From assembly GCA_026005055.1 (NCBI GenBank), contig BPKI01000001.1, forward strand, positions 1 through 64,000: 64,000 nucleotides of DNA. Reading direction: 5' to 3'. This DNA comes from Lysobacterales bacterium. Lineage in GTDB: Bacteria > Pseudomonadota > Gammaproteobacteria > Xanthomonadales > BPKI01. The notes beneath the pieces are model-generated. The model had not been told where the DNA came from, ran no database searches, and saw nothing but the letters and a program-made list of their open reading frames with translations. Shown piece by piece: positions 1-64,000 of the stretch. A program made the translations under genes and the position numbers. Numbering within the stretch: the first letter of the stretch is position 1; the number at the start of each line of letters is the position of its first letter.

Positions 1-774
1 ACGCGGGGATCGACCTCCGTCGACTGCGAGGCGCGCGGCGCGTCTCCCCCGCGCACGCGGGGATCGACCCAGGCCAGCCACTGGCTGCGCGATGGTCTCC
101 CCCGCGCACGCGGGGATCGACCGCCGATGTCGGCGCGCGATTGCGGCCGCGGTCTCCCCCGCGCACGCGGGGATCGACCCCTGCTGTCGACCTGCCGCGT
201 GGCCCGCATGCGTCTCCCCCGCGCACGCGGGGATCGACCTGGCGCTTCGCTGAGGACGTGGCGCGTCCTGCGTCTCCCCCGCGCACGCGGGGATCGACCC
301 ATGCATGGTCCGTGCGAGGGCGCCGTCTCCCCCGCGCACGCGGGGATCGACCCGCCCGACCGTCGCGCGGCGCAGCGCGTCTCCCCCGCGCACGCGGGGA
401 TCGACCTGGCGCTGATGGCTCTCTGCCGGGCCGTAGGCGGCGTCTCCCCCGCGCACGCGGGGATCGACCTCTGTCGGGCGTGTTCACGACCGGCAACTAC
501 ACGTCTCCCCCGCGCACGCGGGGATCGACCCAGGACGCGGACAACGTGACTCAGAACCTCATCGTCTCCCCCGCGCACGCGGGGATCGACCTCGGAAGCT
601 GGACAAAGCGCGCGCGAGCGCTCGGTCTCCCCCGCGCACGCGGGGATCGACCTGTGCCGGCTGCGGTGCTGACGGGTCCGGGTCGGTCTCCCCCGCGCAC
701 GCGGGGATCGACCTCATGATGGCCTCCTGCGCAGCGCGCGGGCAGCGTCTCCCCCGCGCACGCGGGGATCGACG
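1..774 (+). CRISPR. Type I-E-like CRISPR array, leader-distal part
   Basis: Thirteen 28-nt repeats begin at 42, 95, 152, 212, 272, 325, 379, 442, 503, 564, 625, 686 and 747, preceded by the last 15 nt of another at 1-15. Repeats start GTCTCCCCC and end GATCGACC, with a CCCCGC/GCGGGG hairpin around the centre, as in type I-E repeats. Twelve are identical. The last (747-774) ends in G instead of C, which with the repeat polarity suggests the leader lies left of base 1 and 774 is the trailer end. Spacers from 470 onward are all 33 nt, but those before it are 26, 25, 29, 32, 32, 25, 26 and 35 nt. No cas gene lies in the window. Open frames through the array are repeat artefacts. Confidence 0.97.
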
Positions 775-1644
775 ATTCGATGCGTCGGCGCGGTGTCGGC
801 TCGTTCCGGGCGCGTTTGCTCAAGCTCCTTCGCGTCGGCGATGATGAGCGAAACACGTTCGCTCGCTCGGAGCCACGCAGGTCTGAAAGACCGCCCTCGG
901 CGTCGGCGCGGTGCTCGCGACGCTCATCTCAGCCCCACCTTCGATTCGGGTTGGACGCTCTCAGCGCTGATGCTGGCTTTGTCTTCCAGCCGATGGTGAT
1001 CACTGTTCGCTCGAGGTTCCGGCCCCGGATCGAGACGTAGGCTTGGCCGCCAGCGGCAGCAATCCGGCGAGCGACCCGTTGCGCTGGACGATCGAGGAGG
1101 ATGAAACCCTCAGGCGCAAATGTGCTCGCGCGGATCGGCGAGGCAAGGCCCAGGGAGAATGCGAAATTCGGGTGCTCGTTGAGCGGCAGACGCTCGCGCG
1201 ACTCGCGACGCTGGCGCGGCATGGAGCCTCGATCCGTTGCCGCCTTTTCGCACTCGCGCCTGCTCAACCCCAATCCTCGCCGCCGTGGCGTCCTCGCCGG
1301 GGCGACGAGACCGATCGTTCGGCATGCACCGACGCCGCATAAGTCGGTGCGGGCGGATTTTCCGCCCACCGATGGCCCCGAGCGGCAACCCGTGGCCAGA
1401 GCAGAATGACCCACCGCGCTTCGGATGGACGGGCGAGGCGCACTCTCCTCGCGAACCACCTCGAAGGAGGCCATTCCGGGAGGGTCGCGGGGATTCCTCT
1501 GTCGGATACGCCCTCGGCGAAAACGCTTAGGAGCGATCCTCTCAGCCCGGTTGGGCGCAACGCAAGAACACGTCGATGCGATGTCGACGCGCCCGTTCGA
1601 TCTCAACGCACCACCCCATTCCTCGGTGCAGGGTCCGCGCCGCC
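775..1644. other. 870-bp stretch without a recognisable gene, next to the CRISPR trailer
   Basis: Both strands have long open frames here, but their translations are rich in Arg, Ser and Pro and match nothing I recognise. I see no convincing ribosome-binding site, no cas or transposase motif and no terminator. It is probably trailer DNA or decayed sequence between the array and the unknown gene ending at 1645. Confidence 0.5.
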
Positions 1645-2157
1645 TCAGTCGTCCTCGCTCTCGATTCTCGGGATTTTGGGCGGATAGGCGCGAACATGGG
1701 TGAGGCCCTCGGTCGAGAGCGGTTCCTCGTGATCCAGGATCATCAGGATCTTTCGTCCGAAGTCCTCGAAGGCGAAGTCGGCCATGCTCCAAATATCATC
1801 CGGCCGTCGCGCGAAATGACGCGCGAAGACGATCCCGCCGAAAAAGCTGTACCAGCAGCGCAGAAGCCGCGAGTCATCCTCGTCGAAGTCGGCGAAAAGC
1901 AAACCCGCGAAGCCCAACTCCTGCCAGTATTCGAGCTGCTCCATGCTCACGCGTACATGAGCCGGATACCAGATGTAGATGGAGCCGGTCGCGCGGCCTT
2001 GGCGGAGAAGCTCGAGTTCCTCGCGGGCGAGCGTGCGGTCGAGGAGATCGCGGATATCGACCGCGAGATCGCCGAAGAAATCCTCGGGCCACGCCGAAGG
2101 CAGGTGCGGCACGCGTAGGATCGGTTGAAAATCGGGCTGGACGGGTAAGTAAAGCAT
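1645..2157 (-). CDS. Unrecognised protein, paralogue of the gene at 2259-2750
   Basis: This 170-residue soluble protein has no signal peptide or membrane segment, and I do not recognise the family. It shares several blocks in the same order with its upstream neighbour: MLY.P at the start, GDLAVDIRDL near residue 30, a W[YF]PA block near 63, GF.G.L.ADFD.D near 82-94, SFF.GIVFA near 104, and a LDH..P.STE.L.H.RA block near 141-157. The pair therefore looks like a tandem duplication. The ATG at 2157 follows a GGAAAG-type site and matches the start of the paralogue. The conserved D/E, W and H residues might suggest a fold with acidic sites, but no catalytic motif is clear. Its position beside a CRISPR array is suggestive only. 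Confidence 0.75.
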   Translation of the reverse strand: MLYLPVQPDFQPILRVPHLPSAWPEDFFGDLAVDIRDLLDRTLAREELELLRQGRATGSIYIWYPAHVRVSMEQLEYWQELGFAGLLFADFDEDDSRLLRCWYSFFGGIVFARHFARRPDDIWSMADFAFEDFGRKILMILDHEEPLSTEGLTHVRAYPPKIPRIESEDD

Positions 2158-2258
2158 CTTTCCAACCTCGTTGCTGTCTCGCCGATCCGTTCCCTGGCAT
2201 TGTTTTTCGAGGACCGGTGAGGTCGAGCCGCCCTGATCCGTGTTGTTTCCTCCTCGCC

Positions 2259-2750
2259 TCAATGCGGGCCAAGGGGAAAGGCGCGCCGATGGCTCAGGGC
2301 TTCGGTGGATTGTGGCGCGTCGTGATCCAACACCATCAAAAGCTCGCGCTGGTATTCGCGATTGAGGACCTCGGCCGCGAGCTTGACCCGATCGGGCATC
2401 TCGACGTAGCGCTCGGCGAAGACGATGCCCGCGAAAAAGGAATCCGGGCATAAGAGCATGCGAAAGCCATCGTCGTCGAAGTCCGCGAGCAGCACACCGT
2501 CGAAGCCGATGCTCTGCCAATACCCCATCTGGCCGATCGATGGCCGCGTGAGCGCCGGAAACCAGATCAACAAAGCCTCGATCGCGTGGTTTCGGCGGTA
2601 GTTCTGGACCTCATCGGTTTCGACCTCCCTTTCCATCAAATCGCGGATGTCGACCGCGAGATCGCCTTTGTAGGCCGGTGGCACGCTCAACTGAAGGGTC
2701 GGGATGTAAAGGATGGGACGGCCATCGGGTTTGAGAGGAACGTAGAGCAT
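2259..2750 (-). CDS. Unrecognised protein, first gene of a tandem paralogue pair
   Basis: This 163-residue soluble protein is clearly related to the gene downstream at 1645-2157: both begin MLY[VL]P, contain GDLAVDIRDL near residue 29, carry a GFDGVLLADFDDD-type block, and end with a LMVLDH..PQSTEALSHRRAFP-like segment. The start is well supported, with AAAGGAGG five bases before the ATG. A 101-bp gap separates the two genes, so they may be one transcription unit. A perfect 15-bp palindrome lies just upstream of the ribosome-binding site. I do not recognise a function. Conservation of the blocks between copies shows real coding selection. Confidence 0.8.
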   Translation of the reverse strand: MLYVPLKPDGRPILYIPTLQLSVPPAYKGDLAVDIRDLMEREVETDEVQNYRRNHAIEALLIWFPALTRPSIGQMGYWQSIGFDGVLLADFDDDGFRMLLCPDSFFAGIVFAERYVEMPDRVKLAAEVLNREYQRELLMVLDHDAPQSTEALSHRRAFPLGPH

Positions 2751-3106
2751 CGGGGCCTCCTTTGGCTTCCATCATGGAAGAATCGCTCGCCGCGTTCGGG
2801 GTGAAGCAGTGCTTCCGCCTCCGTGCAAGGATGCGCGTTCGCGCCTTCCTCGTGCAAGCGCGAGGCGGGAAAAGGGCTTGGCTCCCGCCCGTGGTGTCCC
2901 CCAGAACGGCGCTTGCGGGAGGGGTCCGAAAACGCGATCTCGCCGGAGGCGACTGTGCAGTCTCTTTGCACGCCCCTCGTTTCGGTTAAGAGTGGCGTTC
3001 GCCTTCATGTGAGCGGATGAGCGCTTCGGCGAAGAACGAGCCCGAGCCGCAGGCGGGTGCAGAAGCGAGGGCGCGAAGCGGGACGGCCATCCGCTCCGCT
3101 TCGGCG
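2751..3106. other. 356-bp intergenic stretch between the orphan pair and ctaA
   Basis: It separates the 3' end of ctaA from the 5' end of the unknown gene pair. Apart from the palindrome at 2766-2780 I see no conserved coding sequence, RNA or terminator. ctaB and sco genes, often found beyond ctaA in related clusters, are absent. Confidence 0.5.
2766..2780 (-). promoter_or_regulatory. 15-bp palindrome upstream of the orphan pair, possible operator
   Basis: CTTCCAT-C-ATGGAAG is perfectly self-complementary apart from its central base. It lies about 15 bp before the start codon at 2750 and just outside the strong ribosome-binding site. It could be an operator or a small mRNA hairpin. No second copy was seen before 2157. 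The regulatory role is inferred from position and symmetry only. Confidence 0.3.
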
Positions 3107-4222
3107 TCAGTGACGTGGGCGACTGTGGCGCAGCATGGCGATCAGGCTCGCGGCGAGCAGGAACGCGCCGGCGTGATGGGCCACGGCCACGGCCAGCGGC
3201 AGCCCGCCGAGTACGTTCGCGATGCCAAGCCCGATCTGGGCAGAGGTGAGCAGGGCGAGCACTGCGGCGACAGCAGTTCGGCCTTCGCGGAACAGCGCCG
3301 CGATCAGGCCGAGGAAATACAGGAGCACGAAGAGGGCGCCGATCCGATGGGCGAGATGGATGGCGGTTCGCGCCGGCGCATCCAAGACCCCGCCTTCATA
3401 GTCCACGCCGATACCGCGCCAGAGCACGAAGCCTTCGCGGAAATCGGTCTCGGGCCACCAGCGGCCCTGGCAGGTGGGGAAATCGGGGCACGCGAGCGCC
3501 GCGTAGTTGGCGCTCACCCAGCCCCCGAGCGCGATTTGGCCGATCAACAAGGCCAGCCCGAAAGCGAGGGCTCTTCGCATCGGCCGGCTGAAGCGCGAAG
3601 GCCGCTCGCCGCGAAGGCCCAGGGCATGCCAAAGGAGGAGCAGGAAAACGCTGAGCCCCCCGAGCAGATGGGCCATGACCACGATCGGCTTGAGCAACCA
3701 GGTCACGGTCCACATCCCGAGCATCGCCTGCACGATGACCACCGCGAGCACGAACACCGGCAAGCCGCCCGGCCGCAGTCCTTTCAAGCGCCAGGCCAGA
3801 TGCAGAAGGATCAAAACGGCCAGGGCGACGGCCACGCCCGAGGCGGCGTACCAGGCCGCGAGATAGGCGCCGATTGCGAGAAGCACGAGTGCCACCGCGA
3901 CGAGAACCGCGGGCACTCCGCCGCGCTTCCCGCGGGCGCTGAGAAGCGCGAGTCCCAGCACGATCAGGCCCAAGGTGGCGGCGAGGTGCCGATGCACCTG
4001 CTCGCGCCAAGCCTTGCCGACCTCCACCGGCCGCTCGGGAAAGCGCTCGTTCGCGCGCGCGATCTGCTCCTCCGATCGGGGCCAGGTGATCTTGCCGTAG
4101 CACACCGGCCAGTCGGGACAGCCGAGCCCGGCATGGCTCAAGCGGACGTAGGCGCCGAAGACCGCCACCACGAAGGTGAGCAGTACGGCGGACCAGGCAA
4201 GAGGGCGGTACCAGGCGGGCAT
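3107..4222 (-). CDS. ctaA: Heme A synthase (CtaA/COX15)
   Basis: CtaA converts heme O to heme A in the cytoplasmic membrane for the aa3 oxidase. The 371-residue protein has about eight hydrophobic segments and the internal duplication of the family. Each half carries a paired-cysteine loop (CPDWPVC near residue 35 and CPDFPTC near 255). Heme-ligand histidines fit QVHRHLA, MAHLLGG, HLAHRIG and VAHHAG. I chose the ATG at 4222, five bases after the upstream stop; an in-frame TTG at 4231 would overlap that stop. It is the last gene of the surf1-containing transcription unit. The next-step partner ctaB (heme O synthase) is not in the window. Confidence 0.93.
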   Translation of the reverse strand: MPAWYRPLAWSAVLLTFVVAVFGAYVRLSHAGLGCPDWPVCYGKITWPRSEEQIARANERFPERPVEVGKAWREQVHRHLAATLGLIVLGLALLSARGKRGGVPAVLVAVALVLLAIGAYLAAWYAASGVAVALAVLILLHLAWRLKGLRPGGLPVFVLAVVIVQAMLGMWTVTWLLKPIVVMAHLLGGLSVFLLLLWHALGLRGERPSRFSRPMRRALAFGLALLIGQIALGGWVSANYAALACPDFPTCQGRWWPETDFREGFVLWRGIGVDYEGGVLDAPARTAIHLAHRIGALFVLLYFLGLIAALFREGRTAVAAVLALLTSAQIGLGIANVLGGLPLAVAVAHHAGAFLLAASLIAMLRHSRPRH

Positions 4223-4227
4223 GAGCG

Positions 4228-4785
4228 TCAACGGATGATGCGGGCGAGGTCTTTGCGCAAGCCGGAAGGATCGAAGCCGGGGCGGTAAATCACCGCGAGA
4301 TGGCCATCGGGATCCACGAGCAGCAGGGGAAGCGCATTGCCCACACCGATTGCGCCACGCGGCGAAAAATCGAGATCCGCAATCCGCTCAGGCTGCGACA
4401 GGCGCGCCACGGAAAGCGCCGGAAAAGCGGCAGCGCGAAGCGAGGGATCAAGCTCGCCGAGCCAATGAAGCTTCAAGCGTTTGGCGTCGCGGTGCAAGGC
4501 CATCCACACCCGCGAAAGCAGCTCGAGGCTTTCCGAGCAGCGCTGGTCGCAGACCGGCGGAGCGAGCACCAGCAAATGCCAGGAGGCCTCGGCATCGCGC
4601 CAAGGCAGCACCCGTCCCTCGCCATCGAGCAGCACGGCCGGCGCGAGTGAGCGCGCAGGCGAGAGCACCTCGCCATGGGCGCGGCTGCCGGCCGGCCGCC
4701 ACCCGAGCAGGTGCAGGCTCACGGCGGCAAGCACCGGCAAGGCGAAGATGGCCATGAGCGCGATGAGCTTGAGGCGGCTAGGCAT
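4228..4785 (-). CDS. Membrane-anchored protein of the cytochrome oxidase cluster, thioredoxin-fold-like
   Basis: This 185-residue protein has one N-terminal membrane helix (about 7-26) and a periplasmic domain. The order of segments (a CDQRCSESL motif near residue 78, a PLLLVDPDGHLAVIYRPGFDP segment near 158-175) resembles SCO/thioredoxin-like proteins. However, the Cys pair is spaced CxxxC and the SCO copper-ligand His is not obvious. Genes of this kind between surf1 and ctaA are usually annotated as oxidase-assembly or hypothetical proteins. It overlaps the end of surf1 by 8 bp and is followed closely by ctaA, so it is translated in the same unit. A role in copper or redox assembly is inferred. 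Confidence 0.75.
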   Translation of the reverse strand: MPSRLKLIALMAIFALPVLAAVSLHLLGWRPAGSRAHGEVLSPARSLAPAVLLDGEGRVLPWRDAEASWHLLVLAPPVCDQRCSESLELLSRVWMALHRDAKRLKLHWLGELDPSLRAAAFPALSVARLSQPERIADLDFSPRGAIGVGNALPLLLVDPDGHLAVIYRPGFDPSGLRKDLARIIR

Positions 4786-5500
4786 GTCGGCGAAACAGGA
4801 GGACGAGGGCGATGATCCACACCGTTGCCGCAAGCCCAAACCATTGCAGCGCATAGCCGCGATGGCGCTCGGGCGGCAGGGTGTTGGGCAAGGGCTTCCA
4901 TTCACGAAGCAGGCCGAAAGGCTCGCGGGCGTCGAGGAGCAGCACCGCAGGGGCGAGCGGCTCCCCCATGTCGTGCGAAAGCCGCGTCAGATCGAGGTGA
5001 AGCAAAAGCGGCACTCGCCCGGGCTCCCAAGCCGCTTGCTCGAGCCGCCAACCCACCGCCGGCGGCGCCACCAAAAGACCTTGGATCTCGATCGCCTCCT
5101 TAGGCAGCGGCGGATGAGGCAAGGTATGGCGGTCGAAAGGCGCCCACCCGAGGTTGACGAGGACGCGAAGTCGGCCCTGGTGCGGTCGAAACAGGCTGAG
5201 CACATGCACTCCGGCGCGGCCCTCGTGCACGCGGTGATCGTGCACCACCTGACGACTCGGATCGAAGTGGCCAAAAGTCTGAACCCGCATCGGCAGGGCG
5301 TCCTCGCCGATCTCGAGCAGGCGCGCTTCGGCGATCGCCCAAGGCACCGGTGCGTGGCGCGATGCCTGCTGGTAACGCGACAGGAAAGCCTCCTTCTGCG
5401 CACCACGTCCAAGCTGCCAGAAGCCGAGGGCCATGAAGACCGCACCCACCAGGCCCGCCAAGACCAACCAGGCGAGACGGCGCGCAAGCCTCCTCTTCAC
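4778..5500 (-). CDS. SURF1 family cytochrome oxidase assembly protein
   Basis: SURF1 helps insert heme a into subunit I. The 240-residue protein has the family layout: an N-terminal helix followed by GFWQLGR near residue 27, a periplasmic domain with HVLSLFRP and VNLGWAPFD blocks, then a second helix after ERHRGYALQWFGLA. The start is set at the GTG at 5500, because the frame further upstream would run into the divergent gene starting at 5560. It is the first gene of a three-gene unit with the anchored protein and ctaA. Confidence 0.92.
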   Translation of the reverse strand: MKRRLARRLAWLVLAGLVGAVFMALGFWQLGRGAQKEAFLSRYQQASRHAPVPWAIAEARLLEIGEDALPMRVQTFGHFDPSRQVVHDHRVHEGRAGVHVLSLFRPHQGRLRVLVNLGWAPFDRHTLPHPPLPKEAIEIQGLLVAPPAVGWRLEQAAWEPGRVPLLLHLDLTRLSHDMGEPLAPAVLLLDAREPFGLLREWKPLPNTLPPERHRGYALQWFGLAATVWIIALVLLFRRHA

Positions 5501-5559
5501 CGCGCCATCCGCCCTGCGCGGCCTATACTGCGCAGACCGTTCCAGAAGAGCGCTCGCCA

Positions 5560-5778
5560 ATGCCTTGGGCCAAGCTGATGATCGTCGCCGTCTTCGCCGC
5601 GGTGATCTACAACCTCGCCGCGGCGCTCTGGTACATGATGAGCGACCAAGGACAGAGCAAGCGGATGGTGAACGCGCTGAGCTGGCGCATCGGGCTGTCC
5701 GTGGGGCTGATCGGTCTCGTGATGCTGGCCATCGCGCTCGGCTGGATCGAGCCCCACGGCATCCGCCCGCCCCGCTGA
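5560..5778 (+). CDS. DUF2909 twin-transmembrane protein
   Basis: This 72-residue protein has two membrane helices (about 5-24 and 45-63) joined by a short loop containing SDQGQSKRMVNALSWRIG. This matches DUF2909 proteins, which typically occur beside subunit III and surf1 in gammaproteobacterial oxidase clusters. The function is unknown; an assembly or stabilising role is inferred from context. It points opposite to all its neighbours, diverging from surf1 and converging on subunit III with 2 bp between stops. A TATACT hexamer at 5524-5529 may be its -10 element. Confidence 0.88.
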   Translation: MPWAKLMIVAVFAAVIYNLAAALWYMMSDQGQSKRMVNALSWRIGLSVGLIGLVMLAIALGWIEPHGIRPPR

Positions 5779-5780
5779 GC

Positions 5781-6656
5781 TCAAAGCACGTACACGAACA
5801 GGAACAGGCCGAGCCAGACCACGTCCACGAAGTGCCAGTACCAGGCGACCGCCTCGAAGCCGAAGTGGTTCTCCGGCGTGAAATGGCCCGCCGCCACCCG
5901 TAGCCAAATCACGGTGAGCATGATCGCGCCGAGGGTGACGTGCAGGCCGTGAAAGCCGGTGAGCATGAAGAAGGTCGAGCCGTAAATCCCGGTGTCGAGG
6001 CGGAGGTTGAGGTCCTGGTAGGCGTGGACGTACTCGTAGGCCTGGAACCCGAGGAACACGACGCCGAGGAGGATCGTCGCCGCGAGCCAGAAGAGCACGC
6101 GCCCGCGCTGGTTGGCCTTGAGCGCATGATGGGCGATGGTGATGGTCACGCCCGAAGAAAGCAGCAACAGCGTGTTGAGCAGCGGCACGCCCCAAGCCGG
6201 AATGGTCTCGAAGGCACCGCCGATCGCCGCCGGCCCATTGGTGGGCCACACCGCGTCGAACTCAGGCCAGAGCAGCGCCTGGGTGGCGGCGCCCGTGCCC
6301 TCCCCGCCAAGCCACGGCACCGCAAACACCCTCGCATAGAACAAAGCGCCGAAGAAGGCGGCGAAGAACATCACCTCGGAGAAGATGAACCAGATCATCC
6401 CCATCCGGAAGGACACATCGACCTGCCGGTTGTAGAGGCCCTTGAGGTTCTCGCGGATGACCTCGCCGAACCAGCCGAACATCATCACCAGCAGAAGAGC
6501 CACACCCAGGACCGCGCTCAAGGGCCCGAGCGGGGTGACGCCGTTGATCCAGTTGGCGGCGCCGAAAACCGTGAAAAACAGGCCAAACGAACCAATGATC
6601 GGCCAGTGCGAACCGTGCGGAACGTAGTAGCGATCGGGCGCGTGCGCGTGAGCCAT
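5781..6656 (-). CDS. ctaE: Cytochrome c oxidase subunit III
   Basis: Subunit III of the aa3-type oxidase stabilises proton uptake by subunit I. The 291-residue protein has about seven helices. Family blocks include YYVPHGSHWPI near residue 10, MIWFIFSEVMFFAAFF near 87, the LLNTLLLLSSGVTITIAHHA segment near 160, and the C-terminal GFEAVAWYWHFVDVVWLGLF. It ends the coxB-ctaD-small protein-ctaG-ctaE run, 8 bp after ctaG. Confidence 0.97.
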   Translation of the reverse strand: MAHAHAPDRYYVPHGSHWPIIGSFGLFFTVFGAANWINGVTPLGPLSAVLGVALLLVMMFGWFGEVIRENLKGLYNRQVDVSFRMGMIWFIFSEVMFFAAFFGALFYARVFAVPWLGGEGTGAATQALLWPEFDAVWPTNGPAAIGGAFETIPAWGVPLLNTLLLLSSGVTITIAHHALKANQRGRVLFWLAATILLGVVFLGFQAYEYVHAYQDLNLRLDTGIYGSTFFMLTGFHGLHVTLGAIMLTVIWLRVAAGHFTPENHFGFEAVAWYWHFVDVVWLGLFLFVYVL

Positions 6657-6664
6657 GTCGTCTC

Positions 6665-7246
6665 CTAGGGCGAAACCGCCGCGAGCGCCTGCTTGCTGCG
6701 CTCGCGCTCGGTGGCGATGTCGTTACGGAAGAACACGTAGGAAAGGGTGAGGGTGCGCACCTCGCGCGGCAATGCCGGATCGATCACGAAGCGCACCGGC
6801 ATTTCGCGGGTCTCTCCGGGAGCGAGCAGCTGCTCGGTGAAGCAGAAGCACTCGGTCTTGAGGAAATAGAGGTTGGCAGCGTTCGGCGCCACGCTCGGAA
6901 CGGCGTTGCCGACCACGCTCTCGCCGGAGACATTGGTCGCCTCATAAAGGGCCTCGTAGAGCTTGCCCGGATGGACTTCCATCCGCGTGGTGAGCGGGCG
7001 GAAGCGCCAAGGCAGCTTCGAGTTCACCGTGCCATCGAACTCGACCACCACCGTCCGGCTCTCATCGACCTCGAAGGAGGCGATCCGCTCGGCCTCGGTG
7101 GCGGCGTTCCCCAGGCGAATACCGAGCAGCTCACAGGCGATGCGGTAAAGCGGCGGGAGGGCGAAAAAGCCCACGGCAAAGGAAAGCGCGCAGGCAATCA
7201 GCAACGCCTTGACCACCCCCCGGTGCGTTCGAACGCTCGCGCTCAC
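6665..7246 (-). CDS. ctaG: Cytochrome c oxidase assembly protein CtaG/Cox11
   Basis: Cox11/CtaG is a membrane-tethered copper chaperone that delivers copper to the CuB site of subunit I. The 193-residue protein has one N-terminal helix (about 13-32), a periplasmic immunoglobulin-like domain, the copper-binding ECFCFTEQ motif near residue 132, and the typical MPVRFVIDP and LTLSYVFF strands. Translation starts at a GTG at 7246 that overlaps the stop of the upstream 44-residue gene (GTGA), suggesting coupling. Confidence 0.96.
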   Translation of the reverse strand: MSASVRTHRGVVKALLIACALSFAVGFFALPPLYRIACELLGIRLGNAATEAERIASFEVDESRTVVVEFDGTVNSKLPWRFRPLTTRMEVHPGKLYEALYEATNVSGESVVGNAVPSVAPNAANLYFLKTECFCFTEQLLAPGETREMPVRFVIDPALPREVRTLTLSYVFFRNDIATERERSKQALAAVSP

Positions 7247-7377
7247 GAACCGCCCCCGAAGATGCCGCGAAGCAGGAAGGCGAGATACACCGCGAGCGCC
7301 ACGAGCCCCAAAGCGAGCGCCGTGCGCCGCGCCGCCGCACGCCGTGTCTGCAAATCGTCAGTGGGTGACGTCGCCAT
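7243..7377 (-). CDS. Cytochrome oxidase small assembly protein, 44 residues
   Basis: This short frame has a basic N-terminus (TRRAAARRT near residues 11-19), one membrane helix (about 19-36) and a glycine-rich end (GGGS). It resembles the small single-helix proteins found between subunit I and CtaG in proteobacterial oxidase operons. Its ATG lies inside the last codons of ctaD (20-bp overlap) and its TGA overlaps the GTG of ctaG. The function is inferred from position and architecture; helping assemble subunit I with CtaG is the natural guess. Confidence 0.82.
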
Positions 7378-8962
7378 GCGCGAGCTTGGAGTCGTCGATC
7401 ACCGGCGGTGTCTCGAAAGTATGGTGCGGCGCCGGGCTCGGAACGGTCCACTCGAGACCCTTCGCGCCCTCCCACACCTGGTCGGTCGCCTTGACCCCGC
7501 CGCGCACGCACTTCCAGATCACGTACACGAACAGAAGCTGGGCCAGACCGAAGCCGAAGCCGCCGATCGAGGAGATCATGTTGAAATCGGCGAAGGCCGT
7601 GTTGTAGTCCGGAATGCGCCTGGGCATCCCCGCGAGCCCCAGGAAATGCTGCGGGAAGAAGAGGATGTTGACGAAGATCGTGGACAGCCAGAAGTGCCAC
7701 TTGCCGAGGCGCTCGTCGTACATGTGGCCGGTCCACTTAGGCAGCCAGTAGTACACCCCCGCCATGATCGCGAAGACGGCACCGGTCACCAGCACGTAGT
7801 GGAAATGCGCCACCACGAAATAGGTATCGTGGTACTGAAAGTCCGCGGGCGCGATCGCCAGCATCAGGCCCGAGAAGCCGCCGATGGTGAACATGATCAC
7901 GAAGCCGATGGCAAAGAGCATCGGCGTCTCGAAGGTCAGCGACCCGCGCCACATGGTCGTGACCCAGTTGAACACCTTCACGCCGGTGGGGATGGCGATC
8001 AGCATGGTCGCGTACATGAAGAACAGCTCCCCGCCGAGCGGCATGCCCACGGTGAACATGTGGTGCGCCCAGACGATGAAGGAGAGGAAGGCGATCGAGG
8101 CGGTGGCATAGACCATCGCCTGGTAGCCGAAAAGCGGCTTGCGCGAGAAGGTCGGGATGATCTCCGAGATCACCCCGAAGGCGGGCAGGATCATGATGTA
8201 AACCTCGGGGTGCCCGAAGAACCAGAAAATGTGCTGGTACATCACCGGGTCGCCGCCGCCCGCCGCGTTGAAGAAGCTGGTGCCGAAGAACTTGTCGGTG
8301 AGCAGCATGGTCACCGCCCCGGCGAGCACCGGCATCACCGCGATCAGGAGGAAGGCCGTGATCAGCCAGGTCCATACGAAGAGCGGCATCTTGAGGAGAT
8401 CCATCCCCGGGGCCCGCATGTTGAGGATGGTGGCGATGATGTTGATCGCCCCCATGATCGAGCTGATACCCATGAGATGGATCGCGAAGATGGTGAAGGC
8501 CACCTGATTCCCGCCCTGGATCGAAAGCGGCGGGTAGAGCGTCCAGCCGGCCGCCGGGCCGCCGCCCTCCATGAACAGGGTGGAGAGCAGCATCAGGAAG
8601 GCGAAGGGCAGGATCCAGAAGGACCAATTGTTCATCCTCGGCAGCGCCATGTCCGGGGCGCCGATCATCAGCGGGATCATCCAGTTCGCCAGCCCGACGA
8701 AGGCCGGCATCACCGCCCCGAAGATCATCACCAGGGCGTGCATCGTGGTCATCTGGTTGAAGAAGTCCGGATGCACGAGCTGAAGCCCCGGCTGGAACAG
8801 CTCGGCGCGGATGACGAGCGCCATCGCCCCGCCGATCAGGAACATGATCAGCGAGAACAGGAGGTAAAGCGTGCCGATGTCCTTGTGATTGGTGGTCGTG
8901 ATCCAGCGCATCAGGCCGCTCGGCGGCGCGTGGTGATCGTGGGTGGCTGCGTGGGTGGCCAT
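7358..8962 (-). CDS. ctaD: Cytochrome c oxidase subunit I
   Basis: This is the catalytic subunit of an aa3-type heme-copper oxidase, reducing O2 and pumping protons. The 534-residue protein has about 12 helices. Visible signatures are [11 protein letters not shown] (low-spin heme ligand), [17 protein letters not shown] (CuB His and cross-linked Tyr; A-family type), [10 protein letters not shown] (two CuB His), and [14 protein letters not shown] (heme a3 and heme a ligands). The ATG at 8962 is chosen because AAAGGG lies about 10 bp upstream; a TTG at 8971 would be too close to that site. The gap to coxB is 31 bp. Confidence 0.98.
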
Positions 8963-8993
8963 GGTCGTCAACCCTTTCTCGAATGCGGTGAAC

Positions 8994-9890
8994 TCAATCG
9001 GCGAGAGCGCTCAGGCGCGCGGCGCGGGCGCGCGCCATTTCGGCGAGAACCTCACGCGGGATCGGTTTGCCCTGCTCGGCCGCAGGCAGGCTCTTTTGGT
9101 GCTCGAGCCAAGCGGCGAACTCCTCCTTGCTCACGGCCTCCACCACGATCGGCATGAAGCCATGGTCCTTGCCGCACAGCTCCGCGCACTGGCCGCGGTA
9201 AGTGCCCGGGGTCTTGATGTTCGTCCACGCCTCGTTGATCAGCCCGGGAATGGCATCCTGCTTCCAGCCGAAGGCCGGCACCCACCAGGCATGGATCACG
9301 TCATCGGCGGTGAGCACGAAACGGATCTTGGTGTCGACCGGTAGCACCAACGGCTTGTCCACGTTGAGCAGGTAATGCGGCACCTCCCAGGGGCTCAGGC
9401 TCGAGCGAAGCTGGCGGGCATAGTTGCTATCGCGGTCGAGCAGCGAGGCGAAGCCGACCCCCTCGCCGAGATATTCGTAGTGCCAGAGCCACTGATAGCC
9501 GGTGATCTTGACCGTGAGCTCGGGATCCGAGGTGTCATACATCTTGAAGAGCGTGGTCGTGGCCGGCACCGCCATGCCCACCAGGATGAGAATCGGGATC
9601 GCCGTCCAGACCGCCTCCAGCTTGGTGCTGTGGGTGAAGTTGACATCCGGCACCGCGCCCTTGGACTTGCGGAACTTCCACATCGCATAGCCCATGGCGC
9701 CGAACACGACCACGCCGATCCCCACGCAGATCCAAAGGATCAACATGTGCAGGTCATAGACCTGCTCGCTCACCGCAGTCACGCCGCGGGTCATGTTGAG
9801 CTGCCAGGGCCCCGGCGCACCGGCGGCGAACACCGGAGGGGCGGCCAAGGCGGCGGGCACCGCCCACAGCTTTCCGAATAGCTTCGACAT
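8994..9890 (-). CDS. coxB: Cytochrome c oxidase subunit II
   Basis: Subunit II accepts electrons from cytochrome c at the CuA centre. The 298-residue protein has a signal-like N-terminus (to about residue 23), two helices (about 48-70 and 95-115) and a cupredoxin domain. The aromatic electron-entry patch is YQWLWHYEY near residue 134. CuA ligands are visible: [13 protein letters not shown] and [12 protein letters not shown] (C-x3-C-x3-H-x2-M). There is no fused cytochrome c domain. It is followed by ctaD. Confidence 0.97.
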
Positions 9891-9913
9891 GGTTTTGACT
9901 CGATTCGGCACGT

Positions 9914-10423
9914 TCAATCGGGGAGCGTCGAAACCCGGAGCTCGGCGAGGAGGGCGCGCAATCGTCGGGCGACTTCCTCGCGCTCGGCATCGGGCAGGAA
10001 GCTGCCGAGCTCGGCGAAGCGGCCATGCGAACCAATGCGCAGGCGCCTCCTGCCCGCCTCTTCCGGAACCTCGAATATTCTCGCCCAGAACGGATGAAAC
10101 TGGAACCGCTGCCCGCCCGGCTCGCGTACGACCTCGACCTCCGTGGCAGAGAGCAGGATTCGCTCTTCCCGCTCGCCCGCCTTCCAGACCAGCCACAGGC
10201 AGAAGGCGAGAAGGCTCAACTCGGCCACCGCGAAGTAAGGCGCAAAGACGTTCCCCTGAGCCGCGCTCGATGCCGCGACGGCGAGCGAGGCAGTGCTCAC
10301 GAGCAGGTAGAAGCCAACGAGACCGCGCCGGCTGAGCGAACGATTCGGCCTCAGGACCAGCTCGATCCGCGAGGGGGAAAACCAGCGTTCCAGGTACATC
10401 TCGCGCTCTTGCGGCGGAAGCAT
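9914..10423 (-). CDS. DUF2244 integral membrane protein
   Basis: DUF2244 proteins are often encoded just upstream of coxB; their role is unknown. The 169-residue protein has two adjacent helices (about 35-55 and 62-82) after a PNRSLS motif near residue 27, then a cytoplasmic domain with the characteristic EVEVVREPGGQRFQFHPFWA and GSHGRFAELGSFL segments. It precedes coxB by 23 bp and is likely the first gene of the oxidase operon. An alternative start is the Met at residue 9 (position 10399). Confidence 0.9.
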   Translation of the reverse strand: MLPPQEREMYLERWFSPSRIELVLRPNRSLSRRGLVGFYLLVSTASLAVAASSAAQGNVFAPYFAVAELSLLAFCLWLVWKAGEREERILLSATEVEVVREPGGQRFQFHPFWARIFEVPEEAGRRRLRIGSHGRFAELGSFLPDAEREEVARRLRALLAELRVSTLPD

Positions 10424-10590
10424 TCGAGACGATGGCGCGCATTATCGGTCATCGCCGGTGAGTGTGGCGTCGAGCCCGCTCGCGGCGCTCGGCCCCATCC
10501 GTTGAAAGGGCCCTGACTTCCGGCCCATGCGCGAAGGCGCGCACTCGGGCAGTCTCAGGACGATGTCCCGTCTGGGGAGGGGTGGTGAAG

Positions 10591-13308
10591 ATGCGCAAGA
10601 GCACGTTCTGGGCGATCGCGGCCGCCGGGGTCGCGTTGGGCGGCTTGGCCTTGCTCCTCGCTTCGCTCGGCCGCTCCGAGCAGGCACCCCGGAGTCTCAA
10701 GCCGATCCTCGGCGACTTCTGGGCGATCCGAGTGGCTTACCCGACGATGCATTTCAGCCCGGCCTGGTACCGGGAGGCCGAGCTTGCGGACGCGCGCATC
10801 GCTTCGGGTGTGCCGGAAGGCACCCACGAACGCCTGCTCGCGAAAAACGCCGCATCCCCGCTCGGGCTGAACCCGGCAGCGTGGACCTTCATCGGCCCTC
10901 GCCCGAAAGTCTTCGGCGGCTATGGGCAGGTGAGCGGGCGCGTCAACGCCTTGCTCGTCGATCCGCGCGGACCCGACGCGCAGGGCCGCCACACCGTGCT
11001 CGCCGCCACCGACGGCGGCGGAGTGTGGAAAAGCATCAACTGCTGCGGCCCGGACACCGCGTGGTATGTCACCACCGATCAGCCCGAGATCAAGAGCATC
11101 GCTATCGGCACCCTGACCCGCGACCCGAACGATCCAGACGTCATCTACGCCGGCACCGGCGATTTGCGCTACGGCAGCTTTTCCTTCGGCACCGCGGGGC
11201 TGCTCAAGAGCACGGACAACGGCGAGACTTGGACGGTGCTGGGCGAGGAGGTCTTCACGCCCTTCTACCCGCCCTCGGCGAGTCTTGGATTTCCTCAGTA
11301 CCAGGCGATCGGCAAGGTGGCGATCGATCCCGCCGACTCGGCCCGGATCGTGGTCGGCACCAAGACGGGGCTCTATTTCTCGCACGATGGCGGCGCGAGT
11401 TTGGCGGGACCTTGCTACACCAACCCGCACCTCTCGCAGCGACAGGACATCACGGCTCTCCTTGCGATCCGAGTGGGTGGCGTGACCCGGCTTTATGCCG
11501 CCGTGGGCACCCGCGGCAACCCGACGCCCGTGCAGCCCGACCTCGGACTGATCGGCGCGAACGGCGTGTATCGCACCATCATGCCCACTTCCGGTTGTCC
11601 CGCACCCGGCGATTGGACCCTGCTCGCGAATGGCTGGCCTGCCGGCACGGGCAACGGCAGCCCGAGCGGGAAGACGCTCGGGCGCATCGAGCTCGCGGTC
11701 GCGCCGAGTGATCCGAACCGCCTCTACGCGATGGCCGCGCACACCACCAACGGCAACGTCCTCGGCGTCTGGCGCAGCGACGACGGCGGCGACAACTGGG
11801 TTCAGGTCGCCGCTACCGCCAACGTCGAGGCCAACGGCTGCTCGAGCTCCGCCGGCGGAGGCTCGCAGATGTGGTACGACGCCCACCTCCTGGTCGATCC
11901 GGTCGATCCGGACACCGTCTACCTGAGCGGCGTGGACCTCTACCGCTCGATGAACGGCGGAGCCAGCTTCCAGAACATCACCTGCGGCTACGGCAATGGC
12001 AACGTGCACGTGGACCACCATGCCGCCGCGTTCCTTCCCGACGGCGCCGGCGGCCTCGATCGGGATCGGCTCCTGGTCGGCACCGACGGCGGCGTGTACT
12101 ACACCCAGAATCCCCGTTTCGGAACCGGCGGAAGCTCCGCGGCGAATCGCCCGAGCTTCGTCTCGCTCAACGCGACCAAGGGCGCGATCGAGTTCTACTC
12201 GGGTGACATCAGCCGTGAGTTCGCCACGAGCAGCCTGCCCGGCGCGAGCGGTGGCGCGCAGGACAACGGAAGCTCCTATGCGCGCTGGACCAGCGGCGAT
12301 CCCGGTGCCACGACCTGGACCGTGCGATTGGGTGGCGATGGCATCTACACCCGCATCGAGCCGGTGCTCGAGCAGCGCTGGTACTGGTCGAGCCAGAACG
12401 GCAATCTCCAGGTCTCGACGGCCGGCCCGAACAGCGCCCCACAACTCGCCACGCCGCAGACCACACCGGCTTGGGGCGGCGACACCTTGAGCTTCCTGAT
12501 GCCCTACGAGCTCTACAAGCACGGCGCGCTCGATCAGCCCGGCAGCGGCTGCACCAGCGCCTCGGGCTGCACGTTCATGATCGCCGGCACCAACCGAGTC
12601 TGGGAAACGCTCGCGGGCGGCATTCCCCGGTCGAGCTGGTACCCGAACAGCCCGGTGCTGACCAAGAACACGCTCGGCAACCGCTCCTTCATCAACCAGC
12701 TCGCCTACGCCGTGCGCTCGCCCCGCGTGGCGATCGCCGGCACCAACGACGGCAACGTCTGGGTCGGCTTCGACATGAACGGCGGCAGCGCCAACAGCGC
12801 CCAGTGGGTAAACGTCACCGGCGGCAACGCGGTCCTGCCCAATCGGCCGGTGATGGACGTGGTCGTCGAGACCCTCGATCCCGCGCAGCCGGACGCGCTG
12901 GTCATCGGTTACGCCGCCATCGGCGGCTTCGATCAGAACACCCCGGCGCAGCCGGGGCACGTGTTCGAGCTCGTTTGCCAGAACCGCTGCCAGAGCTTCC
13001 TCTGGCGCAACCTCACCGGCAACCTGCCCAACATTCCGGCGAATGCCATCGCGTTCAACCCCAAGTGGCCGCAGCAGGTCTTCGTCGGCACCGACTGGGG
13101 CCTTTACTTCACCGACGACGTCCGCGCCGATCCACCGGTCTGGCAGCGCTTCGACCACGGCTTGCCCCGTGTGATGGTCTGGGACCTCGCGATCGACCGC
13201 GGCTTCACTGCACTTGCCGCCTTCACCCGCGGTCGCGGCGCGTACGCCTGGCCGCTGCCGGACCCGCCGCCGAGCGGCATCTTCGCCGACGGCTTCGAGG
13301 GGCCCTGA
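10591..13308 (+). CDS. Large secreted BNR/VPS10-type beta-propeller protein with IFADGFE C-terminus
   Basis: The 905-residue protein has an N-terminal hydrophobic signal or anchor (about 7-25). The rest is built of repeated beta-propeller blades with Asp-box or VPS10-like motifs: TDGGGVWKS, STDNGETWTV, SHDGGAS, SDDGGDNWVQ, MNGGASFQN, GTDGGVYYT, GTDWGLYFTDD. Such folds occur in sialidases, xyloglucanases and sortilin-like binding proteins, but no sialidase FRIP motif or catalytic set was seen. Substrate is therefore unknown. The protein ends SGIFADGFEGP, a tail I recall on many secreted proteins of Lysobacterales and a possible sorting tag. The ATG at 10591 follows GGGGAGG; a GTG two codons upstream is possible. 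It diverges from the oxidase operon. Confidence 0.85.
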   Translation: MRKSTFWAIAAAGVALGGLALLLASLGRSEQAPRSLKPILGDFWAIRVAYPTMHFSPAWYREAELADARIASGVPEGTHERLLAKNAASPLGLNPAAWTFIGPRPKVFGGYGQVSGRVNALLVDPRGPDAQGRHTVLAATDGGGVWKSINCCGPDTAWYVTTDQPEIKSIAIGTLTRDPNDPDVIYAGTGDLRYGSFSFGTAGLLKSTDNGETWTVLGEEVFTPFYPPSASLGFPQYQAIGKVAIDPADSARIVVGTKTGLYFSHDGGASLAGPCYTNPHLSQRQDITALLAIRVGGVTRLYAAVGTRGNPTPVQPDLGLIGANGVYRTIMPTSGCPAPGDWTLLANGWPAGTGNGSPSGKTLGRIELAVAPSDPNRLYAMAAHTTNGNVLGVWRSDDGGDNWVQVAATANVEANGCSSSAGGGSQMWYDAHLLVDPVDPDTVYLSGVDLYRSMNGGASFQNITCGYGNGNVHVDHHAAAFLPDGAGGLDRDRLLVGTDGGVYYTQNPRFGTGGSSAANRPSFVSLNATKGAIEFYSGDISREFATSSLPGASGGAQDNGSSYARWTSGDPGATTWTVRLGGDGIYTRIEPVLEQRWYWSSQNGNLQVSTAGPNSAPQLATPQTTPAWGGDTLSFLMPYELYKHGALDQPGSGCTSASGCTFMIAGTNRVWETLAGGIPRSSWYPNSPVLTKNTLGNRSFINQLAYAVRSPRVAIAGTNDGNVWVGFDMNGGSANSAQWVNVTGGNAVLPNRPVMDVVVETLDPAQPDALVIGYAAIGGFDQNTPAQPGHVFELVCQNRCQSFLWRNLTGNLPNIPANAIAFNPKWPQQVFVGTDWGLYFTDDVRADPPVWQRFDHGLPRVMVWDLAIDRGFTALAAFTRGRGAYAWPLPDPPPSGIFADGFEGP

Positions 13309-13407
13309 GCGCGGCCCGATCGCGGCGCACCGCTTGCGCGAGCGCCCACCGCCCTCGCCCGCAGCGCATCGGCGGAAGTCGGCTAAAGGGTCCGCCCGCG
13401 GCGATGC

Positions 13408-15198
13408 TCAAAGCGCCGTGAAGCCCTCTTCGGGGATGGACATCAGGCTTGTTTTGCCGGCGCGGATCGCCGCCAGGTGCGTATCACAGCGCGGCAAGAG
13501 GCGCGCGAAGTAAAAGCGCGCCGTTTCCCACTGGCCGCGACGCCAAGCCTCCGGATCGCGCTCACTGAGGGCAGCCAGGCGGCGAAGCCAAGCGTAGGCC
13601 AGCGCGACATAGCCCGAATAGAAGAGGTAATCCACCGCCGCCGCGCCGATTTCCTCCGGATCGCGCATGGCGGCCTCAGCCAGGCTCTGGGTCAGCTCGA
13701 CCCACTGCTTCGCCCGCTCCGCCAGCGAGGCGGCCAGGCGCGCGAGCTCGGGGTCGCGAACGGCGCTCAGGAAGCCCTCGATCTCGCCGAGGAACGAACG
13801 AAACCCTTCGCCCTTGAGCTGGAGGATCTTGCGCCCCAGGAGATCGAGCGCCTGGATCTGGGTGGTGCCCTCGTAGATGGTGGTGATGCGCGCATCGCGC
13901 GCGAGCTGCTCCATCCCCCATTCGCGGATGTAACCATGCCCGCCGAAGCATTGCAGGGCGTGATAGGTGCATTCCACCGCCCATTCGGTGAGGCAGGCCT
14001 TGACGATCGGGGTGAGGAAGGACAGCAGCGCCTCGGCGCGATCGCGCGCGGCCTGATCGGGGTGGCGAACGCGCAGATCGGCTTGCAGGTAGGCGGCATA
14101 GGCCAGAACCCTTCCGCCCTCGATCAGCGCTTTCTGGGTGAGCAGCATCCGCCGCACGTCGGGGTGGACGATGATCGGATCGGCGGGCTTGTCCGGACGC
14201 TTCGCTCCGCCGAGGGCGCGCATCTGCAAGCGCTCACGCGCGTAGGAAAGCGCATTCTGATAGGCGCGCTCCATCAGCCCGAGCCCTTGCACGCCCACCC
14301 CGAGGCGGGCCGTGTTCATCATCGTGAACATCGCCCGGAGGCCCTGGTGCGGCTCGCCGACGAGCTCCGCTTCGGCCCCATCGAAGTTCATCACGCAGGT
14401 CGCCGAGCCTTTGAGGCCCATCTTATGCTCGATGTTGCCGGCGAAGACCCGGTTTCGTTCGCCGAGCGCCCCGCCCTCGATCACTTTGAACTTGGGCACG
14501 ATGAACAGCGAGATCCCCTTCGTGCCCGGCGGGGCGTCGGGAAGCCTCGCGAGCACCAGGTGCACGATGTTCTCGGAGAGGTCGTGCTCGCCGGCGGTGA
14601 TGAAGATCTTGGTGCCATGCAGCGCAAAGCGCTCGCCGCCGAGCGGCTCGGCGCGGGTCTTGAGCAGCCCGAGGTCGGAGCCGGCGTGGGGTTCGGTGAG
14701 GCACATCGTGCCCAGCCAGCGGCCCTCGACGATCGGCCTCAGGAAGGTCTCCTTCTGCGCCGCGCTGCCGTGATGGAGCAAAGCCTCCTTGGCGCCATGC
14801 GCAAGCAAGGGATAGGTGCTCCAGGCGAGATTGGCGGCGTCGAGCATCTCTTCCACCGCCGCCCCGAGCACCAGCGGCATGTCCTGGCCGCCGAACTCAC
14901 CCGGCGCGGTGAGGCCGCTCCAACCGCCCTCGACGAAACGCTGATAGGCCTCCCGAAAGCCTTTCGGGGTGCGCACGGCCGCGCTTTCGCGGTCGAAATG
15001 GCAACCCTCCTCATCGCCCGTCTGGTTGAGCGGGGCGAGCACCTGGCCAGCGAAGCGACCGGCCTCCTCGAGCACCGCGTCGATCAGATCCTCGCCGAGG
15101 CTTTCCCCGCGAGGCAGATGGGAGAGCGTCGGGACGAATCCCAGAACGCGGTGAAGCACGAAACGGATATCGGAGAGCGGGGGCGCGTAAAGGTTCAC
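13408..15198 (-). CDS. Acyl-CoA dehydrogenase, long (about 600-residue) type
   Basis: This FAD enzyme oxidises an acyl-CoA to the enoyl-CoA. At 596 residues it has the three ACAD domains plus the extra C-terminal domain of the DmdC/AcdA2-like branch. Motifs seen: CLTEPHAGSDLG near residue 166 (FAD-binding), KIFITAGEHDL near 196, LQCFGGHGYIREWGMEQLARDARI near 410, and the catalytic-base region YEGTTQIQALDLLGRK near 440. Branch members include 3-methylmercaptopropionyl-CoA dehydrogenase, but many serve ordinary fatty-acid oxidation, so the substrate is not assigned. It converges on the beta-propeller gene with 99 bp between. Confidence 0.93.
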   Translation of the reverse strand: MNLYAPPLSDIRFVLHRVLGFVPTLSHLPRGESLGEDLIDAVLEEAGRFAGQVLAPLNQTGDEEGCHFDRESAAVRTPKGFREAYQRFVEGGWSGLTAPGEFGGQDMPLVLGAAVEEMLDAANLAWSTYPLLAHGAKEALLHHGSAAQKETFLRPIVEGRWLGTMCLTEPHAGSDLGLLKTRAEPLGGERFALHGTKIFITAGEHDLSENIVHLVLARLPDAPPGTKGISLFIVPKFKVIEGGALGERNRVFAGNIEHKMGLKGSATCVMNFDGAEAELVGEPHQGLRAMFTMMNTARLGVGVQGLGLMERAYQNALSYARERLQMRALGGAKRPDKPADPIIVHPDVRRMLLTQKALIEGGRVLAYAAYLQADLRVRHPDQAARDRAEALLSFLTPIVKACLTEWAVECTYHALQCFGGHGYIREWGMEQLARDARITTIYEGTTQIQALDLLGRKILQLKGEGFRSFLGEIEGFLSAVRDPELARLAASLAERAKQWVELTQSLAEAAMRDPEEIGAAAVDYLFYSGYVALAYAWLRRLAALSERDPEAWRRGQWETARFYFARLLPRCDTHLAAIRAGKTSLMSIPEEGFTAL

Positions 15199-15222
15199 CG
15201 GGAATCCTCCCTCGGCAACGAA

Positions 15223-15696
15223 TCAGTAGAACAATCCCGGACGGCCGGGTACCGGGTCCAGACGACCTTCAGCCTCGATGGGAAAACGCTGCCCGTCGAG
15301 CATGACATGGCCCTCGAGCCGCCAGAACAGGGAGGAACCGGAGGCCAAGGAGGCGAGCCGCGGCGACTGCTCGGCAGCGAGCCTGAAGCGGTAAACCTCC
15401 ACCGCGCGCGGCGGCAGCTCACGCGCCTCGCTCTCGCTGAGGGAGACGGGCGGTGTCTTTTCGAGCGAAAGCGAGAGTTCGAGGCGCTCGACGCGGACGC
15501 CGCGCGGTGCGGCGTTCATCACCCTGATCGCCAGGCTCAGGCTGCCATCTTCCGCAGCCGCGATCTCCTGGAGCCGAACCTGCGGCGCCGAGAGACCGCC
15601 GCGCGCGACCCCGGCGCAGCCGAGGGTGGAAAGCGCACCGGCGAGCAGCATGGAGGCGAGAAGCGGTCGCACGCCGGGCACCATACTCAAGCGCAT
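15223..15696 (-). CDS. Putative lipoprotein with LEA14-like (WHy) domain
   Basis: The 157-residue protein has an N-terminal signal ending in a weak lipobox (TLGC at about residues 23-26) and a single beta-rich domain in which LSAPQVRLQEI and LAIRVMNAAPRGVRVERLELSLSL-type strands resemble LEA14/water-stress domains. Such proteins are usually outer-membrane or periplasmic lipoproteins of unknown role. The ATG at 15696 has GAGG just upstream; an in-frame TTG at 15708 and an ATG at 15684 are alternatives. It lies 24 bp before the acyl-CoA dehydrogenase, probably in one transcript. Confidence 0.75.
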   Translation of the reverse strand: MRLSMVPGVRPLLASMLLAGALSTLGCAGVARGGLSAPQVRLQEIAAAEDGSLSLAIRVMNAAPRGVRVERLELSLSLEKTPPVSLSESEARELPPRAVEVYRFRLAAEQSPRLASLASGSSLFWRLEGHVMLDGQRFPIEAEGRLDPVPGRPGLFY

Positions 15697-15807
15697 GGAC
15701 CTCGGCAAGCGCCCGGCGACCCTCTCACCGGGTCATCGGCAAGTCATGTTCTTTCGGTTATGCTCCGCAAGGGTCTCGGCCGGTCCGTGAGCCGGAAGGA
15801 GGTCAGC

Positions 15808-16383
15808 TTGTACGCCGACATCCACTCGACCCGCGTCCTGTCCCTGGATGCGAGCGGTCGCATTCTCGACTGGATCTCGTGGCAGGACGCGGTCTGCCTG
15901 TATGTTCGTGAAGCGGTGCTCTGGACCCTCGGTCAGCCGTGCTTGCGCGTGCGCGGTGGAATCTGCCGGGCGACGGGTCGGCAGAGCATCATCGAACTCC
16001 ACCCCATCGTCGCCGCGCGCGGCCACTGCCACGGGCGTTTGCACAATCCCACACCGGCTCTGTGCAACGCCACGCTGTTCGCTCGCGACCGCAACATGTG
16101 CCTCTACTGCGGCGGCCAGTTTCCCCGCCACGAACTCACCCGCGATCACGTCATCCCGCTGTCGCGCGGGGGCAAGGACGACTGGGAGAACGTGGTCACC
16201 GCCTGCATCGCATGCAACGTCAAGAAAGGCGGGCGCACGCCGCAGGAAGCCCACATGCCCTTGCTGGCGGTGCCCTATCGGCCGAGCTGGGTCGAGCACC
16301 TCATCCTCTCCAACCGCAACATCCTCGCCGACCAGATGGAGTTCCTGCTCAGCCACCTGCCGCGCGAACGGCGACCGAGCTGA
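15808..16383 (+). CDS. HNH endonuclease
   Basis: The 191-residue protein has an N-terminal HNH-associated region (HSTRVLSLDASGR near residue 6, ISWQDAVCLYVR near 23) and a C-terminal zinc-bound HNH nuclease domain: CxxC at about 98-101, RDHVIPLSRGGKDDWENVV at about 112-130 with His114 and Asn128, and a second CxxC at about 133-136. It is a stand-alone housekeeping-type HNH protein common in this group; a repair or nicking role is possible but unproven. I chose a TTG start at 15808 because AAGGAGGT lies five bases before it. The upstream in-frame ATG at 15760 has no such site. Confidence 0.85.
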   Translation: MYADIHSTRVLSLDASGRILDWISWQDAVCLYVREAVLWTLGQPCLRVRGGICRATGRQSIIELHPIVAARGHCHGRLHNPTPALCNATLFARDRNMCLYCGGQFPRHELTRDHVIPLSRGGKDDWENVVTACIACNVKKGGRTPQEAHMPLLAVPYRPSWVEHLILSNRNILADQMEFLLSHLPRERRPS

Positions 16384-16394
16384 GCGCGAGAAGC

Positions 16395-16985
16395 TCAGCG
16401 AGACGCCCCGTGACGCAGGAGCTCGCGGCGCGGCGGCGGAACGCGGGTTGCCGCGAGGGCATCGAGCAGGCGTTGCGGATCGGCCTCGAAGATGAGCATC
16501 TCGCGATGAGGCGGCTCGATGAAGCCGGCAGCGAGCATCTGGTCGAGCTGGGCCCGAAGCGGGGCGAAGAAACCATCCACGTCGAGGAAACCGACGGGTT
16601 TCGCCTGGAGCCCGAGCTGGGTCCAGGTGATGGCCTCGAAGACCTCGTCCAAGGTGCCGAAACCACCCGGTGCCGCGATGAAGGCCTCGGCCAGTTCGGC
16701 CATGCGCGCCTTGCGCTCGTGCATCGAGCCCACCACCTCGAGCGCGGTCAAGCCCGGATGGGCGAGTTCGCGCTCGACCATCGTCTTCGGGATCACGCCC
16801 ACGACCTCACCGCCCGCCGCGAGGCAGGCATCGGCGAGAATCCCCATCAGGCCGACGCGCCCGCCGCCGAAGATCAGACGGATGCGCCGCCGCGCGAGTT
16901 CTTCGCCGAGGTCTGCAAGCGCCGCCGCGTGGACGGGAACCACACCGCGGCGCGCGCCGCAATAAACCGCAACCGCAGAGCGCAT
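16395..16985 (-). CDS. LOG family protein (cytokinin riboside 5'-monophosphate phosphoribohydrolase family)
   Basis: LOG proteins release the base from nucleotide monophosphates; in bacteria the physiological substrate is often uncertain. The 196-residue protein shows the Rossmann-like fold, VYCGAR near the N-terminus, FGGGRVGLMG near residue 39, and the family motif PGGFGTLDEVFEAITWTQLG near 105. Its ATG overlaps the mdh stop (TGATG), so it is translationally linked to mdh. Confidence 0.93.
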   Translation of the reverse strand: MRSAVAVYCGARRGVVPVHAAALADLGEELARRRIRLIFGGGRVGLMGILADACLAAGGEVVGVIPKTMVERELAHPGLTALEVVGSMHERKARMAELAEAFIAAPGGFGTLDEVFEAITWTQLGLQAKPVGFLDVDGFFAPLRAQLDQMLAAGFIEPPHREMLIFEADPQRLLDALAATRVPPPRRELLRHGASR

Positions 16986-17980
16986 CAGGCGGCTGCGATC
17001 AGCTCGGCGACTTGTCTGCGCTCTTCCTCCAGCTCGGCGAGCGTCCGCTCGAGGCGCGCCCGGCTGAAGTCGTCGATGGGAAGGTCCCGCACCAACTCAT
17101 ACTCGCCGGCCTCGGTCGTCACCGGAAATCCGAAGACGATGTCCTCGGGCACCCCATAGCTGCCATCCGAGGGCACGCCCATGGTCACCCAGCGGCCACA
17201 GCTGCCGAGCCACCAGTCGCGCATGTGGTCGATGGCGGCATTCGCCGCCGAGGCGGCCGAGGACAGCCCTCGCGCCTCGATGATCGCTGCTCCGCGCTTG
17301 GCCACGGTGGGAATGAACACCTCCTCGTTCCAGCGCGGATCCCCGATCCGTTCCGCAAGGCGCACACCCCCCGCCTCGGCAAAGCGCCAGTCGGGGTACA
17401 TGGTCGGGCTGTGATTGCCCCAAACGATCAGTTTCTCGATTGAGCCAACCGGAACCGAGGCCTTGGCGGCCAGCTGCCAGAGCGCGCGGTTGTGGTCGAG
17501 CCGGAGCATGGCGGTGAAGTTGCGCTTGGGAAGATCCGGTGCCGACTTCATCGCGATATAGGCGTTGGTGTTGGCGGGGTTGCCGACCACCAAGACCTTC
17601 ACCTCGCGAGCCGCGACCTCGTTCAGTGCCCGGCCCTGCTCGATGAAGATGCGGGCGTTGTCGAGCAGAAGATCGCGGCGCTCCATGCCCGGGCCGCGCG
17701 GCTTGGCCCCGACCAGCAAAGCGATGTCGGCGTCGCGAAACGCTTTTTTCGGATCGCTGTGTCCCTCAAGGCCGACCAACAAAGGGAAGGCGCAGTCCTC
17801 GAGCTCCATCATCACTCCCTTGAGCGCCTGTTGCGGCTTTTCGGCGGCAAGCTCGAGGAGACTGAGGATCACCGGCTGGTCTTTGCCCAACATCTCGCCA
17901 GCGGCGATGCGGGGCAACAAGGCATAACCGATCTGGCCGGCAGCGCCAGTGACAGCAACGCGAAGCGGCTTTCTGTTCAT
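16985..17980 (-). CDS. mdh: Malate dehydrogenase
   Basis: This enzyme interconverts malate and oxaloacetate with NAD in the TCA cycle. The 331-residue protein has the Rossmann motif [13 protein letters not shown] near residue 10, the substrate loop with [15 protein letters not shown] near 91, [12 protein letters not shown] near 131, the LDHNRA block near 160 and the catalytic-His region [11 protein letters not shown] near 187. It begins 3 bp after the aminotransferase stop. The pairing is metabolically sensible, because the aminotransferase family can feed or drain oxaloacetate. Confidence 0.97.
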
Positions 17981-17983
17981 CGT

Positions 17984-19189
17984 TCAGCCAAGCTCGGAAA
18001 CGAAAGAGGCAATACGGGCGAGCCCCTCGGCAAGACGCTCGTCCTCGACCGTGTAGCTGATGCGCATGGCGCGCGGCTCGCCGAACGCGCTGCCGGGGAC
18101 GCAGGCCACGCCCTCGCTCGCAAGCAGCGTCTCGCAGAAGGCGACGTCGCTCTCGATCGAGCGGCCGCTTGCGCGATGCCGCTTGCCGAAGCAACCCGAG
18201 ATGTCGGGAAAGACGTAGAAGGCCCCCTGCGGGCGCGGGCAGCGGATGCCCGGCAAGGCGCCGAGCGCAGCAAGCACCCGATCGCGCTTGCCGGCGAACT
18301 CGGCGCACTTGCGCGCGGTGAGCTCCTGCGGCCCGGACAGCGCGGCCACGGCCGCGGCGGTGACGACCTCAGGAAGACTCGTGATGTGGTTGGAGTTGAG
18401 CTTGACGATGGCCTCGGCCACCTCCGCCGGCCCGATCATGAAACCGACGCGCCAGCCCGGCATGCCGTAGGTCTTGGAAAGGGAATCGACCACGATCGTG
18501 CGCTCGCGCAACTCGGGCCGGACGTGCAGCGGATTGTGATAGCCGATCCCATCGAAGATCAGCCCGTTGTAGATGTCGTCGCAGATCACCCAGGTGTCCG
18601 GGAAACGGGCGATGACCTCGGCCAGCGCCGCCATTTCCTGCCGCGTGTACACCATCCCCGTGGGATTGCTCGGATTGTTGAGCAGCAGAACCTTGGGACG
18701 CTTCGCCAAGGCCGCCTCGAGCTGCTCGGGCCTGAGCTTGTAGTCCTGCTCAGCGGGGCAGGGCAAAAGCTCGACGGTGAGCCCCTGGATGTCGGCGATG
18801 TCGAGATAGGTCGTCCAGTAGGGCACCGCGAAGGCGATCCGGTCGCCCGGATCGCAAAGCGCCTCGAAGAGGTTGTAGAGCATGTGCTTGGCGCCGACCG
18901 AGGTGGCCACGTGCCGACGCTCATAGCCGCTCAAGCCGAGGCGGGCGAAGTGCCCGAGGATCGCATCGAGCAGATCCTCGCGCCCGCGGTTGCTGCCGTA
19001 GGCGCCCGAATCCCGCTCGAGCGCTGCGTGCGCCGCCTCGTAAACGTGGCGATCGGGCAGAAATCCCGGGACGCCGATCGAGAAGCTGATGATGTCCCGA
19101 CCCTCGGCCTTGAGCCGCTTCGCGGTCTCGGCCACCGCCATGATCGCGCTCGGACGAGCGCGCGCCATGCGCGCGGCTAGGCTCGGCAT
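17984..19189 (-). CDS. Pyridoxal-phosphate aminotransferase, class I/II (aspartate aminotransferase type)
   Basis: The 401-residue fold-type I aminotransferase has the start region SIGVPGF near residue 37, YGSNRGREDLL near 64, NNPSNPTGMVY near 171, CDDIYNGLIFDG near 203, PLP-lysine Lys239 in DSLSKTYGMPGWRVGF, and the substrate-carboxylate Arg near MRISY at the end. It most resembles AspB-type aspartate or broad-specificity enzymes. Linkage to mdh supports oxaloacetate/aspartate exchange, but this is inference. The ATG at 19189 follows AGAGGTG. It heads an aminotransferase-mdh-LOG operon. Confidence 0.9.
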   Translation of the reverse strand: MPSLAARMARARPSAIMAVAETAKRLKAEGRDIISFSIGVPGFLPDRHVYEAAHAALERDSGAYGSNRGREDLLDAILGHFARLGLSGYERRHVATSVGAKHMLYNLFEALCDPGDRIAFAVPYWTTYLDIADIQGLTVELLPCPAEQDYKLRPEQLEAALAKRPKVLLLNNPSNPTGMVYTRQEMAALAEVIARFPDTWVICDDIYNGLIFDGIGYHNPLHVRPELRERTIVVDSLSKTYGMPGWRVGFMIGPAEVAEAIVKLNSNHITSLPEVVTAAAVAALSGPQELTARKCAEFAGKRDRVLAALGALPGIRCPRPQGAFYVFPDISGCFGKRHRASGRSIESDVAFCETLLASEGVACVPGSAFGEPRAMRISYTVEDERLAEGLARIASFVSELG

Positions 19190-19258
19190 CGTCGCACCTC
19201 TTGTACCTACAGGAAAGCCACGAAGCTTAGCACGGCCACCGAACCGCGGCGGCAAGCG

Positions 19259-19972
19259 TCAATCGGGGAAAACCGGCGTGCCGGTGCGCTTCTGAACCGG
19301 GCGCGGGTGCGGCCCTTTTTCGATGACCAGCACGCTGTCGTAGAAATGAAGCCCAGTCACGCTCTGGGTGAAAGGCGTGGGCAGAAAGCTGTGTCCATCC
19401 CGCGAGTGCCAGGCGTGGAGCTGGTCGATGAGCCCTTTGGCCAACTCGATGAAGCTGAAGGGATGCCGATAGCCGCCGCCGTATTCGCGCCAGTAGCTCG
19501 TATGGAGGTCCTCGACCAAATAGATTCCATCCGGCTTCACCGCATCGAACAGCTCCTCGAGGCTGATGATCTGCTGGGCCATGGTGTGCCCGCCGTCGTC
19601 GATGACGATGTCGAAGGGACCCGCGCTGGCCTTCAAGCGCCGGAGGAAGCCGCGGTCGGCCTGATCACCGATGTGGATTTCGATTCCGGGTTCCGCGAGC
19701 GTCGCGCAGCGCGGATTTCGATCCACCCCGACGATGCGCGCCTGCGGACCGAAGTCATACCGCCACATCTGTAAGGAGCCACCGTGATAGACGCCGATCT
19801 CGAGCACGGTCACGGCGCGGCCTCGGAAACGCTGGAAATGCCGGTGGTAAACGTCGAAGTAGTGAACCCACTTGTCGATGAGTCGTCCCGGGTTGCGCTC
19901 GAAGTATTCCCGCAGGGGATTGGTCGCGCTTTCCTCGGCCATGGGCTGAAATCCGAAGGGAACCGCGATCAT
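19259..19972 (-). CDS. Class I SAM-dependent methyltransferase
   Basis: The 237-residue protein has SAM-binding VLEIGVYHGGSLQMW near residue 55, an acidic ribose-binding residue in IVGVDRNPRC near 80, and a catalytic/metal-type DDGGHTMAQQ block near 128. This layout matches sugar O-methyltransferases of the MycE/TylF-like group, so a sugar or macrolide-like substrate is possible. No biosynthetic cluster is nearby. The start may be the ATG at 19972 or at 19942; neither has a strong ribosome-binding site. It diverges from exeA with a 73-bp gap. Confidence 0.78.
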   Translation of the reverse strand: MIAVPFGFQPMAEESATNPLREYFERNPGRLIDKWVHYFDVYHRHFQRFRGRAVTVLEIGVYHGGSLQMWRYDFGPQARIVGVDRNPRCATLAEPGIEIHIGDQADRGFLRRLKASAGPFDIVIDDGGHTMAQQIISLEELFDAVKPDGIYLVEDLHTSYWREYGGGYRHPFSFIELAKGLIDQLHAWHSRDGHSFLPTPFTQSVTGLHFYDSVLVIEKGPHPRPVQKRTGTPVFPD

Positions 19973-20045
19973 CCTGACAGGTCGCGCGCACTCGCGCCTG
20001 AGGTCGGCGGAGCTGCCCTCGCGCGCCGCGGCTAGACTTGGGGCC

Positions 20046-21647
20046 ATGTACCTTGAACACTTCGGGCTCAAGGAACCCCCCTTCGCGATCACGCCGGATC
20101 CGCGCTTCGTCTTCCTCTCGGAGCGCCACCGCGATGCTCTCGCCCACCTGCTCTACGGCATCGGTCAAGGCGGCTCGGGCGGCTTCGTGCTGCTCACCGG
20201 CGAGGTCGGGACTGGCAAGACCACCCTCTCGCGCCTGCTGCTCGAGCAGCTTCCCGAAAACACTCGGGTGGCACTCGTCCTCAATCCGCGCCTGACCCCG
20301 ACCGAGCTCCTCGAGACCATCTGCGAGGAGCTCAAGCTCGACATCGAGGGCTGTCGCGGCTCGGTGAAGGGGCTCGTGGATGCCCTCAATGCCTATCTGC
20401 TCGAGGCTTACGCCGCCGGCCTGCGGGTGGTGCTCATCGTCGACGAGGCGCAGAACCTCTCGACCGACGCGCTCGAGCAGATTCGTCTGCTGACCAATCT
20501 CGAAACGCACACCCAGAAGCTGCTCCAGATCATCCTGATCGGTCAGCCCGAGCTGCGCGCCCTGATCGAGCGGCCGGAACTGAGGCAACTCTCGCAGCGG
20601 ATCACGGCGCGCTACCACTTGACTCCTCTCGATGCCGCCGAGACCGAGGAATACGTCCGCCACCGCCTCGCCGTCGCCGGCTGCGAGCGAGCGCTCTTCA
20701 GCCGTCTCGCGCTGCGTGCGCTCTACCGCCATTCCGGCGGCATTCCGCGGGTGATCAACGTGATCGCCGATCGCGCCTTGCTCGCCGCCTACGCCCGAGA
20801 GCTCGATACCGTCAGCGAGAGCCTGGTGCACGCGGCGGCGCGGGAAGCTCTCGGACTCGACCGCCGAAAACGTCGGATCGCCACCCTTACCGGACTGAGT
20901 GCTGTCCTGCTATTGCTCCTCGTCGGTGGGCTGTTCTGGCCAAGCGGCGGTCCATCGCCGCCCCTCGGCGAGGTCGCGGCCGACCGTCCGAGCGCCGCCG
21001 ACTTCCCCGTCCTTGGCCAGGGCGAACTGATCGAACGACTCGCGAAGATGGATTCGGCCGACGCCTTCGCCGCCTGGCGGCGGCTGCTCGCCCGCTGGCA
21101 GGTCCAAGCCGACGAGGTGCGCATCCTCGATCCCGCCCGCTGTCCGGCGACCTTGGTCTCCGGGCTTTATTGCACGCGCGGAGTGGCCAACATCGGCCGG
21201 CTGCGCACCCTCCGTCGGCCGGTGCTCTTGCGCCTGAGCGGTGCCGAGCGCGAGGGGCTGGCCCTCCTGCTCGGGATCGGCCGGACGCGCGCGCGCCTGG
21301 AGCTCTCCGGCGAGAGCGTCGAGATCGCGCTCGGCGAACTCGAAGCGCTCTGGCGCGGCGAGTACTTCGCGATCTGGCGGGGGCCTCCGTTCCTGCCGCC
21401 GAATCTCCGCCGCGGCGACCACGGCCCCGGCGTCTCCTGGCTGCTCGAGGTGCTGGAGGGCATTGATGGCCTGCGCACGGATGAGCTCATCGGCCCGCCC
21501 TTCTTCGATGCCGCGCTCGCCGAGCGCATCCGGCGCTTCCAACTCGCCCAAGGGCTGAGCGCCGATGGCATCGCCGGCCCGGAGACCCTCCTCGCCCTCA
21601 CCGCTGCCCAACGCGGCGGACCGCGCCTCGCCCGTCGCGTACCATAG
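20046..21647 (+). CDS. exeA: ExeA/GspA-type AAA ATPase with peptidoglycan-binding domain
   Basis: ExeA with ExeB/GspB helps install the type II secretion secretin through the peptidoglycan. The 533-residue protein has the family start YLEHFGLKEPPF, Walker A GEVGTGKT at 52-59, Walker B VVLIVDEAQNL near 136, a sensor/Arg region LSQRITARYHL near 195, a membrane helix at about 275-295, a periplasmic part, and a C-terminal peptidoglycan-binding domain (RIRRFQLAQGLSADGIAGPETL). It is followed 4 bp later by gspB. Core T2SS genes are not in the window. Confidence 0.93.
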   Translation: MYLEHFGLKEPPFAITPDPRFVFLSERHRDALAHLLYGIGQGGSGGFVLLTGEVGTGKTTLSRLLLEQLPENTRVALVLNPRLTPTELLETICEELKLDIEGCRGSVKGLVDALNAYLLEAYAAGLRVVLIVDEAQNLSTDALEQIRLLTNLETHTQKLLQIILIGQPELRALIERPELRQLSQRITARYHLTPLDAAETEEYVRHRLAVAGCERALFSRLALRALYRHSGGIPRVINVIADRALLAAYARELDTVSESLVHAAAREALGLDRRKRRIATLTGLSAVLLLLLVGGLFWPSGGPSPPLGEVAADRPSAADFPVLGQGELIERLAKMDSADAFAAWRRLLARWQVQADEVRILDPARCPATLVSGLYCTRGVANIGRLRTLRRPVLLRLSGAEREGLALLLGIGRTRARLELSGESVEIALGELEALWRGEYFAIWRGPPFLPPNLRRGDHGPGVSWLLEVLEGIDGLRTDELIGPPFFDAALAERIRRFQLAQGLSADGIAGPETLLALTAAQRGGPRLARRVP

Positions 21648-21651
21648 ACGC

Positions 21652-22422
21652 ATGTCGCTGATCCTCGAGGCTTTGCGCCGCTCCGAAGACGAGCGGCGTC
21701 GGCGATCGCTCCCCGCGCTGCTCGCGCCGCCCGCGCGCCGGCGGCGCAAGCGTCGGCTCGCGTGGATTCTGGCCTCGGCGCTCGCCGCATCGGCGGTGGC
21801 GCTCTTCGGTATCCTCTGGCGCCTCGGGGCCATGCTCCCGCAAGAGCGCTCCTCGGCGGCCTCTTCCGAGCCCGCCCCGGCGCCCGCCGAACCTGCACAG
21901 CCCATCCCTCGCGACATCGAGCGAGCGGCGAGCCACACGCGAGTGGCCGACTCGACATCACCGCCGTCGGTGCAGACGAAGACGGGGCGCGAGGCCGAAC
22001 CCGGGGAACTGCTCCGGGAAAGTGCGCCGATCATCGCCCCCGTCACCGCCAACCCGCTCGACGACCCGAACCTCGATCCCCTCGTAAGGGAACGGCTGGC
22101 CGAGGTCTTCGGAAGCCGCGATGAGCGCCCTGCGCCCGTACCGCCCGACCCCGCTTCCGAGATTTCGCCACCAGCCCGGCCTCCGGAGCGAGTGCCGAGT
22201 TTCGAGGAGTTGCCTTTCGACCTACGTCGCGACATGCCCGCGTTCCGGGTCAGCATGATCGTCGCGGCGAGCGATCCCGCCGCGCGCTTCGTCCTCGCCG
22301 AGGGCCAGCGCCGCCGGGAGGGCGAGGAGCTGGCTCCGGGCATCCGGGTCATCGAGATCGGCGCGGATGGGCTGCTGCTTGAGTTCCGCGGCCAGCGCTT
22401 TCGCTGGCACCAGACGCGCTGA
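21652..22422 (+). CDS. gspB: GspB/ExeB-type general secretion pathway protein
   Basis: GspB partners ExeA in secretin assembly. The 256-residue protein starts with the typical MSLILEALRRSEDERR amphipathic segment, has one membrane helix (about 36-57), a long Pro/Ala/Glu-rich periplasmic linker, and the conserved C-terminal GspB domain (LPFDLRRDMPAFRVSMIVAA near 185 to the GLLLEFRGQRFRW end). It follows exeA directly. Confidence 0.9.
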   Translation: MSLILEALRRSEDERRRRSLPALLAPPARRRRKRRLAWILASALAASAVALFGILWRLGAMLPQERSSAASSEPAPAPAEPAQPIPRDIERAASHTRVADSTSPPSVQTKTGREAEPGELLRESAPIIAPVTANPLDDPNLDPLVRERLAEVFGSRDERPAPVPPDPASEISPPARPPERVPSFEELPFDLRRDMPAFRVSMIVAASDPAARFVLAEGQRRREGEELAPGIRVIEIGADGLLLEFRGQRFRWHQTR

Positions 22423-22427
22423 GGCTC

Positions 22428-23096
22428 ATGCGCGAGACGCCGCAGGCGCTGCTGCCCTGGGCGACGACGGCCTTGTTGATGATTTCCCTGGCCGTTTTCA
22501 TCGCCTTCTGGCCGCTGCCGCCCGAAGAGCGGGCGGCCAGGCTGCTCGCCTGGGGTGCCGTGCCGGGGGAGCTCTTCGATCCCAGGGAGACGCTTCGCGC
22601 GCGCCTTCGCGAGGACCTGCCGCGCCTTTTCACCGCCCTCTTCGTGCACGAGGATGCCTGGCATCTTTCCGGAAACTTGCTGTTCCTCGTACTGTTCGGC
22701 TTCGCTGCGGAACGCTCGCTCGGCAGCTTGCGCTTTCTGTCCCTGTTCCTGCTCAGTGGCGCCTTTTCGGTGCTGGCGGCTGCCTGGCTCGCACCGGCCA
22801 GCCATCAGGTGGTCATCGGCTCGAGTGGGGCGGTTTCGGCCGTCCTGGGTGCCTACCTGTGGCTCTTTCCCCGCGCCCGCCTCGGGCTGATCCTGCCGCT
22901 CGGACTCTACTTCGAGACCATCCGCGTCTCCGCGGCGGGGCTGCTCGGCTTCTGGGCTGCGCTGCAGCTCTTCCTCACCCTCTATGGCCCCGGACTCGGA
23001 AAGGTCGCATGGTCGGCGCACGGCGCGGGCTTCGCCGCCGGCATCCTCTTCGCCGTGCTCAACCGCAACGCCCTGCGCAGGAAGGCCCGGCGCTAG
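22428..23096 (+). CDS. Rhomboid family intramembrane serine protease
   Basis: The 222-residue polytopic protein has the rhomboid features: HLSGNLLFLVLFG near residue 79, nucleophile Ser133 in GSSGAVSAVLG, and the catalytic His198 in WSAHGAGFAAG. The long loop after helix 1 contains LFTALFVHEDAWHL. Bacterial rhomboids cleave membrane-anchored proteins; the substrate here is unknown. It starts 5 bp after gspB, so it may be co-transcribed with the secretin-assembly pair. Its stop overlaps the end of the opposing protease gene by 4 bp. Confidence 0.92.
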   Translation: MRETPQALLPWATTALLMISLAVFIAFWPLPPEERAARLLAWGAVPGELFDPRETLRARLREDLPRLFTALFVHEDAWHLSGNLLFLVLFGFAAERSLGSLRFLSLFLLSGAFSVLAAAWLAPASHQVVIGSSGAVSAVLGAYLWLFPRARLGLILPLGLYFETIRVSAAGLLGFWAALQLFLTLYGPGLGKVAWSAHGAGFAAGILFAVLNRNALRRKARR

Positions 23097-24301
23097 CCGC
23101 CGCGCTTGCTGCGCTTCTCGCCCCCTGCGGCATCCTGATGCATCCGCGCCGAGGAGGCGATCCATGCGAGCGCAGCCGCCACCGCGGGATCGGCTTCGAT
23201 CCCGAACCCTGAGGCTCCTCGCGCCAGCTCGATGCGCTGATCGGGTTCGAGTCCCCGACCGTCGAGGGGCCGCCCGCTCGGCGCATGGAACCGCGCCGTG
23301 GTCAGCTTGATCGCCTCGCGCTCGGAAAGCGGCAGCAGGGTCTGGACGCTGCCCTTGCCGAAGCTCGGCTGGCCCAACAAGCGCGCCCTGCCATGGTCGC
23401 GCAACGCGGCGGCCACGATTTCGGCGGCCGAGGCGGTTCCGAGATCGATGAGCACGACGATCGGCCGACCATCGAGGAGATCGCCGGGGGAGGCGGAGAA
23501 CTCCGCCGTGTGCACGGGGTTGCGCCCGACGACCTTGACCACCACGCCTCCGTCCAGGAAGAGATCGGCCACCTCGACCGCGGACGGGAGAAGCCCGCCG
23601 GGGTTGTTGCGCAAGTCGATGATCGCCGCGCTCGGCATCCGGCCCAGGCGCCGAACGAGGCGCTCGACGGCACGGCGCAGCTCCCGCGCAGTGTCGGCCT
23701 GGAATTGGCTGATGCGCAGGTAGGCGACCCCATCCGGTAAGGCTTGCGCGCGCACGCTCTCGATGCGGATCCGCTCACGCTTGAGCCGCACCATCAGCGT
23801 GCCCTCGTGATTCTCGCGCTCGAGCGTCAGACCCACCTCCGAGCCGACTGCTCCCCGCAGGCGGGCCACCACGAGGTCGATCCCCGAACCCGGGGGAACG
23901 CCGACGCCGTCGATCGCCGCCAACACATCGCCCGGCCGTACGCCGGCGCGCGCGGCCGGCCCACCATCGATGGCCGCGAGCACCCCGATGCGTCCGTCTT
24001 CACGCTGGACGAGCTCGATGCCGACGCCCACGTAGGCGCCTTCGGTCTCCTCGGCCAGATCCGCGAGCGCATCGCCCTCCAGGTACTCACTGTAGGGATC
24101 GAGTTCGCTCAGGATGCCGCGGATCGCAGCCTTCATCAGGCGCTCGCGATCGACTTCGTCCACGAAATCCCGCTCCACCGCCCGGAACACGGCGGCGAAG
24201 CGGCGGATTTCCTCGAGCGGCAGCGCGGCGGAAGAGGGCTCCGGGCCGGAGCCGCCAGATGCCGCCATGGGAATGAGCAGCGCCAGGAGGATCGCTTTCA
24301 T
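23093..24301 (-). CDS. S41 family C-terminal processing peptidase
   Basis: The 402-residue periplasmic protease has a signal peptide (about 1-16), a PDZ domain (about 85-165; YVGVGIELVQ, AGVRPGDVLAAIDG) and an S41 catalytic domain with Ser291 in DLGTASAAEI and Lys316 in QPSFGKGSVQT. RNNPGGLLPSAVEVADLFL near 231 is typical of CtpA/Prc-type enzymes, which trim the C-termini of envelope proteins. It is read toward the rhomboid gene, which it overlaps by 4 bp at the 3' ends. The ATG at 24301 begins the signal peptide. Confidence 0.93.
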   Translation of the reverse strand: MKAILLALLIPMAASGGSGPEPSSAALPLEEIRRFAAVFRAVERDFVDEVDRERLMKAAIRGILSELDPYSEYLEGDALADLAEETEGAYVGVGIELVQREDGRIGVLAAIDGGPAARAGVRPGDVLAAIDGVGVPPGSGIDLVVARLRGAVGSEVGLTLERENHEGTLMVRLKRERIRIESVRAQALPDGVAYLRISQFQADTARELRRAVERLVRRLGRMPSAAIIDLRNNPGGLLPSAVEVADLFLDGGVVVKVVGRNPVHTAEFSASPGDLLDGRPIVVLIDLGTASAAEIVAAALRDHGRARLLGQPSFGKGSVQTLLPLSEREAIKLTTARFHAPSGRPLDGRGLEPDQRIELARGASGFGIEADPAVAAALAWIASSARMHQDAAGGEKRSKRGG

Positions 24302-24415
24302 GCCTGAAGTATAAGGAGACGAGTCCATCCCACACAGCCCGCCGATCGCCCGAGAAAAACGCGAGAGCCGCACGAGGGTAAAATCCGGTCGAGAAGACGC
24401 CTCGAGGGATCACCG

Positions 24416-24850
24416 ATGCGCCTTTTGCCCGTTTGGGCCCTGTGCCTCGCATTCTCCTCCTTCCCGGTCGGAGCAGAAAGCAGTCGCGACCTCGGAAACG
24501 TGGTCGTGCACTTCTCGACCATGCCGAGCACGATGGTCACGGCCGAAGTGGCTCGGGCTCATGCCATTACCCGCTCGAAAAACCGTCACCTGCTCACCGT
24601 GAGCGTGCTCGACAAGGGTCCCGACGGCCTCGGCCGGCCCTTGGCGGCGAGAGTCGCCGCCCGCGCCACCAACCTCAACGGGCAGCTGCGCACAATCCCG
24701 CTGCGCGAAGTGCGGGAGAGCGGAGCGATTTATTACCTCGGCGAAGTGCGGATCTCCGGCGAGGAGACCCTCGATTTCGAGCTCGAGGTCACGCCGCCGC
24801 AGGGGGAAACGCAGACGATCCGCTTTCGCCGGCAGCTCGTCCCTGAGTGA
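24416..24850 (+). CDS. DUF4426 family secreted protein
   Basis: The 144-residue protein has a signal peptide (cleavage after about residue 20, VGA-ES) and a single beta-rich domain matching DUF4426: NVVVHFSTMPSTMVTAEVARAH near residue 28, ITRSKNRHLLTVSVLD near 51, and the FELEVTPPQGET.TIRFRRQL end. Its function is unknown; it is periplasmic and common in gammaproteobacteria. GAGGGA precedes the ATG, and a TAAAAT hexamer about 35 bp upstream could be a -10 box. Confidence 0.87.
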   Translation: MRLLPVWALCLAFSSFPVGAESSRDLGNVVVHFSTMPSTMVTAEVARAHAITRSKNRHLLTVSVLDKGPDGLGRPLAARVAARATNLNGQLRTIPLREVRESGAIYYLGEVRISGEETLDFELEVTPPQGETQTIRFRRQLVPE

Positions 24851-24860
24851 GCGCGGGGCT

Positions 24861-25952
24861 TCAAAGCGTTCCCGGGGCCTCCCCCAGGACGGCTTCCACG
24901 GCCGCCACATCCACCCCCTCGGCGAGGAAGGCCTCCCCGATGCCGCGCCAGAGGATGAAGCGCAGGCGACCGGAGCGCGCCTTCTTGTCCAGCCTCAGAT
25001 GCGCACTCAGCACTTCGGGTGAATGCGATGGCGCGGACAGCCCGAGCCCGAGGCGTCCGAGCAGCCTGTCGAGCCGCAGCGTGTGCTCACGCGATGCCAG
25101 ACCGAGGCGCTCGGACAGGCGCGCCGCCCAGCGCATCCCGATCGCGACCGCCTCGCCGTGCAGGAGCTCGCGGTAGCCCCCCGCCGCTTCCAGCGCATGG
25201 CCGAAGGTATGGCCGAAGTTGAGAAGCGCGCGTTCGCCCCGCTCGCGTTCGTCGCGGGTGACGATCTCGGCCTTGTGCGAGACCGAGCGCAAAACGGCCT
25301 CGGCAAGCGCGCTCGCCTCGCGCGCGAGCAAAGCCTCCGCCGAGGTCTCGAGCCAGGTGAAGAATTCCGCGTCGCGAATCGCGGCGTATTTGACCACCTC
25401 GGCGAGGCCCGCACGGTACTCGCGCTCCGGGAGCGTCCTCAGGGTATCCAGATCGCAGCACACGGCGCGAGGGGGATGAAAGCTACCGACGAGATTCTTC
25501 CCCTCGGGCAGATTCACCGCCGTCTTGCCCCCGATCGCCGCATCCACCTGGGCGAGCAGGGTGGTCGGTAACACCAGGAAATCGATGCCGCGCATCCACA
25601 CACTGGCCGCGAATCCCGCGACGTCGCTGACCACGCCGCCACCGAGGGCGAGCACCGCCGCGTCGCGCTGCGCCCCGAGGCGGGCCAGCGCGGCGAAGAG
25701 TCTCGCCGCGGTCTCGAGCGTCTTGTGCGCCTCGCCGTCCGGCAAGACCTCAATGGCGACCTCCCGCCTGCGCCTCAGCCAATCGAGCCGTTCGCCGAAA
25801 AGCGGCATCACGGTCTCGTTGCTCACCAGAAGGAGCTGCCTTCCGCGCAGCAAGGGCTCAATGAGGTCCTCGGCGGCGAGGAGTCCGGAGCCCACCCACA
25901 CCGGATAGGCGCGTTCCCCCGATCCCACCTCGATCCGGACGGGCCGATTCAT
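24861..25952 (-). CDS. aroB: 3-dehydroquinate synthase
   Basis: AroB makes 3-dehydroquinate from DAHP in the shikimate pathway, using NAD and a divalent metal. The 363-residue protein shows ALGGGVVSDVAGFAASVWMRG near residue 98, PTTLLAQVDAAIGGKTAVN near 125, GLAEVVKYA near 178 (with the metal Glu), and metal-site NFGHTFGHALE near 243 plus HGEAVAIGM near 260. The ATG at 25952 overlaps the aroK stop (ATGA), giving a coupled aroK-aroB operon. Confidence 0.97.
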   Translation of the reverse strand: MNRPVRIEVGSGERAYPVWVGSGLLAAEDLIEPLLRGRQLLLVSNETVMPLFGERLDWLRRRREVAIEVLPDGEAHKTLETAARLFAALARLGAQRDAAVLALGGGVVSDVAGFAASVWMRGIDFLVLPTTLLAQVDAAIGGKTAVNLPEGKNLVGSFHPPRAVCCDLDTLRTLPEREYRAGLAEVVKYAAIRDAEFFTWLETSAEALLAREASALAEAVLRSVSHKAEIVTRDERERGERALLNFGHTFGHALEAAGGYRELLHGEAVAIGMRWAARLSERLGLASREHTLRLDRLLGRLGLGLSAPSHSPEVLSAHLRLDKKARSGRLRFILWRGIGEAFLAEGVDVAAVEAVLGEAPGTL

Positions 25953-26485
25953 CGCGCGAACTCGATACCGCGATCCGCCAGAGCCGCGAGCAGGGCCGCG
26001 CAAGTGCCTTGCGGCGACCGATCGGCGGTGTCGATGATCAGATCGGCGAGCTCTCGGTAGATGGGTTCCCTTTGCTCGGCGAGCCGCTCCAGCCGGAGGC
26101 GGCGTTCCCCGCCGGCGAGCAAAGGACGGTTGCGATCCCGCCCGAGCCGCTCGAGCTGCTCTTCGACGGTGGCGGCGATCATGACCACCAAGCCCGCCGA
26201 CTTGATCAGCCGACGGTTGTCCTCGCGCAGGACCGCGCCGGCTCCGGTCGCGATCACTTGCCCCGAGCCGGCACAGGCCGCCGCCAACGCGCGATGCTCG
26301 CGATCCCGGAAGCCCGCCTCGCCCTCGAGCTCGAAGATCAGCGGAATCGAGGCGCCCGTGCTCGCCTCCACCTCGGCATCGAGGTCGACGAAGCGAAGAC
26401 CGAGCTTCGGCGCGATCAACCGACCCACGCTCGTCTTCCCCGCGCCGGTGGGGCCGATCAGGACGAGATTCGCGGGCTGTGCCAT
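25949..26485 (-). CDS. aroK: Shikimate kinase
   Basis: It phosphorylates shikimate two steps after AroB. The 178-residue P-loop kinase has Walker A GPTGAGKTS at 11-19, FVDLDAEVE near 32 (the shikimate/Mg Asp), EAGFRDREH near 56, ATGAGAVLR near 79 and the lid region RDRNRPLL near 116. It is the first gene of aroK-aroB and diverges from the exosortase gene; starts are 46 bp apart. Confidence 0.95.
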   Translation of the reverse strand: MAQPANLVLIGPTGAGKTSVGRLIAPKLGLRFVDLDAEVEASTGASIPLIFELEGEAGFRDREHRALAAACAGSGQVIATGAGAVLREDNRRLIKSAGLVVMIAATVEEQLERLGRDRNRPLLAGGERRLRLERLAEQREPIYRELADLIIDTADRSPQGTCAALLAALADRGIEFAR

Positions 26486-26531
26486 GCCTTGAATGCTAGC
26501 ATTGCCGCCTCGCGATCCTGTGCGCCCGTCG

Positions 26532-27044
26532 ATGCTCGGATTCTTCCTTCGTTTTTGCGTCCTGCTCGCCATCATGTTCACCGCACGCGTGCTCAAGCCC
26601 GTGCAGGAATGGGTGACGATCCCCTTCACGGCGCTGCTCGCGGATGTGAGCGCGATGATCATCAAAGCCTTCGACAGCGAAGTCGCCTCCCATGGCGTGA
26701 TCATCTACAGCACCACCAAGCCCTGGGCGGTGGAGATCGCCGCCGGCTGCGATGGCATCGAGGGCCTCATCATCCTCTTTTCGGGGATCCTCGCCTTTCC
26801 CGCGCCCTGGCGCTATCGCCTGATCGGGATGCTGATCGGCTTCGTGGCCGTGCAGGGGCTCAATCTGGTGCGCATCATCAGCCTCTACTACCTTGGCCAG
26901 TGGAGCGAGACCGCCTTCGAGTGGTTCCATCTCTATCTCTGGCAGGCGCTCATCATCCTCGATGCCATGGTGGTCTGGCTGCTTTGGCTGCGCTATCTGC
27001 CGCGCAAACCCCGATCCACCTCCACCGCCCCGGCCACCGCGTGA
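26532..27044 (+). CDS. xrtH: Exosortase H-type transpeptidase-like membrane protease
   Basis: Exosortases cut C-terminally tagged proteins at the membrane; XrtH is the subgroup linked to IPTLxxWG-type tails. The 170-residue protein has about five helices and the exosortase catalytic triad: Cys73 in EIAAGCDGIEG, Arg114 in NLVRIISLYYLGQW, and His133 in EWFHLYLWQAL. The LAFPAPWRYRLIG block (about 88-100) and the tryptophan-rich end fit XrtH. Start choice is uncertain: an upstream ATG at 26493 lies in the aroK promoter region, and none has a clear ribosome-binding site. No IPTLxxWG protein is in the window, so substrates must be elsewhere. Confidence 0.86.
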   Translation: MLGFFLRFCVLLAIMFTARVLKPVQEWVTIPFTALLADVSAMIIKAFDSEVASHGVIIYSTTKPWAVEIAAGCDGIEGLIILFSGILAFPAPWRYRLIGMLIGFVAVQGLNLVRIISLYYLGQWSETAFEWFHLYLWQALIILDAMVVWLLWLRYLPRKPRSTSTAPATA

Positions 27045-27901
27045 ACACCCCTCCCGTCGCGCTGATCGCCGGCTGCGGCGAGCTCGGAACCCTCGTCGGA
27101 GAGCGACTCGCTGCGCGCAATTGGCGGGTCGTCGGCCTGCGCCGCCGGCCGCAGGGCTTGCCGCCTTCGATCGAGCCGCTCGCCGCTGACCTGGTGACGG
27201 GGGAGGGACTCGAGCGATTGCCTTGCCCACTCGAGGCGGTCGTGTTCTCGGCGGCGCCCCTGGTGCGCACCCCGGAAAGCTACCGAGAAACCTATCTCAC
27301 CGGCTCGCGCAAGCTCCTCGATGCGCTCGCCGAGCGCGCGATCCATCCGCGACGCGCCCTCTTCGTCTCCTCCACCTCGGTCTATGGCGACCTCGGCGGC
27401 GCTTGGGCCGACGAGGACACGCCGCCGCGGCCCGACTCCTTCCAAGGCGAAGTCATGCTCGCTGCGGAAGCGCTTTGGCGAGAGCGACTCCCGCAGAGCA
27501 TCCTCGCCCGCCTCTCCGGCCTCTACGGGCCGCGCCGGCGCTGGCTGATCCAACGCCTGCACGAGCCCAATCCGGTCTGCCGCCGCGGGGTGTTCACCAA
27601 CCGCATCCACATCGATGATGCGGCCGATGCCATCGTTCACCTCCTCGAACTCCGCGAGCCGCAGGCGCTCTACGTGCTGAGCGACGACGCCCCCTCCCCG
27701 GAATGCGAGGTGATGAACTGGCTCGCCGATCAGCTCGGCCGCCCGCGGCCCGCCGTTGATGAACTGGGGGGACGTCTTCCCGCCGCGAACAAGCGGCTGC
27801 GCAACCACCGGCTGCGTTCGAGCGGCTTCGTCCTGCGCTACCCCAGCTACCGCGAGGGCTACGCCGCCATTCTTCGCGACAATCCCGGCGCGGCCGTCTG
27901 A
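27041..27901 (+). CDS. NAD(P)-dependent epimerase/reductase family protein (YeeZ-like)
   Basis: The 286-residue protein belongs to the extended short-chain dehydrogenase superfamily: nucleotide-binding IAGCGELGTLVGERLAARNW near residue 9, VFVSSTSVYGD-like block FVSSTSVYGDLGG near 107, and the NRIHIDDAADAIVHLL segment near 187. The classical YxxxK is not obvious, as in YeeZ-type members whose reaction is unknown. A GTG start at 27041 overlaps the exosortase stop (GTGA), so the two are translationally coupled, though a functional link is unproven. Confidence 0.82.
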   Translation: MNTPPVALIAGCGELGTLVGERLAARNWRVVGLRRRPQGLPPSIEPLAADLVTGEGLERLPCPLEAVVFSAAPLVRTPESYRETYLTGSRKLLDALAERAIHPRRALFVSSTSVYGDLGGAWADEDTPPRPDSFQGEVMLAAEALWRERLPQSILARLSGLYGPRRRWLIQRLHEPNPVCRRGVFTNRIHIDDAADAIVHLLELREPQALYVLSDDAPSPECEVMNWLADQLGRPRPAVDELGGRLPAANKRLRNHRLRSSGFVLRYPSYREGYAAILRDNPGAAV

Positions 27902-27957
27902 CCCTACTCGTCACAATTGCTACAATGCGGCGGTCCCCACATGTGCGGGAGGGGGGC

Positions 27958-28161
27958 GTGAGCGTCGTCAAGTTCATCGAGATTTCGGCCTCTTCCGAAG
28001 AGAGCATCGAGGCAGCGGTTCAGTCCGGATTGGCGAAGGTCGCCCGAACGGTTCGCCACATCTGCGGGGCTTGGATCAACGACATCAAGGTGGTGACCCA
28101 TCCCGACGGCCGCATACGGGAATGGCGAGTCAACATGCGAGTGAGCTTCGAAGTCGATTGA
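27958..28161 (+). CDS. Dodecin family flavin-binding protein
   Basis: Dodecins are about 70-residue proteins that form hollow dodecamers storing flavin or related ligands. This 67-residue protein matches throughout: VVKFIEISASSEESIEAAV near the start, GLAKVARTVRHICGAWI near 26 with the Trp that stacks on flavin, and the RVNMRVSFEVD end. The GTG at 27958 follows GGGAGGGG; upstream extension would exceed family length. It precedes the response regulator by 16 bp. Confidence 0.93.
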   Translation: MSVVKFIEISASSEESIEAAVQSGLAKVARTVRHICGAWINDIKVVTHPDGRIREWRVNMRVSFEVD

Positions 28162-28177
28162 GGCGGAAGACACCGTG

Positions 28178-28927
28178 ATGCGCGCACCATCCGAAGACGA
28201 TTCCGGCGGCTCGGGCACCCTGCGCCGAGGATCGAAAGCTCCGATCCGCGTCGGTCTCTTGGAGGACGATCCCGACCAGGGGCGGCTTTATCAGCTCTGG
28301 CTCGAAAGCGCCGGCTATCGCGCCCGCTTGTTCCCCGATGCGGCGAGCTTCCGCCGGCATCTCGCCGACGAGCCCCTCGACATCGCACTCGTCGATTGGG
28401 AACTGCCCGACTCCAGCGGTCTTGAAGTGCTGGACTGGCTCAGGGAAAGCCCGGAGCACGGCCTGCCCGTCATCTTCATCACCGTGCGCGACCGCGAGAG
28501 CGACATCGTCACCGCCCTTCGCCGCGGCGCCGACGACTACCTGATCAAGCCATTGCGCCAGGGCGAGCTCTTGGCGCGGATCGGTGCCGTGCTCCGGCGC
28601 AGCGCGGCCAACGGCGAGGTCGATTCACCCACCGAGTTCGGCCCCTACGTCCTCGATGCCGCGCACAAGCGGGTGCTCCTCGATGGCCGTGAGATCGCGC
28701 TCACTCAGCGCGAATACGAGCTCGCCGCCTACCTCTTCCGCCGGCGCGGCCGCATCGTCAGCCGCGAGGCGCTGCTCGCCGACGTCTGGAAGATGCCGAC
28801 CGACGTGCCCACGCGGACGATCGACACGCACATGAGCAGGCTGAGGCGCAAGCTCGAACTCTCCGGCGAGCATGGCTGGCGGCTGAGCGCCATCTATCAG
28901 CATGGCTACCGGCTGGAGCCCGGCTGA
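28178..28927 (+). CDS. OmpR-family response regulator
   Basis: The 249-residue two-domain regulator has a receiver domain (about 24-137) with acidic LLEDDPD, phospho-acceptor Asp73 in ALVDWELPD, and Lys124 in DDYLIKPL. The C-terminal winged-helix DNA-binding domain runs from about 150 (LTQREYELAAYLFRRRGRIVSREALL, RTIDTHMSRLRRKL). No histidine kinase gene is next to it, so it is an orphan here. Start may be ATG 28178 or the preceding GTG 28175. It lies upstream of tRNA-Asn. Confidence 0.93.
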   Translation: MRAPSEDDSGGSGTLRRGSKAPIRVGLLEDDPDQGRLYQLWLESAGYRARLFPDAASFRRHLADEPLDIALVDWELPDSSGLEVLDWLRESPEHGLPVIFITVRDRESDIVTALRRGADDYLIKPLRQGELLARIGAVLRRSAANGEVDSPTEFGPYVLDAAHKRVLLDGREIALTQREYELAAYLFRRRGRIVSREALLADVWKMPTDVPTRTIDTHMSRLRRKLELSGEHGWRLSAIYQHGYRLEPG

Positions 28928-28981
28928 TTCCGCGTTGACGAATGCGGGCTTGCTCGCGATAATCCCGCGTCTGCGATCGGT

Positions 28982-29058
28982 TCCCGAGTAGCTCAGCCGG
29001 TTAGAGCAACTGACTGTTAATCAGTGGGTCGGGGGTTCGAGTCCCTCCTCGGGAGCCA
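28982..29058 (+). tRNA. tRNA-Asn (GTT)
   Basis: A complete cloverleaf can be drawn: acceptor TCCCGAG/CTCGGGA, D arm GCTC/GAGC, anticodon stem ACTGA/TCAGT with anticodon GTT at 29016-29018, T arm with loop TTCGAGT, and an encoded 3' CCA at 29056-29058. The total length is 77 nt. It stands alone between the response regulator gene and the opposing TMEM43-like gene. Confidence 0.98.
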
Positions 29059-29366
29059 CTTCCTTCCCATCGCGCTCATCCCGCCGCAGCGCGCCTGCTT
29101 GGCCGTGGTGTACCTAGAACGTCTTGGTACGCGACCGCCAAAAGTGCAGTCTTCTCGCGACTTCGCCCCGGAAGGATGAGCGCCTCGATGAGGCGCGCAG
29201 CCTCAGAGCGCATGCTCGCCCGCCATCGAAGCACACAAAAAGGCGATGCTCCTCATCCCCGGGCCCGGCAGTCGGCCGCCGATCGCCCGCCGGCGAGGAG
29301 GATTGCGAAGCCCCGACACTCCACCCGCGAGCCCCGCCAGGACGCAAAGGTTCGGGAGCGATCGGC
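29059..29366. other. 308-bp intergenic stretch between tRNA-Asn and the TMEM43-like gene
   Basis: I see no convincing gene or RNA. Minus-strand translations of this stretch do not resemble the C-terminal membrane part expected for a full TMEM43 protein. No repeat of the tRNA 3' end was noticed. Confidence 0.45.
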
Positions 29367-30098
29367 TCAGCGCAAGGGGCGCGGATCGGCCCGTGGTTCG
29401 AGGCGACCGCCACGCGCCACGGCCTCGATCTCGACGGAGAGTGGCGGGACGACGAGATAGCGGATACGCAAATCCCCGATCGATGGCCGACCCGGATCGG
29501 CGGCGGTATGGAGCTCGCCTTCGTGAATCGTGAAGGAGGCGGCCAGATTTTCCGGCAGCCAGCGGCCATCGAAACGAATCGGCGAAGCCTTCGCGGCGAG
29601 CGCGTCGACGATCTCGGCGGGAACCAAGTAGGCGCCGAGCCGGACCCGCGCCGGTCGGAAGCGCTCGGAAGAAAAGGGCATGCGCTCGGGGTTGGTATGC
29701 TCGGCGGGCTGCGCGAAGGATCCCGAATCGATCCGCTCAGGCGCCCAGCGCGGCACGTAGCGCACCCCACCCTCGCGGGTGCGCTCCTCATGCCACTGCC
29801 ACATCGCCACCTCCCGCAAGAGCAGCAGCCCCTCGGCCCTCGCGCCGAAGATCGGATCGACGAGTTCCCCTTCTCCGCGGAGGAGGCCACGGGCGAGCAC
29901 CCGCCGCCCTTCGAGCGAGGGTTCGACGCGCACCGCATCGAGCACCACGAGCCGCTCGGGCGCGGCGATCGCCCGCCGATGTCGCTCGTGCTCGCGCCAG
30001 TGATAGACCAGCACGATTAGGACGCCGACGAGGAAGACGGCGAGGGCCAGCGGAAGCGGGCGCAACGACCGAGGGCGGCGTCGGCGGCGTCTCGCCAT
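29367..30098 (-). CDS. TMEM43-like membrane protein, short or C-terminally truncated
   Basis: The 243-residue protein has a very basic N-terminus (RRRRRRPRSLR), one helix (about 15-35) and TMEM43-type blocks: LVVLDAVRVEPSLEGRRVLARG near residue 50, DPIFGARAEGLLLLREVAMWQW near 81, WAPERIDSGSFAQPAEHTNP near 118 and a RARVRLGAYLV-like block near 149. As I recall the family, these proteins usually continue with several C-terminal helices, which are missing here. The frame stops 308 bp from tRNA-Asn. The gene closes the operon that starts at coaD. Function unknown. Confidence 0.72.
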   Translation of the reverse strand: MARRRRRRPRSLRPLPLALAVFLVGVLIVLVYHWREHERHRRAIAAPERLVVLDAVRVEPSLEGRRVLARGLLRGEGELVDPIFGARAEGLLLLREVAMWQWHEERTREGGVRYVPRWAPERIDSGSFAQPAEHTNPERMPFSSERFRPARVRLGAYLVPAEIVDALAAKASPIRFDGRWLPENLAASFTIHEGELHTAADPGRPSIGDLRIRYLVVPPLSVEIEAVARGGRLEPRADPRPLR

Positions 30099-30104
30099 CG
30101 GCGC

Positions 30105-30512
30105 TCAGTCGCGGATCTCGATGCTCTCCGCAACGATGCGGAACTCACGCAGGATCGGCTCGCCGCCGCCGTCCTCCTCGGCGAGATGACGCGCCTGCTT
30201 GTCGTCCACCTCGACCTCGGAAAGCGCGCCATACACCACGGCCCGGCCGCTCGCCTCCTTCGGCACGAAGAACTGGTGCTTGGTCATGACCCGCGCCCAG
30301 CGCCCATCCTCTTCCAGAATGAGCCAGCAGCCCTTGCTCTGGCAGACCTTGGCGATGCGACCCTCGAACTTCGCCGGCATCGCGTGAGCGCCAGGCTCGG
30401 CGAGCGCTCGCGCGATGGAGACGGGCTCGCCTTCGGGCATCGGCTTGCCGTAGACGCTCACGCCCCCGAAAAGGGCGCTTGCGAGGATACTCGTGAGGAA
30501 TGCGGTGCTCAT
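30105..30512 (-). CDS. DUF4920 family periplasmic protein
   Basis: The 135-residue protein has an N-terminal signal-like helix (about 1-20) and a compact domain with AKFEGRIAKVCQSKGCWLILEEDGRWARV near residue 48 and the KHQFFVPKEASGRAVVYG block near 78, matching DUF4920. The two cysteines in VCQSKGCW are typical of the family and may bind metal or form a disulfide. It lies between the beta-lactamase-fold gene and the TMEM43-like gene with gaps of 24 and 6 bp. Confidence 0.86.
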   Translation of the reverse strand: MSTAFLTSILASALFGGVSVYGKPMPEGEPVSIARALAEPGAHAMPAKFEGRIAKVCQSKGCWLILEEDGRWARVMTKHQFFVPKEASGRAVVYGALSEVEVDDKQARHLAEEDGGGEPILREFRIVAESIEIRD

Positions 30513-30536
30513 GTCGCTCGGGTCTCCATAGAGGGC

Positions 30537-31400
30537 TCAATGCAGCGCTTCCCCGACCAGCTCGGGCCGTTCCTCGGCGGTTGTGAAGCGACCCTGCGCA
30601 TCGCGGCAGACGCGCGCGACCGCGCAGCCGGGGTCATGGGTGAAGAACAGGCGGATACCCTGCTCGAGCGCTCTTTCGAGCAGGAGGCGCTTTTCGTCGA
30701 TCAGGCCTTCGGGGAAGCGGTCGTAGCCCATCGTGACGGGCAGATGCACCCAAGGCCGTCCCGGGATGAGATCGGCGCAGAAAATCAAGCCTCCGCTGCC
30801 CCCGATCTCGGCGAGGAGCATCCCAGGGGTGTGCCCATCGCTGCGGTGGAAGCGCACCGCCGTACCGAGTGACGGTGCATAGTCCCCCTCGACGAGCTCG
30901 AGTCGGCCGCTCTCCTCGAGCAGGCGCGGGAGCTCGGGAATGAAGCTCGCTCGATCGCGGGGATGCGGATTCTTCGCTCGGGCGAAGGCCTCCCGACCGA
31001 CGATGAAACGCGCGTGCGGGAAGAGCAGGCGCGGCGGCTCGCCCGCCGCCCAGCGGGCGAGAAGCCCGCCGGCGTGATCGAAATGGAGATGCGAGAGCAC
31101 CACGGCATCGATGTCGGCGTCGGTAAGACCTAAGGAAGCCAAGGAATCGAGGAGCACGTGGCGTTCTTCGAGGACGCCATAGCGCTGTCTCAGTTCGGGG
31201 GCGAAGAAAGCGCCGATGCCGGTCTCGAAGAGCACCCGCTGGCCGGCAAGGTCCTGCACCAGCAGTGCTCGGCAGGCGAGCAGGATGCGGTTTTGCTCAT
31301 CGGGCTCCACCCAGCGCGACCACAGCGCCTTCGGCACATTGCCGAACATCGCCCCGCCGTCGAGGCGCTGTGAGTTGCCGAGCACCGACCAAAGACGCAT
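30537..31400 (-). CDS. Metallo-beta-lactamase fold hydrolase
   Basis: The 287-residue protein has the metal-binding signature [10 protein letters not shown] near residue 103, a downstream His in [10 protein letters not shown] near 189, Asp in FCADLIPG near 208, and a last His in FFTHDPGCA near 255. It resembles AHL-lactonase-like or general MBL-fold hydrolases, but the substrate cannot be told from sequence. It begins 5 bp after the CpcT-like gene stop. Confidence 0.9.
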
Positions 31401-31405
31401 GGGAA

Positions 31406-31993
31406 TCAGTCTAAGGCAGCGCGGATCCCCGCGCCTCGGCTGCGCCGGAAGCGCAGAGCACCCTCGGGCGGCAGCCGCTCGGGCGCCTGTTCGCCGAGAC
31501 GCCAGGTTTCGGCGTACTCGAAGCCATCGGTCTCGATCCGCCACTCGAGCGCGAGCTCGCCCTCCGCCTCGGCTTCGCCGAAGCGGCAGCGTCCGGGCTC
31601 GAGCTCGATCCGAAGCGCCCCCTCCTCGGAGGCGACCGGAACCCGACAGGATTCCGGAAGACGGCGCAGATCGGCATCGCTCAGCGCGGCCTGCAGCAAG
31701 GGTCGCTCGTCGAGCGCCGCGAATTCGGCCGCATCGCGGAACAGCACGATCTCCAGCCGCTCTCCGCCCTCGTCCCGATGGACCTTGAGCAACCGACGCC
31801 GAAGCGCCCGCCCCTCGCCATCTCGCCATTCGAGGAACAGGACCTCACCGAGGGCAGGCAGCTGCAAGAGGCGGTGCCGGGCGAGAATCCCGCCCTCGGC
31901 TTCGAAATCGCCCGCCAATCGGGCGAGGGTCGTTTCGCCGCCGGTCGGCGTCGCCGACCCGGCGAGAATCAGGATCAGGAGTCCGCTGATCAT
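31406..31993 (-). CDS. CpcT/CpeT-like protein
   Basis: The 195-residue protein has a short hydrophobic, probably secretory N-terminus ([11 protein letters not shown]) and one domain whose block order resembles the CpcT/CpeT bilin-lyase family: [13 protein letters not shown] near residue 24, [10 protein letters not shown] near 65, a CRVPV cysteine near 115, and [12 protein letters not shown] near 158. In cyanobacteria these attach bilins to phycobiliproteins. Relatives in non-phototrophs are uncharacterised, and no phycobiliprotein exists here. Assignment is by pattern only. The ATG at 31993 overlaps the ggt stop. Confidence 0.55.
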
Positions 31994-33708
31994 CGCTTCA
32001 CCTCGGCATCGGTCACGGTTTCCACCCGCGCGGCCCCTTCCGCGGCCCAGCGCGGATCGCTCGCCGCCTCGAGTCGGCCGACACTGCGATCCCAGATCGC
32101 GATCTGGAGATTCCCCCAGCGGCGCGATTCCACCGCCACGCGATGGCCGCGCCGGCGCAACTCCGCGAGCATCGGCTCCTCGATCGCGCCCTCTTCGGCA
32201 ATCAGCACGTCGGGAAGGAACTGATGATGCACCCGAGGCCGGGCGGCGACCTCGGCTGCGGAGCGCCCTTCGAGAACGTCGAGCACCGCGAGCATGACCA
32301 TGCTCACGATCCGGCTGCCACCTGGCGTACCGAGCGCCGCCGTGCGTTCCCCTGTGATCACGATGGTCGGCGTCATCGACGAGACCATGCGCTTGCCCGG
32401 AGCCGGAGCATTCGGCGAGGTCCCGACCAGGCCGTAGGCATTGCCCTGCCCCTCGGCCAGGGCGAAATCGTCCATCTCGTTGTTGAGCAGGATCCCGGTA
32501 CCGGGCACGACGATGCCCGCACCGAAGGGGAGATTGATGGTCTGGGTGACGGCGGCGATGTTCCCCTCGGCATCGATGATCGAGAAATGCGTGGTATCGC
32601 TGCCCTCCACGGGCTCGCCGCCACCGGGAAGCCAAGCGCTCTGACTCGCCCGGTCGAGTCGGATCGAAGCCGCGAGCCCCGCGCCGTAGGCCGGATCGCT
32701 GAGCAAGTCGAGCGGCACCGGAACGAAATCCGGGTCGCCGAGATGGGCCGCGCGATCGCGGAAGACCCGCCGCCACGTCTCGGCGAGCAGATGAACCCGA
32801 TCCGTCGGCGAGAGCTCGCGCCAGCGGAAGCGTTCCAGAATGGCGAGGCCCGTGGCCAGCGCCACGCCGCCCGCCGAGGGGGGCGGGGCGGTGAGGATCA
32901 CCGCCCCTTCTCGCCGAATGAGGAGAGGCTCGCGCTCGCGCAAGCGATAAGAGGCGAGGTCCTGCGCCGTCCAAATCCCGCCCAGGCGGCGAACTTCCGA
33001 TGCCATCCGCTCGGCGAAGGCGCCGCGGTAGAAAAACCCGGCGCCTTCGCTGGCGAGCCGCTCGAGCACCACCGAAAGTTCCGGCTGGCGGAGAACCCAA
33101 CCCCCCTTCGGAACCTCCCCGTGCTCGAGGAAGATCCGCGCCGCCTCCGGATCGCGGCGCAGGACCGCAAGCCTCGCCTGCGCGAGATGCCGGTACTTCT
33201 CATCCACGGCGAAGCCTTCGCGAGCGAGGCGGATGGCAGGGGCCAGAGAGCGCGACAGGGGGAGCCGGCCGTGCTCGCGCGCCAGATGCTCCAGCGCCGC
33301 CGGCAGTCCAGGGATGCCGGCCGCGAGTGCGCTGTTCAAGGCCTTCTCCCGGTCCAGGCGGCCATCCGCCGCCAGGAACAGCTCGGCACGTGCGCCGGCA
33401 GGAGAGGTCTCCCGGGCATCGAGGAACCCGCTGCGGCCATCGGCGTGGCGAAGCAGGAAGAAGCCGCCACCGCCCAGGCCCGAGCTCGAGGGCTCGACCA
33501 CCGCCAAAGCGGCACTCACCGCCACCGCGGCATCGAAGGCGTTGCCTCCCGCGCGCAGCACCTCGAAACCGGCTTCGGTGGCGAGCGGATGGGCGCTGGC
33601 GATCGCCGCCTCTCCCGGCGAGGCTCCTCGCGCCGGAGCGAGGACGAGCAGGAGGAGGCACAGGCCGACCTTCAGCCGCAGGCCATGTCCAAGACGGTCT
33701 GCCCTCAT
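31990..33708 (-). CDS. ggt: Gamma-glutamyltransferase
   Basis: GGT is a periplasmic Ntn-hydrolase that cleaves or transfers the gamma-glutamyl group of glutathione. The 572-residue precursor has a signal peptide (about 12-29), ASAHPLATEAGFEVLRAGGNAFDAAVA near residue 37, and the autoprocessing nucleophile Thr372 in GSDTTHFSIID that becomes the N-terminus of the small subunit. PGKRMVSSMTPTIV near 424 and LGTPGGSRIVSMV near 447 are family signatures. It overlaps ferredoxin upstream and the CpcT-like gene downstream (ATGA each). Confidence 0.95.
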   Translation of the reverse strand: MRADRLGHGLRLKVGLCLLLLVLAPARGASPGEAAIASAHPLATEAGFEVLRAGGNAFDAAVAVSAALAVVEPSSSGLGGGGFFLLRHADGRSGFLDARETSPAGARAELFLAADGRLDREKALNSALAAGIPGLPAALEHLAREHGRLPLSRSLAPAIRLAREGFAVDEKYRHLAQARLAVLRRDPEAARIFLEHGEVPKGGWVLRQPELSVVLERLASEGAGFFYRGAFAERMASEVRRLGGIWTAQDLASYRLREREPLLIRREGAVILTAPPPSAGGVALATGLAILERFRWRELSPTDRVHLLAETWRRVFRDRAAHLGDPDFVPVPLDLLSDPAYGAGLAASIRLDRASQSAWLPGGGEPVEGSDTTHFSIIDAEGNIAAVTQTINLPFGAGIVVPGTGILLNNEMDDFALAEGQGNAYGLVGTSPNAPAPGKRMVSSMTPTIVITGERTAALGTPGGSRIVSMVMLAVLDVLEGRSAAEVAARPRVHHQFLPDVLIAEEGAIEEPMLAELRRRGHRVAVESRRWGNLQIAIWDRSVGRLEAASDPRWAAEGAARVETVTDAEVKR

Positions 33709-33962
33709 CCGGCACGCTCCGACGTCAGCCGCTGGTATTTGGCCAGCAGCTCTTCCGGACTCTCCCGATGGTCGGGATCGGGCAGACAGCACTCCACCGG
33801 GCAGACGACCTGGCATTGCGGCTCGTCGTAATGCCCGACGCATTCGGTGCAGCGTTCCGGATCGATCTCGTAAATGCGCTCGCCCGGCGAAATGGCTTCG
33901 TTGGGACACGCCGGCGCGCACACGTCGCAGTTGATACAGGCCTCGGTGATACGAAGCGCCAT
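33705..33962 (-). CDS. YfhL-type 2[4Fe-4S] ferredoxin
   Basis: The 85-residue ferredoxin has two cluster motifs, CINCDVCAPACP near residue 9 and CTECVGHYDEPQCQVVCP near 38. The insertion between the second and third Cys of cluster II is typical of Allochromatium/YfhL-type ferredoxins. The start MALRITEACINCD at 33962 fits family length. It follows coaD by 4 bp; a coaD-ferredoxin pair is common in gammaproteobacteria. Confidence 0.95.
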   Translation of the reverse strand: MALRITEACINCDVCAPACPNEAISPGERIYEIDPERCTECVGHYDEPQCQVVCPVECCLPDPDHRESPEELLAKYQRLTSERAG

Positions 33963-33966
33963 GGTC

Positions 33967-34533
<567 letters not shown>

Positions 34534-35661
34534 TCATTCGACGATCTCCACCCCGTCCAAGCCCTGCGAAAGGGTCTGCACGTCGCCGCCCTGAGAGAGC
34601 TTGATGCGCAACCGCACCTCGTTGGCGCTATCGGCGTGCCGGAGCGCGTCCTCGTAGGAGATCTCACCGGCCATGTAAAGCTCGTAGAGGTGCTGATCGA
34701 AGGTCTTCATGCCGAGGTTGGTCGATTCCTTCATGACCTCCTTCAGCTTGTGGACCTCGCCCTCTCGGATGTAATCCTGCACCAACGGGGTGCCGAGCAG
34801 GATTTCCATCGCCACCCGCCGGCCCTTGCCGTCCACGGTCGGGATGAGTTGTTGGGCGACGATGGCCTTGAGGTTGAGGGAAAGGTCCATCAGCAGCTGA
34901 CTGCGCCGGTCCTCGGGGAAGAAGTTGATGATCCGATCGAGCGCCTGATTGGCGTTGTTGGCGTGCAAGGTGCACAAACAGAGGTGGCCAGTCTCGGCGA
35001 ACTGGATCGCGTACTCCATGCCCTCGCGGGTGCGCACCTCGCCGATCATGATCACGTCCGGCGCCTGACGCAGGGCGTTCTTGAGCGCGTTCTCCCAAGA
35101 GTCGGTGTCGATGCCGACCTCGCGCTGGGTGATGATGCAGCCCTCGTGCTTGTGCACGAACTCGATCGGGTCCTCGATGGTGATGATGTGGCCGGTCGAG
35201 TTCTGGTTGCGGTAGCCGATCATCGCCGCGAGCGAGGTCGACTTGCCGGTGCCGGTGGCGCCGACGAAGATGATGATCCCGCGCTTGGTCATCGCCAGCG
35301 TCTTGATGATCGGCGGCAGATTGAGCTCGTCGATGGTCGGGATCCGCGTCTCGATCCGGCGCAGGACCATGCCGACCTGGTTGCGTTGGTAGAAGCAGCT
35401 CACCCGGAAGCGACCCACCCCGGCGACGCCGATCGCGAAGTTGCATTCGTGCGTGCGCTCGAACTCCTCGCGCTGCGCGGGGGTCATGACGCCGAGAACG
35501 AGGTCGCGGCTTTGCTGCGCGGTGAGCGGCTGCTGCGTGATCGGCACGATCCTGCCGTGGACCTTCATGCTGGGCGGAAGACCCGCGGTGATGAACAAGT
35601 CCGAGGCCTTCTTGTGGGCCATCAGCTTGAGGTAGGAAGTGAAATCGGCCGTGCTGCTCAT
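34534..35661 (-). CDS. pilU: Type IV pilus retraction-type ATPase PilU
   Basis: PilU is a PilT-like ATPase that assists pilus retraction. The 375-residue protein has the N-terminal PAS-like domain (YLKLMAHKKASDLFITAGLPPS), Walker A GATGTGKS near residue 133, Asp box HIITIEDPIEFVH near 157, Walker B region PDVIMIGEVRTREGMEYAI near 198, and ETGHLCLCTLHANNANQALDR near 219. The long C-terminal tail (about 30 residues beyond PilT) supports PilU. It follows pilT by 27 bp. Confidence 0.95.
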   Translation of the reverse strand: MSSTADFTSYLKLMAHKKASDLFITAGLPPSMKVHGRIVPITQQPLTAQQSRDLVLGVMTPAQREEFERTHECNFAIGVAGVGRFRVSCFYQRNQVGMVLRRIETRIPTIDELNLPPIIKTLAMTKRGIIIFVGATGTGKSTSLAAMIGYRNQNSTGHIITIEDPIEFVHKHEGCIITQREVGIDTDSWENALKNALRQAPDVIMIGEVRTREGMEYAIQFAETGHLCLCTLHANNANQALDRIINFFPEDRRSQLLMDLSLNLKAIVAQQLIPTVDGKGRRVAMEILLGTPLVQDYIREGEVHKLKEVMKESTNLGMKTFDQHLYELYMAGEISYEDALRHADSANEVRLRIKLSQGGDVQTLSQGLDGVEIVE

Positions 35662-35688
35662 GACGAGCCTCGTCGCGCCTTCGGCGCG

Positions 35689-36729
35689 TCAGGTCTTGAA
35701 AAGGTTCTTGTCCTTGGCGTAGGTCATGGCTTCCTGTCGGCTCACCAGACCGCGCTTGACCAAATCCTGCAGGCACTGATCGAGGGTCTGCATCCCGTAT
35801 TGCTGCCCGGTCTGGATCGCCGAGTACATCTGCGCGACTTTGTCCTCGCGGATCAGATTGCGGATCGCCGGGGTGGCGACCATGATCTCGTGCGCGGCGA
35901 TGCGCCCGCCGCCCACACGCTTGAGCAGGCTCTGCGAGATCACCGCGCGCAGGGACTCGGACAGCATCGAGCGCACCATCGGCTTCTCGCCTGCGGGAAA
36001 CACATCGATGATGCGGTCGATCGTCTTGGCCGCCGAACTCGTATGCAGGGTGGCGAAGACCAGGTGGCCGGTCTCGGCCGCCGTCAGCGCCAGGCGGATC
36101 GTTTCGAGGTCGCGCAGCTCGCCGACCAGGATGTAATCGGGGTCCTCGCGCAAGGCCGAGCGCAGCGCCTCGTTGAAGCCGTGGGTGTCGCGATGCACCT
36201 CGCGCTGATTGACCAGGCACTTTTGCGAGGTGTGGACGAACTCGATCGGATCCTCGATGGTCAGGATGTGTCCGTACTCGTTCTTGTTGATGTGGTCCAC
36301 CATCGCGGCCAGGGTGGTGGACTTGCCGGAGCCGGTCGGGCCCGTCACCAAGATCAGCCCATTGGGCTGAGCGATGAGCTCCTTGAAGATCTTGGGTGCG
36401 CCGAGATCATCGAGGGTCAATACCTCGGAAGGGATGGTACGGAAGACGGCGCCGCAGCCGCGGTTCTGGTTGAAGGCATTGACGCGGAAGCGCGCGAGCC
36501 CCTCGATCGCGAAGGAGAAATCGACCTCGAGGTACTCCTCGAAGTCGCGGCGCTGCTTGTCCGACATGATGTCGTAGATCAGCGCGTGGACCTGCTTGTG
36601 ATCGAGCGGCGGCAGGTTGATCCGGCGGATGTCGCCATCCACCCGGATCATCGGCGGAACCCCCGCCGACAGGTGAAGGTCCGAAGCCTTGTTCTTGACG
36701 GAGAATGCCAAAAGTTCGGCAATATCCAT
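35689..36729 (-). CDS. pilT: Type IV pilus retraction ATPase PilT
   Basis: PilT depolymerises pilin to retract type IV pili and power twitching. The 346-residue protein has ASDLHLSAGVPPMIRVDG near residue 15, Walker A GPTGSGKS near 131, HILTIEDPIEFVH near 155, PDYILVGELRDLETIRLAL near 195 and AETGHLVFATLHTSSA near 215 (His box), and AIRNLIREDKVAQMYSAIQTG near 290. Its start diverges from yggS across 69 bp, an arrangement common in gammaproteobacteria. Confidence 0.97.
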   Translation of the reverse strand: MDIAELLAFSVKNKASDLHLSAGVPPMIRVDGDIRRINLPPLDHKQVHALIYDIMSDKQRRDFEEYLEVDFSFAIEGLARFRVNAFNQNRGCGAVFRTIPSEVLTLDDLGAPKIFKELIAQPNGLILVTGPTGSGKSTTLAAMVDHINKNEYGHILTIEDPIEFVHTSQKCLVNQREVHRDTHGFNEALRSALREDPDYILVGELRDLETIRLALTAAETGHLVFATLHTSSAAKTIDRIIDVFPAGEKPMVRSMLSESLRAVISQSLLKRVGGGRIAAHEIMVATPAIRNLIREDKVAQMYSAIQTGQQYGMQTLDQCLQDLVKRGLVSRQEAMTYAKDKNLFKT

Positions 36730-36798
36730 CCGCGTGACCCTCGTCGTCGCAAGCGCCCGGGCTGATCGCCCTCGGGTTTCCGAAGTATAGCCAATCCC

Positions 36799-37530
36799 AT
36801 GTCGGCGAATCATTCGATCGCCAAGCAACGTCTTTGCGCAGTCCTCACCAGGATCGAGACCGCCTGCCGCGCCGCCGGACGTCATCCCGATTCGGTGCGG
36901 CTGCTCGCAGTGAGCAAGGCCCAGCCCGCGCAAGCGATCCGCACCCTCGCGGGCCTCGGCCAGCGGGCCTTCGGCGAGAACTACGTCCAAGAAGCCCTCG
37001 CCAAAGAGCGCGAACTCGCCGACTTAAGGCTCGAATGGCACCTCATCGGTCCTCTCCAGTCGAACAAGGCGCGGCTCGCCGCCGCCCACTTCGACTGGCT
37101 CCATAGCCTCGATCGGAGCAAGCTGCTTCCCGCGCTGAGCGAGGGCCGCGAGGGTCGCCCGCCGCTCAACGTCCTCATCCAGGTCAACGTCGACCGTGAG
37201 CCAAGCAAGCATGGGGTCGCGCCGGAGGCGATCGGCGGGCTCGCCGAGGCGGTCGTCCGCCATCGAGGGTTGCGGCTGCGGGGCCTCATGACCATTCCTG
37301 CGCCGCTCGATCTCGACCACCGACGCCGCGCCTTCGCGGCGCTCGCCGAGCTCTTCGAGAGGCTCCGCAGGGATCATCCGGAGATCGACACGCTCTCGAT
37401 GGGGATGAGCGATGACTTCGAGGCGGCGATCGCCGAAGGCGCGAATCTGATCCGGATCGGCACCGCCCTTTTCGGATCCCGTCCCGTCCGAAGGCACGCT
37501 GCCGAGGCGGACACGGAATCCTTACACTGA
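36799..37530 (+). CDS. yggS: YggS/PROSC family PLP homeostasis protein
   Basis: YggS binds PLP without known enzymatic activity and keeps the free cofactor pool balanced. The 243-residue TIM-barrel protein has the PLP-lysine region LLAVSKAQPAQAIR near residue 35, FGENYVQEA near 58, WHLIGPLQSNK near 80, and LSMGMSDDFEAAIAEGANLIRIGTALFG near 196. It begins a yggS-proC-yggT operon. Confidence 0.96.
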   Translation: MSANHSIAKQRLCAVLTRIETACRAAGRHPDSVRLLAVSKAQPAQAIRTLAGLGQRAFGENYVQEALAKERELADLRLEWHLIGPLQSNKARLAAAHFDWLHSLDRSKLLPALSEGREGRPPLNVLIQVNVDREPSKHGVAPEAIGGLAEAVVRHRGLRLRGLMTIPAPLDLDHRRRAFAALAELFERLRRDHPEIDTLSMGMSDDFEAAIAEGANLIRIGTALFGSRPVRRHAAEADTESLH

Positions 37531-37551
37531 GCTTTTACCCCGGATCCGAGC

Positions 37552-38394
37552 ATGCAGTCTTCAGATCCCCGCCCGCCGCTCTCCGGCACGATCGGTTTCA
37601 TCGGCGGCGGCAACATGGCCCGGGCGCTCATCGGCGGGCTGATCGCCGCCGGGCAGCCGCCCGCGAGCATCGCCGTGAGCGAACCCGATCCTGCACGCCG
37701 CGAAGGACTCGCTGCCGACTTCGGGATCGCCCTCGGCGCGGACAATCGGGAGGTGGCCGCACAGAGCGATCTGCTCGTCCTGGCGGTGAAGCCCCAAGTC
37801 CTTCCCGAAGTTTGCCAAGGGCTGCGCGGCGCGCTCGAGCGTGTCGAACTGATCGTTTCCATCGCGGCCGGCGTGCCGACCGCACGCCTGCGAGCCTGGC
37901 TCGCGACCGATTTGCCGCTCGTTCGCGCGATGCCCAACACACCCGCCCTCATCGGTGCGGGGGTGAGCGGGCTTTATGCGCCCCCCCAATGCGGCGCCGA
38001 AGCGCGAGCGCGCGCCGATCGTCTGCTCGCCTCGGTGGGGGAGACGGTGTGGATTCCCGACGAGTCCGCGATGGATGCGGTCACCGCCGTATCGGGCAGC
38101 GGGCCCGCCTACTTCCTGCTCCTGTGCGAGGCGCTCGAGCAGGCCGCGATCGCCCAGGGCATCGAGCCAGAGAGCGCTCGGCGACTCGTCCTCGCGACCG
38201 CGCTCGGAAGCGCCCGCCTCGCCCGCGAAACGGCCAGATCTCCTCGGGAGCTGCGCGCTCAAGTGACCTCGCCCGGGGGCACCACCGAAGCCGCGCTCTC
38301 CGTGTTGTTCGAAGGAGGCTGGAACGGACTGATCGAGCGGGCGGTGGCTGCGGCGACTCGCCGCGGACGCGAGCTCTCCGGATCCGTGGTCTGA
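37552..38394 (+). CDS. proC: Pyrroline-5-carboxylate reductase
   Basis: ProC makes proline from pyrroline-5-carboxylate with NAD(P)H. The 280-residue protein has the dinucleotide-binding IGFIGGGNMARALIGGL near residue 13, LAVKPQVL near 77, VRAMPNTPALIGAGVSGL near 122 and the substrate-site DAVTAVSGSGPAYFLLLCEAL near 170, plus VTSPGGTTEAALSVL near 237. It lies 21 bp after yggS and 4 bp before yggT. Confidence 0.97.
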   Translation: MQSSDPRPPLSGTIGFIGGGNMARALIGGLIAAGQPPASIAVSEPDPARREGLAADFGIALGADNREVAAQSDLLVLAVKPQVLPEVCQGLRGALERVELIVSIAAGVPTARLRAWLATDLPLVRAMPNTPALIGAGVSGLYAPPQCGAEARARADRLLASVGETVWIPDESAMDAVTAVSGSGPAYFLLLCEALEQAAIAQGIEPESARRLVLATALGSARLARETARSPRELRAQVTSPGGTTEAALSVLFEGGWNGLIERAVAAATRRGRELSGSVV

Positions 38395-38398
38395 GACG

Positions 38399-38965
38399 AT
38401 GGACCTGCCACGCGCGCTCGCCCTCGTCGTCTCGGTCCTGTTCGGACTGATCTCGGTGCTCCTGCTGCTGCGCATCCTGCTGCAGGCGCTGCACGCCGAT
38501 CCTTTCAACCCCTTCTCCCGTGCCCTGCGCGAGCTCTTCGCGCCCGTTCTCAATCCGCTCGCCCGACTGCTCCCGCCCTGGCGCGGCATCCACTTTGCGG
38601 CGATCGCGCTGCTCATCGCTCTTCAGATGCTGCGCTGGCTGATCGTGGGCGCGCTCCAAGGCCATGCCTTCGGCTTTCTCGCGCTCAGCCTGCTCGGCCT
38701 CTACGGAACGCTCGACCTCACCCTGTCGGTGCTGTTCTGGACCATCATCCTCGCCATCCTGCTCAGCTTCATCGCCCCGCATGGCGAGCATCCGCTGGTG
38801 CCCATCACGCGCGCCCTGACCGAACCGATCCTCTCGCCCTTCCGGCGGCTGTTGCCGCCCACGGGTCCGCTCGACTTCTCGCCCGTGCTCGCGATCCTGA
38901 GCATCGAGCTCCTGCGCCTGCTCGTGGTCCGCCCGCTCTACGAGCTGGCGATCGCGACCGCCTAG
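38399..38965 (+). CDS. yggT: YggT family membrane protein
   Basis: The 188-residue protein has two YggT repeats, each with two helices around an NPFSR/EPILSPFRRLLP-type motif: DPFNPFSRALRELFAPVLNPLARLLPP near residue 33 and PLVPITRALTEPILSPFRRLLPP near 131. YggT proteins are implicated in osmotic tolerance in some bacteria. It closes the yggS-proC operon. Its last 161 bp are overlapped on the other strand by the envC frame. Confidence 0.93.
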   Translation: MDLPRALALVVSVLFGLISVLLLLRILLQALHADPFNPFSRALRELFAPVLNPLARLLPPWRGIHFAAIALLIALQMLRWLIVGALQGHAFGFLALSLLGLYGTLDLTLSVLFWTIILAILLSFIAPHGEHPLVPITRALTEPILSPFRRLLPPTGPLDFSPVLAILSIELLRLLVVRPLYELAIATA

Positions 38966-40109
38966 GAGCCCTCGCCGTGCGACGCGACAGCCACGAAAGC
39001 GGATCGAGCGCCTTCCCATGACGCCGGATTTCGAAGTGCAGCTTCGCCTCATCGATGCCGCCGCTTCGCCCGAGCAGCGCCACCGTCTGACCCTCCTCCA
39101 CCCACTCGCCCGCTTCCACCAGGATCGTCGCGAGGTGGCCGTACAGGCTGAGGAAGCCATCGCCGTGCTCGACCACCAAGAGCAGTCCGAGTCCCGGCAA
39201 CCAATCGGCGAAGGCGACGCGTCCGTGAGCCACGGCGCGCACCGGGCTGCCCTCGGGGGCCGATATACCGAGTCCGCGGCGCGGGCGCCCCAACTCATCC
39301 CCGGACCCGAAGCGTTCCACCACCTTGCCCCGTACCGGCCAGGGAAGCGCCCCTCGACGCTCGGCGAACGAGGCCCCGGCCATGAAGCGAGGCGAATCGG
39401 CGAAGACGTCCATCAGGCGATCGAGCAAGGCGCGAAGCTGAGCAGCTTCCCGGTCCAGGGCATGGGCTCGGGCCTCAGCGAGCTCCCTCGATCGCCGCAG
39501 CGCTCGGCCACGCTCCTGCTGCTCTCGCCGTAGAGCTTCGAGTCGCTCCCGCTCGGCGCGCAGCGTTTCGCGACGTTCTGCGAGAGTCCTGCTTTCGGCC
39601 TCGGTCTGGGCGAGCAAAGAGGCCGCGGCTTCGGCATGGGCGCGCAACCGGCCGATCAGGCGAGCGCGCTCGGCCTTGAGGTAGGCCAGGACGGCGACCG
39701 CATGAGCGCGGTCCGTCCCACGCTTGGGGACCAGCAAGCTCACCCTCGCCGCGTCGCGCCCCAGCAAGAAGGCGAGGCGAGCGATTGCGCTCAACCGCAC
39801 CTTCTCGAGCTCGATCGCCTCCCTTCGCTCTCGGAGTTCGGCCGCCGCTGCGCGCAAGCGTTCCTCGCTCGCGGCGAGCGCTGCCTCGAGCTCGCGCTCG
39901 CGGACCAGGCTCGCCGCGACCGCCCGATCGGACTCCTCCAAGGCCGCGAGCGCGGCGGCCTCCTCCTGCGACAATCGTCGCCGTTCCGCCGCCAGCGCCT
40001 CGAGTTCGACGCGGAGCTGAGCGAGTTTGCGCTCGACGGCCTCCCGATCCTCCGACGGCGCGCAGAGGAGCACCACCGCCAGCACGACGGCCGCGCCGGC
40101 GAGGCTCAT
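38805..40109 (-). CDS. envC: EnvC-like murein hydrolase activator with read-through tail
   Basis: EnvC-type proteins activate amidases that split septal peptidoglycan. The 434-residue frame has a signal (about 1-17), long coiled coils (about 20-235, rich in Glu/Arg/Ala/Leu), and a LytM (peptidase M23) domain at about 255-375: GALPWPVRGKVVERFG, GLGISAPEGSPVRAVAHGRV, VVEHGDGFLSLYGHL, LHFEIRRHGKALDPLSWL. Typical proteins end soon after this last motif. Here the frame continues for about 56 Arg/Ala/Ser-rich residues, antisense through the end of yggT, so the natural stop seems lost or altered. The ATG at 40109 overlaps the gpmI stop. Confidence 0.88.
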   Translation of the reverse strand: MSLAGAAVVLAVVLLCAPSEDREAVERKLAQLRVELEALAAERRRLSQEEAAALAALEESDRAVAASLVRERELEAALAASEERLRAAAAELRERREAIELEKVRLSAIARLAFLLGRDAARVSLLVPKRGTDRAHAVAVLAYLKAERARLIGRLRAHAEAAASLLAQTEAESRTLAERRETLRAERERLEALRREQQERGRALRRSRELAEARAHALDREAAQLRALLDRLMDVFADSPRFMAGASFAERRGALPWPVRGKVVERFGSGDELGRPRRGLGISAPEGSPVRAVAHGRVAFADWLPGLGLLLVVEHGDGFLSLYGHLATILVEAGEWVEEGQTVALLGRSGGIDEAKLHFEIRRHGKALDPLSWLSRRTARAPRRSRSPARRAGGPRAGAGARCSGSRARARSRADPWAATAAGRARGSVRSGRA

Positions 40110-41641
40110 CGTGCAGCCAGGCGAAGCAGACTCTCGCCGGTCATCTCCGGCGGTTGCGGGAGGTCCATGAGCACCAGCACCGTCGGCGCGACGTCCCGAA
40201 GCGCCCCTCCCGCCCGGAGCTCCGCGGGACGGCCGAGATACACGAAGGGCACCGGCCCGAAGGTGTGAGCGGTGTGCGGCTGACCCGTCTCGGGATCCCG
40301 CATCAATTCGAGGTTGCCGTGATCGGCCGTCACCAGCATCTCGCCGCCCACGGCTTCGATGGCCGCGCGCAGCTCGCCGAGGGACCGATCCACCGCCTCG
40401 GCGGCCGCCACCGCCGCCGGGAAGACGCCGGTGTGGCCCACCATATCGGGATTGGCGAGATTGCAAAGGATGAAATCATGGCGCCGCGAGCGGATCGCCT
40501 CGACGAGCCGGGCGGTGACCTCCGGCGCACTCATCTCCGGCTTGAGATCGTAAGTGGGCACCTTGGGGGAGGGCACCAGGATTCGCTCCTCCCCGGGCCA
40601 AGGTTCCTCCCGCCCTCCGTTGAAGAAATAGGTGACGTGGGCGTACTTCTCGGTCTCGGCGATGCGCAATTGGGTGAGGCCGTGCCGCGATAGCCACTCG
40701 GGAAGCGTGTTGACCAGCGACTGTGGGGGAAAGGCCACCAGCGCCGGCAGCTCGGGCTCGTACTCCGTCAGGGTCAGGAAACAGCAGAGATCCGGTCGGC
40801 GGTGCCGGGGAAAGCCGTCGAAATCGGGGAGCAGAAGTGCGCGGCAGAGCTGACGGGCGCGGTCGGCGCGAAAATTGAGAAAGGCGACGGCATCGCCCTG
40901 CTCGATGCTCGCGCCAGCCCCGATGAGCGTGGGCTGGACGAACTCATCGCCTTCCCCGCGCGCATAGGCCGCGCGGAGGGCGGTCAGCGCATCATCGCAA
41001 CGATGTTCGGCCCGGGCCTCGACGATCGCTCGATAAGCGCGCTCGGTGCGTTCCCAGCGCCGATCGCGATCCATGGCGAAGTAGCGGCCGCTGATCGTGG
41101 CGATGCGCACGCCGCCCAGTTGGGCGCAGAGTTGCGCGAGATTGCGCAGACTCGGCTCGGCACTCCTCGGCGGGGTGTCGCGACCGTCGAGGAAAGCATG
41201 CACCGCGACCTCGCCCACGCCCCGGTTGCGAGCCAGGTGCAAGAACGCATGGATGTGTCGCTCGTGGCTGTGCACCCCACCCGGGGAGAGCAAGCCCAGC
41301 ACGTGCAGGCGCCCTCCGCTTTGCCGAAGCGCCTCGAACAGTCGGGCAAAGGCGGGATTGGCGTCGAAGCTGCCATCCTCGAGCGCGGCGTCGATCCGGG
41401 TGAGGTCCTGATAGACGACCCGTCCCGCGCCGAGGTTCATGTGACCGACTTCGGAGTTGCCCATCTGGTCGTCCGGGAGGCCCACCGCACGCCCGTGGGT
41501 CGCGATCAGCGTGTGCGGACAATCGCTGAGCAGGCGATCCCAATTGGGCGTGTGGGCCGCAGCAATCGCGTTGAACTCACGCGCCTCGCGATGACCCCAG
41601 CCATCGAGGACGAGCAGGAGAACGGGTTTGGGCCGCGGCAC
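40106..41641 (-). CDS. gpmI: 2,3-bisphosphoglycerate-independent phosphoglycerate mutase
   Basis: GpmI interconverts 3- and 2-phosphoglycerate using two Mn ions. The 511-residue protein has LLVLDGWGHREAREFNAI near residue 8, the phosphoserine site QMGNSEVGHMNLGAGR near 59 (Ser at about 62), HAFLDGRDTPP near 148, FNFRADRARQL-like LNFRADRARQLCRAL near 258, and C-terminal metal motifs YDLKPEMSAPEV, NPDMVGHTG and TADHGNLE. A GTG start at 41641 fits family length. It overlaps envC (ATGA), a frequent gammaproteobacterial pair. Confidence 0.95.
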   Translation of the reverse strand: MPRPKPVLLLVLDGWGHREAREFNAIAAAHTPNWDRLLSDCPHTLIATHGRAVGLPDDQMGNSEVGHMNLGAGRVVYQDLTRIDAALEDGSFDANPAFARLFEALRQSGGRLHVLGLLSPGGVHSHERHIHAFLHLARNRGVGEVAVHAFLDGRDTPPRSAEPSLRNLAQLCAQLGGVRIATISGRYFAMDRDRRWERTERAYRAIVEARAEHRCDDALTALRAAYARGEGDEFVQPTLIGAGASIEQGDAVAFLNFRADRARQLCRALLLPDFDGFPRHRRPDLCCFLTLTEYEPELPALVAFPPQSLVNTLPEWLSRHGLTQLRIAETEKYAHVTYFFNGGREEPWPGEERILVPSPKVPTYDLKPEMSAPEVTARLVEAIRSRRHDFILCNLANPDMVGHTGVFPAAVAAAEAVDRSLGELRAAIEAVGGEMLVTADHGNLELMRDPETGQPHTAHTFGPVPFVYLGRPAELRAGGALRDVAPTVLVLMDLPQPPEMTGESLLRLAAR

Positions 41642-41675
41642 GAGGATTCAGGGCGAAGGAGCAGCAAACATCATT

Positions 41676-42572
41676 CTAAACGCTGCCCGCCCCTCGCCCC
41701 TCGCCCTGCGGCCGATAGGCCAGCGCGATCGCTGCGAGCACCAGCGTTCCGCCGGCCAGCGTGCCGGCACGCAAGGGCTCCCCGAGGATCGGCACGGCGA
41801 GCAGGGCCGCAGCGACCGGCTGCCAAAGCAGGGCGAGCGCCGAGAAGGAGGCCGGCAGCGCCGCCATCGCCCAGGCGATCAGCCCCTGGCCGAGGGCGTG
41901 GCTGAACAGGGCGAGGGAGAACAGGACGAGCCACCCGCGCAGGCTCCTGGGCCACAGCGCTTCCTCGGCGGCGAGCGCGAGCGGGAGGAGGGCGATGGCG
42001 GTGACGAGGCTGGTCCAGGCCATGATCGAGGCGGTATCGAGACGCCGGCGCAAGCGACTGATGCCGAGCAAATAAGCGGCATAGAAAAAGGCCGTCCCCA
42101 CCCCGAAGAGATCGCCGATCAGGCTCGACGGGGCGAGCGTCGCGCTCTCCCAAAGCAGCAAGACCGCTCCGGCCAAGGCCAGGAGCAGCCCGAGCACGAG
42201 CCGCAGTCCCGGTCGCTCGCCGAAGAGCAGCCAGGCCGAAAGGGCGACCAAGACCGGCGCGAGGTTGGCGAGCAAGGTGGCGTTGGCCACGCTGGTCAAG
42301 CGGATGGACTGATGCCAGAGGGCGAGGTCGCCGGCGAAGAAAAGCCCAACCGCCAACAGCAGGGACAGCACACCGCGCGTGGCGGCGACCGGCCGACCGA
42401 GCAGCGCATGGGCCAGAAACAGCAACATGGGGGCGGCCAGCGCGACCCGCCAGAAGGCGGTGGCGACGGGACCGACCTCGCTCAGACGCACGAAGATCGG
42501 CGCGAGGCCGATCAGGCTGGCACCGGCGAGCAAGGCAAGGACCGCGAGCGGTCCCTGGTCGCGCCCGTTCAA
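41676..42572 (-). CDS. EamA/DMT-superfamily transporter
   Basis: The 298-residue protein has about ten helices in two EamA repeats (APIFVRLSEVGPVATAFWR near residue 22; SFSALALLWQPVAAALLAVPILGEPL near 243), typical of drug/metabolite exporters. Substrate cannot be assigned. The start is uncertain; a TTG at 42572 (LNGRDQGPL) gives a normal family length, whereas the frame stays open to a TTG at 42653 without a clear site. It lies downstream of a 2.5-kb gene-poor stretch and 34 bp before gpmI. Confidence 0.85.
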   Translation of the reverse strand: MNGRDQGPLAVLALLAGASLIGLAPIFVRLSEVGPVATAFWRVALAAPMLLFLAHALLGRPVAATRGVLSLLLAVGLFFAGDLALWHQSIRLTSVANATLLANLAPVLVALSAWLLFGERPGLRLVLGLLLALAGAVLLLWESATLAPSSLIGDLFGVGTAFFYAAYLLGISRLRRRLDTASIMAWTSLVTAIALLPLALAAEEALWPRSLRGWLVLFSLALFSHALGQGLIAWAMAALPASFSALALLWQPVAAALLAVPILGEPLRAGTLAGGTLVLAAIALAYRPQGEGRGAGSV

Positions 42573-45072
42573 GGCGATCCCCCGCGCTCGACCGCCTGCG
42601 GAAGCAAGGGGCGAGCCAGGTTCCCGGGAACCAAATCCCAGCGACTCTCGCAACGCTGGCTACGCGAGCCATCGCCGAAAGGAACGAACGGCACTCTCAC
42701 GTTGATCGAGCGCATCGCCTCCTGCAAGTCCGAGCCGCGGCCTCCACCGTTGCGATCCTACATCCTGGCTCGGTCGAAGCGCATGGATTCCTGCCGGGTC
42801 TTCGCGGCCCGTTCGACCTTCGTCCGCGGCGACTTGCCGTCGCAAGGAGCGGGCCGATCGGAACGCTCGCCCGCGCGCCGCCTCCCCCGACGCCGAGCAG
42901 GGGAGAGCCTCGCCGTTAGCATTCGCGGCGATGAAAATCCCGGCACCGCCGGGGACGATCGGACACCCGCCTCCGGCCAAGCCGGGGCGAAGCTAGAGGG
43001 TGCGTTCCAAGCTGACGGGCTGCGCTGGGCGTCGATCATGGGAGCGCCGGTTCGGGCCCGGCTGATCCTGCTGCTGCTCGCTCGCTCGATGCCCTCGCTG
43101 TGACCAAGGCCTCAGCCCTCACCGTGGCCGTGGCTCGGGCCGCGGAAGATGCCGTGGCCTTGCCGAAGCCCATCCCGATGGCAAAGCGGCCGTCGGCGAA
43201 GAACGCGCAGAGATTCCCGCGAGCGAGGCGCGGGATCATGCGCATAAGCTAATCGTCTTCTCGAGGGTGACGCCCTGGCGCCGATCAGGAAACGCTGGCC
43301 GGGAGGCTGAGCGCGGGCAGGTGCCGCCGCACTGAGGCGGATAGTCCCAGCCATGAGAACGCCAGCGGCGACAAATAGGGGGAAGCTCTTGTGAGCCGAT
43401 CGCCGCCTCGGGCTCGGCAAAGTGTTGCCGCGTCCCTGCCCTCGCGAGCAGAGGCCGAAGCGCTGGCTTCGGCGACGAGGCATGGCGCCTGCGCTGCCGA
43501 GCGGAGCAGGCGCATTCTGGTCCGCCTGTCTTCGCTCCAGCCGCGCGGCTCTCTGTCAGCCAGCAGGTCTTAGCGGGCTTCGTTGACCGGCGGATGCCGC
43601 AGGCTTTCGGCGCGCCCCGATGGGGCTTGCTGCGCAAGCGGCAAGCACATATCGAAGCGAGGCGATGAGCTCGCGGAAGGACGGGCAGATGCGCTCAGGG
43701 GCCGTGAGTCGGCCGGTCGGAGAAAGCAAGAGCACCCACCAGCCCATTTGCAGTTCGCCGACCGGGCGAATCCGCGCAAGCAATCCACGCCCTCGGTACG
43801 GACGAAGCAGCTTGCCGCTATGCAGGCACAACCCGCGGTCTTGCAAACGGTAAAACCACCCCAACGCGCCTTCTCGCAGAGCACGGCGGTAGCAGGCACT
43901 TCGTATCCGTGCCAACGAGCGCGACAGCGAAGCCGAAATACGTGGGCTTCCCATGGGCGACCGCCGCGCCGCTGCCCTGGGGCTGCCGCTGCCGAGCGGT
44001 CGGACTCGAGCGAGCTTTCATCCGTGAGTCCGCAAGGAGGACGCCGTTTTCCACTGACAATCCCCTCGCTCGACGCGAAAGGTGAAGTGTGTGCGACCGT
44101 CGCTCTCCTTGGCAGCACAACGACTGGGGCGCTTGCGATCGCACCTCCCTCGGACTCGCTCGTGCACCATGGCGGATCGTTCGCCGATTCGCCTGACGTT
44201 GGGTTTCGAGCGTTATGCGCAACTCGGTCGGTTGCGCGCCGAAGCCACTCGCATCAACCCTCGGCATCGCCCGTGGGCCTGCGCTCCTCAGCACGATCGC
44301 TCATCCGCACGCGCTACGCGCATCCTCGGCCTGGCCGGAAAGCTCCAGAAGACCTCTGCGGAAAAGCCTGCGCGCGGCTAAGCAGATCATGGTCAGGGGC
44401 GGATAGGCGCAACAAAAGGCGGCGAGCGCACGAACTCGGGCACCGCGATCAGGCCCTTCGGTCAGACCATCGCGAAAAAAACCGTCGCTGCGCGATCGCT
44501 GACCAGCCAGCCAGGAAAAGAGCGCTCGCTCGGGATCAGGCGCACCGCGCTCGCTCCTCGCTGCGAGCGATGGGCGTTTTGAGCCAGGGCAGTCGAGATC
44601 GGAAGGGTGTTCGCTCGGGCCGTCGCCGCCGCAAGCCCCGCTGCCGATGCGGCCTTCCTCCTCGCAGTCAAGCCGCCGCTGGAAGAGCGAACTCGATGGG
44701 TCAGCGGGTGCCTCTCCCGACAGGGACCGAAGCGGCTGCCTGAGGGCATTTGGCATTCAAGCGCCTCCGCGCGCCAGAGCGCCTTCGACCCATGGATCGG
44801 CAGCCTCGCAACCGGGCCCGAATCGGCGCGCTGACCGCGACCGCAGCACGCGCTGGCCTCGTCTTGATCGAGAACATCTTCGGCAAACAGTCCGCCGGAG
44901 CGAAGGCCGTCGTCGATGCGGTTCATGAACGCCAGCGCGCAGGGGCCTGGTCGCCGCCGTCACCTTCAGCGACGTCGGGGGCGGAGGCGAGCGATGGCCG
45001 TCCCTCAAACTCGATATCCTTTCATCCGCAAAGAGCGATAAGATCGCTGGCCCTCGCTGTCCGCCCCGATCC
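42573..45072. other. 2.5-kb stretch with no convincing gene
   Basis: This is by far the longest gene-poor stretch in the window. Frames on both strands are short, start without ribosome-binding sites and give Arg/Ser/Ala/Pro-rich translations unlike known families. I looked for tRNA, tmRNA, RNase P RNA, transposase motifs and terminal repeats by eye and saw none. One short minus-strand segment (43655-43882) faintly resembles a LysR C-terminus. Decayed genes are the simplest explanation. Confidence 0.55.
43655..43882 (-). pseudogene. Possible remnant of a LysR-family regulator C-terminus
   Basis: A segment reading ALREGALGWFYRLQDRGL, then SGKLLRPYRG, then a WWVLLLSPTGRLTAPE stretch and a PSFRELIASL end resembles the last 75 residues of GcvA-like LysR effector domains, where a G.ALG..hLv...L..G.LVRP block is followed by a YYLV.P.GR..SP block and F.DWL. 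No DNA-binding domain was found upstream in any frame, so any gene would be truncated. This is pattern resemblance only. Confidence 0.2.
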
Positions 45073-45921
45073 GTGCTGCCCCTCAGCTTCGAGTTTTTCC
45101 CACCTAAGACCGAAGAACAGCGCCGACAGCTCGCGCGCGCCGCGCGCAAGCTCAGGGCGTTCCGGCCGGAATACGTCTCGGTCACTTTCGGCGCCGGGGG
45201 CTCGACCCTGAGCTACACGCCGGAGACGGTGGCGATGCTCCGCCGCGACTTCGGCTTCGATGCCGTCCCCCATCTCTCCTGCATCGGTGGCACCCGCGCC
45301 GAGATCGCAGAGCTCCTCGGACGTTATGAAGCGATGGGTTGCACCCGAATCGTCGCGTTGCGCGGCGACTTACCCTCCGGCATGGTGCGTGGCGGCGATT
45401 TCCGTTACGCCGCCGACTTGGTGCGCTTCATTCGTGAGCGGCATGATCGCCATTTCCGCATCGAGGTGGCCTGTTATCCGGAGTGCCACCCGCAAGCGAG
45501 CGACTTCGCTGCGGATCTCCGCCACTTCGCCGCCAAAGTCGCGGCCGGCGCCGATGCCGCGATCACCCAGTATTTCTTCAACCCCGACGCCTATTTCCGC
45601 TTCGTCGAGGCGGCCCGACGGCTGGGTGTGACGATTCCGATCGTGCCCGGCATCATGCCGATCGCCAACGTCGAGCAGCTCAAGCGCTTCTCCGCCGCCT
45701 GCGGAGCGGAGATCCCGCGTTGGCTCGATCGCCACTTGGAGCGCTTCGCCGGGGACGAGGAAGCTCTGCGCGACTTCGCCGCGGACGTGGTGAGCGAGCT
45801 TTGTCGCCGACTGTCGGAGGGCGGTGCCCCCGGTTTCCACTTCTACACCCTCAACCTCGCACGTCCGACGATCGCGGTGCTCGAGCGACTCGGATACCTG
45901 CCGCTTCGGGCGATCGGATGA
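45073..45921 (+). CDS. metF: 5,10-methylenetetrahydrofolate reductase
   Basis: MetF makes 5-methyl-THF, the methyl donor for methionine synthesis, using FAD. The 282-residue TIM-barrel protein has SFEFFPPKTEEQ at the start (catalytic Glu region), VSVTFGAGGST near residue 35, LRGDLPSG near 96, CYPECHPQA near 134, ITQYFFNPDAYFRFV near 163, and PGIMPI near 191. It begins with GTG at 45073 with no visible ribosome-binding site. A short leader or leaderless mRNA is possible; no riboswitch was seen upstream. Confidence 0.95.
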   Translation: MLPLSFEFFPPKTEEQRRQLARAARKLRAFRPEYVSVTFGAGGSTLSYTPETVAMLRRDFGFDAVPHLSCIGGTRAEIAELLGRYEAMGCTRIVALRGDLPSGMVRGGDFRYAADLVRFIRERHDRHFRIEVACYPECHPQASDFAADLRHFAAKVAAGADAAITQYFFNPDAYFRFVEAARRLGVTIPIVPGIMPIANVEQLKRFSAACGAEIPRWLDRHLERFAGDEEALRDFAADVVSELCRRLSEGGAPGFHFYTLNLARPTIAVLERLGYLPLRAIG

Positions 45922-45963
45922 GGCCCATCCTGCCCGCGCTCATCCTGTGGCAGGATCGGGGCC

Positions 45964-46518
45964 GTGAGCCTGCGGGTCATCATCATTGCCCTGCTCGTCG
46001 TCTCATTTGGGGAAGAATCCGCCGCGGCTCGACTTTTCCGCTGCGTCTCCGCCGCCGGCACGCCGATCTTCACCGATCGCCCGTGCCACATGCTCGATGC
46101 GAGCCCGGCGACTTCCTCCTCCACCCCGGAGCTCAGAGCGCCTGCGGAGCCGGAGCCACCGCCGGAGCCCGATCCGATCCCAGGGCTGTGTCCGGCCCCG
46201 AATGCCGAGCGTTTGCAGCGGGCAGTGGAGAGGGCCTTCGCGAGGCGGCGGGTGAACGACCTCGCAGCCCTCTACCACTGGGTCGGCAGCACGCGGGCCA
46301 GCAGCGTCGCGGTAATGGACCGTCTTGCCGAATTGCTCCGCCATCCGCTCGCGGAAGTCGCCTTCGATCCTCCTTTCGCCGAAAGCGAATGGTCCGAGGA
46401 CGAGAGCCGTCTGCCCGACCTCCGTCTCGAATTGCGGCAATCGCGAAACGAAGAGGAGACCTTTTCGGTCTGGTTTCGGCTGCGCCGCCACGCCGGCTGC
46501 CTCTGGCTCAGCTTCTGA
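45964..46518 (+). CDS. Secreted protein with DUF4124-like N-terminus
   Basis: The 184-residue protein has a signal peptide (about 1-21), then ARLFRCVSAAGTPIFTDRPC, resembling the DUF4124 motif (YRCvd..G...FTD.PC). A Pro/Glu-rich linker (about 48-72) leads to an unrecognised C-terminal domain. The domain pairing suggests an envelope protein, but no function can be given. The GTG at 45964 gives the shortest full signal peptide. It follows metF by 42 bp. Confidence 0.75.
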   Translation: MSLRVIIIALLVVSFGEESAAARLFRCVSAAGTPIFTDRPCHMLDASPATSSSTPELRAPAEPEPPPEPDPIPGLCPAPNAERLQRAVERAFARRRVNDLAALYHWVGSTRASSVAVMDRLAELLRHPLAEVAFDPPFAESEWSEDESRLPDLRLELRQSRNEEETFSVWFRLRRHAGCLWLSF

Positions 46519-46559
46519 GCGATCGCTCGCCGTTCTTCGATCGGGCGCAGTCGAGGCGC

Positions 46560-47408
46560 TCAGGACTTCTTGCGTCGAATCGATCGCAACAACCGACGGC
46601 CGAGTGCGCGGATTTCCCAGCGCACCTGCGCCAACGGGCCCTGATTGCGCGCCAGAGCGGGATATTCCACTCGCTGCCGCTCGAGAATCCTCTCATGGCA
46701 GGCTTTCTTCAATGCTTCGCGCTGAACCTTGGCGCGGAGCTGATGGCGGAGCTGCTCCGGCAAAGATTCCTGGAACAGCGATCTCGAGCGGCAGAGTAGA
46801 TAATTCCCGAACTCGTCGAGAAAGGCATCGTTCACTCGATCCCCGGAGACCATTCTCTGGATCGTGGTGAAGCCCTCGAAATTCATCAGCCGGAAACGAA
46901 TCTGACCGGTGGTCGCACTCGCCTCGATCTCCGCCCTGAGATCGATCTTCCCGCGCGGTCGGAAAACGGCCTCGCTCGCCTGACCATGCTCATCCTTCTT
47001 CAGCACCTGGGCCCCGGCGAGGCGATGCTGCTGGAAAAGCCGCATCATCGCCCCCACTTTCGCCGCTCCTTCCACGTGCTTGAGCGCGCATTCCTCGCTC
47101 AGGATTTGCAGCGTGCCGGCGATCTCCAAGCGGTAGAGACCGGGTTCACGCTGTGGGCGAAGCTGAAAGAGCGGCTCGGTCTCGGCATGGATTTCCCCGT
47201 AGCCAGGAAGCTCGAACACCACCTTCGTGCGCAAGCCCAGTTGCTCCACGTGGGCGAAAAGTTTGCGCAGGAAGCCTGCGATCCGATCCACGGCTGGCTC
47301 GCAGCTTTCGCGGAATGCCTTCTCCCTCGCCTCGCGATCGGCCGAGGCCGCCGCAGGCTCACTCTGGCGAAGCTTCGCCTCCCGCTCGAGCTCATCCAAC
47401 AGTCCCAT
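46560..47408 (-). CDS. Conserved-looking hypothetical cytoplasmic protein
   Basis: The 282-residue protein has no signal or membrane helix. It is charged, with a helical N-terminus (MGLLDELEREAKLRQ) and a central beta-rich part including VVFELPGYGEIHAET near residue 63 and IRFRLMNFEGFTTIQRMV near 173, followed by a basic C-terminus (RRLLRSIRRKKS). I do not recognise the domain. Even composition and an uninterrupted frame support a real gene. The frame is open to a TTG at 47468, so the start is uncertain. Confidence 0.72.
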   Translation of the reverse strand: MGLLDELEREAKLRQSEPAAASADREAREKAFRESCEPAVDRIAGFLRKLFAHVEQLGLRTKVVFELPGYGEIHAETEPLFQLRPQREPGLYRLEIAGTLQILSEECALKHVEGAAKVGAMMRLFQQHRLAGAQVLKKDEHGQASEAVFRPRGKIDLRAEIEASATTGQIRFRLMNFEGFTTIQRMVSGDRVNDAFLDEFGNYLLCRSRSLFQESLPEQLRHQLRAKVQREALKKACHERILERQRVEYPALARNQGPLAQVRWEIRALGRRLLRSIRRKKS

Positions 47409-47568
47409 CGACGTCGACAACGAGAAGACCCGCCCAACAGTGTCCCTCAGTTCGGCTTCCGATCGCAAGTCGCGCAGACTTGACGGCTTCCTGAAAAAAC
47501 CTCACATTTTGGGAACACGGAGTTTTCCAAGAAAAGGTTTCTGGCATTCCCATTCGGAGCAAGCAACC

Positions 47569-47895
47569 ATGAACGTCGACATCGATCTCTCTCAGCTTGA
47601 CCCGCAACAACTGGACCGGCTCATCGAGCAGGCTCAACGCGAAAAGGAGCGGCGCAAGCGCGCCGGTATGGCCGAGGTGCGCCGCGAGTTGCGGCAACTC
47701 GCCCGCGAGCGCGGCTATACCATCGAGGAACTTTTTGGCATCGGCGCTCCACCGCCGGATCGAGGCAAGGTGGCCCCGAAGTACCGCAATCCGGACAATC
47801 CTACCGAGACCTGGTCCGGCCGCGGCCGCAAGCCGCGTTGGTTCGAGGAGGCTTTGGCACGCGGCCTCAGCGCCGAAGCCATGCTGATTCGCTGA
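47569..47895 (+). CDS. H-NS/MvaT-like histone family nucleoid protein
   Basis: The 108-residue protein has an N-terminal coiled coil for oligomerisation (about 5-50; LDRLIEQAQREKERRKRAGM) and the C-terminal H-NS DNA-binding domain: KVAPKYRNPDNPTETWSGRG near 68, with the WSGRGRKPRW minor-groove loop. H-NS proteins bind AT-rich and foreign DNA and silence it. GGAG precedes the ATG. The upstream 80 bp are unusually AT-rich for this genome, as often seen at autoregulated hns genes. A strong terminator follows. Confidence 0.93.
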   Translation: MNVDIDLSQLDPQQLDRLIEQAQREKERRKRAGMAEVRRELRQLARERGYTIEELFGIGAPPPDRGKVAPKYRNPDNPTETWSGRGRKPRWFEEALARGLSAEAMLIR

Positions 47896-47912
47896 AAGCG
47901 CACCCCTGATGC

Positions 47913-47945
47913 ACGGCCCGGCCATTGGAGCCGGGCCGTTTTTTT
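47913..47945 (+). terminator. Intrinsic terminator of the H-NS-like gene
   Basis: A 10-bp GC-rich hairpin (ACGGCCCGGC at 47913-47922 pairs with GCCGGGCCGT at 47930-47939) is followed by a run of six T. It lies 18 bp after the stop codon and is the only textbook intrinsic terminator I found in the window. Confidence 0.92.
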
Positions 47946-47989
47946 GAGCGATTCTCGGGTGCCCTCTTCGCGACCGGGGAATCTCGCCT

Positions 47990-49231
47990 CTAGGCAAGCT
48001 GACGCCGCGGCGGCACCAGAAGATTCCCGAACAGCAAGCCCGCGACCAGGGTGGTGAGCACCATCAGCATACGGAACATCGTATCGATGCCAAGCAGGAG
48101 CTCGTGTTCGAAGACCAGGGCGAAACCCCGGAATCCGACCGAGCCAGGGACCAGCAGGATGATCCCGGGGACGCGCACCAGCGCCCCCGGTCGTCCCGCC
48201 AGGCGCGCGTAGGCATTGGCCGCCGCGCTCACCACGAGGCCCCCGAAGAAGACCGCAAACTCCGCCCCGCCGATGGCGCCGCCCACCTTGGCCGCGAGGT
48301 AGCCGATCCAGGCGGAGGCCATCACCAGCGGCACGTCCCGTCGCGCCGCTCGGAACAGGATGGCGAAGGCGAAACTCGCGCCGAGCAGGGCCAACCATGA
48401 TTCGGGACCGGAGGCGGGTACCGGGGCCGGTACGGAGGGCGCCTGAAAGCCGAATCCGGCGGCGAGCTCGGCACCGGCCACCGCCCCGAAGGTGAGCTTG
48501 AGCAAGGTGGCCAGCGCGCCCGAGAAGCGGGCCGTCCCCGAGGCGAGCTGTTGGCTGGCCACTTCCGCGACCGCGGTGGTCAGAGCGAGACCCGGCAGCA
48601 AGACGATGATGCTCGAGAGAACCAAGGTCTGGACGTGGAATGGGCCGAGCCAAGCCGCCACCGAATGCGCCGCGAGGCTGGCGAAGAGCGCGGCCAACGC
48701 CTCGAAGGCGATGGCGAGATTGGGACGGCCTTCGGTGAATAGAGAGAAGAGGCCGATCAGCGCGCCCACGCCGCCAGCCAAGAGCACGGCCGCCTCCCCC
48801 ATGCCAAGAAGCGCTGCCACGCTCGCCGAGGAGAGTCCGTAGGCGCCGACCAGGGCGAGACGTAGCCGCCAGGAGCGGCTCTCGCCGAGGTCACGCAGCG
48901 CCGCGAAACCACTCTCCAGGTCGAGGCTTCCCCTCGAGACCGCCTCGGCGATCGCATCGACCCGCGCGAGCAGGGCGAGATGAACGTCGCCGGGATTCAC
49001 CCGCACCACGAGAGTGTGGTATCGCATCGGATCCTCGGCGTGCTCACGTGCTGCCAGCGAAAGCGTGATCCCGGTGGGCGTGGCCAAGACTTGGCAGGCG
49101 ATCCCGAGCTGCTCGGCCACCGCCGTCACCGCCTCCTCCAGACGCTGCGAGGGCGTGCCGTACTGATGCAGCCGCCTGGCCAAGAGCTTCAGGAAAGCAA
49201 CGCGGCGGGCCAACTTCTCGGAATCGTTCAC
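47990..49231 (-). CDS. ThrE-type threonine/serine exporter, fused form
   Basis: The 413-residue protein has a soluble N-terminal part followed by about ten helices in two sections, corresponding to the ThrE_1 and ThrE_2 (DUF1212/DUF3815) halves: VTAVAEQLGIACQVLATPTGI near residue 36 and LLVPGSVGFRGFALVFE near 358. Such carriers export threonine or serine. A GTG start at 49231 is used. It diverges from the EamA transporter gene with 66 bp between starts. Confidence 0.9.
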   Translation of the reverse strand: MNDSEKLARRVAFLKLLARRLHQYGTPSQRLEEAVTAVAEQLGIACQVLATPTGITLSLAAREHAEDPMRYHTLVVRVNPGDVHLALLARVDAIAEAVSRGSLDLESGFAALRDLGESRSWRLRLALVGAYGLSSASVAALLGMGEAAVLLAGGVGALIGLFSLFTEGRPNLAIAFEALAALFASLAAHSVAAWLGPFHVQTLVLSSIIVLLPGLALTTAVAEVASQQLASGTARFSGALATLLKLTFGAVAGAELAAGFGFQAPSVPAPVPASGPESWLALLGASFAFAILFRAARRDVPLVMASAWIGYLAAKVGGAIGGAEFAVFFGGLVVSAAANAYARLAGRPGALVRVPGIILLVPGSVGFRGFALVFEHELLLGIDTMFRMLMVLTTLVAGLLFGNLLVPPRRQLA

Positions 49232-49297
49232 GTCGTGGCCAGTAGGAGGGGAGGCGGCGATAATGGCGCGCCCTACCTACTCCTCTCAACTCCCGCC

Positions 49298-50164
49298 GTG
49301 GGTCTCGGCGAAATTTTCGCGCTGGCAAGCGCCCTGGCCTGGGCTCTCGGGGTCGTGCTTTACCGCCGCCTCGGCGAGACGCTGCCGCCACTCGCGCTCA
49401 ACTTCTTCAAGAATCTTCTCGTGCTCGGCTTCGTCCTGCCGACCGTGCCGCTACTGAGCGGTTTCGCGCTCCCCCGCCTGGGCGCGGCCGAGCTCGCAAT
49501 CTGCCTGCTCTCGGGGATGCTCGGCATCGCCCTTGCCGACACCCTCTACTTCCGCGCGCTCAACCGGCTCGGTGCAAGCCGCGCCGGGGTCATCGGCAAT
49601 TTTTACAGCCCTTTCGTCATCGTCCTTTCCTATTTATTCCTCGCCGAGCGACTGGCGCCGCTGCAAATCGCCGGCTTTTTCTTGGTCAGTATGGGGGTCT
49701 TTTTGGTCGGCCGCCCGGAACGCTCCGGAAACGGCCACGCCGATCTGGGTGCGGTCCTGACCGGGATGTTTTCGATTTTCTTGATGGCCGCCGCGATCGT
49801 GATGGTCAAGCGCATTCTCGAGGCGCAACCGCTTTTGTGGATCGTCCTGCTTCGCCTCCTCGGCGGCATCCTCGGAATGCTCCTCATCTTCGTTTTCACC
49901 GGATTCCCGCGCCCCTTGCCGGCTTCCCGCATCCGTTGGTCCCTCCTCATTCCCGCCGCCTTCGTTGGCCAGTACCTCTCGATGATCTTTTGGCTGGGCG
50001 GATACAAACACACCCAGGCTTCCGTGGCGGCGATCCTCAACGAGTCGAGCTCGGTATTCATCGTCCTCCTCGCCTGGCTGATGCTCGGCGAGCGCGTGGC
50101 GACGCTGACTGCTGTCGGCATTGTCCTCAGCCTGGCCGGCATCGCCTGTATGCTGCTGGCATGA
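49298..50164 (+). CDS. EamA/DMT-superfamily transporter
   Basis: The 288-residue protein has ten helices in two EamA repeats (LGEIFALASALAWALGVVLYRRL at the start; ASVAAILNESSSVFIVLLAWLMLGERV near 245). The substrate is unknown. The GTG at 49298 starts directly at the first repeat and lacks a clear ribosome-binding site. Its stop overlaps the mlaE start (ATGA), so it is translationally coupled to the lipid-transport operon, which is unusual. Confidence 0.87.
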   Translation: MGLGEIFALASALAWALGVVLYRRLGETLPPLALNFFKNLLVLGFVLPTVPLLSGFALPRLGAAELAICLLSGMLGIALADTLYFRALNRLGASRAGVIGNFYSPFVIVLSYLFLAERLAPLQIAGFFLVSMGVFLVGRPERSGNGHADLGAVLTGMFSIFLMAAAIVMVKRILEAQPLLWIVLLRLLGGILGMLLIFVFTGFPRPLPASRIRWSLLIPAAFVGQYLSMIFWLGGYKHTQASVAAILNESSSVFIVLLAWLMLGERVATLTAVGIVLSLAGIACMLLA

Positions 50165-51300
50165 GCCATCGTTCCGAAAGCCCGCCGCCAGCCCTTTTGC
50201 GAGAAGGCGATCGGATCGCGCTCATCGGGTCCTGGACGCTCGAGCGCGCTGCCCGAATCCGGGCCGAGATCGAGCGCATGCCGCGACCGAGCGAGAGTCC
50301 GCTTCGCCTTTCGCTTGAGCGCCTCGAGCGTATGGACAGCGCCGGTGCGATCCTGCTCGCCGAGCTCGCATCTCGGCTCGGGCTCGATCCCCGCCATCCT
50401 CCGCTCGAAGGCGGCGATCCGGCCCTGGTGCATTGGCTTCAGCACATGCTCGCCGCCTGTAAGCCGATCGCCGAGGCGCCGCGCTTGCCCGGGCGCGATC
50501 CGGCGACCTGGCTTCTTGCTCATGTCGGCCGGGCGACCCTCGCCATCCTCCGCCATGCGCGCGAGCTCCTCGGCTTTTTCGGACTCACGGTGATCACCCT
50601 GCTTCGGGTGCTGGTCCGACCGAGCCGCCTTCGCCTCACCCCGATCGCCCATCACATCGAGCAGGTGGGCATCGATGCGGTGCCGCTCGTTGGCCTCCTC
50701 AGCTTCCTGGTCGGGGCGGTGATCGCCTTTCTCGGCGCCACCGTCCTCAAGGAATTCGCGGCGGAGGTCTATACCGTCGAGCTAGTGAGCTTCTCCTTCC
50801 TGCGCGAGTTTGGGGTCCTGCTTGCCGCCATCCTCCTCGCCGGCCGCACGGCGAGCGCCTTCACCGCGCAGATCGGCGCCATGAAGAGCCACGAAGAGAT
50901 CGATGCGATGCGCGTGCTCGGTCTCGATCCCGTCGAGCTCTTGGTGATTCCGCGGCTGCTTGCGCTCGTGCTCGTGCTGCCGATGCTCGCCTTCCTCGCC
51001 GCTCTCGCCGGCATCGTCGGTGGCGCGATCGTGGCGGTGATGAGCCTTGAGATGTCGCCGGCGCTTTTCGTGGTCCGCTTCTGGGACACCCTCGAGCTTC
51101 GCCATGTCTGGGTCGGTCTCATCAAGGCGCCGGTGTTCGCGCTCATCATCGCTGTGATCGGCTGCTTGCAAGGCTTCAAGGTCACCGGCTCGGCGGAATC
51201 CGTCGGCGAGCGCACGACCTCATCGGTGGTCCAGGCCATTTTCCTGGTGATCTTGTTCGATGCGCTCTTCGCTGTGTTCTTCATGGAGATCGGGATGTGA
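50161..51300 (+). CDS. MlaE-type ABC transporter permease with N-terminal STAS-like domain
   Basis: The 379-residue protein joins an N-terminal STAS-like part (about 10-85; LRLSLERLERMDSAGAILLAEL) to an MlaE permease: HHIEQVGIDAVPLVGLLSFLVGAVIAF near residue 162, AGRTASAFTAQIGAMKSHEEIDAMRVLGLDP near 235 and GLIKAPVFALIIAVIGCLQG near 317. MlaE-type permeases move phospholipids between the membranes. The fused STAS domain probably replaces the separate MlaB subunit. It overlaps mlaF (GTGA). Confidence 0.92.
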   Translation: MSHRSESPPPALLREGDRIALIGSWTLERAARIRAEIERMPRPSESPLRLSLERLERMDSAGAILLAELASRLGLDPRHPPLEGGDPALVHWLQHMLAACKPIAEAPRLPGRDPATWLLAHVGRATLAILRHARELLGFFGLTVITLLRVLVRPSRLRLTPIAHHIEQVGIDAVPLVGLLSFLVGAVIAFLGATVLKEFAAEVYTVELVSFSFLREFGVLLAAILLAGRTASAFTAQIGAMKSHEEIDAMRVLGLDPVELLVIPRLLALVLVLPMLAFLAALAGIVGGAIVAVMSLEMSPALFVVRFWDTLELRHVWVGLIKAPVFALIIAVIGCLQGFKVTGSAESVGERTTSSVVQAIFLVILFDALFAVFFMEIGM

Positions 51301-52073
51301 GCGCGGAGCACGTGGTCGAGGTCGAGGGCCTGATCACCCGCTTCGGCACGGTGGAGGTTCATCGCGGCCTCTCGCTCCGCCTGCGGCGCGGCGAGATCCT
51401 CGGCGTCGTGGGCGGCTCGGGCACCGGCAAATCGGTCCTCATGCGCACCATCCTCGGCCTTAAGCGTCCCGACGCTGGCCGCATCGTGCTCTTCGGCGAG
51501 GAGGTGACCGACCGCCCCGCGGGAACCCGCGGCCTTCTGGAGCAGCGGATCGGGGTGCTCTTCCAGGACGGCGCCCTCTTCTCCTCGCTCACGGTCCTTG
51601 AGAACGTGCTCGTGCCGATCCGAGAGTTTCATCCCGACCTCGATGATGATCTCGCCCGCTGCCTGGCCCGCCTCAAGATCGCGATCGCCGGCCTTCAGGA
51701 GGATGCCGCGGGCAAATATCCGTCTGAGCTCTCGGGCGGAATGCGCAAGCGCGCGGGACTTGCCCGCGCGCTCGCGCTCGATCCAGAGGTGCTTTTTCTC
51801 GATGAGCCCACCGCCGGCCTCGACCCGATCACGGCAGGCGCTTTCGACGAGCTCGTCCGAACCCTCGCCAAGGCCTTGCGTCTCACCGTGTTCCTGATCA
51901 CCCACGATCTCGACACCCTCTATCGGGTTTGCGACCGGGTGGCCGTACTCGGCGAAGGGAAAGTCCTGATCGTCGGCACCCTCGAGGAGGTCGAGGCGCA
52001 CCCGAATCCGTGGATCCAGCGCTATTTCCTCGGCCCGCGGGGGCGCGCCGCCGCTCGTGCGAGAATGGCCTGA
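51297..52073 (+). CDS. MlaF-type ABC transporter ATP-binding protein
   Basis: The 258-residue ATPase has Walker A GGSGTGKS at 39-46, Q-loop LFQDGALFSSLTVLENV near 91, signature LSGGMRKRAGLARAL near 143, Walker B EVLFLDEPTAGLDP near 163 and switch His LITHDLDTLY near 200. It powers the MlaE-type permease and is followed 3 bp later by the MlaD-type gene. Confidence 0.95.
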   Translation: MSAEHVVEVEGLITRFGTVEVHRGLSLRLRRGEILGVVGGSGTGKSVLMRTILGLKRPDAGRIVLFGEEVTDRPAGTRGLLEQRIGVLFQDGALFSSLTVLENVLVPIREFHPDLDDDLARCLARLKIAIAGLQEDAAGKYPSELSGGMRKRAGLARALALDPEVLFLDEPTAGLDPITAGAFDELVRTLAKALRLTVFLITHDLDTLYRVCDRVAVLGEGKVLIVGTLEEVEAHPNPWIQRYFLGPRGRAAARARMA

Positions 52074-52076
52074 ACC

Positions 52077-53042
52077 ATGGAGACCCGCGCGCACCACGTC
52101 CTCGTCGGCGCCTTCACCCTCGCGGTGGCGGCCCTGTTCATGGCGTTCCTGTACTTCTCCGGGCGGCTGACGACCGAGGAGGAGTTCATCGAGCTCGAAG
52201 TGGTCTTCACCGAGGCGGTCACAGGTCTCGGCGTCGGCGGCACCGTCCAATACAACGGGATCAAGATCGGCGAGGTGCGGCGGCTGTTCATCGACCCCGA
52301 GGATCCCTCGCGGGTGATCGCTCGCGCCCGCGTCTCGGCGCAGGCTCCGATCAAGGTGGACACGCGGGCGCGGCTGGCCTTCACGGGGCTCACCGGGCTC
52401 GCCGAGATCCAGCTCTTCGGCGGTGATCGCTTCAGCCCGCCGCTTCGGGGCGTGGATGGCAAGCCACCGCGCATCGTCGCCGAGGAGAGCGCGCTGCAGA
52501 AGCTCCTCGCCGCCGGCGAGGGTGCGGTGGCGACGGTGAACGAGGCCTTGGTGCGGCTCAACACCCTGCTCAGCAACGAGAACATCGAGCGAGTGAGCCA
52601 CACGCTGGAGCACATCGAAGCGCTCGCCGCGAGCATCGCCGCCAGGCGAGAAGCCATCGAATCGACGCTTGAGGACATCGCCGCGACCGCGGCGAGTGCG
52701 CGCGCGCTGGCCAGCGATGCGCGCGTGGCGCTCGAGCGCCTCGAGCGGATCAGCGCCTCGGCGGAAACCGCTTTCGATCGCGAACTTCGACCCGCCGTCA
52801 GCGAGCTCCACCGGACCGCGTCCGCCGCGCGCAGGCTGATCGAGAGCTTGGAGGCCGTGATCGCCGAGAATCGCGACGCGGTGGGCGCCTTCGCCAACCA
52901 GGCCCTCGGACAGATCGGCCCTGCCCTCGGCGAGCTTCGTGCCCTACTGCGCGGACTCACGCGCATCGCCGAGCGGCTCGAGGAGGATCCCGCCGGGTTC
53001 CTGCGCGGCGCCGACCGGCCACCGGAGCGATCACCCCGATGA
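52077..53042 (+). CDS. MlaD/MCE-family substrate-binding protein
   Basis: The 321-residue protein has one N-terminal helix (about 8-28) and an MCE domain (about 38-120; GLGVGGTVQYNGIKIGEVRRLFIDP), the lipid-carrying ring domain. A long helical C-terminal part (about 140-310, Ala/Glu/Arg-rich with SHTLEHIEALAASIAARREAI) could form the tunnel or span toward the outer membrane, as in longer MCE proteins. It overlaps the lipoprotein gene by 4 bp. Confidence 0.93.
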   Translation: METRAHHVLVGAFTLAVAALFMAFLYFSGRLTTEEEFIELEVVFTEAVTGLGVGGTVQYNGIKIGEVRRLFIDPEDPSRVIARARVSAQAPIKVDTRARLAFTGLTGLAEIQLFGGDRFSPPLRGVDGKPPRIVAEESALQKLLAAGEGAVATVNEALVRLNTLLSNENIERVSHTLEHIEALAASIAARREAIESTLEDIAATAASARALASDARVALERLERISASAETAFDRELRPAVSELHRTASAARRLIESLEAVIAENRDAVGAFANQALGQIGPALGELRALLRGLTRIAERLEEDPAGFLRGADRPPERSPR

Positions 53043-53683
53043 GACGCCTGCCGATCCTCGCCATCCTCGCCGCCTCTTTGCTCGCCGCCTGCATCCGAGT
53101 GAACGTCGGCGGCACAGGCGGCGAAGCCCCTGCGATCTACCGCCTGAGCGCCCCCGCGCCGCCGCCCGACCTTCCCCGTGTCAACTGGCAGCTGGTCGTC
53201 GATCGCCCCACTGCCGCCCGCGAGCTCGACGGGCAGCGCATCCTGTGGATCGACGCCGCCGGCCGCCTGAGCGCCCTCCCGCGAGTGCAGTGGAGCGACC
53301 GCACGCCCGATCTCCTGCAGGGGGCGATCCTCGAGGTGCTCGAACGCAGCGGTGCGATCGGCGGCATCGACCGTCCCGAGAGCGGGCTGCGCGGGGACTA
53401 CGTGCTGCTCTCCGAGATCCGCGGCTTCGAGCTGCGGGAAGAGGCAGGGCGAACGCTCTCGGCCCGGATCGCGCTCGGGCTTCGGCTGCTCGCCCCGGCC
53501 CGCAATCGCATCGTCGCCGCCACCCTGATCGAGGCCTCGGCCCCGGCGAGCGACCGCTCGGAAACGGCGCTGGTCAGAGCATTCCAGCAGGCTTTCGGCG
53601 AGGTCGTCACGAAAGCGGCAGCCTGGACGCTCAGCGTCGGCGAAGCCAACCGCGTCTCCGGACCGCCTGCCCCAGGACCTTGA
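53039..53683 (+). CDS. ABC-type transport auxiliary lipoprotein (PqiC/DUF330-like)
   Basis: The 214-residue lipoprotein has a signal peptide ending in LLAAC (Cys18) and an ABC-transport auxiliary domain: IYRLSAPAPPP near residue 33, LDGQRILWIDAAGRLSALPRVQWSDRTPDLLQGAIL near 63, and VKAFQQAF-like LVRAFQQAFGEVVTKAAAW near 178. PqiC-type lipoproteins sit in the outer membrane and dock MCE systems. Here it takes the place of MlaC in the operon. Confidence 0.9.
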   Translation: MRRLPILAILAASLLAACIRVNVGGTGGEAPAIYRLSAPAPPPDLPRVNWQLVVDRPTAARELDGQRILWIDAAGRLSALPRVQWSDRTPDLLQGAILEVLERSGAIGGIDRPESGLRGDYVLLSEIRGFELREEAGRTLSARIALGLRLLAPARNRIVAATLIEASAPASDRSETALVRAFQQAFGEVVTKAAAWTLSVGEANRVSGPPAPGP

Positions 53684-53705
53684 GCTGCTAAAATCCCCGT
53701 TTCTT

Positions 53706-53768
53706 GCCGAGGGGCGTTGCAGCCCGCACCGCGGGTCAGGCTCGGCTTCCATCGCGCAACGACGCCCG
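53706..53768 (+). promoter_or_regulatory. SAH riboswitch in the ahcY leader
   Basis: The leader matches the S-adenosylhomocysteine riboswitch pattern: GCCGAGGGGCGTTGCAGC, a small CCGC-ACC-GCGG hairpin, CAGGCTCGG, then CAACGACGCCC. GGGCGTTG pairs with CAACGACGCCC, and CCGAG pairs with CTCGG as the pseudoknot partner. It lies 26 bp before the ahcY start. In known examples SAH binding switches expression on. Confidence 0.92.
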
Positions 53769-53793
53769 CCGCCCTCGACCTCGGAGTTTTCCC

Positions 53794-55236
<1,443 letters not shown>

Positions 55237-55279
55237 GGCGTCCGCGACGGCACCGCGCCGTTCGTAGCCCGTCGAATGC

Positions 55280-55945
55280 TCAGCGGCAGACGCGCTGGGG
55301 CACGATTTGGGTGTCGTAGCCCCAGCTCGGTGAGCACATCGCGCCGATGCAGCCGCCGTATCGGGGCGTGATCCGCACCCGTGGTTCCATCCGGCAGTTC
55401 TGGCCCTCTTCCGCTGCGGCCTCGGCCGTAGCTGCTTGCGGCGCGTTGCCGCGTCCCATGCTCTCGACCAGGCGCCGGTAGTCCTCGACCAGCGCATCGA
55501 GGGTCTCTGCATTCGCCACCATGAACATGCTGCCGATGGCCTTCTCGCCAAGGCGGTGGACGCTGACGATGCCGACCATCGTCTCCCCCGATGCTTCCGC
55601 GATCACCGGCTCGGATAGCCAGTAGAAACGCTCGATGCGCTCCTCACGACGCTCGCCGCTCGGGCGAAGCGCCAATCCCTGTCGGATGAGCCGCCGCTTG
55701 TAGCGATCGAGCGCGGTCGCGGGTTGCTCGTCCTCGACGCGGTGCAGGAAGATCACCCCGTAGAGGTCCTCGCCGCGGCGGAGCACGAGCATCGCATCCT
55801 CGTCCTTCTGCTGCTCGATGCTCCAGCCGGCGGGTACCGAGGCGCGGACGCCTGCGACTTCCAAAGGAATGCCGCCGTCGGTTTCGGCACATGCGGCGGA
55901 GAGGATGCCAGCGAGGCCGGCGGCGAAAAGGGATCGGAATCGCAT
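55280..55945 (-). CDS. Putative lipoprotein of unknown function
   Basis: The 221-residue protein has a lipoprotein signal ending in LSAAC (Cys19) and an unrecognised domain containing VRASVPAGWSIEQQKDEDAMLVLRRGEDLYGVIFL-like beta strands near residue 33. This pattern resembles small lipid- or stress-related envelope proteins. The C-terminus has four cysteines (NCRMEP, GCIGAMC, RVCR) that could pair in disulfides. AGGGGAAC precedes the ATG at 55945. It converges on ahcY. Confidence 0.78.
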   Translation of the reverse strand: MRFRSLFAAGLAGILSAACAETDGGIPLEVAGVRASVPAGWSIEQQKDEDAMLVLRRGEDLYGVIFLHRVEDEQPATALDRYKRRLIRQGLALRPSGERREERIERFYWLSEPVIAEASGETMVGIVSVHRLGEKAIGSMFMVANAETLDALVEDYRRLVESMGRGNAPQAATAEAAAEEGQNCRMEPRVRITPRYGGCIGAMCSPSWGYDTQIVPQRVCR

Positions 55946-56154
55946 GAGAGTTCCCCTGGGATGGACGTATGAGCGTCGCCGTAATGGACGACGACGGCTG
56001 CGCATCCTGGTCGCGGCCGCTTGAACGGCGCTTGAGCGCAGGCCCAACCGATGCTGAATCGCAGGCGGCATGCGACCGCCGTTCATCTCCGGGTGTCGGC
56101 GCTGGCGCTTCCCGCGCTTGGCGAACCCGCGCCCGGACCGAGCGCGGGCCGAAG

Positions 56155-57240
56155 TCAGGCCAAGGCGAACACCCGCTGGCCGAGATCGCCGGCACGGCCT
56201 CCGGCGCAGCGCTCCAGGGAAGCGAGCAGATCGTCGATCAGCGCCATCGCCGTAAGCTCAGGACCCGCGCCGGGGCCGCGCAGCACCATCGGAAACTCGC
56301 GATAGCGTTCGGAGCGGATGAGGATCACGTTCTCAGGACCCTGGCGTTGCGCCAGCGGATCCAGCGGATGCAACCACTCGAGGGCGAAAGAGAGTCCATC
56401 CGGCTCGGCGCGGGCGACCGCGGCGAGCCGAGCGCGCGGCGATGGCCGCGCGGCGAGGCGGCATCCAAGCCGGGCGGCGACTTCGCCGACGGCATCCGGC
56501 CACGCGACGCCCTCCGGCCAGGCGAGCTGCGGGTCGATTCGGACCGACTCCCCGCTTTCGGCAAAGCCGGCCACCCGCGCAAGGATGCGGAGCTTGCGCG
56601 CGGCATCACGCCCGGAGAGATCCTCGACCGGGTCGGGCTCCGCCAGACCCAGCGCCTGCGCCTCGGCGACCGCCCCGGCGAGATCCTGGCCCTCGCTCAC
56701 CCGCTCGAGCACGAAGGCGAGCGTCCCCGAGAGCACGCCCTCGATGGAGAGCACCTGCTCGCCTTGTGCCTGCATCCGCACCAGGCGCTCCACGGCGCCC
56801 AGTCCAGCGCCGACCGTGGCGGAAGCCCCGTAACCGGCGCCGCGCCGCCACAGCGCGAGGATCCGCGCGGCGCGCCCGACCTCGCCCCCGAGGCCGCGCT
56901 TGTTGGCAGTGACCACCGCAAGCCCTGCGGCGAGCCATTCCGGATGGAGGGCAGCCACCGAGTCGGCATCGCTCGCATCGATGACGAGCTCCCATTCGGG
57001 TCGAGTTTCCGGAATCCGTGCCCGATCGCCCGTCCGACGCGGCCAGTTTTCGGCTTCGCTCAAGGCCTCCGACCAGGTTCCCCCCGGCACCCGCCACTGC
57101 CCGCGCGAATTGGCGATCCCGCAGAGGACGAGATGGGCCAGCGTCCCCTGCCGCTGCAGGCGATCGATCCGCTCGCACAGCGCCTTGGCCACCCGCCCGG
57201 TCCCGATCAGCGCGACCCCGATCGCCTTCTGCGTCTTCAT
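56155..57240 (-). CDS. hom: Homoserine dehydrogenase, monofunctional, no ACT domain
   Basis: It reduces aspartate semialdehyde to homoserine, feeding MetX. The 361-residue protein has nucleotide-binding VALIGTGRVAKALCERI near residue 8, VVTANKRGLGG near 107, SATVGAGLGAVERLV near 138, the substrate block GVLSGTLAFVLERVSEG near 168 and LGLAEPDPVEDLSGRDAARKLRILAR near 194. There is no aspartokinase fusion and no C-terminal ACT domain; the arrangement resembles the second half of ThrA/MetL. The ATG at 57240 overlaps the metB stop. Confidence 0.93.
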   Translation of the reverse strand: MKTQKAIGVALIGTGRVAKALCERIDRLQRQGTLAHLVLCGIANSRGQWRVPGGTWSEALSEAENWPRRTGDRARIPETRPEWELVIDASDADSVAALHPEWLAAGLAVVTANKRGLGGEVGRAARILALWRRGAGYGASATVGAGLGAVERLVRMQAQGEQVLSIEGVLSGTLAFVLERVSEGQDLAGAVAEAQALGLAEPDPVEDLSGRDAARKLRILARVAGFAESGESVRIDPQLAWPEGVAWPDAVGEVAARLGCRLAARPSPRARLAAVARAEPDGLSFALEWLHPLDPLAQRQGPENVILIRSERYREFPMVLRGPGAGPELTAMALIDDLLASLERCAGGRAGDLGQRVFALA

Positions 57241-58421
57241 GCGTGAGCCTCGACCGGACGGACGGCCACCCGCGCCGCACGATCGAGCGCGAGCTGGAGA
57301 TCGGCGAGCAGATCCTCGATCGCTTCGATGCCCACCGAGAGCCGCAGCAGCCCCTCGCCGATCCCCGCGGCGCGACGGGCCTCTTCCGGCATCGCGGCGT
57401 GGGTCATGCTGAAGGGATGACAGATCAGGCTCTCCACGCCGCCGAGGGACTCGGCCAGGGTGAAATGGCGAAGCCCGGAAACCAACGCCCGAGCCGCTTG
57501 CAGGCCGCCGACCAGCTCGAAGCTGACGATCGCCCCGAAACCTTTTTGCTGGCGGGCGGCGAGCGCGTGCCCCGGGTGCGAGGGCAGGCCTGGATAGTGC
57601 ACCCGCGCCACGGCGGGATGCGCGGCCAGTCGGGCGGCGATGCGCGCGGCGTTGTGCTCGTGGATGCGCATCCGCGCTTCCAGCGTGCGCAGTCCGCGCA
57701 GGGTGAGGAAGGCGTCGAAGGGCGCGCCGGTGAGCCCAATGGCATTCGCCCACCAGGCGAGCGGCTCGAGCAAGCCCGGATCGCGTGCCACCACCGCGCC
57801 GCCGACGACGTCGCTGTGGCCGTTGAGGTACTTGGTGGTCGAATGCACCACCAGGTCGGCGCCGAGCAGAAGGGGCTGCTGCAGGGCGGGCGAGAGGAAG
57901 GTGTTGTCCACCGCGACCAGCGCCCCCGCCGTGTGGGCCAGCCGGCTCACCGCGGCGATGTCGGTGATCCGAAGCAGCGGATTGCTCGGCGTTTCGACCC
58001 AAACGAGGCGTGCCGGGCGGGACAGCGCACGCTCCAGCGCGCCCTCGGCGTGGTAATCGAGCACCTCGAGCTCGAAACGACGCTTCGCAGCCCAAGCCGC
58101 GAACAAACGGTGCGTGCCGCCATAGGCATCGTGGGGGGCGAGCAGCCGGTCCCCCGGCTGAAGTAGCTCCAGAACCAAAGCCACCGCCGCCATTCCGCTC
58201 GCCGTGACCACCGCGCCCGCCCCTTCCTCGAGGTCGGCGATGGCCGCGGCGAGCTGGTCGCGGGTCGGATTGGCGGTGCGGGAGTAGTCGTAGCGGCGCT
58301 TGCCGCCGAGGCCGGCGAAGGAATAGGTGCTGGAGAGGTGGATCGGCGGCATCACCGCCCCGAAGACGGGGTCGGCGTCGATGGCCGCACGAACGGCGCG
58401 GGTGGCGAGATGGGTCTTCAT
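57237..58421 (-). CDS. metB: Cystathionine gamma-synthase (Cys/Met metabolism PLP enzyme)
   Basis: It joins activated homoserine with cysteine to form cystathionine (direct sulfhydrylation in some relatives). The 394-residue protein has YDYSRTANPTRDQL near residue 44, SGMAAVALVLELL near 75, Tyr of DAYGGTHRLF near 98, DNTFLSPALQQPL near 172, PLP-lysine Lys197 in HSTTKYLNGHSDVVGG, and LGGVESLICHPFSMTHAAMP near 323. The metX-metB-hom order supports cystathionine gamma-synthase. It starts 2 bp after metX. Confidence 0.93.
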   Translation of the reverse strand: MKTHLATRAVRAAIDADPVFGAVMPPIHLSSTYSFAGLGGKRRYDYSRTANPTRDQLAAAIADLEEGAGAVVTASGMAAVALVLELLQPGDRLLAPHDAYGGTHRLFAAWAAKRRFELEVLDYHAEGALERALSRPARLVWVETPSNPLLRITDIAAVSRLAHTAGALVAVDNTFLSPALQQPLLLGADLVVHSTTKYLNGHSDVVGGAVVARDPGLLEPLAWWANAIGLTGAPFDAFLTLRGLRTLEARMRIHEHNAARIAARLAAHPAVARVHYPGLPSHPGHALAARQQKGFGAIVSFELVGGLQAARALVSGLRHFTLAESLGGVESLICHPFSMTHAAMPEEARRAAGIGEGLLRLSVGIEAIEDLLADLQLALDRAARVAVRPVEAHA

Positions 58422-58423
58422 GG

Positions 58424-59437
58424 TCAGGCAGCGATCGACAAAGGGGCTGCTCGAGCGCGCGCTGCATCGGCCGGTAGCCGCCCGAGCACGGCTTTCAGCC
58501 AGACTCCGAGCGCGCGGTGTTCCTTGAGGAAGGCGTCGTGGCCATAAGCCGATGAGATCACCGTGAGGGACGCCGCCGACCGCTCGGCCAGCTCGCGCAG
58601 ATCGGAAAGCGGGACGAGCCGATCCTCGGCGACCGCGAGCAGGTGCAGCGGCAACCCGCGCAGCCGCTCCGGCTCCTCCTCGTGCAAGTCGAGGGACTCG
58701 CTGAGCACGAGGAATCGTTCGGGCTCGAAGCGGGCGGCGAAGCGCTGTCCCTGCGCGCGCAGATAGGCTTCCACCGGACGCCGCACCAGCCCCTGTTCAT
58801 CGAAGACGAAGGAGCCGTCGAAGCGAGCGCCGAACTCGCGCTCGCTGCGGTAGGTCGTGACCGCGAGCGCCCGCGCCAGGACCAGCGCTTCGCGGGCGCG
58901 TCCGCACGCCTGGCCGAGGCGCACGACCTCGCGCTGGATCGCACGCTGCCCGCTGGCCAGGGGGTGGGGTCGGTGGGCCATCGCGATCGCCAGCGCCGCC
59001 GCCAGGCGATCCGGATGGTGGGCGGCGAAGGCCAAGGCCACCGCGCCACCGTAGGAGGCGCCGATCAGCACCGCCTGCTCGATGCCGAGATGATCGAGGA
59101 GCGCGAGCACGCGCCTGGCCTGATCGCGCGGACTCACGGCTTTCCAGCCCGGCGGACGCTCGGCGAGATAGTCCATCCCGATCACGACCCGCTCCCTCGG
59201 ATCCAAGGCCCCACCGGGGGCGAGCTGCGGCGCCCACCAACCTCCGACCTCGCGGTCGGACGAAATGCCCCCCAGCACCACCGCGGGGGCAGGGCCTTGC
59301 CCGCCGGGGCCGTAGACGGCATAGGGGACTTCGAGGCGAGCGGGAGGGCCTCCGAGGGCGGGCTCGAAGACCGCCGAAAAAACGCCGAGCCGAGGCTCGG
59401 CGCGGGCGGGGTGGGAAATGTCGGTCGCGGTACTCAT
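58424..59437 (-). CDS. metX: Homoserine O-acyltransferase, MetX type
   Basis: MetX-type enzymes activate homoserine with an acetyl or succinyl group; in Xanthomonadales relatives succinyl use is reported, so the acyl donor is left open. The 337-residue alpha/beta-hydrolase has nucleophile Ser128 in LIGASYGGAVALAFA, catalytic Asp in LLAVAEDRLVPLSDL near 270 and His in SAYGHDAFLKEH near 304. It is the first gene of metX-metB-hom and sits behind a SAM-type riboswitch. Confidence 0.93.
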   Translation of the reverse strand: MSTATDISHPARAEPRLGVFSAVFEPALGGPPARLEVPYAVYGPGGQGPAPAVVLGGISSDREVGGWWAPQLAPGGALDPRERVVIGMDYLAERPPGWKAVSPRDQARRVLALLDHLGIEQAVLIGASYGGAVALAFAAHHPDRLAAALAIAMAHRPHPLASGQRAIQREVVRLGQACGRAREALVLARALAVTTYRSEREFGARFDGSFVFDEQGLVRRPVEAYLRAQGQRFAARFEPERFLVLSESLDLHEEEPERLRGLPLHLLAVAEDRLVPLSDLRELAERSAASLTVISSAYGHDAFLKEHRALGVWLKAVLGRLPADAARARAAPLSIAA

Positions 59438-59508
59438 GGGTCTGCTCTCTCAAGCTCCGACCCATGCGCTTCCCCGCGACGGCGTGCCCGAACAGCACGT
59501 AGCGCAAA

Positions 59509-59614
59509 CCTCATCTCTCGGCGGCAAACACCGCCGCGGGAATTGGCACCTGGCGGTTCTCCGCTGGTTGCCCCGGCGTCTTTGGGCCCGTCCCTCAGCC
59601 GGTCTCGATGAGTC
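59509..59614 (-). promoter_or_regulatory. SAM-I (S-box type) riboswitch in the metX leader
   Basis: Read on the minus strand, the leader has the S-box elements in order: CTCATCGAGA (P1 and kink-turn start), GCTGAGGGA, GGGCCC, GCCGGGGCAACC, CCAGGTGCCAATTCC, a GCGGCGG/CCGCCG hairpin, and closing GAGAGATGAGG. The P1 arms CTCATC and GATGAG pair. The element ends 71 bp before the metX ATG. No T-run terminator follows, so control may act on translation or Rho. Confidence 0.93.
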
Positions 59615-59625
59615 GGATGTACGGC

Positions 59626-59654
59626 ATGCTAGCCGCTGTCGGCGCGCTTGTCAA
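59626..59654 (-). promoter_or_regulatory. Sigma70 promoter of metX-metB-hom
   Basis: TTGACA (59654-59649) and TAGCAT (59631-59626) are separated by exactly 17 bp, a near-consensus promoter. It lies 12 bp upstream of the riboswitch, so transcripts would start close to 59619 and include it entirely. Confidence 0.85.
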
Positions 59655-59683
59655 TCGCTTCATCGTTATCAAGCGATAAATGC

Positions 59684-60655
59684 TCAGGCTGCCTTGGCCG
59701 CCTCATACTCGGCCAACCAGGCGTCATCGCTGCCGTCCTCGATGCCCTCGAACAGGAAAGTGCTGAGGTAGCGCTCGCCGGTATCGGGCAGCATGGCGAG
59801 CAAGACGGAGCCGCGCGGCGCGCGGCGGGCGACCTCGAGGGCGGCGGCCACGGTGGCCCCTGCGGAGATGCCGACGAACAGCCCCTCTTCGGCCGCCAGC
59901 CGGCGCGCGGTGTCGCGGGCGAGCTCATCGGGCACCGGCACAATCTCGTCGGGGATGCTGCGATCCAGCACTTCGGGCACGAAATCCGGCGTCCAGCCCT
60001 GAATGCGATGCGGATTCCACGAGCCCCCCGAAAGCAGGGCGGCATTGGCCGGCTCACTGGCGATGATCTTGAGCGTCGGCCGCGCCGCCTTGAGCACCCG
60101 GCCGGCGCCGCTCAGGGTGCCGCCCGTGCCCCAGCCGGTGACGAAATAGTCCAGGCGGCGTCCGGCGAAGTCGCGCAGGATCTCCGGCCCTGTGGTGCTG
60201 GCGTGGAAATCGGGATTCGCGGGATTGGCGAACTGCCGCGCCAGGAACCAACCATGCTTGCGCGCGAGCTCCTCGGCCTTGCGCACCATCCCGCTGCCGC
60301 GCTCGGCCGCGGGGGTGAGGATCACCTTCGCCCCGTAGGCGCGCATCAGCTTGCGCCGCTCGACCGAGAAGGTCTCGGTCATCACGGCGACGAAGCGGTA
60401 GCCGCGCGCGGCGCAGACCATGGCGAGAGCGATGCCGGTGTTGCCGCTGGTCGCTTCCACCACCGTGTCGCCCGGTTTGAGCAGGCCGCGCCGCTCGGCA
60501 TCGAGGATGATCCCGAGCGCCAGTCGGTCCTTCACCGAACCGCCCGGGTTGAAGGCCTCGACCTTGACGTAGAGCTCGACGTGCCCCGGCGGCACCCGGT
60601 GGAGGCGCACGATCGGGGTGTTACCGATGGTGTCGACGATACTCGAGTAGATCAC
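59684..60655 (-). CDS. cysK: Cysteine synthase (O-acetylserine sulfhydrylase)
   Basis: It makes cysteine from O-acetylserine and sulfide with PLP. The 323-residue protein has PLP-lysine Lys42 in NPGGSVKDR, the Asn-loop EATSGNTGIALA near residue 68, GWGTGGTLSGAGRVLK near 174 (phosphate loop), HRIQGWTPDFVPEVLD near 213 and LPDTGERYLSTFLFEG near 290. The HRIQG and GERYLST blocks look more like CysK than CysM, though either name is possible. GTG at 60655 follows GGAGAG by 6 bp. It lies 40 bp after cysG. Confidence 0.93.
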   Translation of the reverse strand: MIYSSIVDTIGNTPIVRLHRVPPGHVELYVKVEAFNPGGSVKDRLALGIILDAERRGLLKPGDTVVEATSGNTGIALAMVCAARGYRFVAVMTETFSVERRKLMRAYGAKVILTPAAERGSGMVRKAEELARKHGWFLARQFANPANPDFHASTTGPEILRDFAGRRLDYFVTGWGTGGTLSGAGRVLKAARPTLKIIASEPANAALLSGGSWNPHRIQGWTPDFVPEVLDRSIPDEIVPVPDELARDTARRLAAEEGLFVGISAGATVAAALEVARRAPRGSVLLAMLPDTGERYLSTFLFEGIEDGSDDAWLAEYEAAKAA

Positions 60656-60695
60656 AACACACTCTCCGCGGGGGCAGGAAACAAGGCATGGCGCG

Positions 60696-62123
60696 TCAAG
60701 CCGCGGCGCGCCTTGCCATTCGGCCGATGGGGATTGAAGGAGGTAACTGACCACGCCACGACAGGCGCGAGGCCAGGGCGGCGACTTCGCCCACGATCAA
60801 AGTCGTGGGCAGGCCGCCGGGCACGGTCGCGGCTTCCACCGGCAGCCGATCGAGCGTGGAAAGCCGGATCGTCTCGCCGGGGAGCGAAGCCCCTGCGACG
60901 ATGAGCACCGGCGTCGCCGGTTGCCAGCCCGTGCGTAGCAGGCAGCGCACGAGATCCTCGAGCCGACGCAAACCCATGTAGATCACGAGGGTATCGGCGC
61001 ATCCGCGGCGCAATCGGCGCAGGGCGGCAAGGCTCTCGGCATCGTGGGCCGTCGCCACCAGGACCGAGCGCGCTCGCCCGCGCCAGGTCAGAGGAACGGC
61101 GGCGTGAGCCGCCGCGGCCAATGCCGCCGTCACTCCCGGCACGATGCGGTAGGGAATGCCCGACTCGGCGAGAGCGGTCAGTTCCTCGGCCGCGCGGGCA
61201 AAGAGCATGGGATCGCCCCCTTTGAGGCGGACGACGCGAAGGCCGCGGCGCGCGAGCTCGATCATGCGCGCGATGGCATCGGTTGCTGTCCGAGCAGGCT
61301 CACCGCAACGCCGGCCGACGGCGATGCGTTCGGCATCGGCGCGGGCGAGCTCAAGGATGGCGGGCGGAACGAGCCGGTCGTATAGGATCGCATCGGCCTC
61401 GCCGAGCTCGCGCAGGGCGGCAACGGTGAGCAGCTCCGGATCACCTGGACCGGCACCGACCAGCACGACCGAGCCCCTCTCGGGCGCCTCGCGCGCCGCG
61501 AGCGCCTCGTGCAACCGAAGCTTCGCTTCTTCGAATCGCCTGGCGCGCAACGCGGCTCCGACCGCGCCGCGAAGCAAGCCGCTGAGGAAGCGGCGGCGCG
61601 CCGCAGCCGTCGGAAGCCATTGGCGAAGCCTCGGATTGAGCTCGGACAACCACTCTCCCAGCACCGCCCACTCCGGGCCAAGCCAGGCCTCGAGTTCGCT
61701 GCGAAGCAGCGCCGCCAAGGCCGGCGCCTGCCCGCCCGAGCTCACCGCGACCTGCAGGGGCCCCCGGCGCACGACCGCGGGCCAGTGCGCGCTCGAATGG
61801 ATCGCATCATCCACCACGTTGCACGGAATGCCGCGCCGCGACGCGAGGGCCGCCGCCCTGCGGTCGAGATCGCGCTCGCCGCTCGCGGCGAGCACGAAGG
61901 CCACCCCCGCAAGCATCGAAGCGCGCAAGGATGCGCCGAGGTATCGGGCGCCGGGCAGCTCTAACATCGCGGGAAGGTGTTCGGCACTGGCCGGGGCCAC
62001 GATCCCAAGCCTCGCCCCCGCTGCGACCAAGATGCGGGCCTTGCGCAGTGCGAGCTCGCCGCCCCCCAACAGGATCACTTGGCGGCCCTCGAGGTCGAGT
62101 TGGACGGGAAGGGTGTGGGGCAT
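60696..62123 (-). CDS. cysG: Siroheme synthase, trifunctional
   Basis: CysG makes siroheme, the cofactor of sulfite and nitrite reductases, from uroporphyrinogen III. The 475-residue protein has the N-terminal dehydrogenase/ferrochelatase domain (LLGGGELALRKARILVAAGA near residue 18; VNNVVDD-like CNVVDDAIHSSAHWPAVVRRGPLQVAVSSGG near 101) and the C-terminal methyltransferase domain from about 215 (LVGAGPGDPELLTVAAL; RLKGGDPMLFARAAEE near 300). It is the first gene of cysG-cysK and diverges from the CysB-type regulator. Confidence 0.96.
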   Translation of the reverse strand: MPHTLPVQLDLEGRQVILLGGGELALRKARILVAAGARLGIVAPASAEHLPAMLELPGARYLGASLRASMLAGVAFVLAASGERDLDRRAAALASRRGIPCNVVDDAIHSSAHWPAVVRRGPLQVAVSSGGQAPALAALLRSELEAWLGPEWAVLGEWLSELNPRLRQWLPTAAARRRFLSGLLRGAVGAALRARRFEEAKLRLHEALAAREAPERGSVVLVGAGPGDPELLTVAALRELGEADAILYDRLVPPAILELARADAERIAVGRRCGEPARTATDAIARMIELARRGLRVVRLKGGDPMLFARAAEELTALAESGIPYRIVPGVTAALAAAAHAAVPLTWRGRARSVLVATAHDAESLAALRRLRRGCADTLVIYMGLRRLEDLVRCLLRTGWQPATPVLIVAGASLPGETIRLSTLDRLPVEAATVPGGLPTTLIVGEVAALASRLSWRGQLPPSIPIGRMARRAAA

Positions 62124-62273
62124 CGCAAATCGTCGGAATCGCCGTCATACCATCCTGCCGCCCCCCCATCGCCGGCCGAAATAAGCGATCGGCAAGGCGC
62201 GATACGCTTTGCGCATGATCACCCTAAGCGGCGCTGGCACAATCGCCAGTCTCGCGGAAGACAGCTTCGCCCC

Positions 62274-63242
62274 ATGACGCTCACCCAGCTCCGCTACTTC
62301 GTCGCCATCGTCGACGCCGGGCTCAACATCACCCTCGCGGCGGAGCGCGTGCATGCCACCCAACCGGGCCTCTCGCGCCAGATCAAGCACCTCGAGGACG
62401 AGTTGGGAGTCAAGCTGTTCAACCGGGGCCAGCGGAGCCTCGATGCGCTCACCCCGGCCGGCCGGGAAGTGCTCGCGCGAGCACGGCGGATCCTCGCCGA
62501 GGCCGACAGCATCCGCGCCTTCGCCGCCAACGAACGCGGCGCCATCGATGGCCGCCTGACCGTCCTCACCACGCATACCCAGGCGCGCTACGTGCTGCCC
62601 GAGGCGCTCGCCGCGATCAAACGCGACTGGCCTCTGCTCAGCGTTCAGATCGAGTCGGTCGGCGACGAAGAAATCGGCGGCAGACTCGAGCGCGGGATCG
62701 CCGATCTGGCGCTGGTCAGCAGCGCCACCCACCCCCCCACCGGTGGGCTGGTCGTCCCGCTTTTTCGCTGGCGACGAGTGCTGCTCATTCGCCGCGACGA
62801 TTCGCGTTTCGCCGTCGGGTTACCACCGAGGATGACCGACCTTGCCCGTCATCCGCTGGTCACCTACGAATCGGCGCTGCGTCCGGAGTCGTCCCTGCGG
62901 CGCGCTTTCTCCGCATTCGGTCTGGAGCCGGACATCGCGGTGACGGCTCGCGATGCAGACCTGATCAAAACCTACGTACGGGTCGGTCTCGGCATCGGTA
63001 TCGTCGCCGAGATGGCGGTCGATCCGGACGATCCCGAGCTGATCGTCCTGCCCGCCCCGCCGGAGATTCCCGAGTGCACGGCCTACGGCGTGCTGCCGGA
63101 GCAGCGGGTCGCACGCGACTACACCCTCGCCCTGCTGCGGGCGATCGCGCCCCATCTCGATCGTCACGACCTGCGCCGGGCGGCGAGCGGGGCGGCGCAG
63201 CCGAGGTGGCCCGAGCCCCCGCCTTGGTCCGCGCGTCTATAA
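62274..63242 (+). CDS. CysB-like LysR-family regulator
   Basis: The 322-residue protein has an N-terminal winged HTH (LTQLRYFVAIVDAGLNITLAAERVHATQPGLSRQIKHLEDELG, residues about 2-45) and an effector-binding domain. Blocks such as LTTHTQARYVLP near 96 (sulfate/thiosulfate-site Thr pair), a DLALVSSATHP block near 143 and YVRVGLGIGIVAEMA near 239 match CysB/Cbl. In relatives CysB activates cysteine genes when O-acetylserine signals low sulfur. Its divergence from cysG-cysK over 150 bp suggests it controls them. Confidence 0.92.
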   Translation: MTLTQLRYFVAIVDAGLNITLAAERVHATQPGLSRQIKHLEDELGVKLFNRGQRSLDALTPAGREVLARARRILAEADSIRAFAANERGAIDGRLTVLTTHTQARYVLPEALAAIKRDWPLLSVQIESVGDEEIGGRLERGIADLALVSSATHPPTGGLVVPLFRWRRVLLIRRDDSRFAVGLPPRMTDLARHPLVTYESALRPESSLRRAFSAFGLEPDIAVTARDADLIKTYVRVGLGIGIVAEMAVDPDDPELIVLPAPPEIPECTAYGVLPEQRVARDYTLALLRAIAPHLDRHDLRRAASGAAQPRWPEPPPWSARL

Positions 63243-63270
63243 TCCGCTTCTCCCGCGAGTATCGCCGCCC

Positions 63271-63489
63271 ATGCGCCGCAATCCAGCCGAGGAGCCCAGC
63301 ACGCCCGCCAATGCCGAAAGGCGCTACGAGGTCCGGCCGGAGGACTTGCCGCTCTCCTGCCCGATGCCGGGCATGAGCCTTTGGAACTCGCATCCGCGGG
63401 TGTATCTCCCGATCGAAGCGACGGGCGAGGCGCGCTGCCCCTATTGCGGCGCGGTTTACGTGCTCCGCCGGGAGCGGCAAGCCGCCTGA
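63271..63489 (+). CDS. Zinc-finger domain protein (zf-CHCC)
   Basis: The 72-residue protein has the zf-CHCC pattern: CPMPGMSLWNSHPRVYLPI near residue 30 and CPYCGAVYVL near 56, giving one Cys, one His and two further Cys for a zinc ion. The family is related to the mitochondrial complex I subunit NDUFS6. Bacterial members are often encoded near LPS glycosyltransferase genes, as here. Function unknown. Confidence 0.9.
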   Translation: MRRNPAEEPSTPANAERRYEVRPEDLPLSCPMPGMSLWNSHPRVYLPIEATGEARCPYCGAVYVLRRERQAA

Positions 63490-63490
63490 G

Positions 63491-64000
63491 GTGAGCCGCC
63501 CGCTCACCGTCATCCAGCTTCTGCCCGCGCTCCGCGGGGGCGGCGCCGAACGAAGCGCCATCGAGATCGCCGCCGCCCTGCGCCGAGCAGGGCACCGCGC
63601 CATCGTCATTTCGGCAGGAGGGGCGCTCGAGCGCGAGCTCAGGAACGAAGGCGGCGAGCACCTCACCCTCGACATCGGCAGCAAACGCATCGCGACGTGG
63701 TTCCGAGCGCGCGCCTTGGCCCGCGTGTTCGCCGAACTCAAGCCCGACATCGTGCACGCCCGCTCTCGTCTGCCGGCTTGGCTGGGCTGGCGCGCGATCC
63801 GCCGCCTGCCGCCGCCCCGCCCGCATTTCCTCACCACCGCCCATGGGCTTTACCGCCCTGGCTGGTGGTCTTCGATCATGACCCGCGGCGAGCGGGTGAT
63901 CGCGGTCTCGGAGACGGTGCGAGCGCATTTGCTCCAACATTGGCCGCGCCTCGATCCTGAACGCATCCGGGTCATTCCCCGCGGCATCAATCCGCTCGCG
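63491..64000 (+). CDS. Glycosyltransferase family 4 protein, N-terminal part (cut by window end)
   Basis: The first 170 codons show the GT4 N-terminal Rossmann domain: VIQLLPALRGGGAERSAIEIAAAL (glycine-rich donor/acceptor loop), DIVHARSRLPAWLG near residue 92, HFLTTAHGLYRPGWW near 115 and the domain-linker segment VIAVSETVRAHLL near 136, followed by RIRVIPRGI. LPS or exopolysaccharide sugar transfer is likely. The GTG at 63491 directly follows the zinc-finger gene. The frame is open to the window end. Confidence 0.92.
   Translation, partial: MSRPLTVIQLLPALRGGGAERSAIEIAAALRRAGHRAIVISAGGALERELRNEGGEHLTLDIGSKRIATWFRARALARVFAELKPDIVHARSRLPAWLGWRAIRRLPPPRPHFLTTAHGLYRPGWWSSIMTRGERVIAVSETVRAHLLQHWPRLDPERIRVIPRGINPLA

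Follow-up and report, generated by a model that had tools for sequence, protein, structure and literature searches.

Many unrelated exported proteins of the Lysobacterales end in the same short tail (consensus [ILV]-F-x-[DN]-G-F-[ED]-x(0-6)-stop, with variants including DRFE and AHGFE), which is nearly restricted to this order and is co-distributed with one subclass of type II secretion system (T2SS), here called alpha. We think there is an even chance that the tail works as a short linear signal by which substrates of this GspC-containing T2SS are sorted, a reading that rests on correlation. The preliminary description of the window, by which we mean the whole 64,000-nucleotide stretch of DNA analysed, had proposed an uncharacterised sorting, secretion or processing signal from one gene, and the terminal position of the motif on unrelated proteins, together with the enrichment of export starts among them, now supports that proposal. 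The gene has the following features.

10591-13308, + strand: gene of the 905-residue exported propeller protein with the tail (ATG at 10591, stop codon at 13306-13308)
10591-10692, + strand: predicted N-terminal export signal MRKSTFWAIAAAGVALGGLALLLASLGRSEQA, a signal peptide or an uncleaved anchor (from the sequence)
13252-13278, + strand: Pro-rich linker PLPDPPPSG between propeller and tail (from the sequence)
13279-13299, + strand: tail motif I-F-A-D-G-F-E (pattern match at 13282-13298, and the ends of orthologues)
13300-13308, + strand: trailing G-P and stop codon, with no transmembrane helix or basic cluster (from the sequence)

Translation from 10591 gave a C-terminus of ...AYAWPLPDPPPSGIFADGFEGP and then the stop codon, that is, IFADGFEGP at the very end (the last residues can also be written ...GRGAYAWPLPDPPPSGIFADGFEGP), which confirms that the 905-residue protein ends in this way after a Pro-rich break, the linker PLPDPPPSG. 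The start of the protein, MRKSTFWAIAAAGVALGGLALLLASLG, is plausibly an export signal. Pfam and NCBIfam returned weak matches only, to BNR/sortilin-like and F510_1955-type propellers, no sequence relative was found among solved structures, and a peptide-pattern search for relatives in named genomes gave no match. Relatives are present in 40 genomes of the order, its own included (39 others), and most of those fetched are 47-69% identical to the window protein. Some form of the tail was seen in 29 of the 30 fetched copies (IFKDGFE, IFANGFE, LFVDSFE, IFKNGFE and others), the remaining copy, from genome G020, having a different C-terminal extension; across eight further families of the order, the orthologues retain the tail in one version or another although the linker that precedes it differs. 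The orthologue of genome G096 (L328), in which the second, alpha T2SS was not found, contains a TAG codon in frame, and its tail is worn (LSFKQGFE).

The window protein is one carrier among many. The pattern FxDGF[ED] has 21 sites in the 2.44-Mb genome to which the window belongs, against 0 for the reversed-pattern control; 16 of these lie 0-4 residues ahead of a stop codon and one comes right after a signal peptide (SLSAQ-PIFADGFEQR, L052). The remaining four seem to be antisense or in unrelated frames. No family in Pfam is common to the sixteen terminal carriers, most of which have a signal peptide. They include BNR and DUF5122 propellers, an M28 peptidase, GSDH, SpoIID, a MauG-like cytochrome, LamG and PKD proteins, an endonuclease/phosphatase with DUF11, and two subtilases with different partner domains. 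The collection of all motif-ending proteins of the genome, which the preliminary description had called for, thus yielded sixteen unrelated proteins and not, as it had allowed for, orthologues of one protein alone. Sampled stretches of three other genomes added 27, 33 and 19 unrelated carriers, and the same end motif on many unrelated exported proteins of a genome is what is expected of a C-terminal sorting signal in general. The codons of the motif vary between tails while the residues stay fixed, so conservation is at the level of protein and not of DNA. For one tailed protein of the same genome (L065:4959-7019), the upstream part is seemingly out of frame, through a frameshift, pseudogene formation or an assembly error.

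Residue counts for 99 tails from four genomes, a table that leaves out tails with longer ends, show I, L or V at position 1, F at position 2 (91), often A or R at position 3, D (87) or N at position 4, G at position 5 (86), F at position 6 (96), and E (64) or D (33) at position 7, followed by 0-6 residues. Within called genes of four genomes, the motif is C-terminal in 95 cases, internal in 16 and at the mature N-terminus in 2, a placement at odds with the mainly internal occurrence that would have spoken against a tail. The internal copies, mostly in family f12, have more sequence after them and are carried by LVIVD-repeat, DUF5122 and subtilase proteins; the two mature N-terminal copies are in proteins of different genomes (L052:2629-4614 and L181:8832-11063). 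Since such N-terminal and internal copies exist, a strictly C-terminal reader is not required. Tandem tails were seen in Marinicella-like genomes, for example IFLDGFEGDVIFKNGYD and IFANGFEGDLIFLNGFESP (L066/L035, L038, L373), and genome G103 has a longer tail, IFTDGFESGDTSAWTTTVP (L294 and L318). A longer tail of the form GFExG[DN]xxxW was rejected as a general explanation, with 2 matches in 16 genomes.

Tailed genes are enriched for export starts. By a crude heuristic, signal-peptide-like starts were found for 71 of 88 tailed genes versus 311 of 756 untailed genes (p=8e-13); by this measure (71/88), most tailed genes have the kind of start, a Sec or Tat signal peptide, that type II substrates have. 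In a sample of choice-of-anchor Q domains chosen without regard to the tail, all of the protein-terminal domains were followed by one (14/14; LFKNGFE, IFLDGFE, VFRDGFE, LHADGFE, IFQEGFE and others), and this domain was present in 13 of 13 tail-rich genomes and in 0 of 5 tail-poor relatives.

The preliminary description had also stated, correctly as it proved, that many Lysobacterales proteins end in this way. Across 151 genomes of the order, the number of sites ranged from 0 to 108 per genome, with sharp changes between genera of one family, while other Gammaproteobacteria have 0-4 sites per genome (~270 genomes, ~155 families). When 84,980 species were scanned for [x]FADGFE directly before a stop codon, 103 stretches matched. 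Long frames in Lysobacterales make up most of the 80 matches that were listed (Dokdonella, Marinicella, Chiayiivirga, Pseudofulvimonas, Tahibacter, Wenzhouxiangella and MAGs of the order), and the matches listed from remote phyla are mostly very short frames. Two contigs labelled Sedimenticola (L413, L440) have real tails and could be a mislabelled MAG or a second lineage.

The check for co-occurrence with a secretion gene, likewise suggested at the outset, pointed to one T2SS subclass. GspD in general was rejected as the partner, being present in essentially all of the 63 genomes tested; only the subclass discriminates. Tail-rich genomes have two secretins above the cut-off, alpha and Xps-like, which form separate clades with support of 100/100. 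The alpha locus reads gspC-gspD-gspE, with gspF and then ftsE-ftsX behind it in many genomes. In the genome of the window, GspD, GspE and a GspC that has a PDZ-like region were identified. Alpha is present in 81 of the 151 genomes of the order, a count that leaves out partial matches in genus g13 of family f2 and belongs to a full set of which 63 genomes were already in the first look, where the subclass was noticed before the full set was analysed. The median number of motif sites is 22 with alpha versus 3 without (151 genomes, of which related ones are not independent). At the level of genera, tallied by hand from site counts and the presence of alpha, at least 10 sites were found in 28 of 33 with alpha versus 2 of 31 without (p=7e-11, a statistic that ignores relatedness). 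The same holds within families: in f12, 4 of 4 genomes with alpha are tail-rich versus 0 of 20 without (p=9e-5), and in f2 the sole alpha genome, G090, is also the sole tail-rich one. Tail-less genomes of genus g13 of f2 have a GspD of a third type, whose sister group is the alpha clade (L216 and L217; G039, G022). In the tree of Xps-like secretins, G052, with no alpha and no tails, groups with G149 and G109, which have both, while G073 and G104, with neither, lie apart from this group. Because G052 nests among tail-rich genomes, alpha and tails appear to have been lost together more than once, with no fewer than two such losses in f12 and one in f2, provided that the Xps-like tree follows species history.

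The link between tail and alpha is strong but imperfect, and correlational. Some departures are matters of spelling. Genus g9 has alpha and few DGFE sites, and its GSDH orthologues end IFQDRFE, VFADRFE, IFGDRFE, LFRDRFE and IFEDRFE; an unrelated neighbour ends IFLDRFE, so this genus has the tail in another spelling. Ends in g39, also with alpha and few DGFE sites, read IFAHGFE, and G116 uses NGFE. No covariation of GspC or GspD with the tail variants was seen, and the columns unique to the DRFE genus, for which there are only two g9 sequences, held nothing striking. Two genomes without alpha that seemed mildly rich, G018 and G059, have 0 and 2 sites once the pattern is made stricter, neither of the 2 being a tail. 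Alpha was not detected in the tail-rich G047, G058, G117 and G122, probably as a result of their fragmented or incomplete assemblies, and no tail was seen in G081, which has alpha. A true counter-example is family f7 (G062, G096, G121, G131), with several genuine tails and no alpha secretin.

Near the tailed genes, no conserved untailed neighbour qualified as the machine, as only lineage-specific regulators emerged. One set comprises 17 long regulators whose N-terminal winged helix is of the OmpR/CadC type and whose C-terminal part is long, and TPR-like in some (L156-L175 in G030; L180, L192 and L194 in G109). In three genomes, an ECF-like sigma gene is paired with a Ser/Thr kinase bearing a TPR-like region (L196, L197, L199, L173, L174, L179, L184).

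In the explanation that we prefer, the signal peptide would take the carrier into the periplasm, where the flexible tail would be read by the GspC-containing T2SS (gspC-gspD-gspE, often with gspF) or by a partner coupled to it, and reading would mark the protein for passage through the alpha secretin or for retention after it. We infer both the T2SS as reader and the periplasm as the place of reading from the distributions above; the PDZ region of GspC is one candidate for the component that binds. The true reader could instead be some gene that disappeared along with alpha, and tails and alpha could have been lost jointly with a lifestyle. A wider version of the proposal, possible although we rather doubt it, is that the tail is a portable seven-residue signal, the first short motif that lets a T2SS pick out many unrelated folded substrates, and that its lineage spellings (DGFE, NGFE, DRFE, AHGFE) evolve with the machine.

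Several of these observations would also suit a docking peptide for surface display, with the carrier leaving by whichever T2SS and an outer-membrane or extracellular receptor holding IFxDGFE, so that the correlation with alpha would be indirect. The two mature N-terminal motifs and the tandem copies of Marinicella-like genomes are more readily understood as a ligand than as a cleavage signal, f7 retains tails without the second T2SS, and choice-of-anchor domains usually sit ahead of anchoring tails. We nevertheless regard docking as rather unlikely, given that no receptor candidate and no outer-membrane protein common to the neighbourhoods of tail genes were found, and docking alone does not account for co-loss with one T2SS subclass. 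Cleavage of the tail, or its joining to another molecule, by a dedicated enzyme is improbable in our view: the many unrelated carriers do recall the many-to-one pattern of LPXTG, PEP-CTERM, GlyGly-CTERM and T9SS domains (PMC3237569), yet there is no membrane helix or basic cluster to hold the substrate for a membrane enzyme, N-terminal, internal and tandem occurrence fits poorly, and a search that stopped short of an unbiased genome-wide profile identified no enzyme family.

The regulators near tail genes suggest another role, in which the tail is a ligand that reports on export; its sensor would be the repeat-rich, probably periplasmic portion of membrane-bound CadC-like one-component regulators or of Ser/Thr kinases. 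This is very improbable: 17 regulators of one family adjoin or sit near motif-bearing genes in G030 and G109, and G003, G030 and G109 have kinase-TPR and ECF-like sigma genes close to tail genes, but such adjacency is partly expected because the stretches were chosen around tail genes. No such neighbours were noticed at the carriers in the window's own genome, no member of the CadC-like family occurs in the G003 stretches, and the regulators are lineage-restricted. We give just as little credence to the absence of any role in transport, with the tail as a lineage-specific remnant of domain shuffling or DNA repeats, or as a cap against tail-specific proteases. Carriers do swap whole domains, and some internal copies precede extra C-terminal regions; against this, the residues of the motif are fixed while its codons vary, orthologues at 47-69% identity retain it though the linker changes, and tail-specific proteases are widespread whereas the tail is not.

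How a T2SS recognises structurally unrelated substrates is a question long open. A full-text literature search, from whose coverage subscription journals are mostly absent, found no paper with FADGFE, FRDGFE or "DGFE motif", and none on a linear T2SS signal of this kind; to our knowledge, no linear T2SS signal common to unrelated substrates has been described so far. A seven-residue tail on ~15-100 proteins per genome, paired with one T2SS subclass, is a directly testable candidate and offers a way to annotate secretomes across the order. Even if the reader is something else, the tail is a widespread sorting tag for which we found no published description.

Among known systems, the C-terminal domains of the T9SS in Bacteroidota resemble the tail as helix-free C-terminal signals, and guide Sec-exported proteins through the outer membrane. 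These are folded domains of about 70-100 residues, whereas the tail is a linear 7-mer in Gammaproteobacteria, and no T9SS sorting domain of Pfam or NCBIfam matched at the tails of the scanned carriers. PEP-CTERM/exosortase and IPTL-CTERM tags are also C-terminal sorting tags and also often stand behind choice-of-anchor domains, but the tail has no helix, Arg cluster, or PEP or IPTL motif. Proteins of the tripartite systems (PEP-CTERM, GlyGly-CTERM, LPXTG) have a motif, a helix and a basic cluster; in 99 tails, 0-6 residues follow and no helix is present. Because so few residues follow, the tail is not PEP-CTERM, GlyGly-CTERM or IPTL-like, as the preliminary description had held for PEP-CTERM and IPTL tails from the missing helix and Arg cluster, and none of the NCBIfam CTERM models was reported for the window protein and four other carriers. 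GlyGly-CTERM and rhombosortase provide a likeness in their short C-terminal signature on unrelated secreted proteins, their many-to-one pattern and their occurrence in species that also have a T2SS (PMC3237569). The GlyGly-CTERM tag differs in joining its motif to a transmembrane helix and a basic cluster, while the tail is seven residues that end the protein almost at once. In GlyGly-CTERM genomes, T2SS genes obtain high scores, yet no T2SS subclass was found to be tied to rhombosortase (PMC3237569); the tail goes with one subclass. In having a signal peptide and then a folded extracellular enzyme or binding protein, and in genomes with one or two T2SS, the tailed proteins resemble type II substrates in general.
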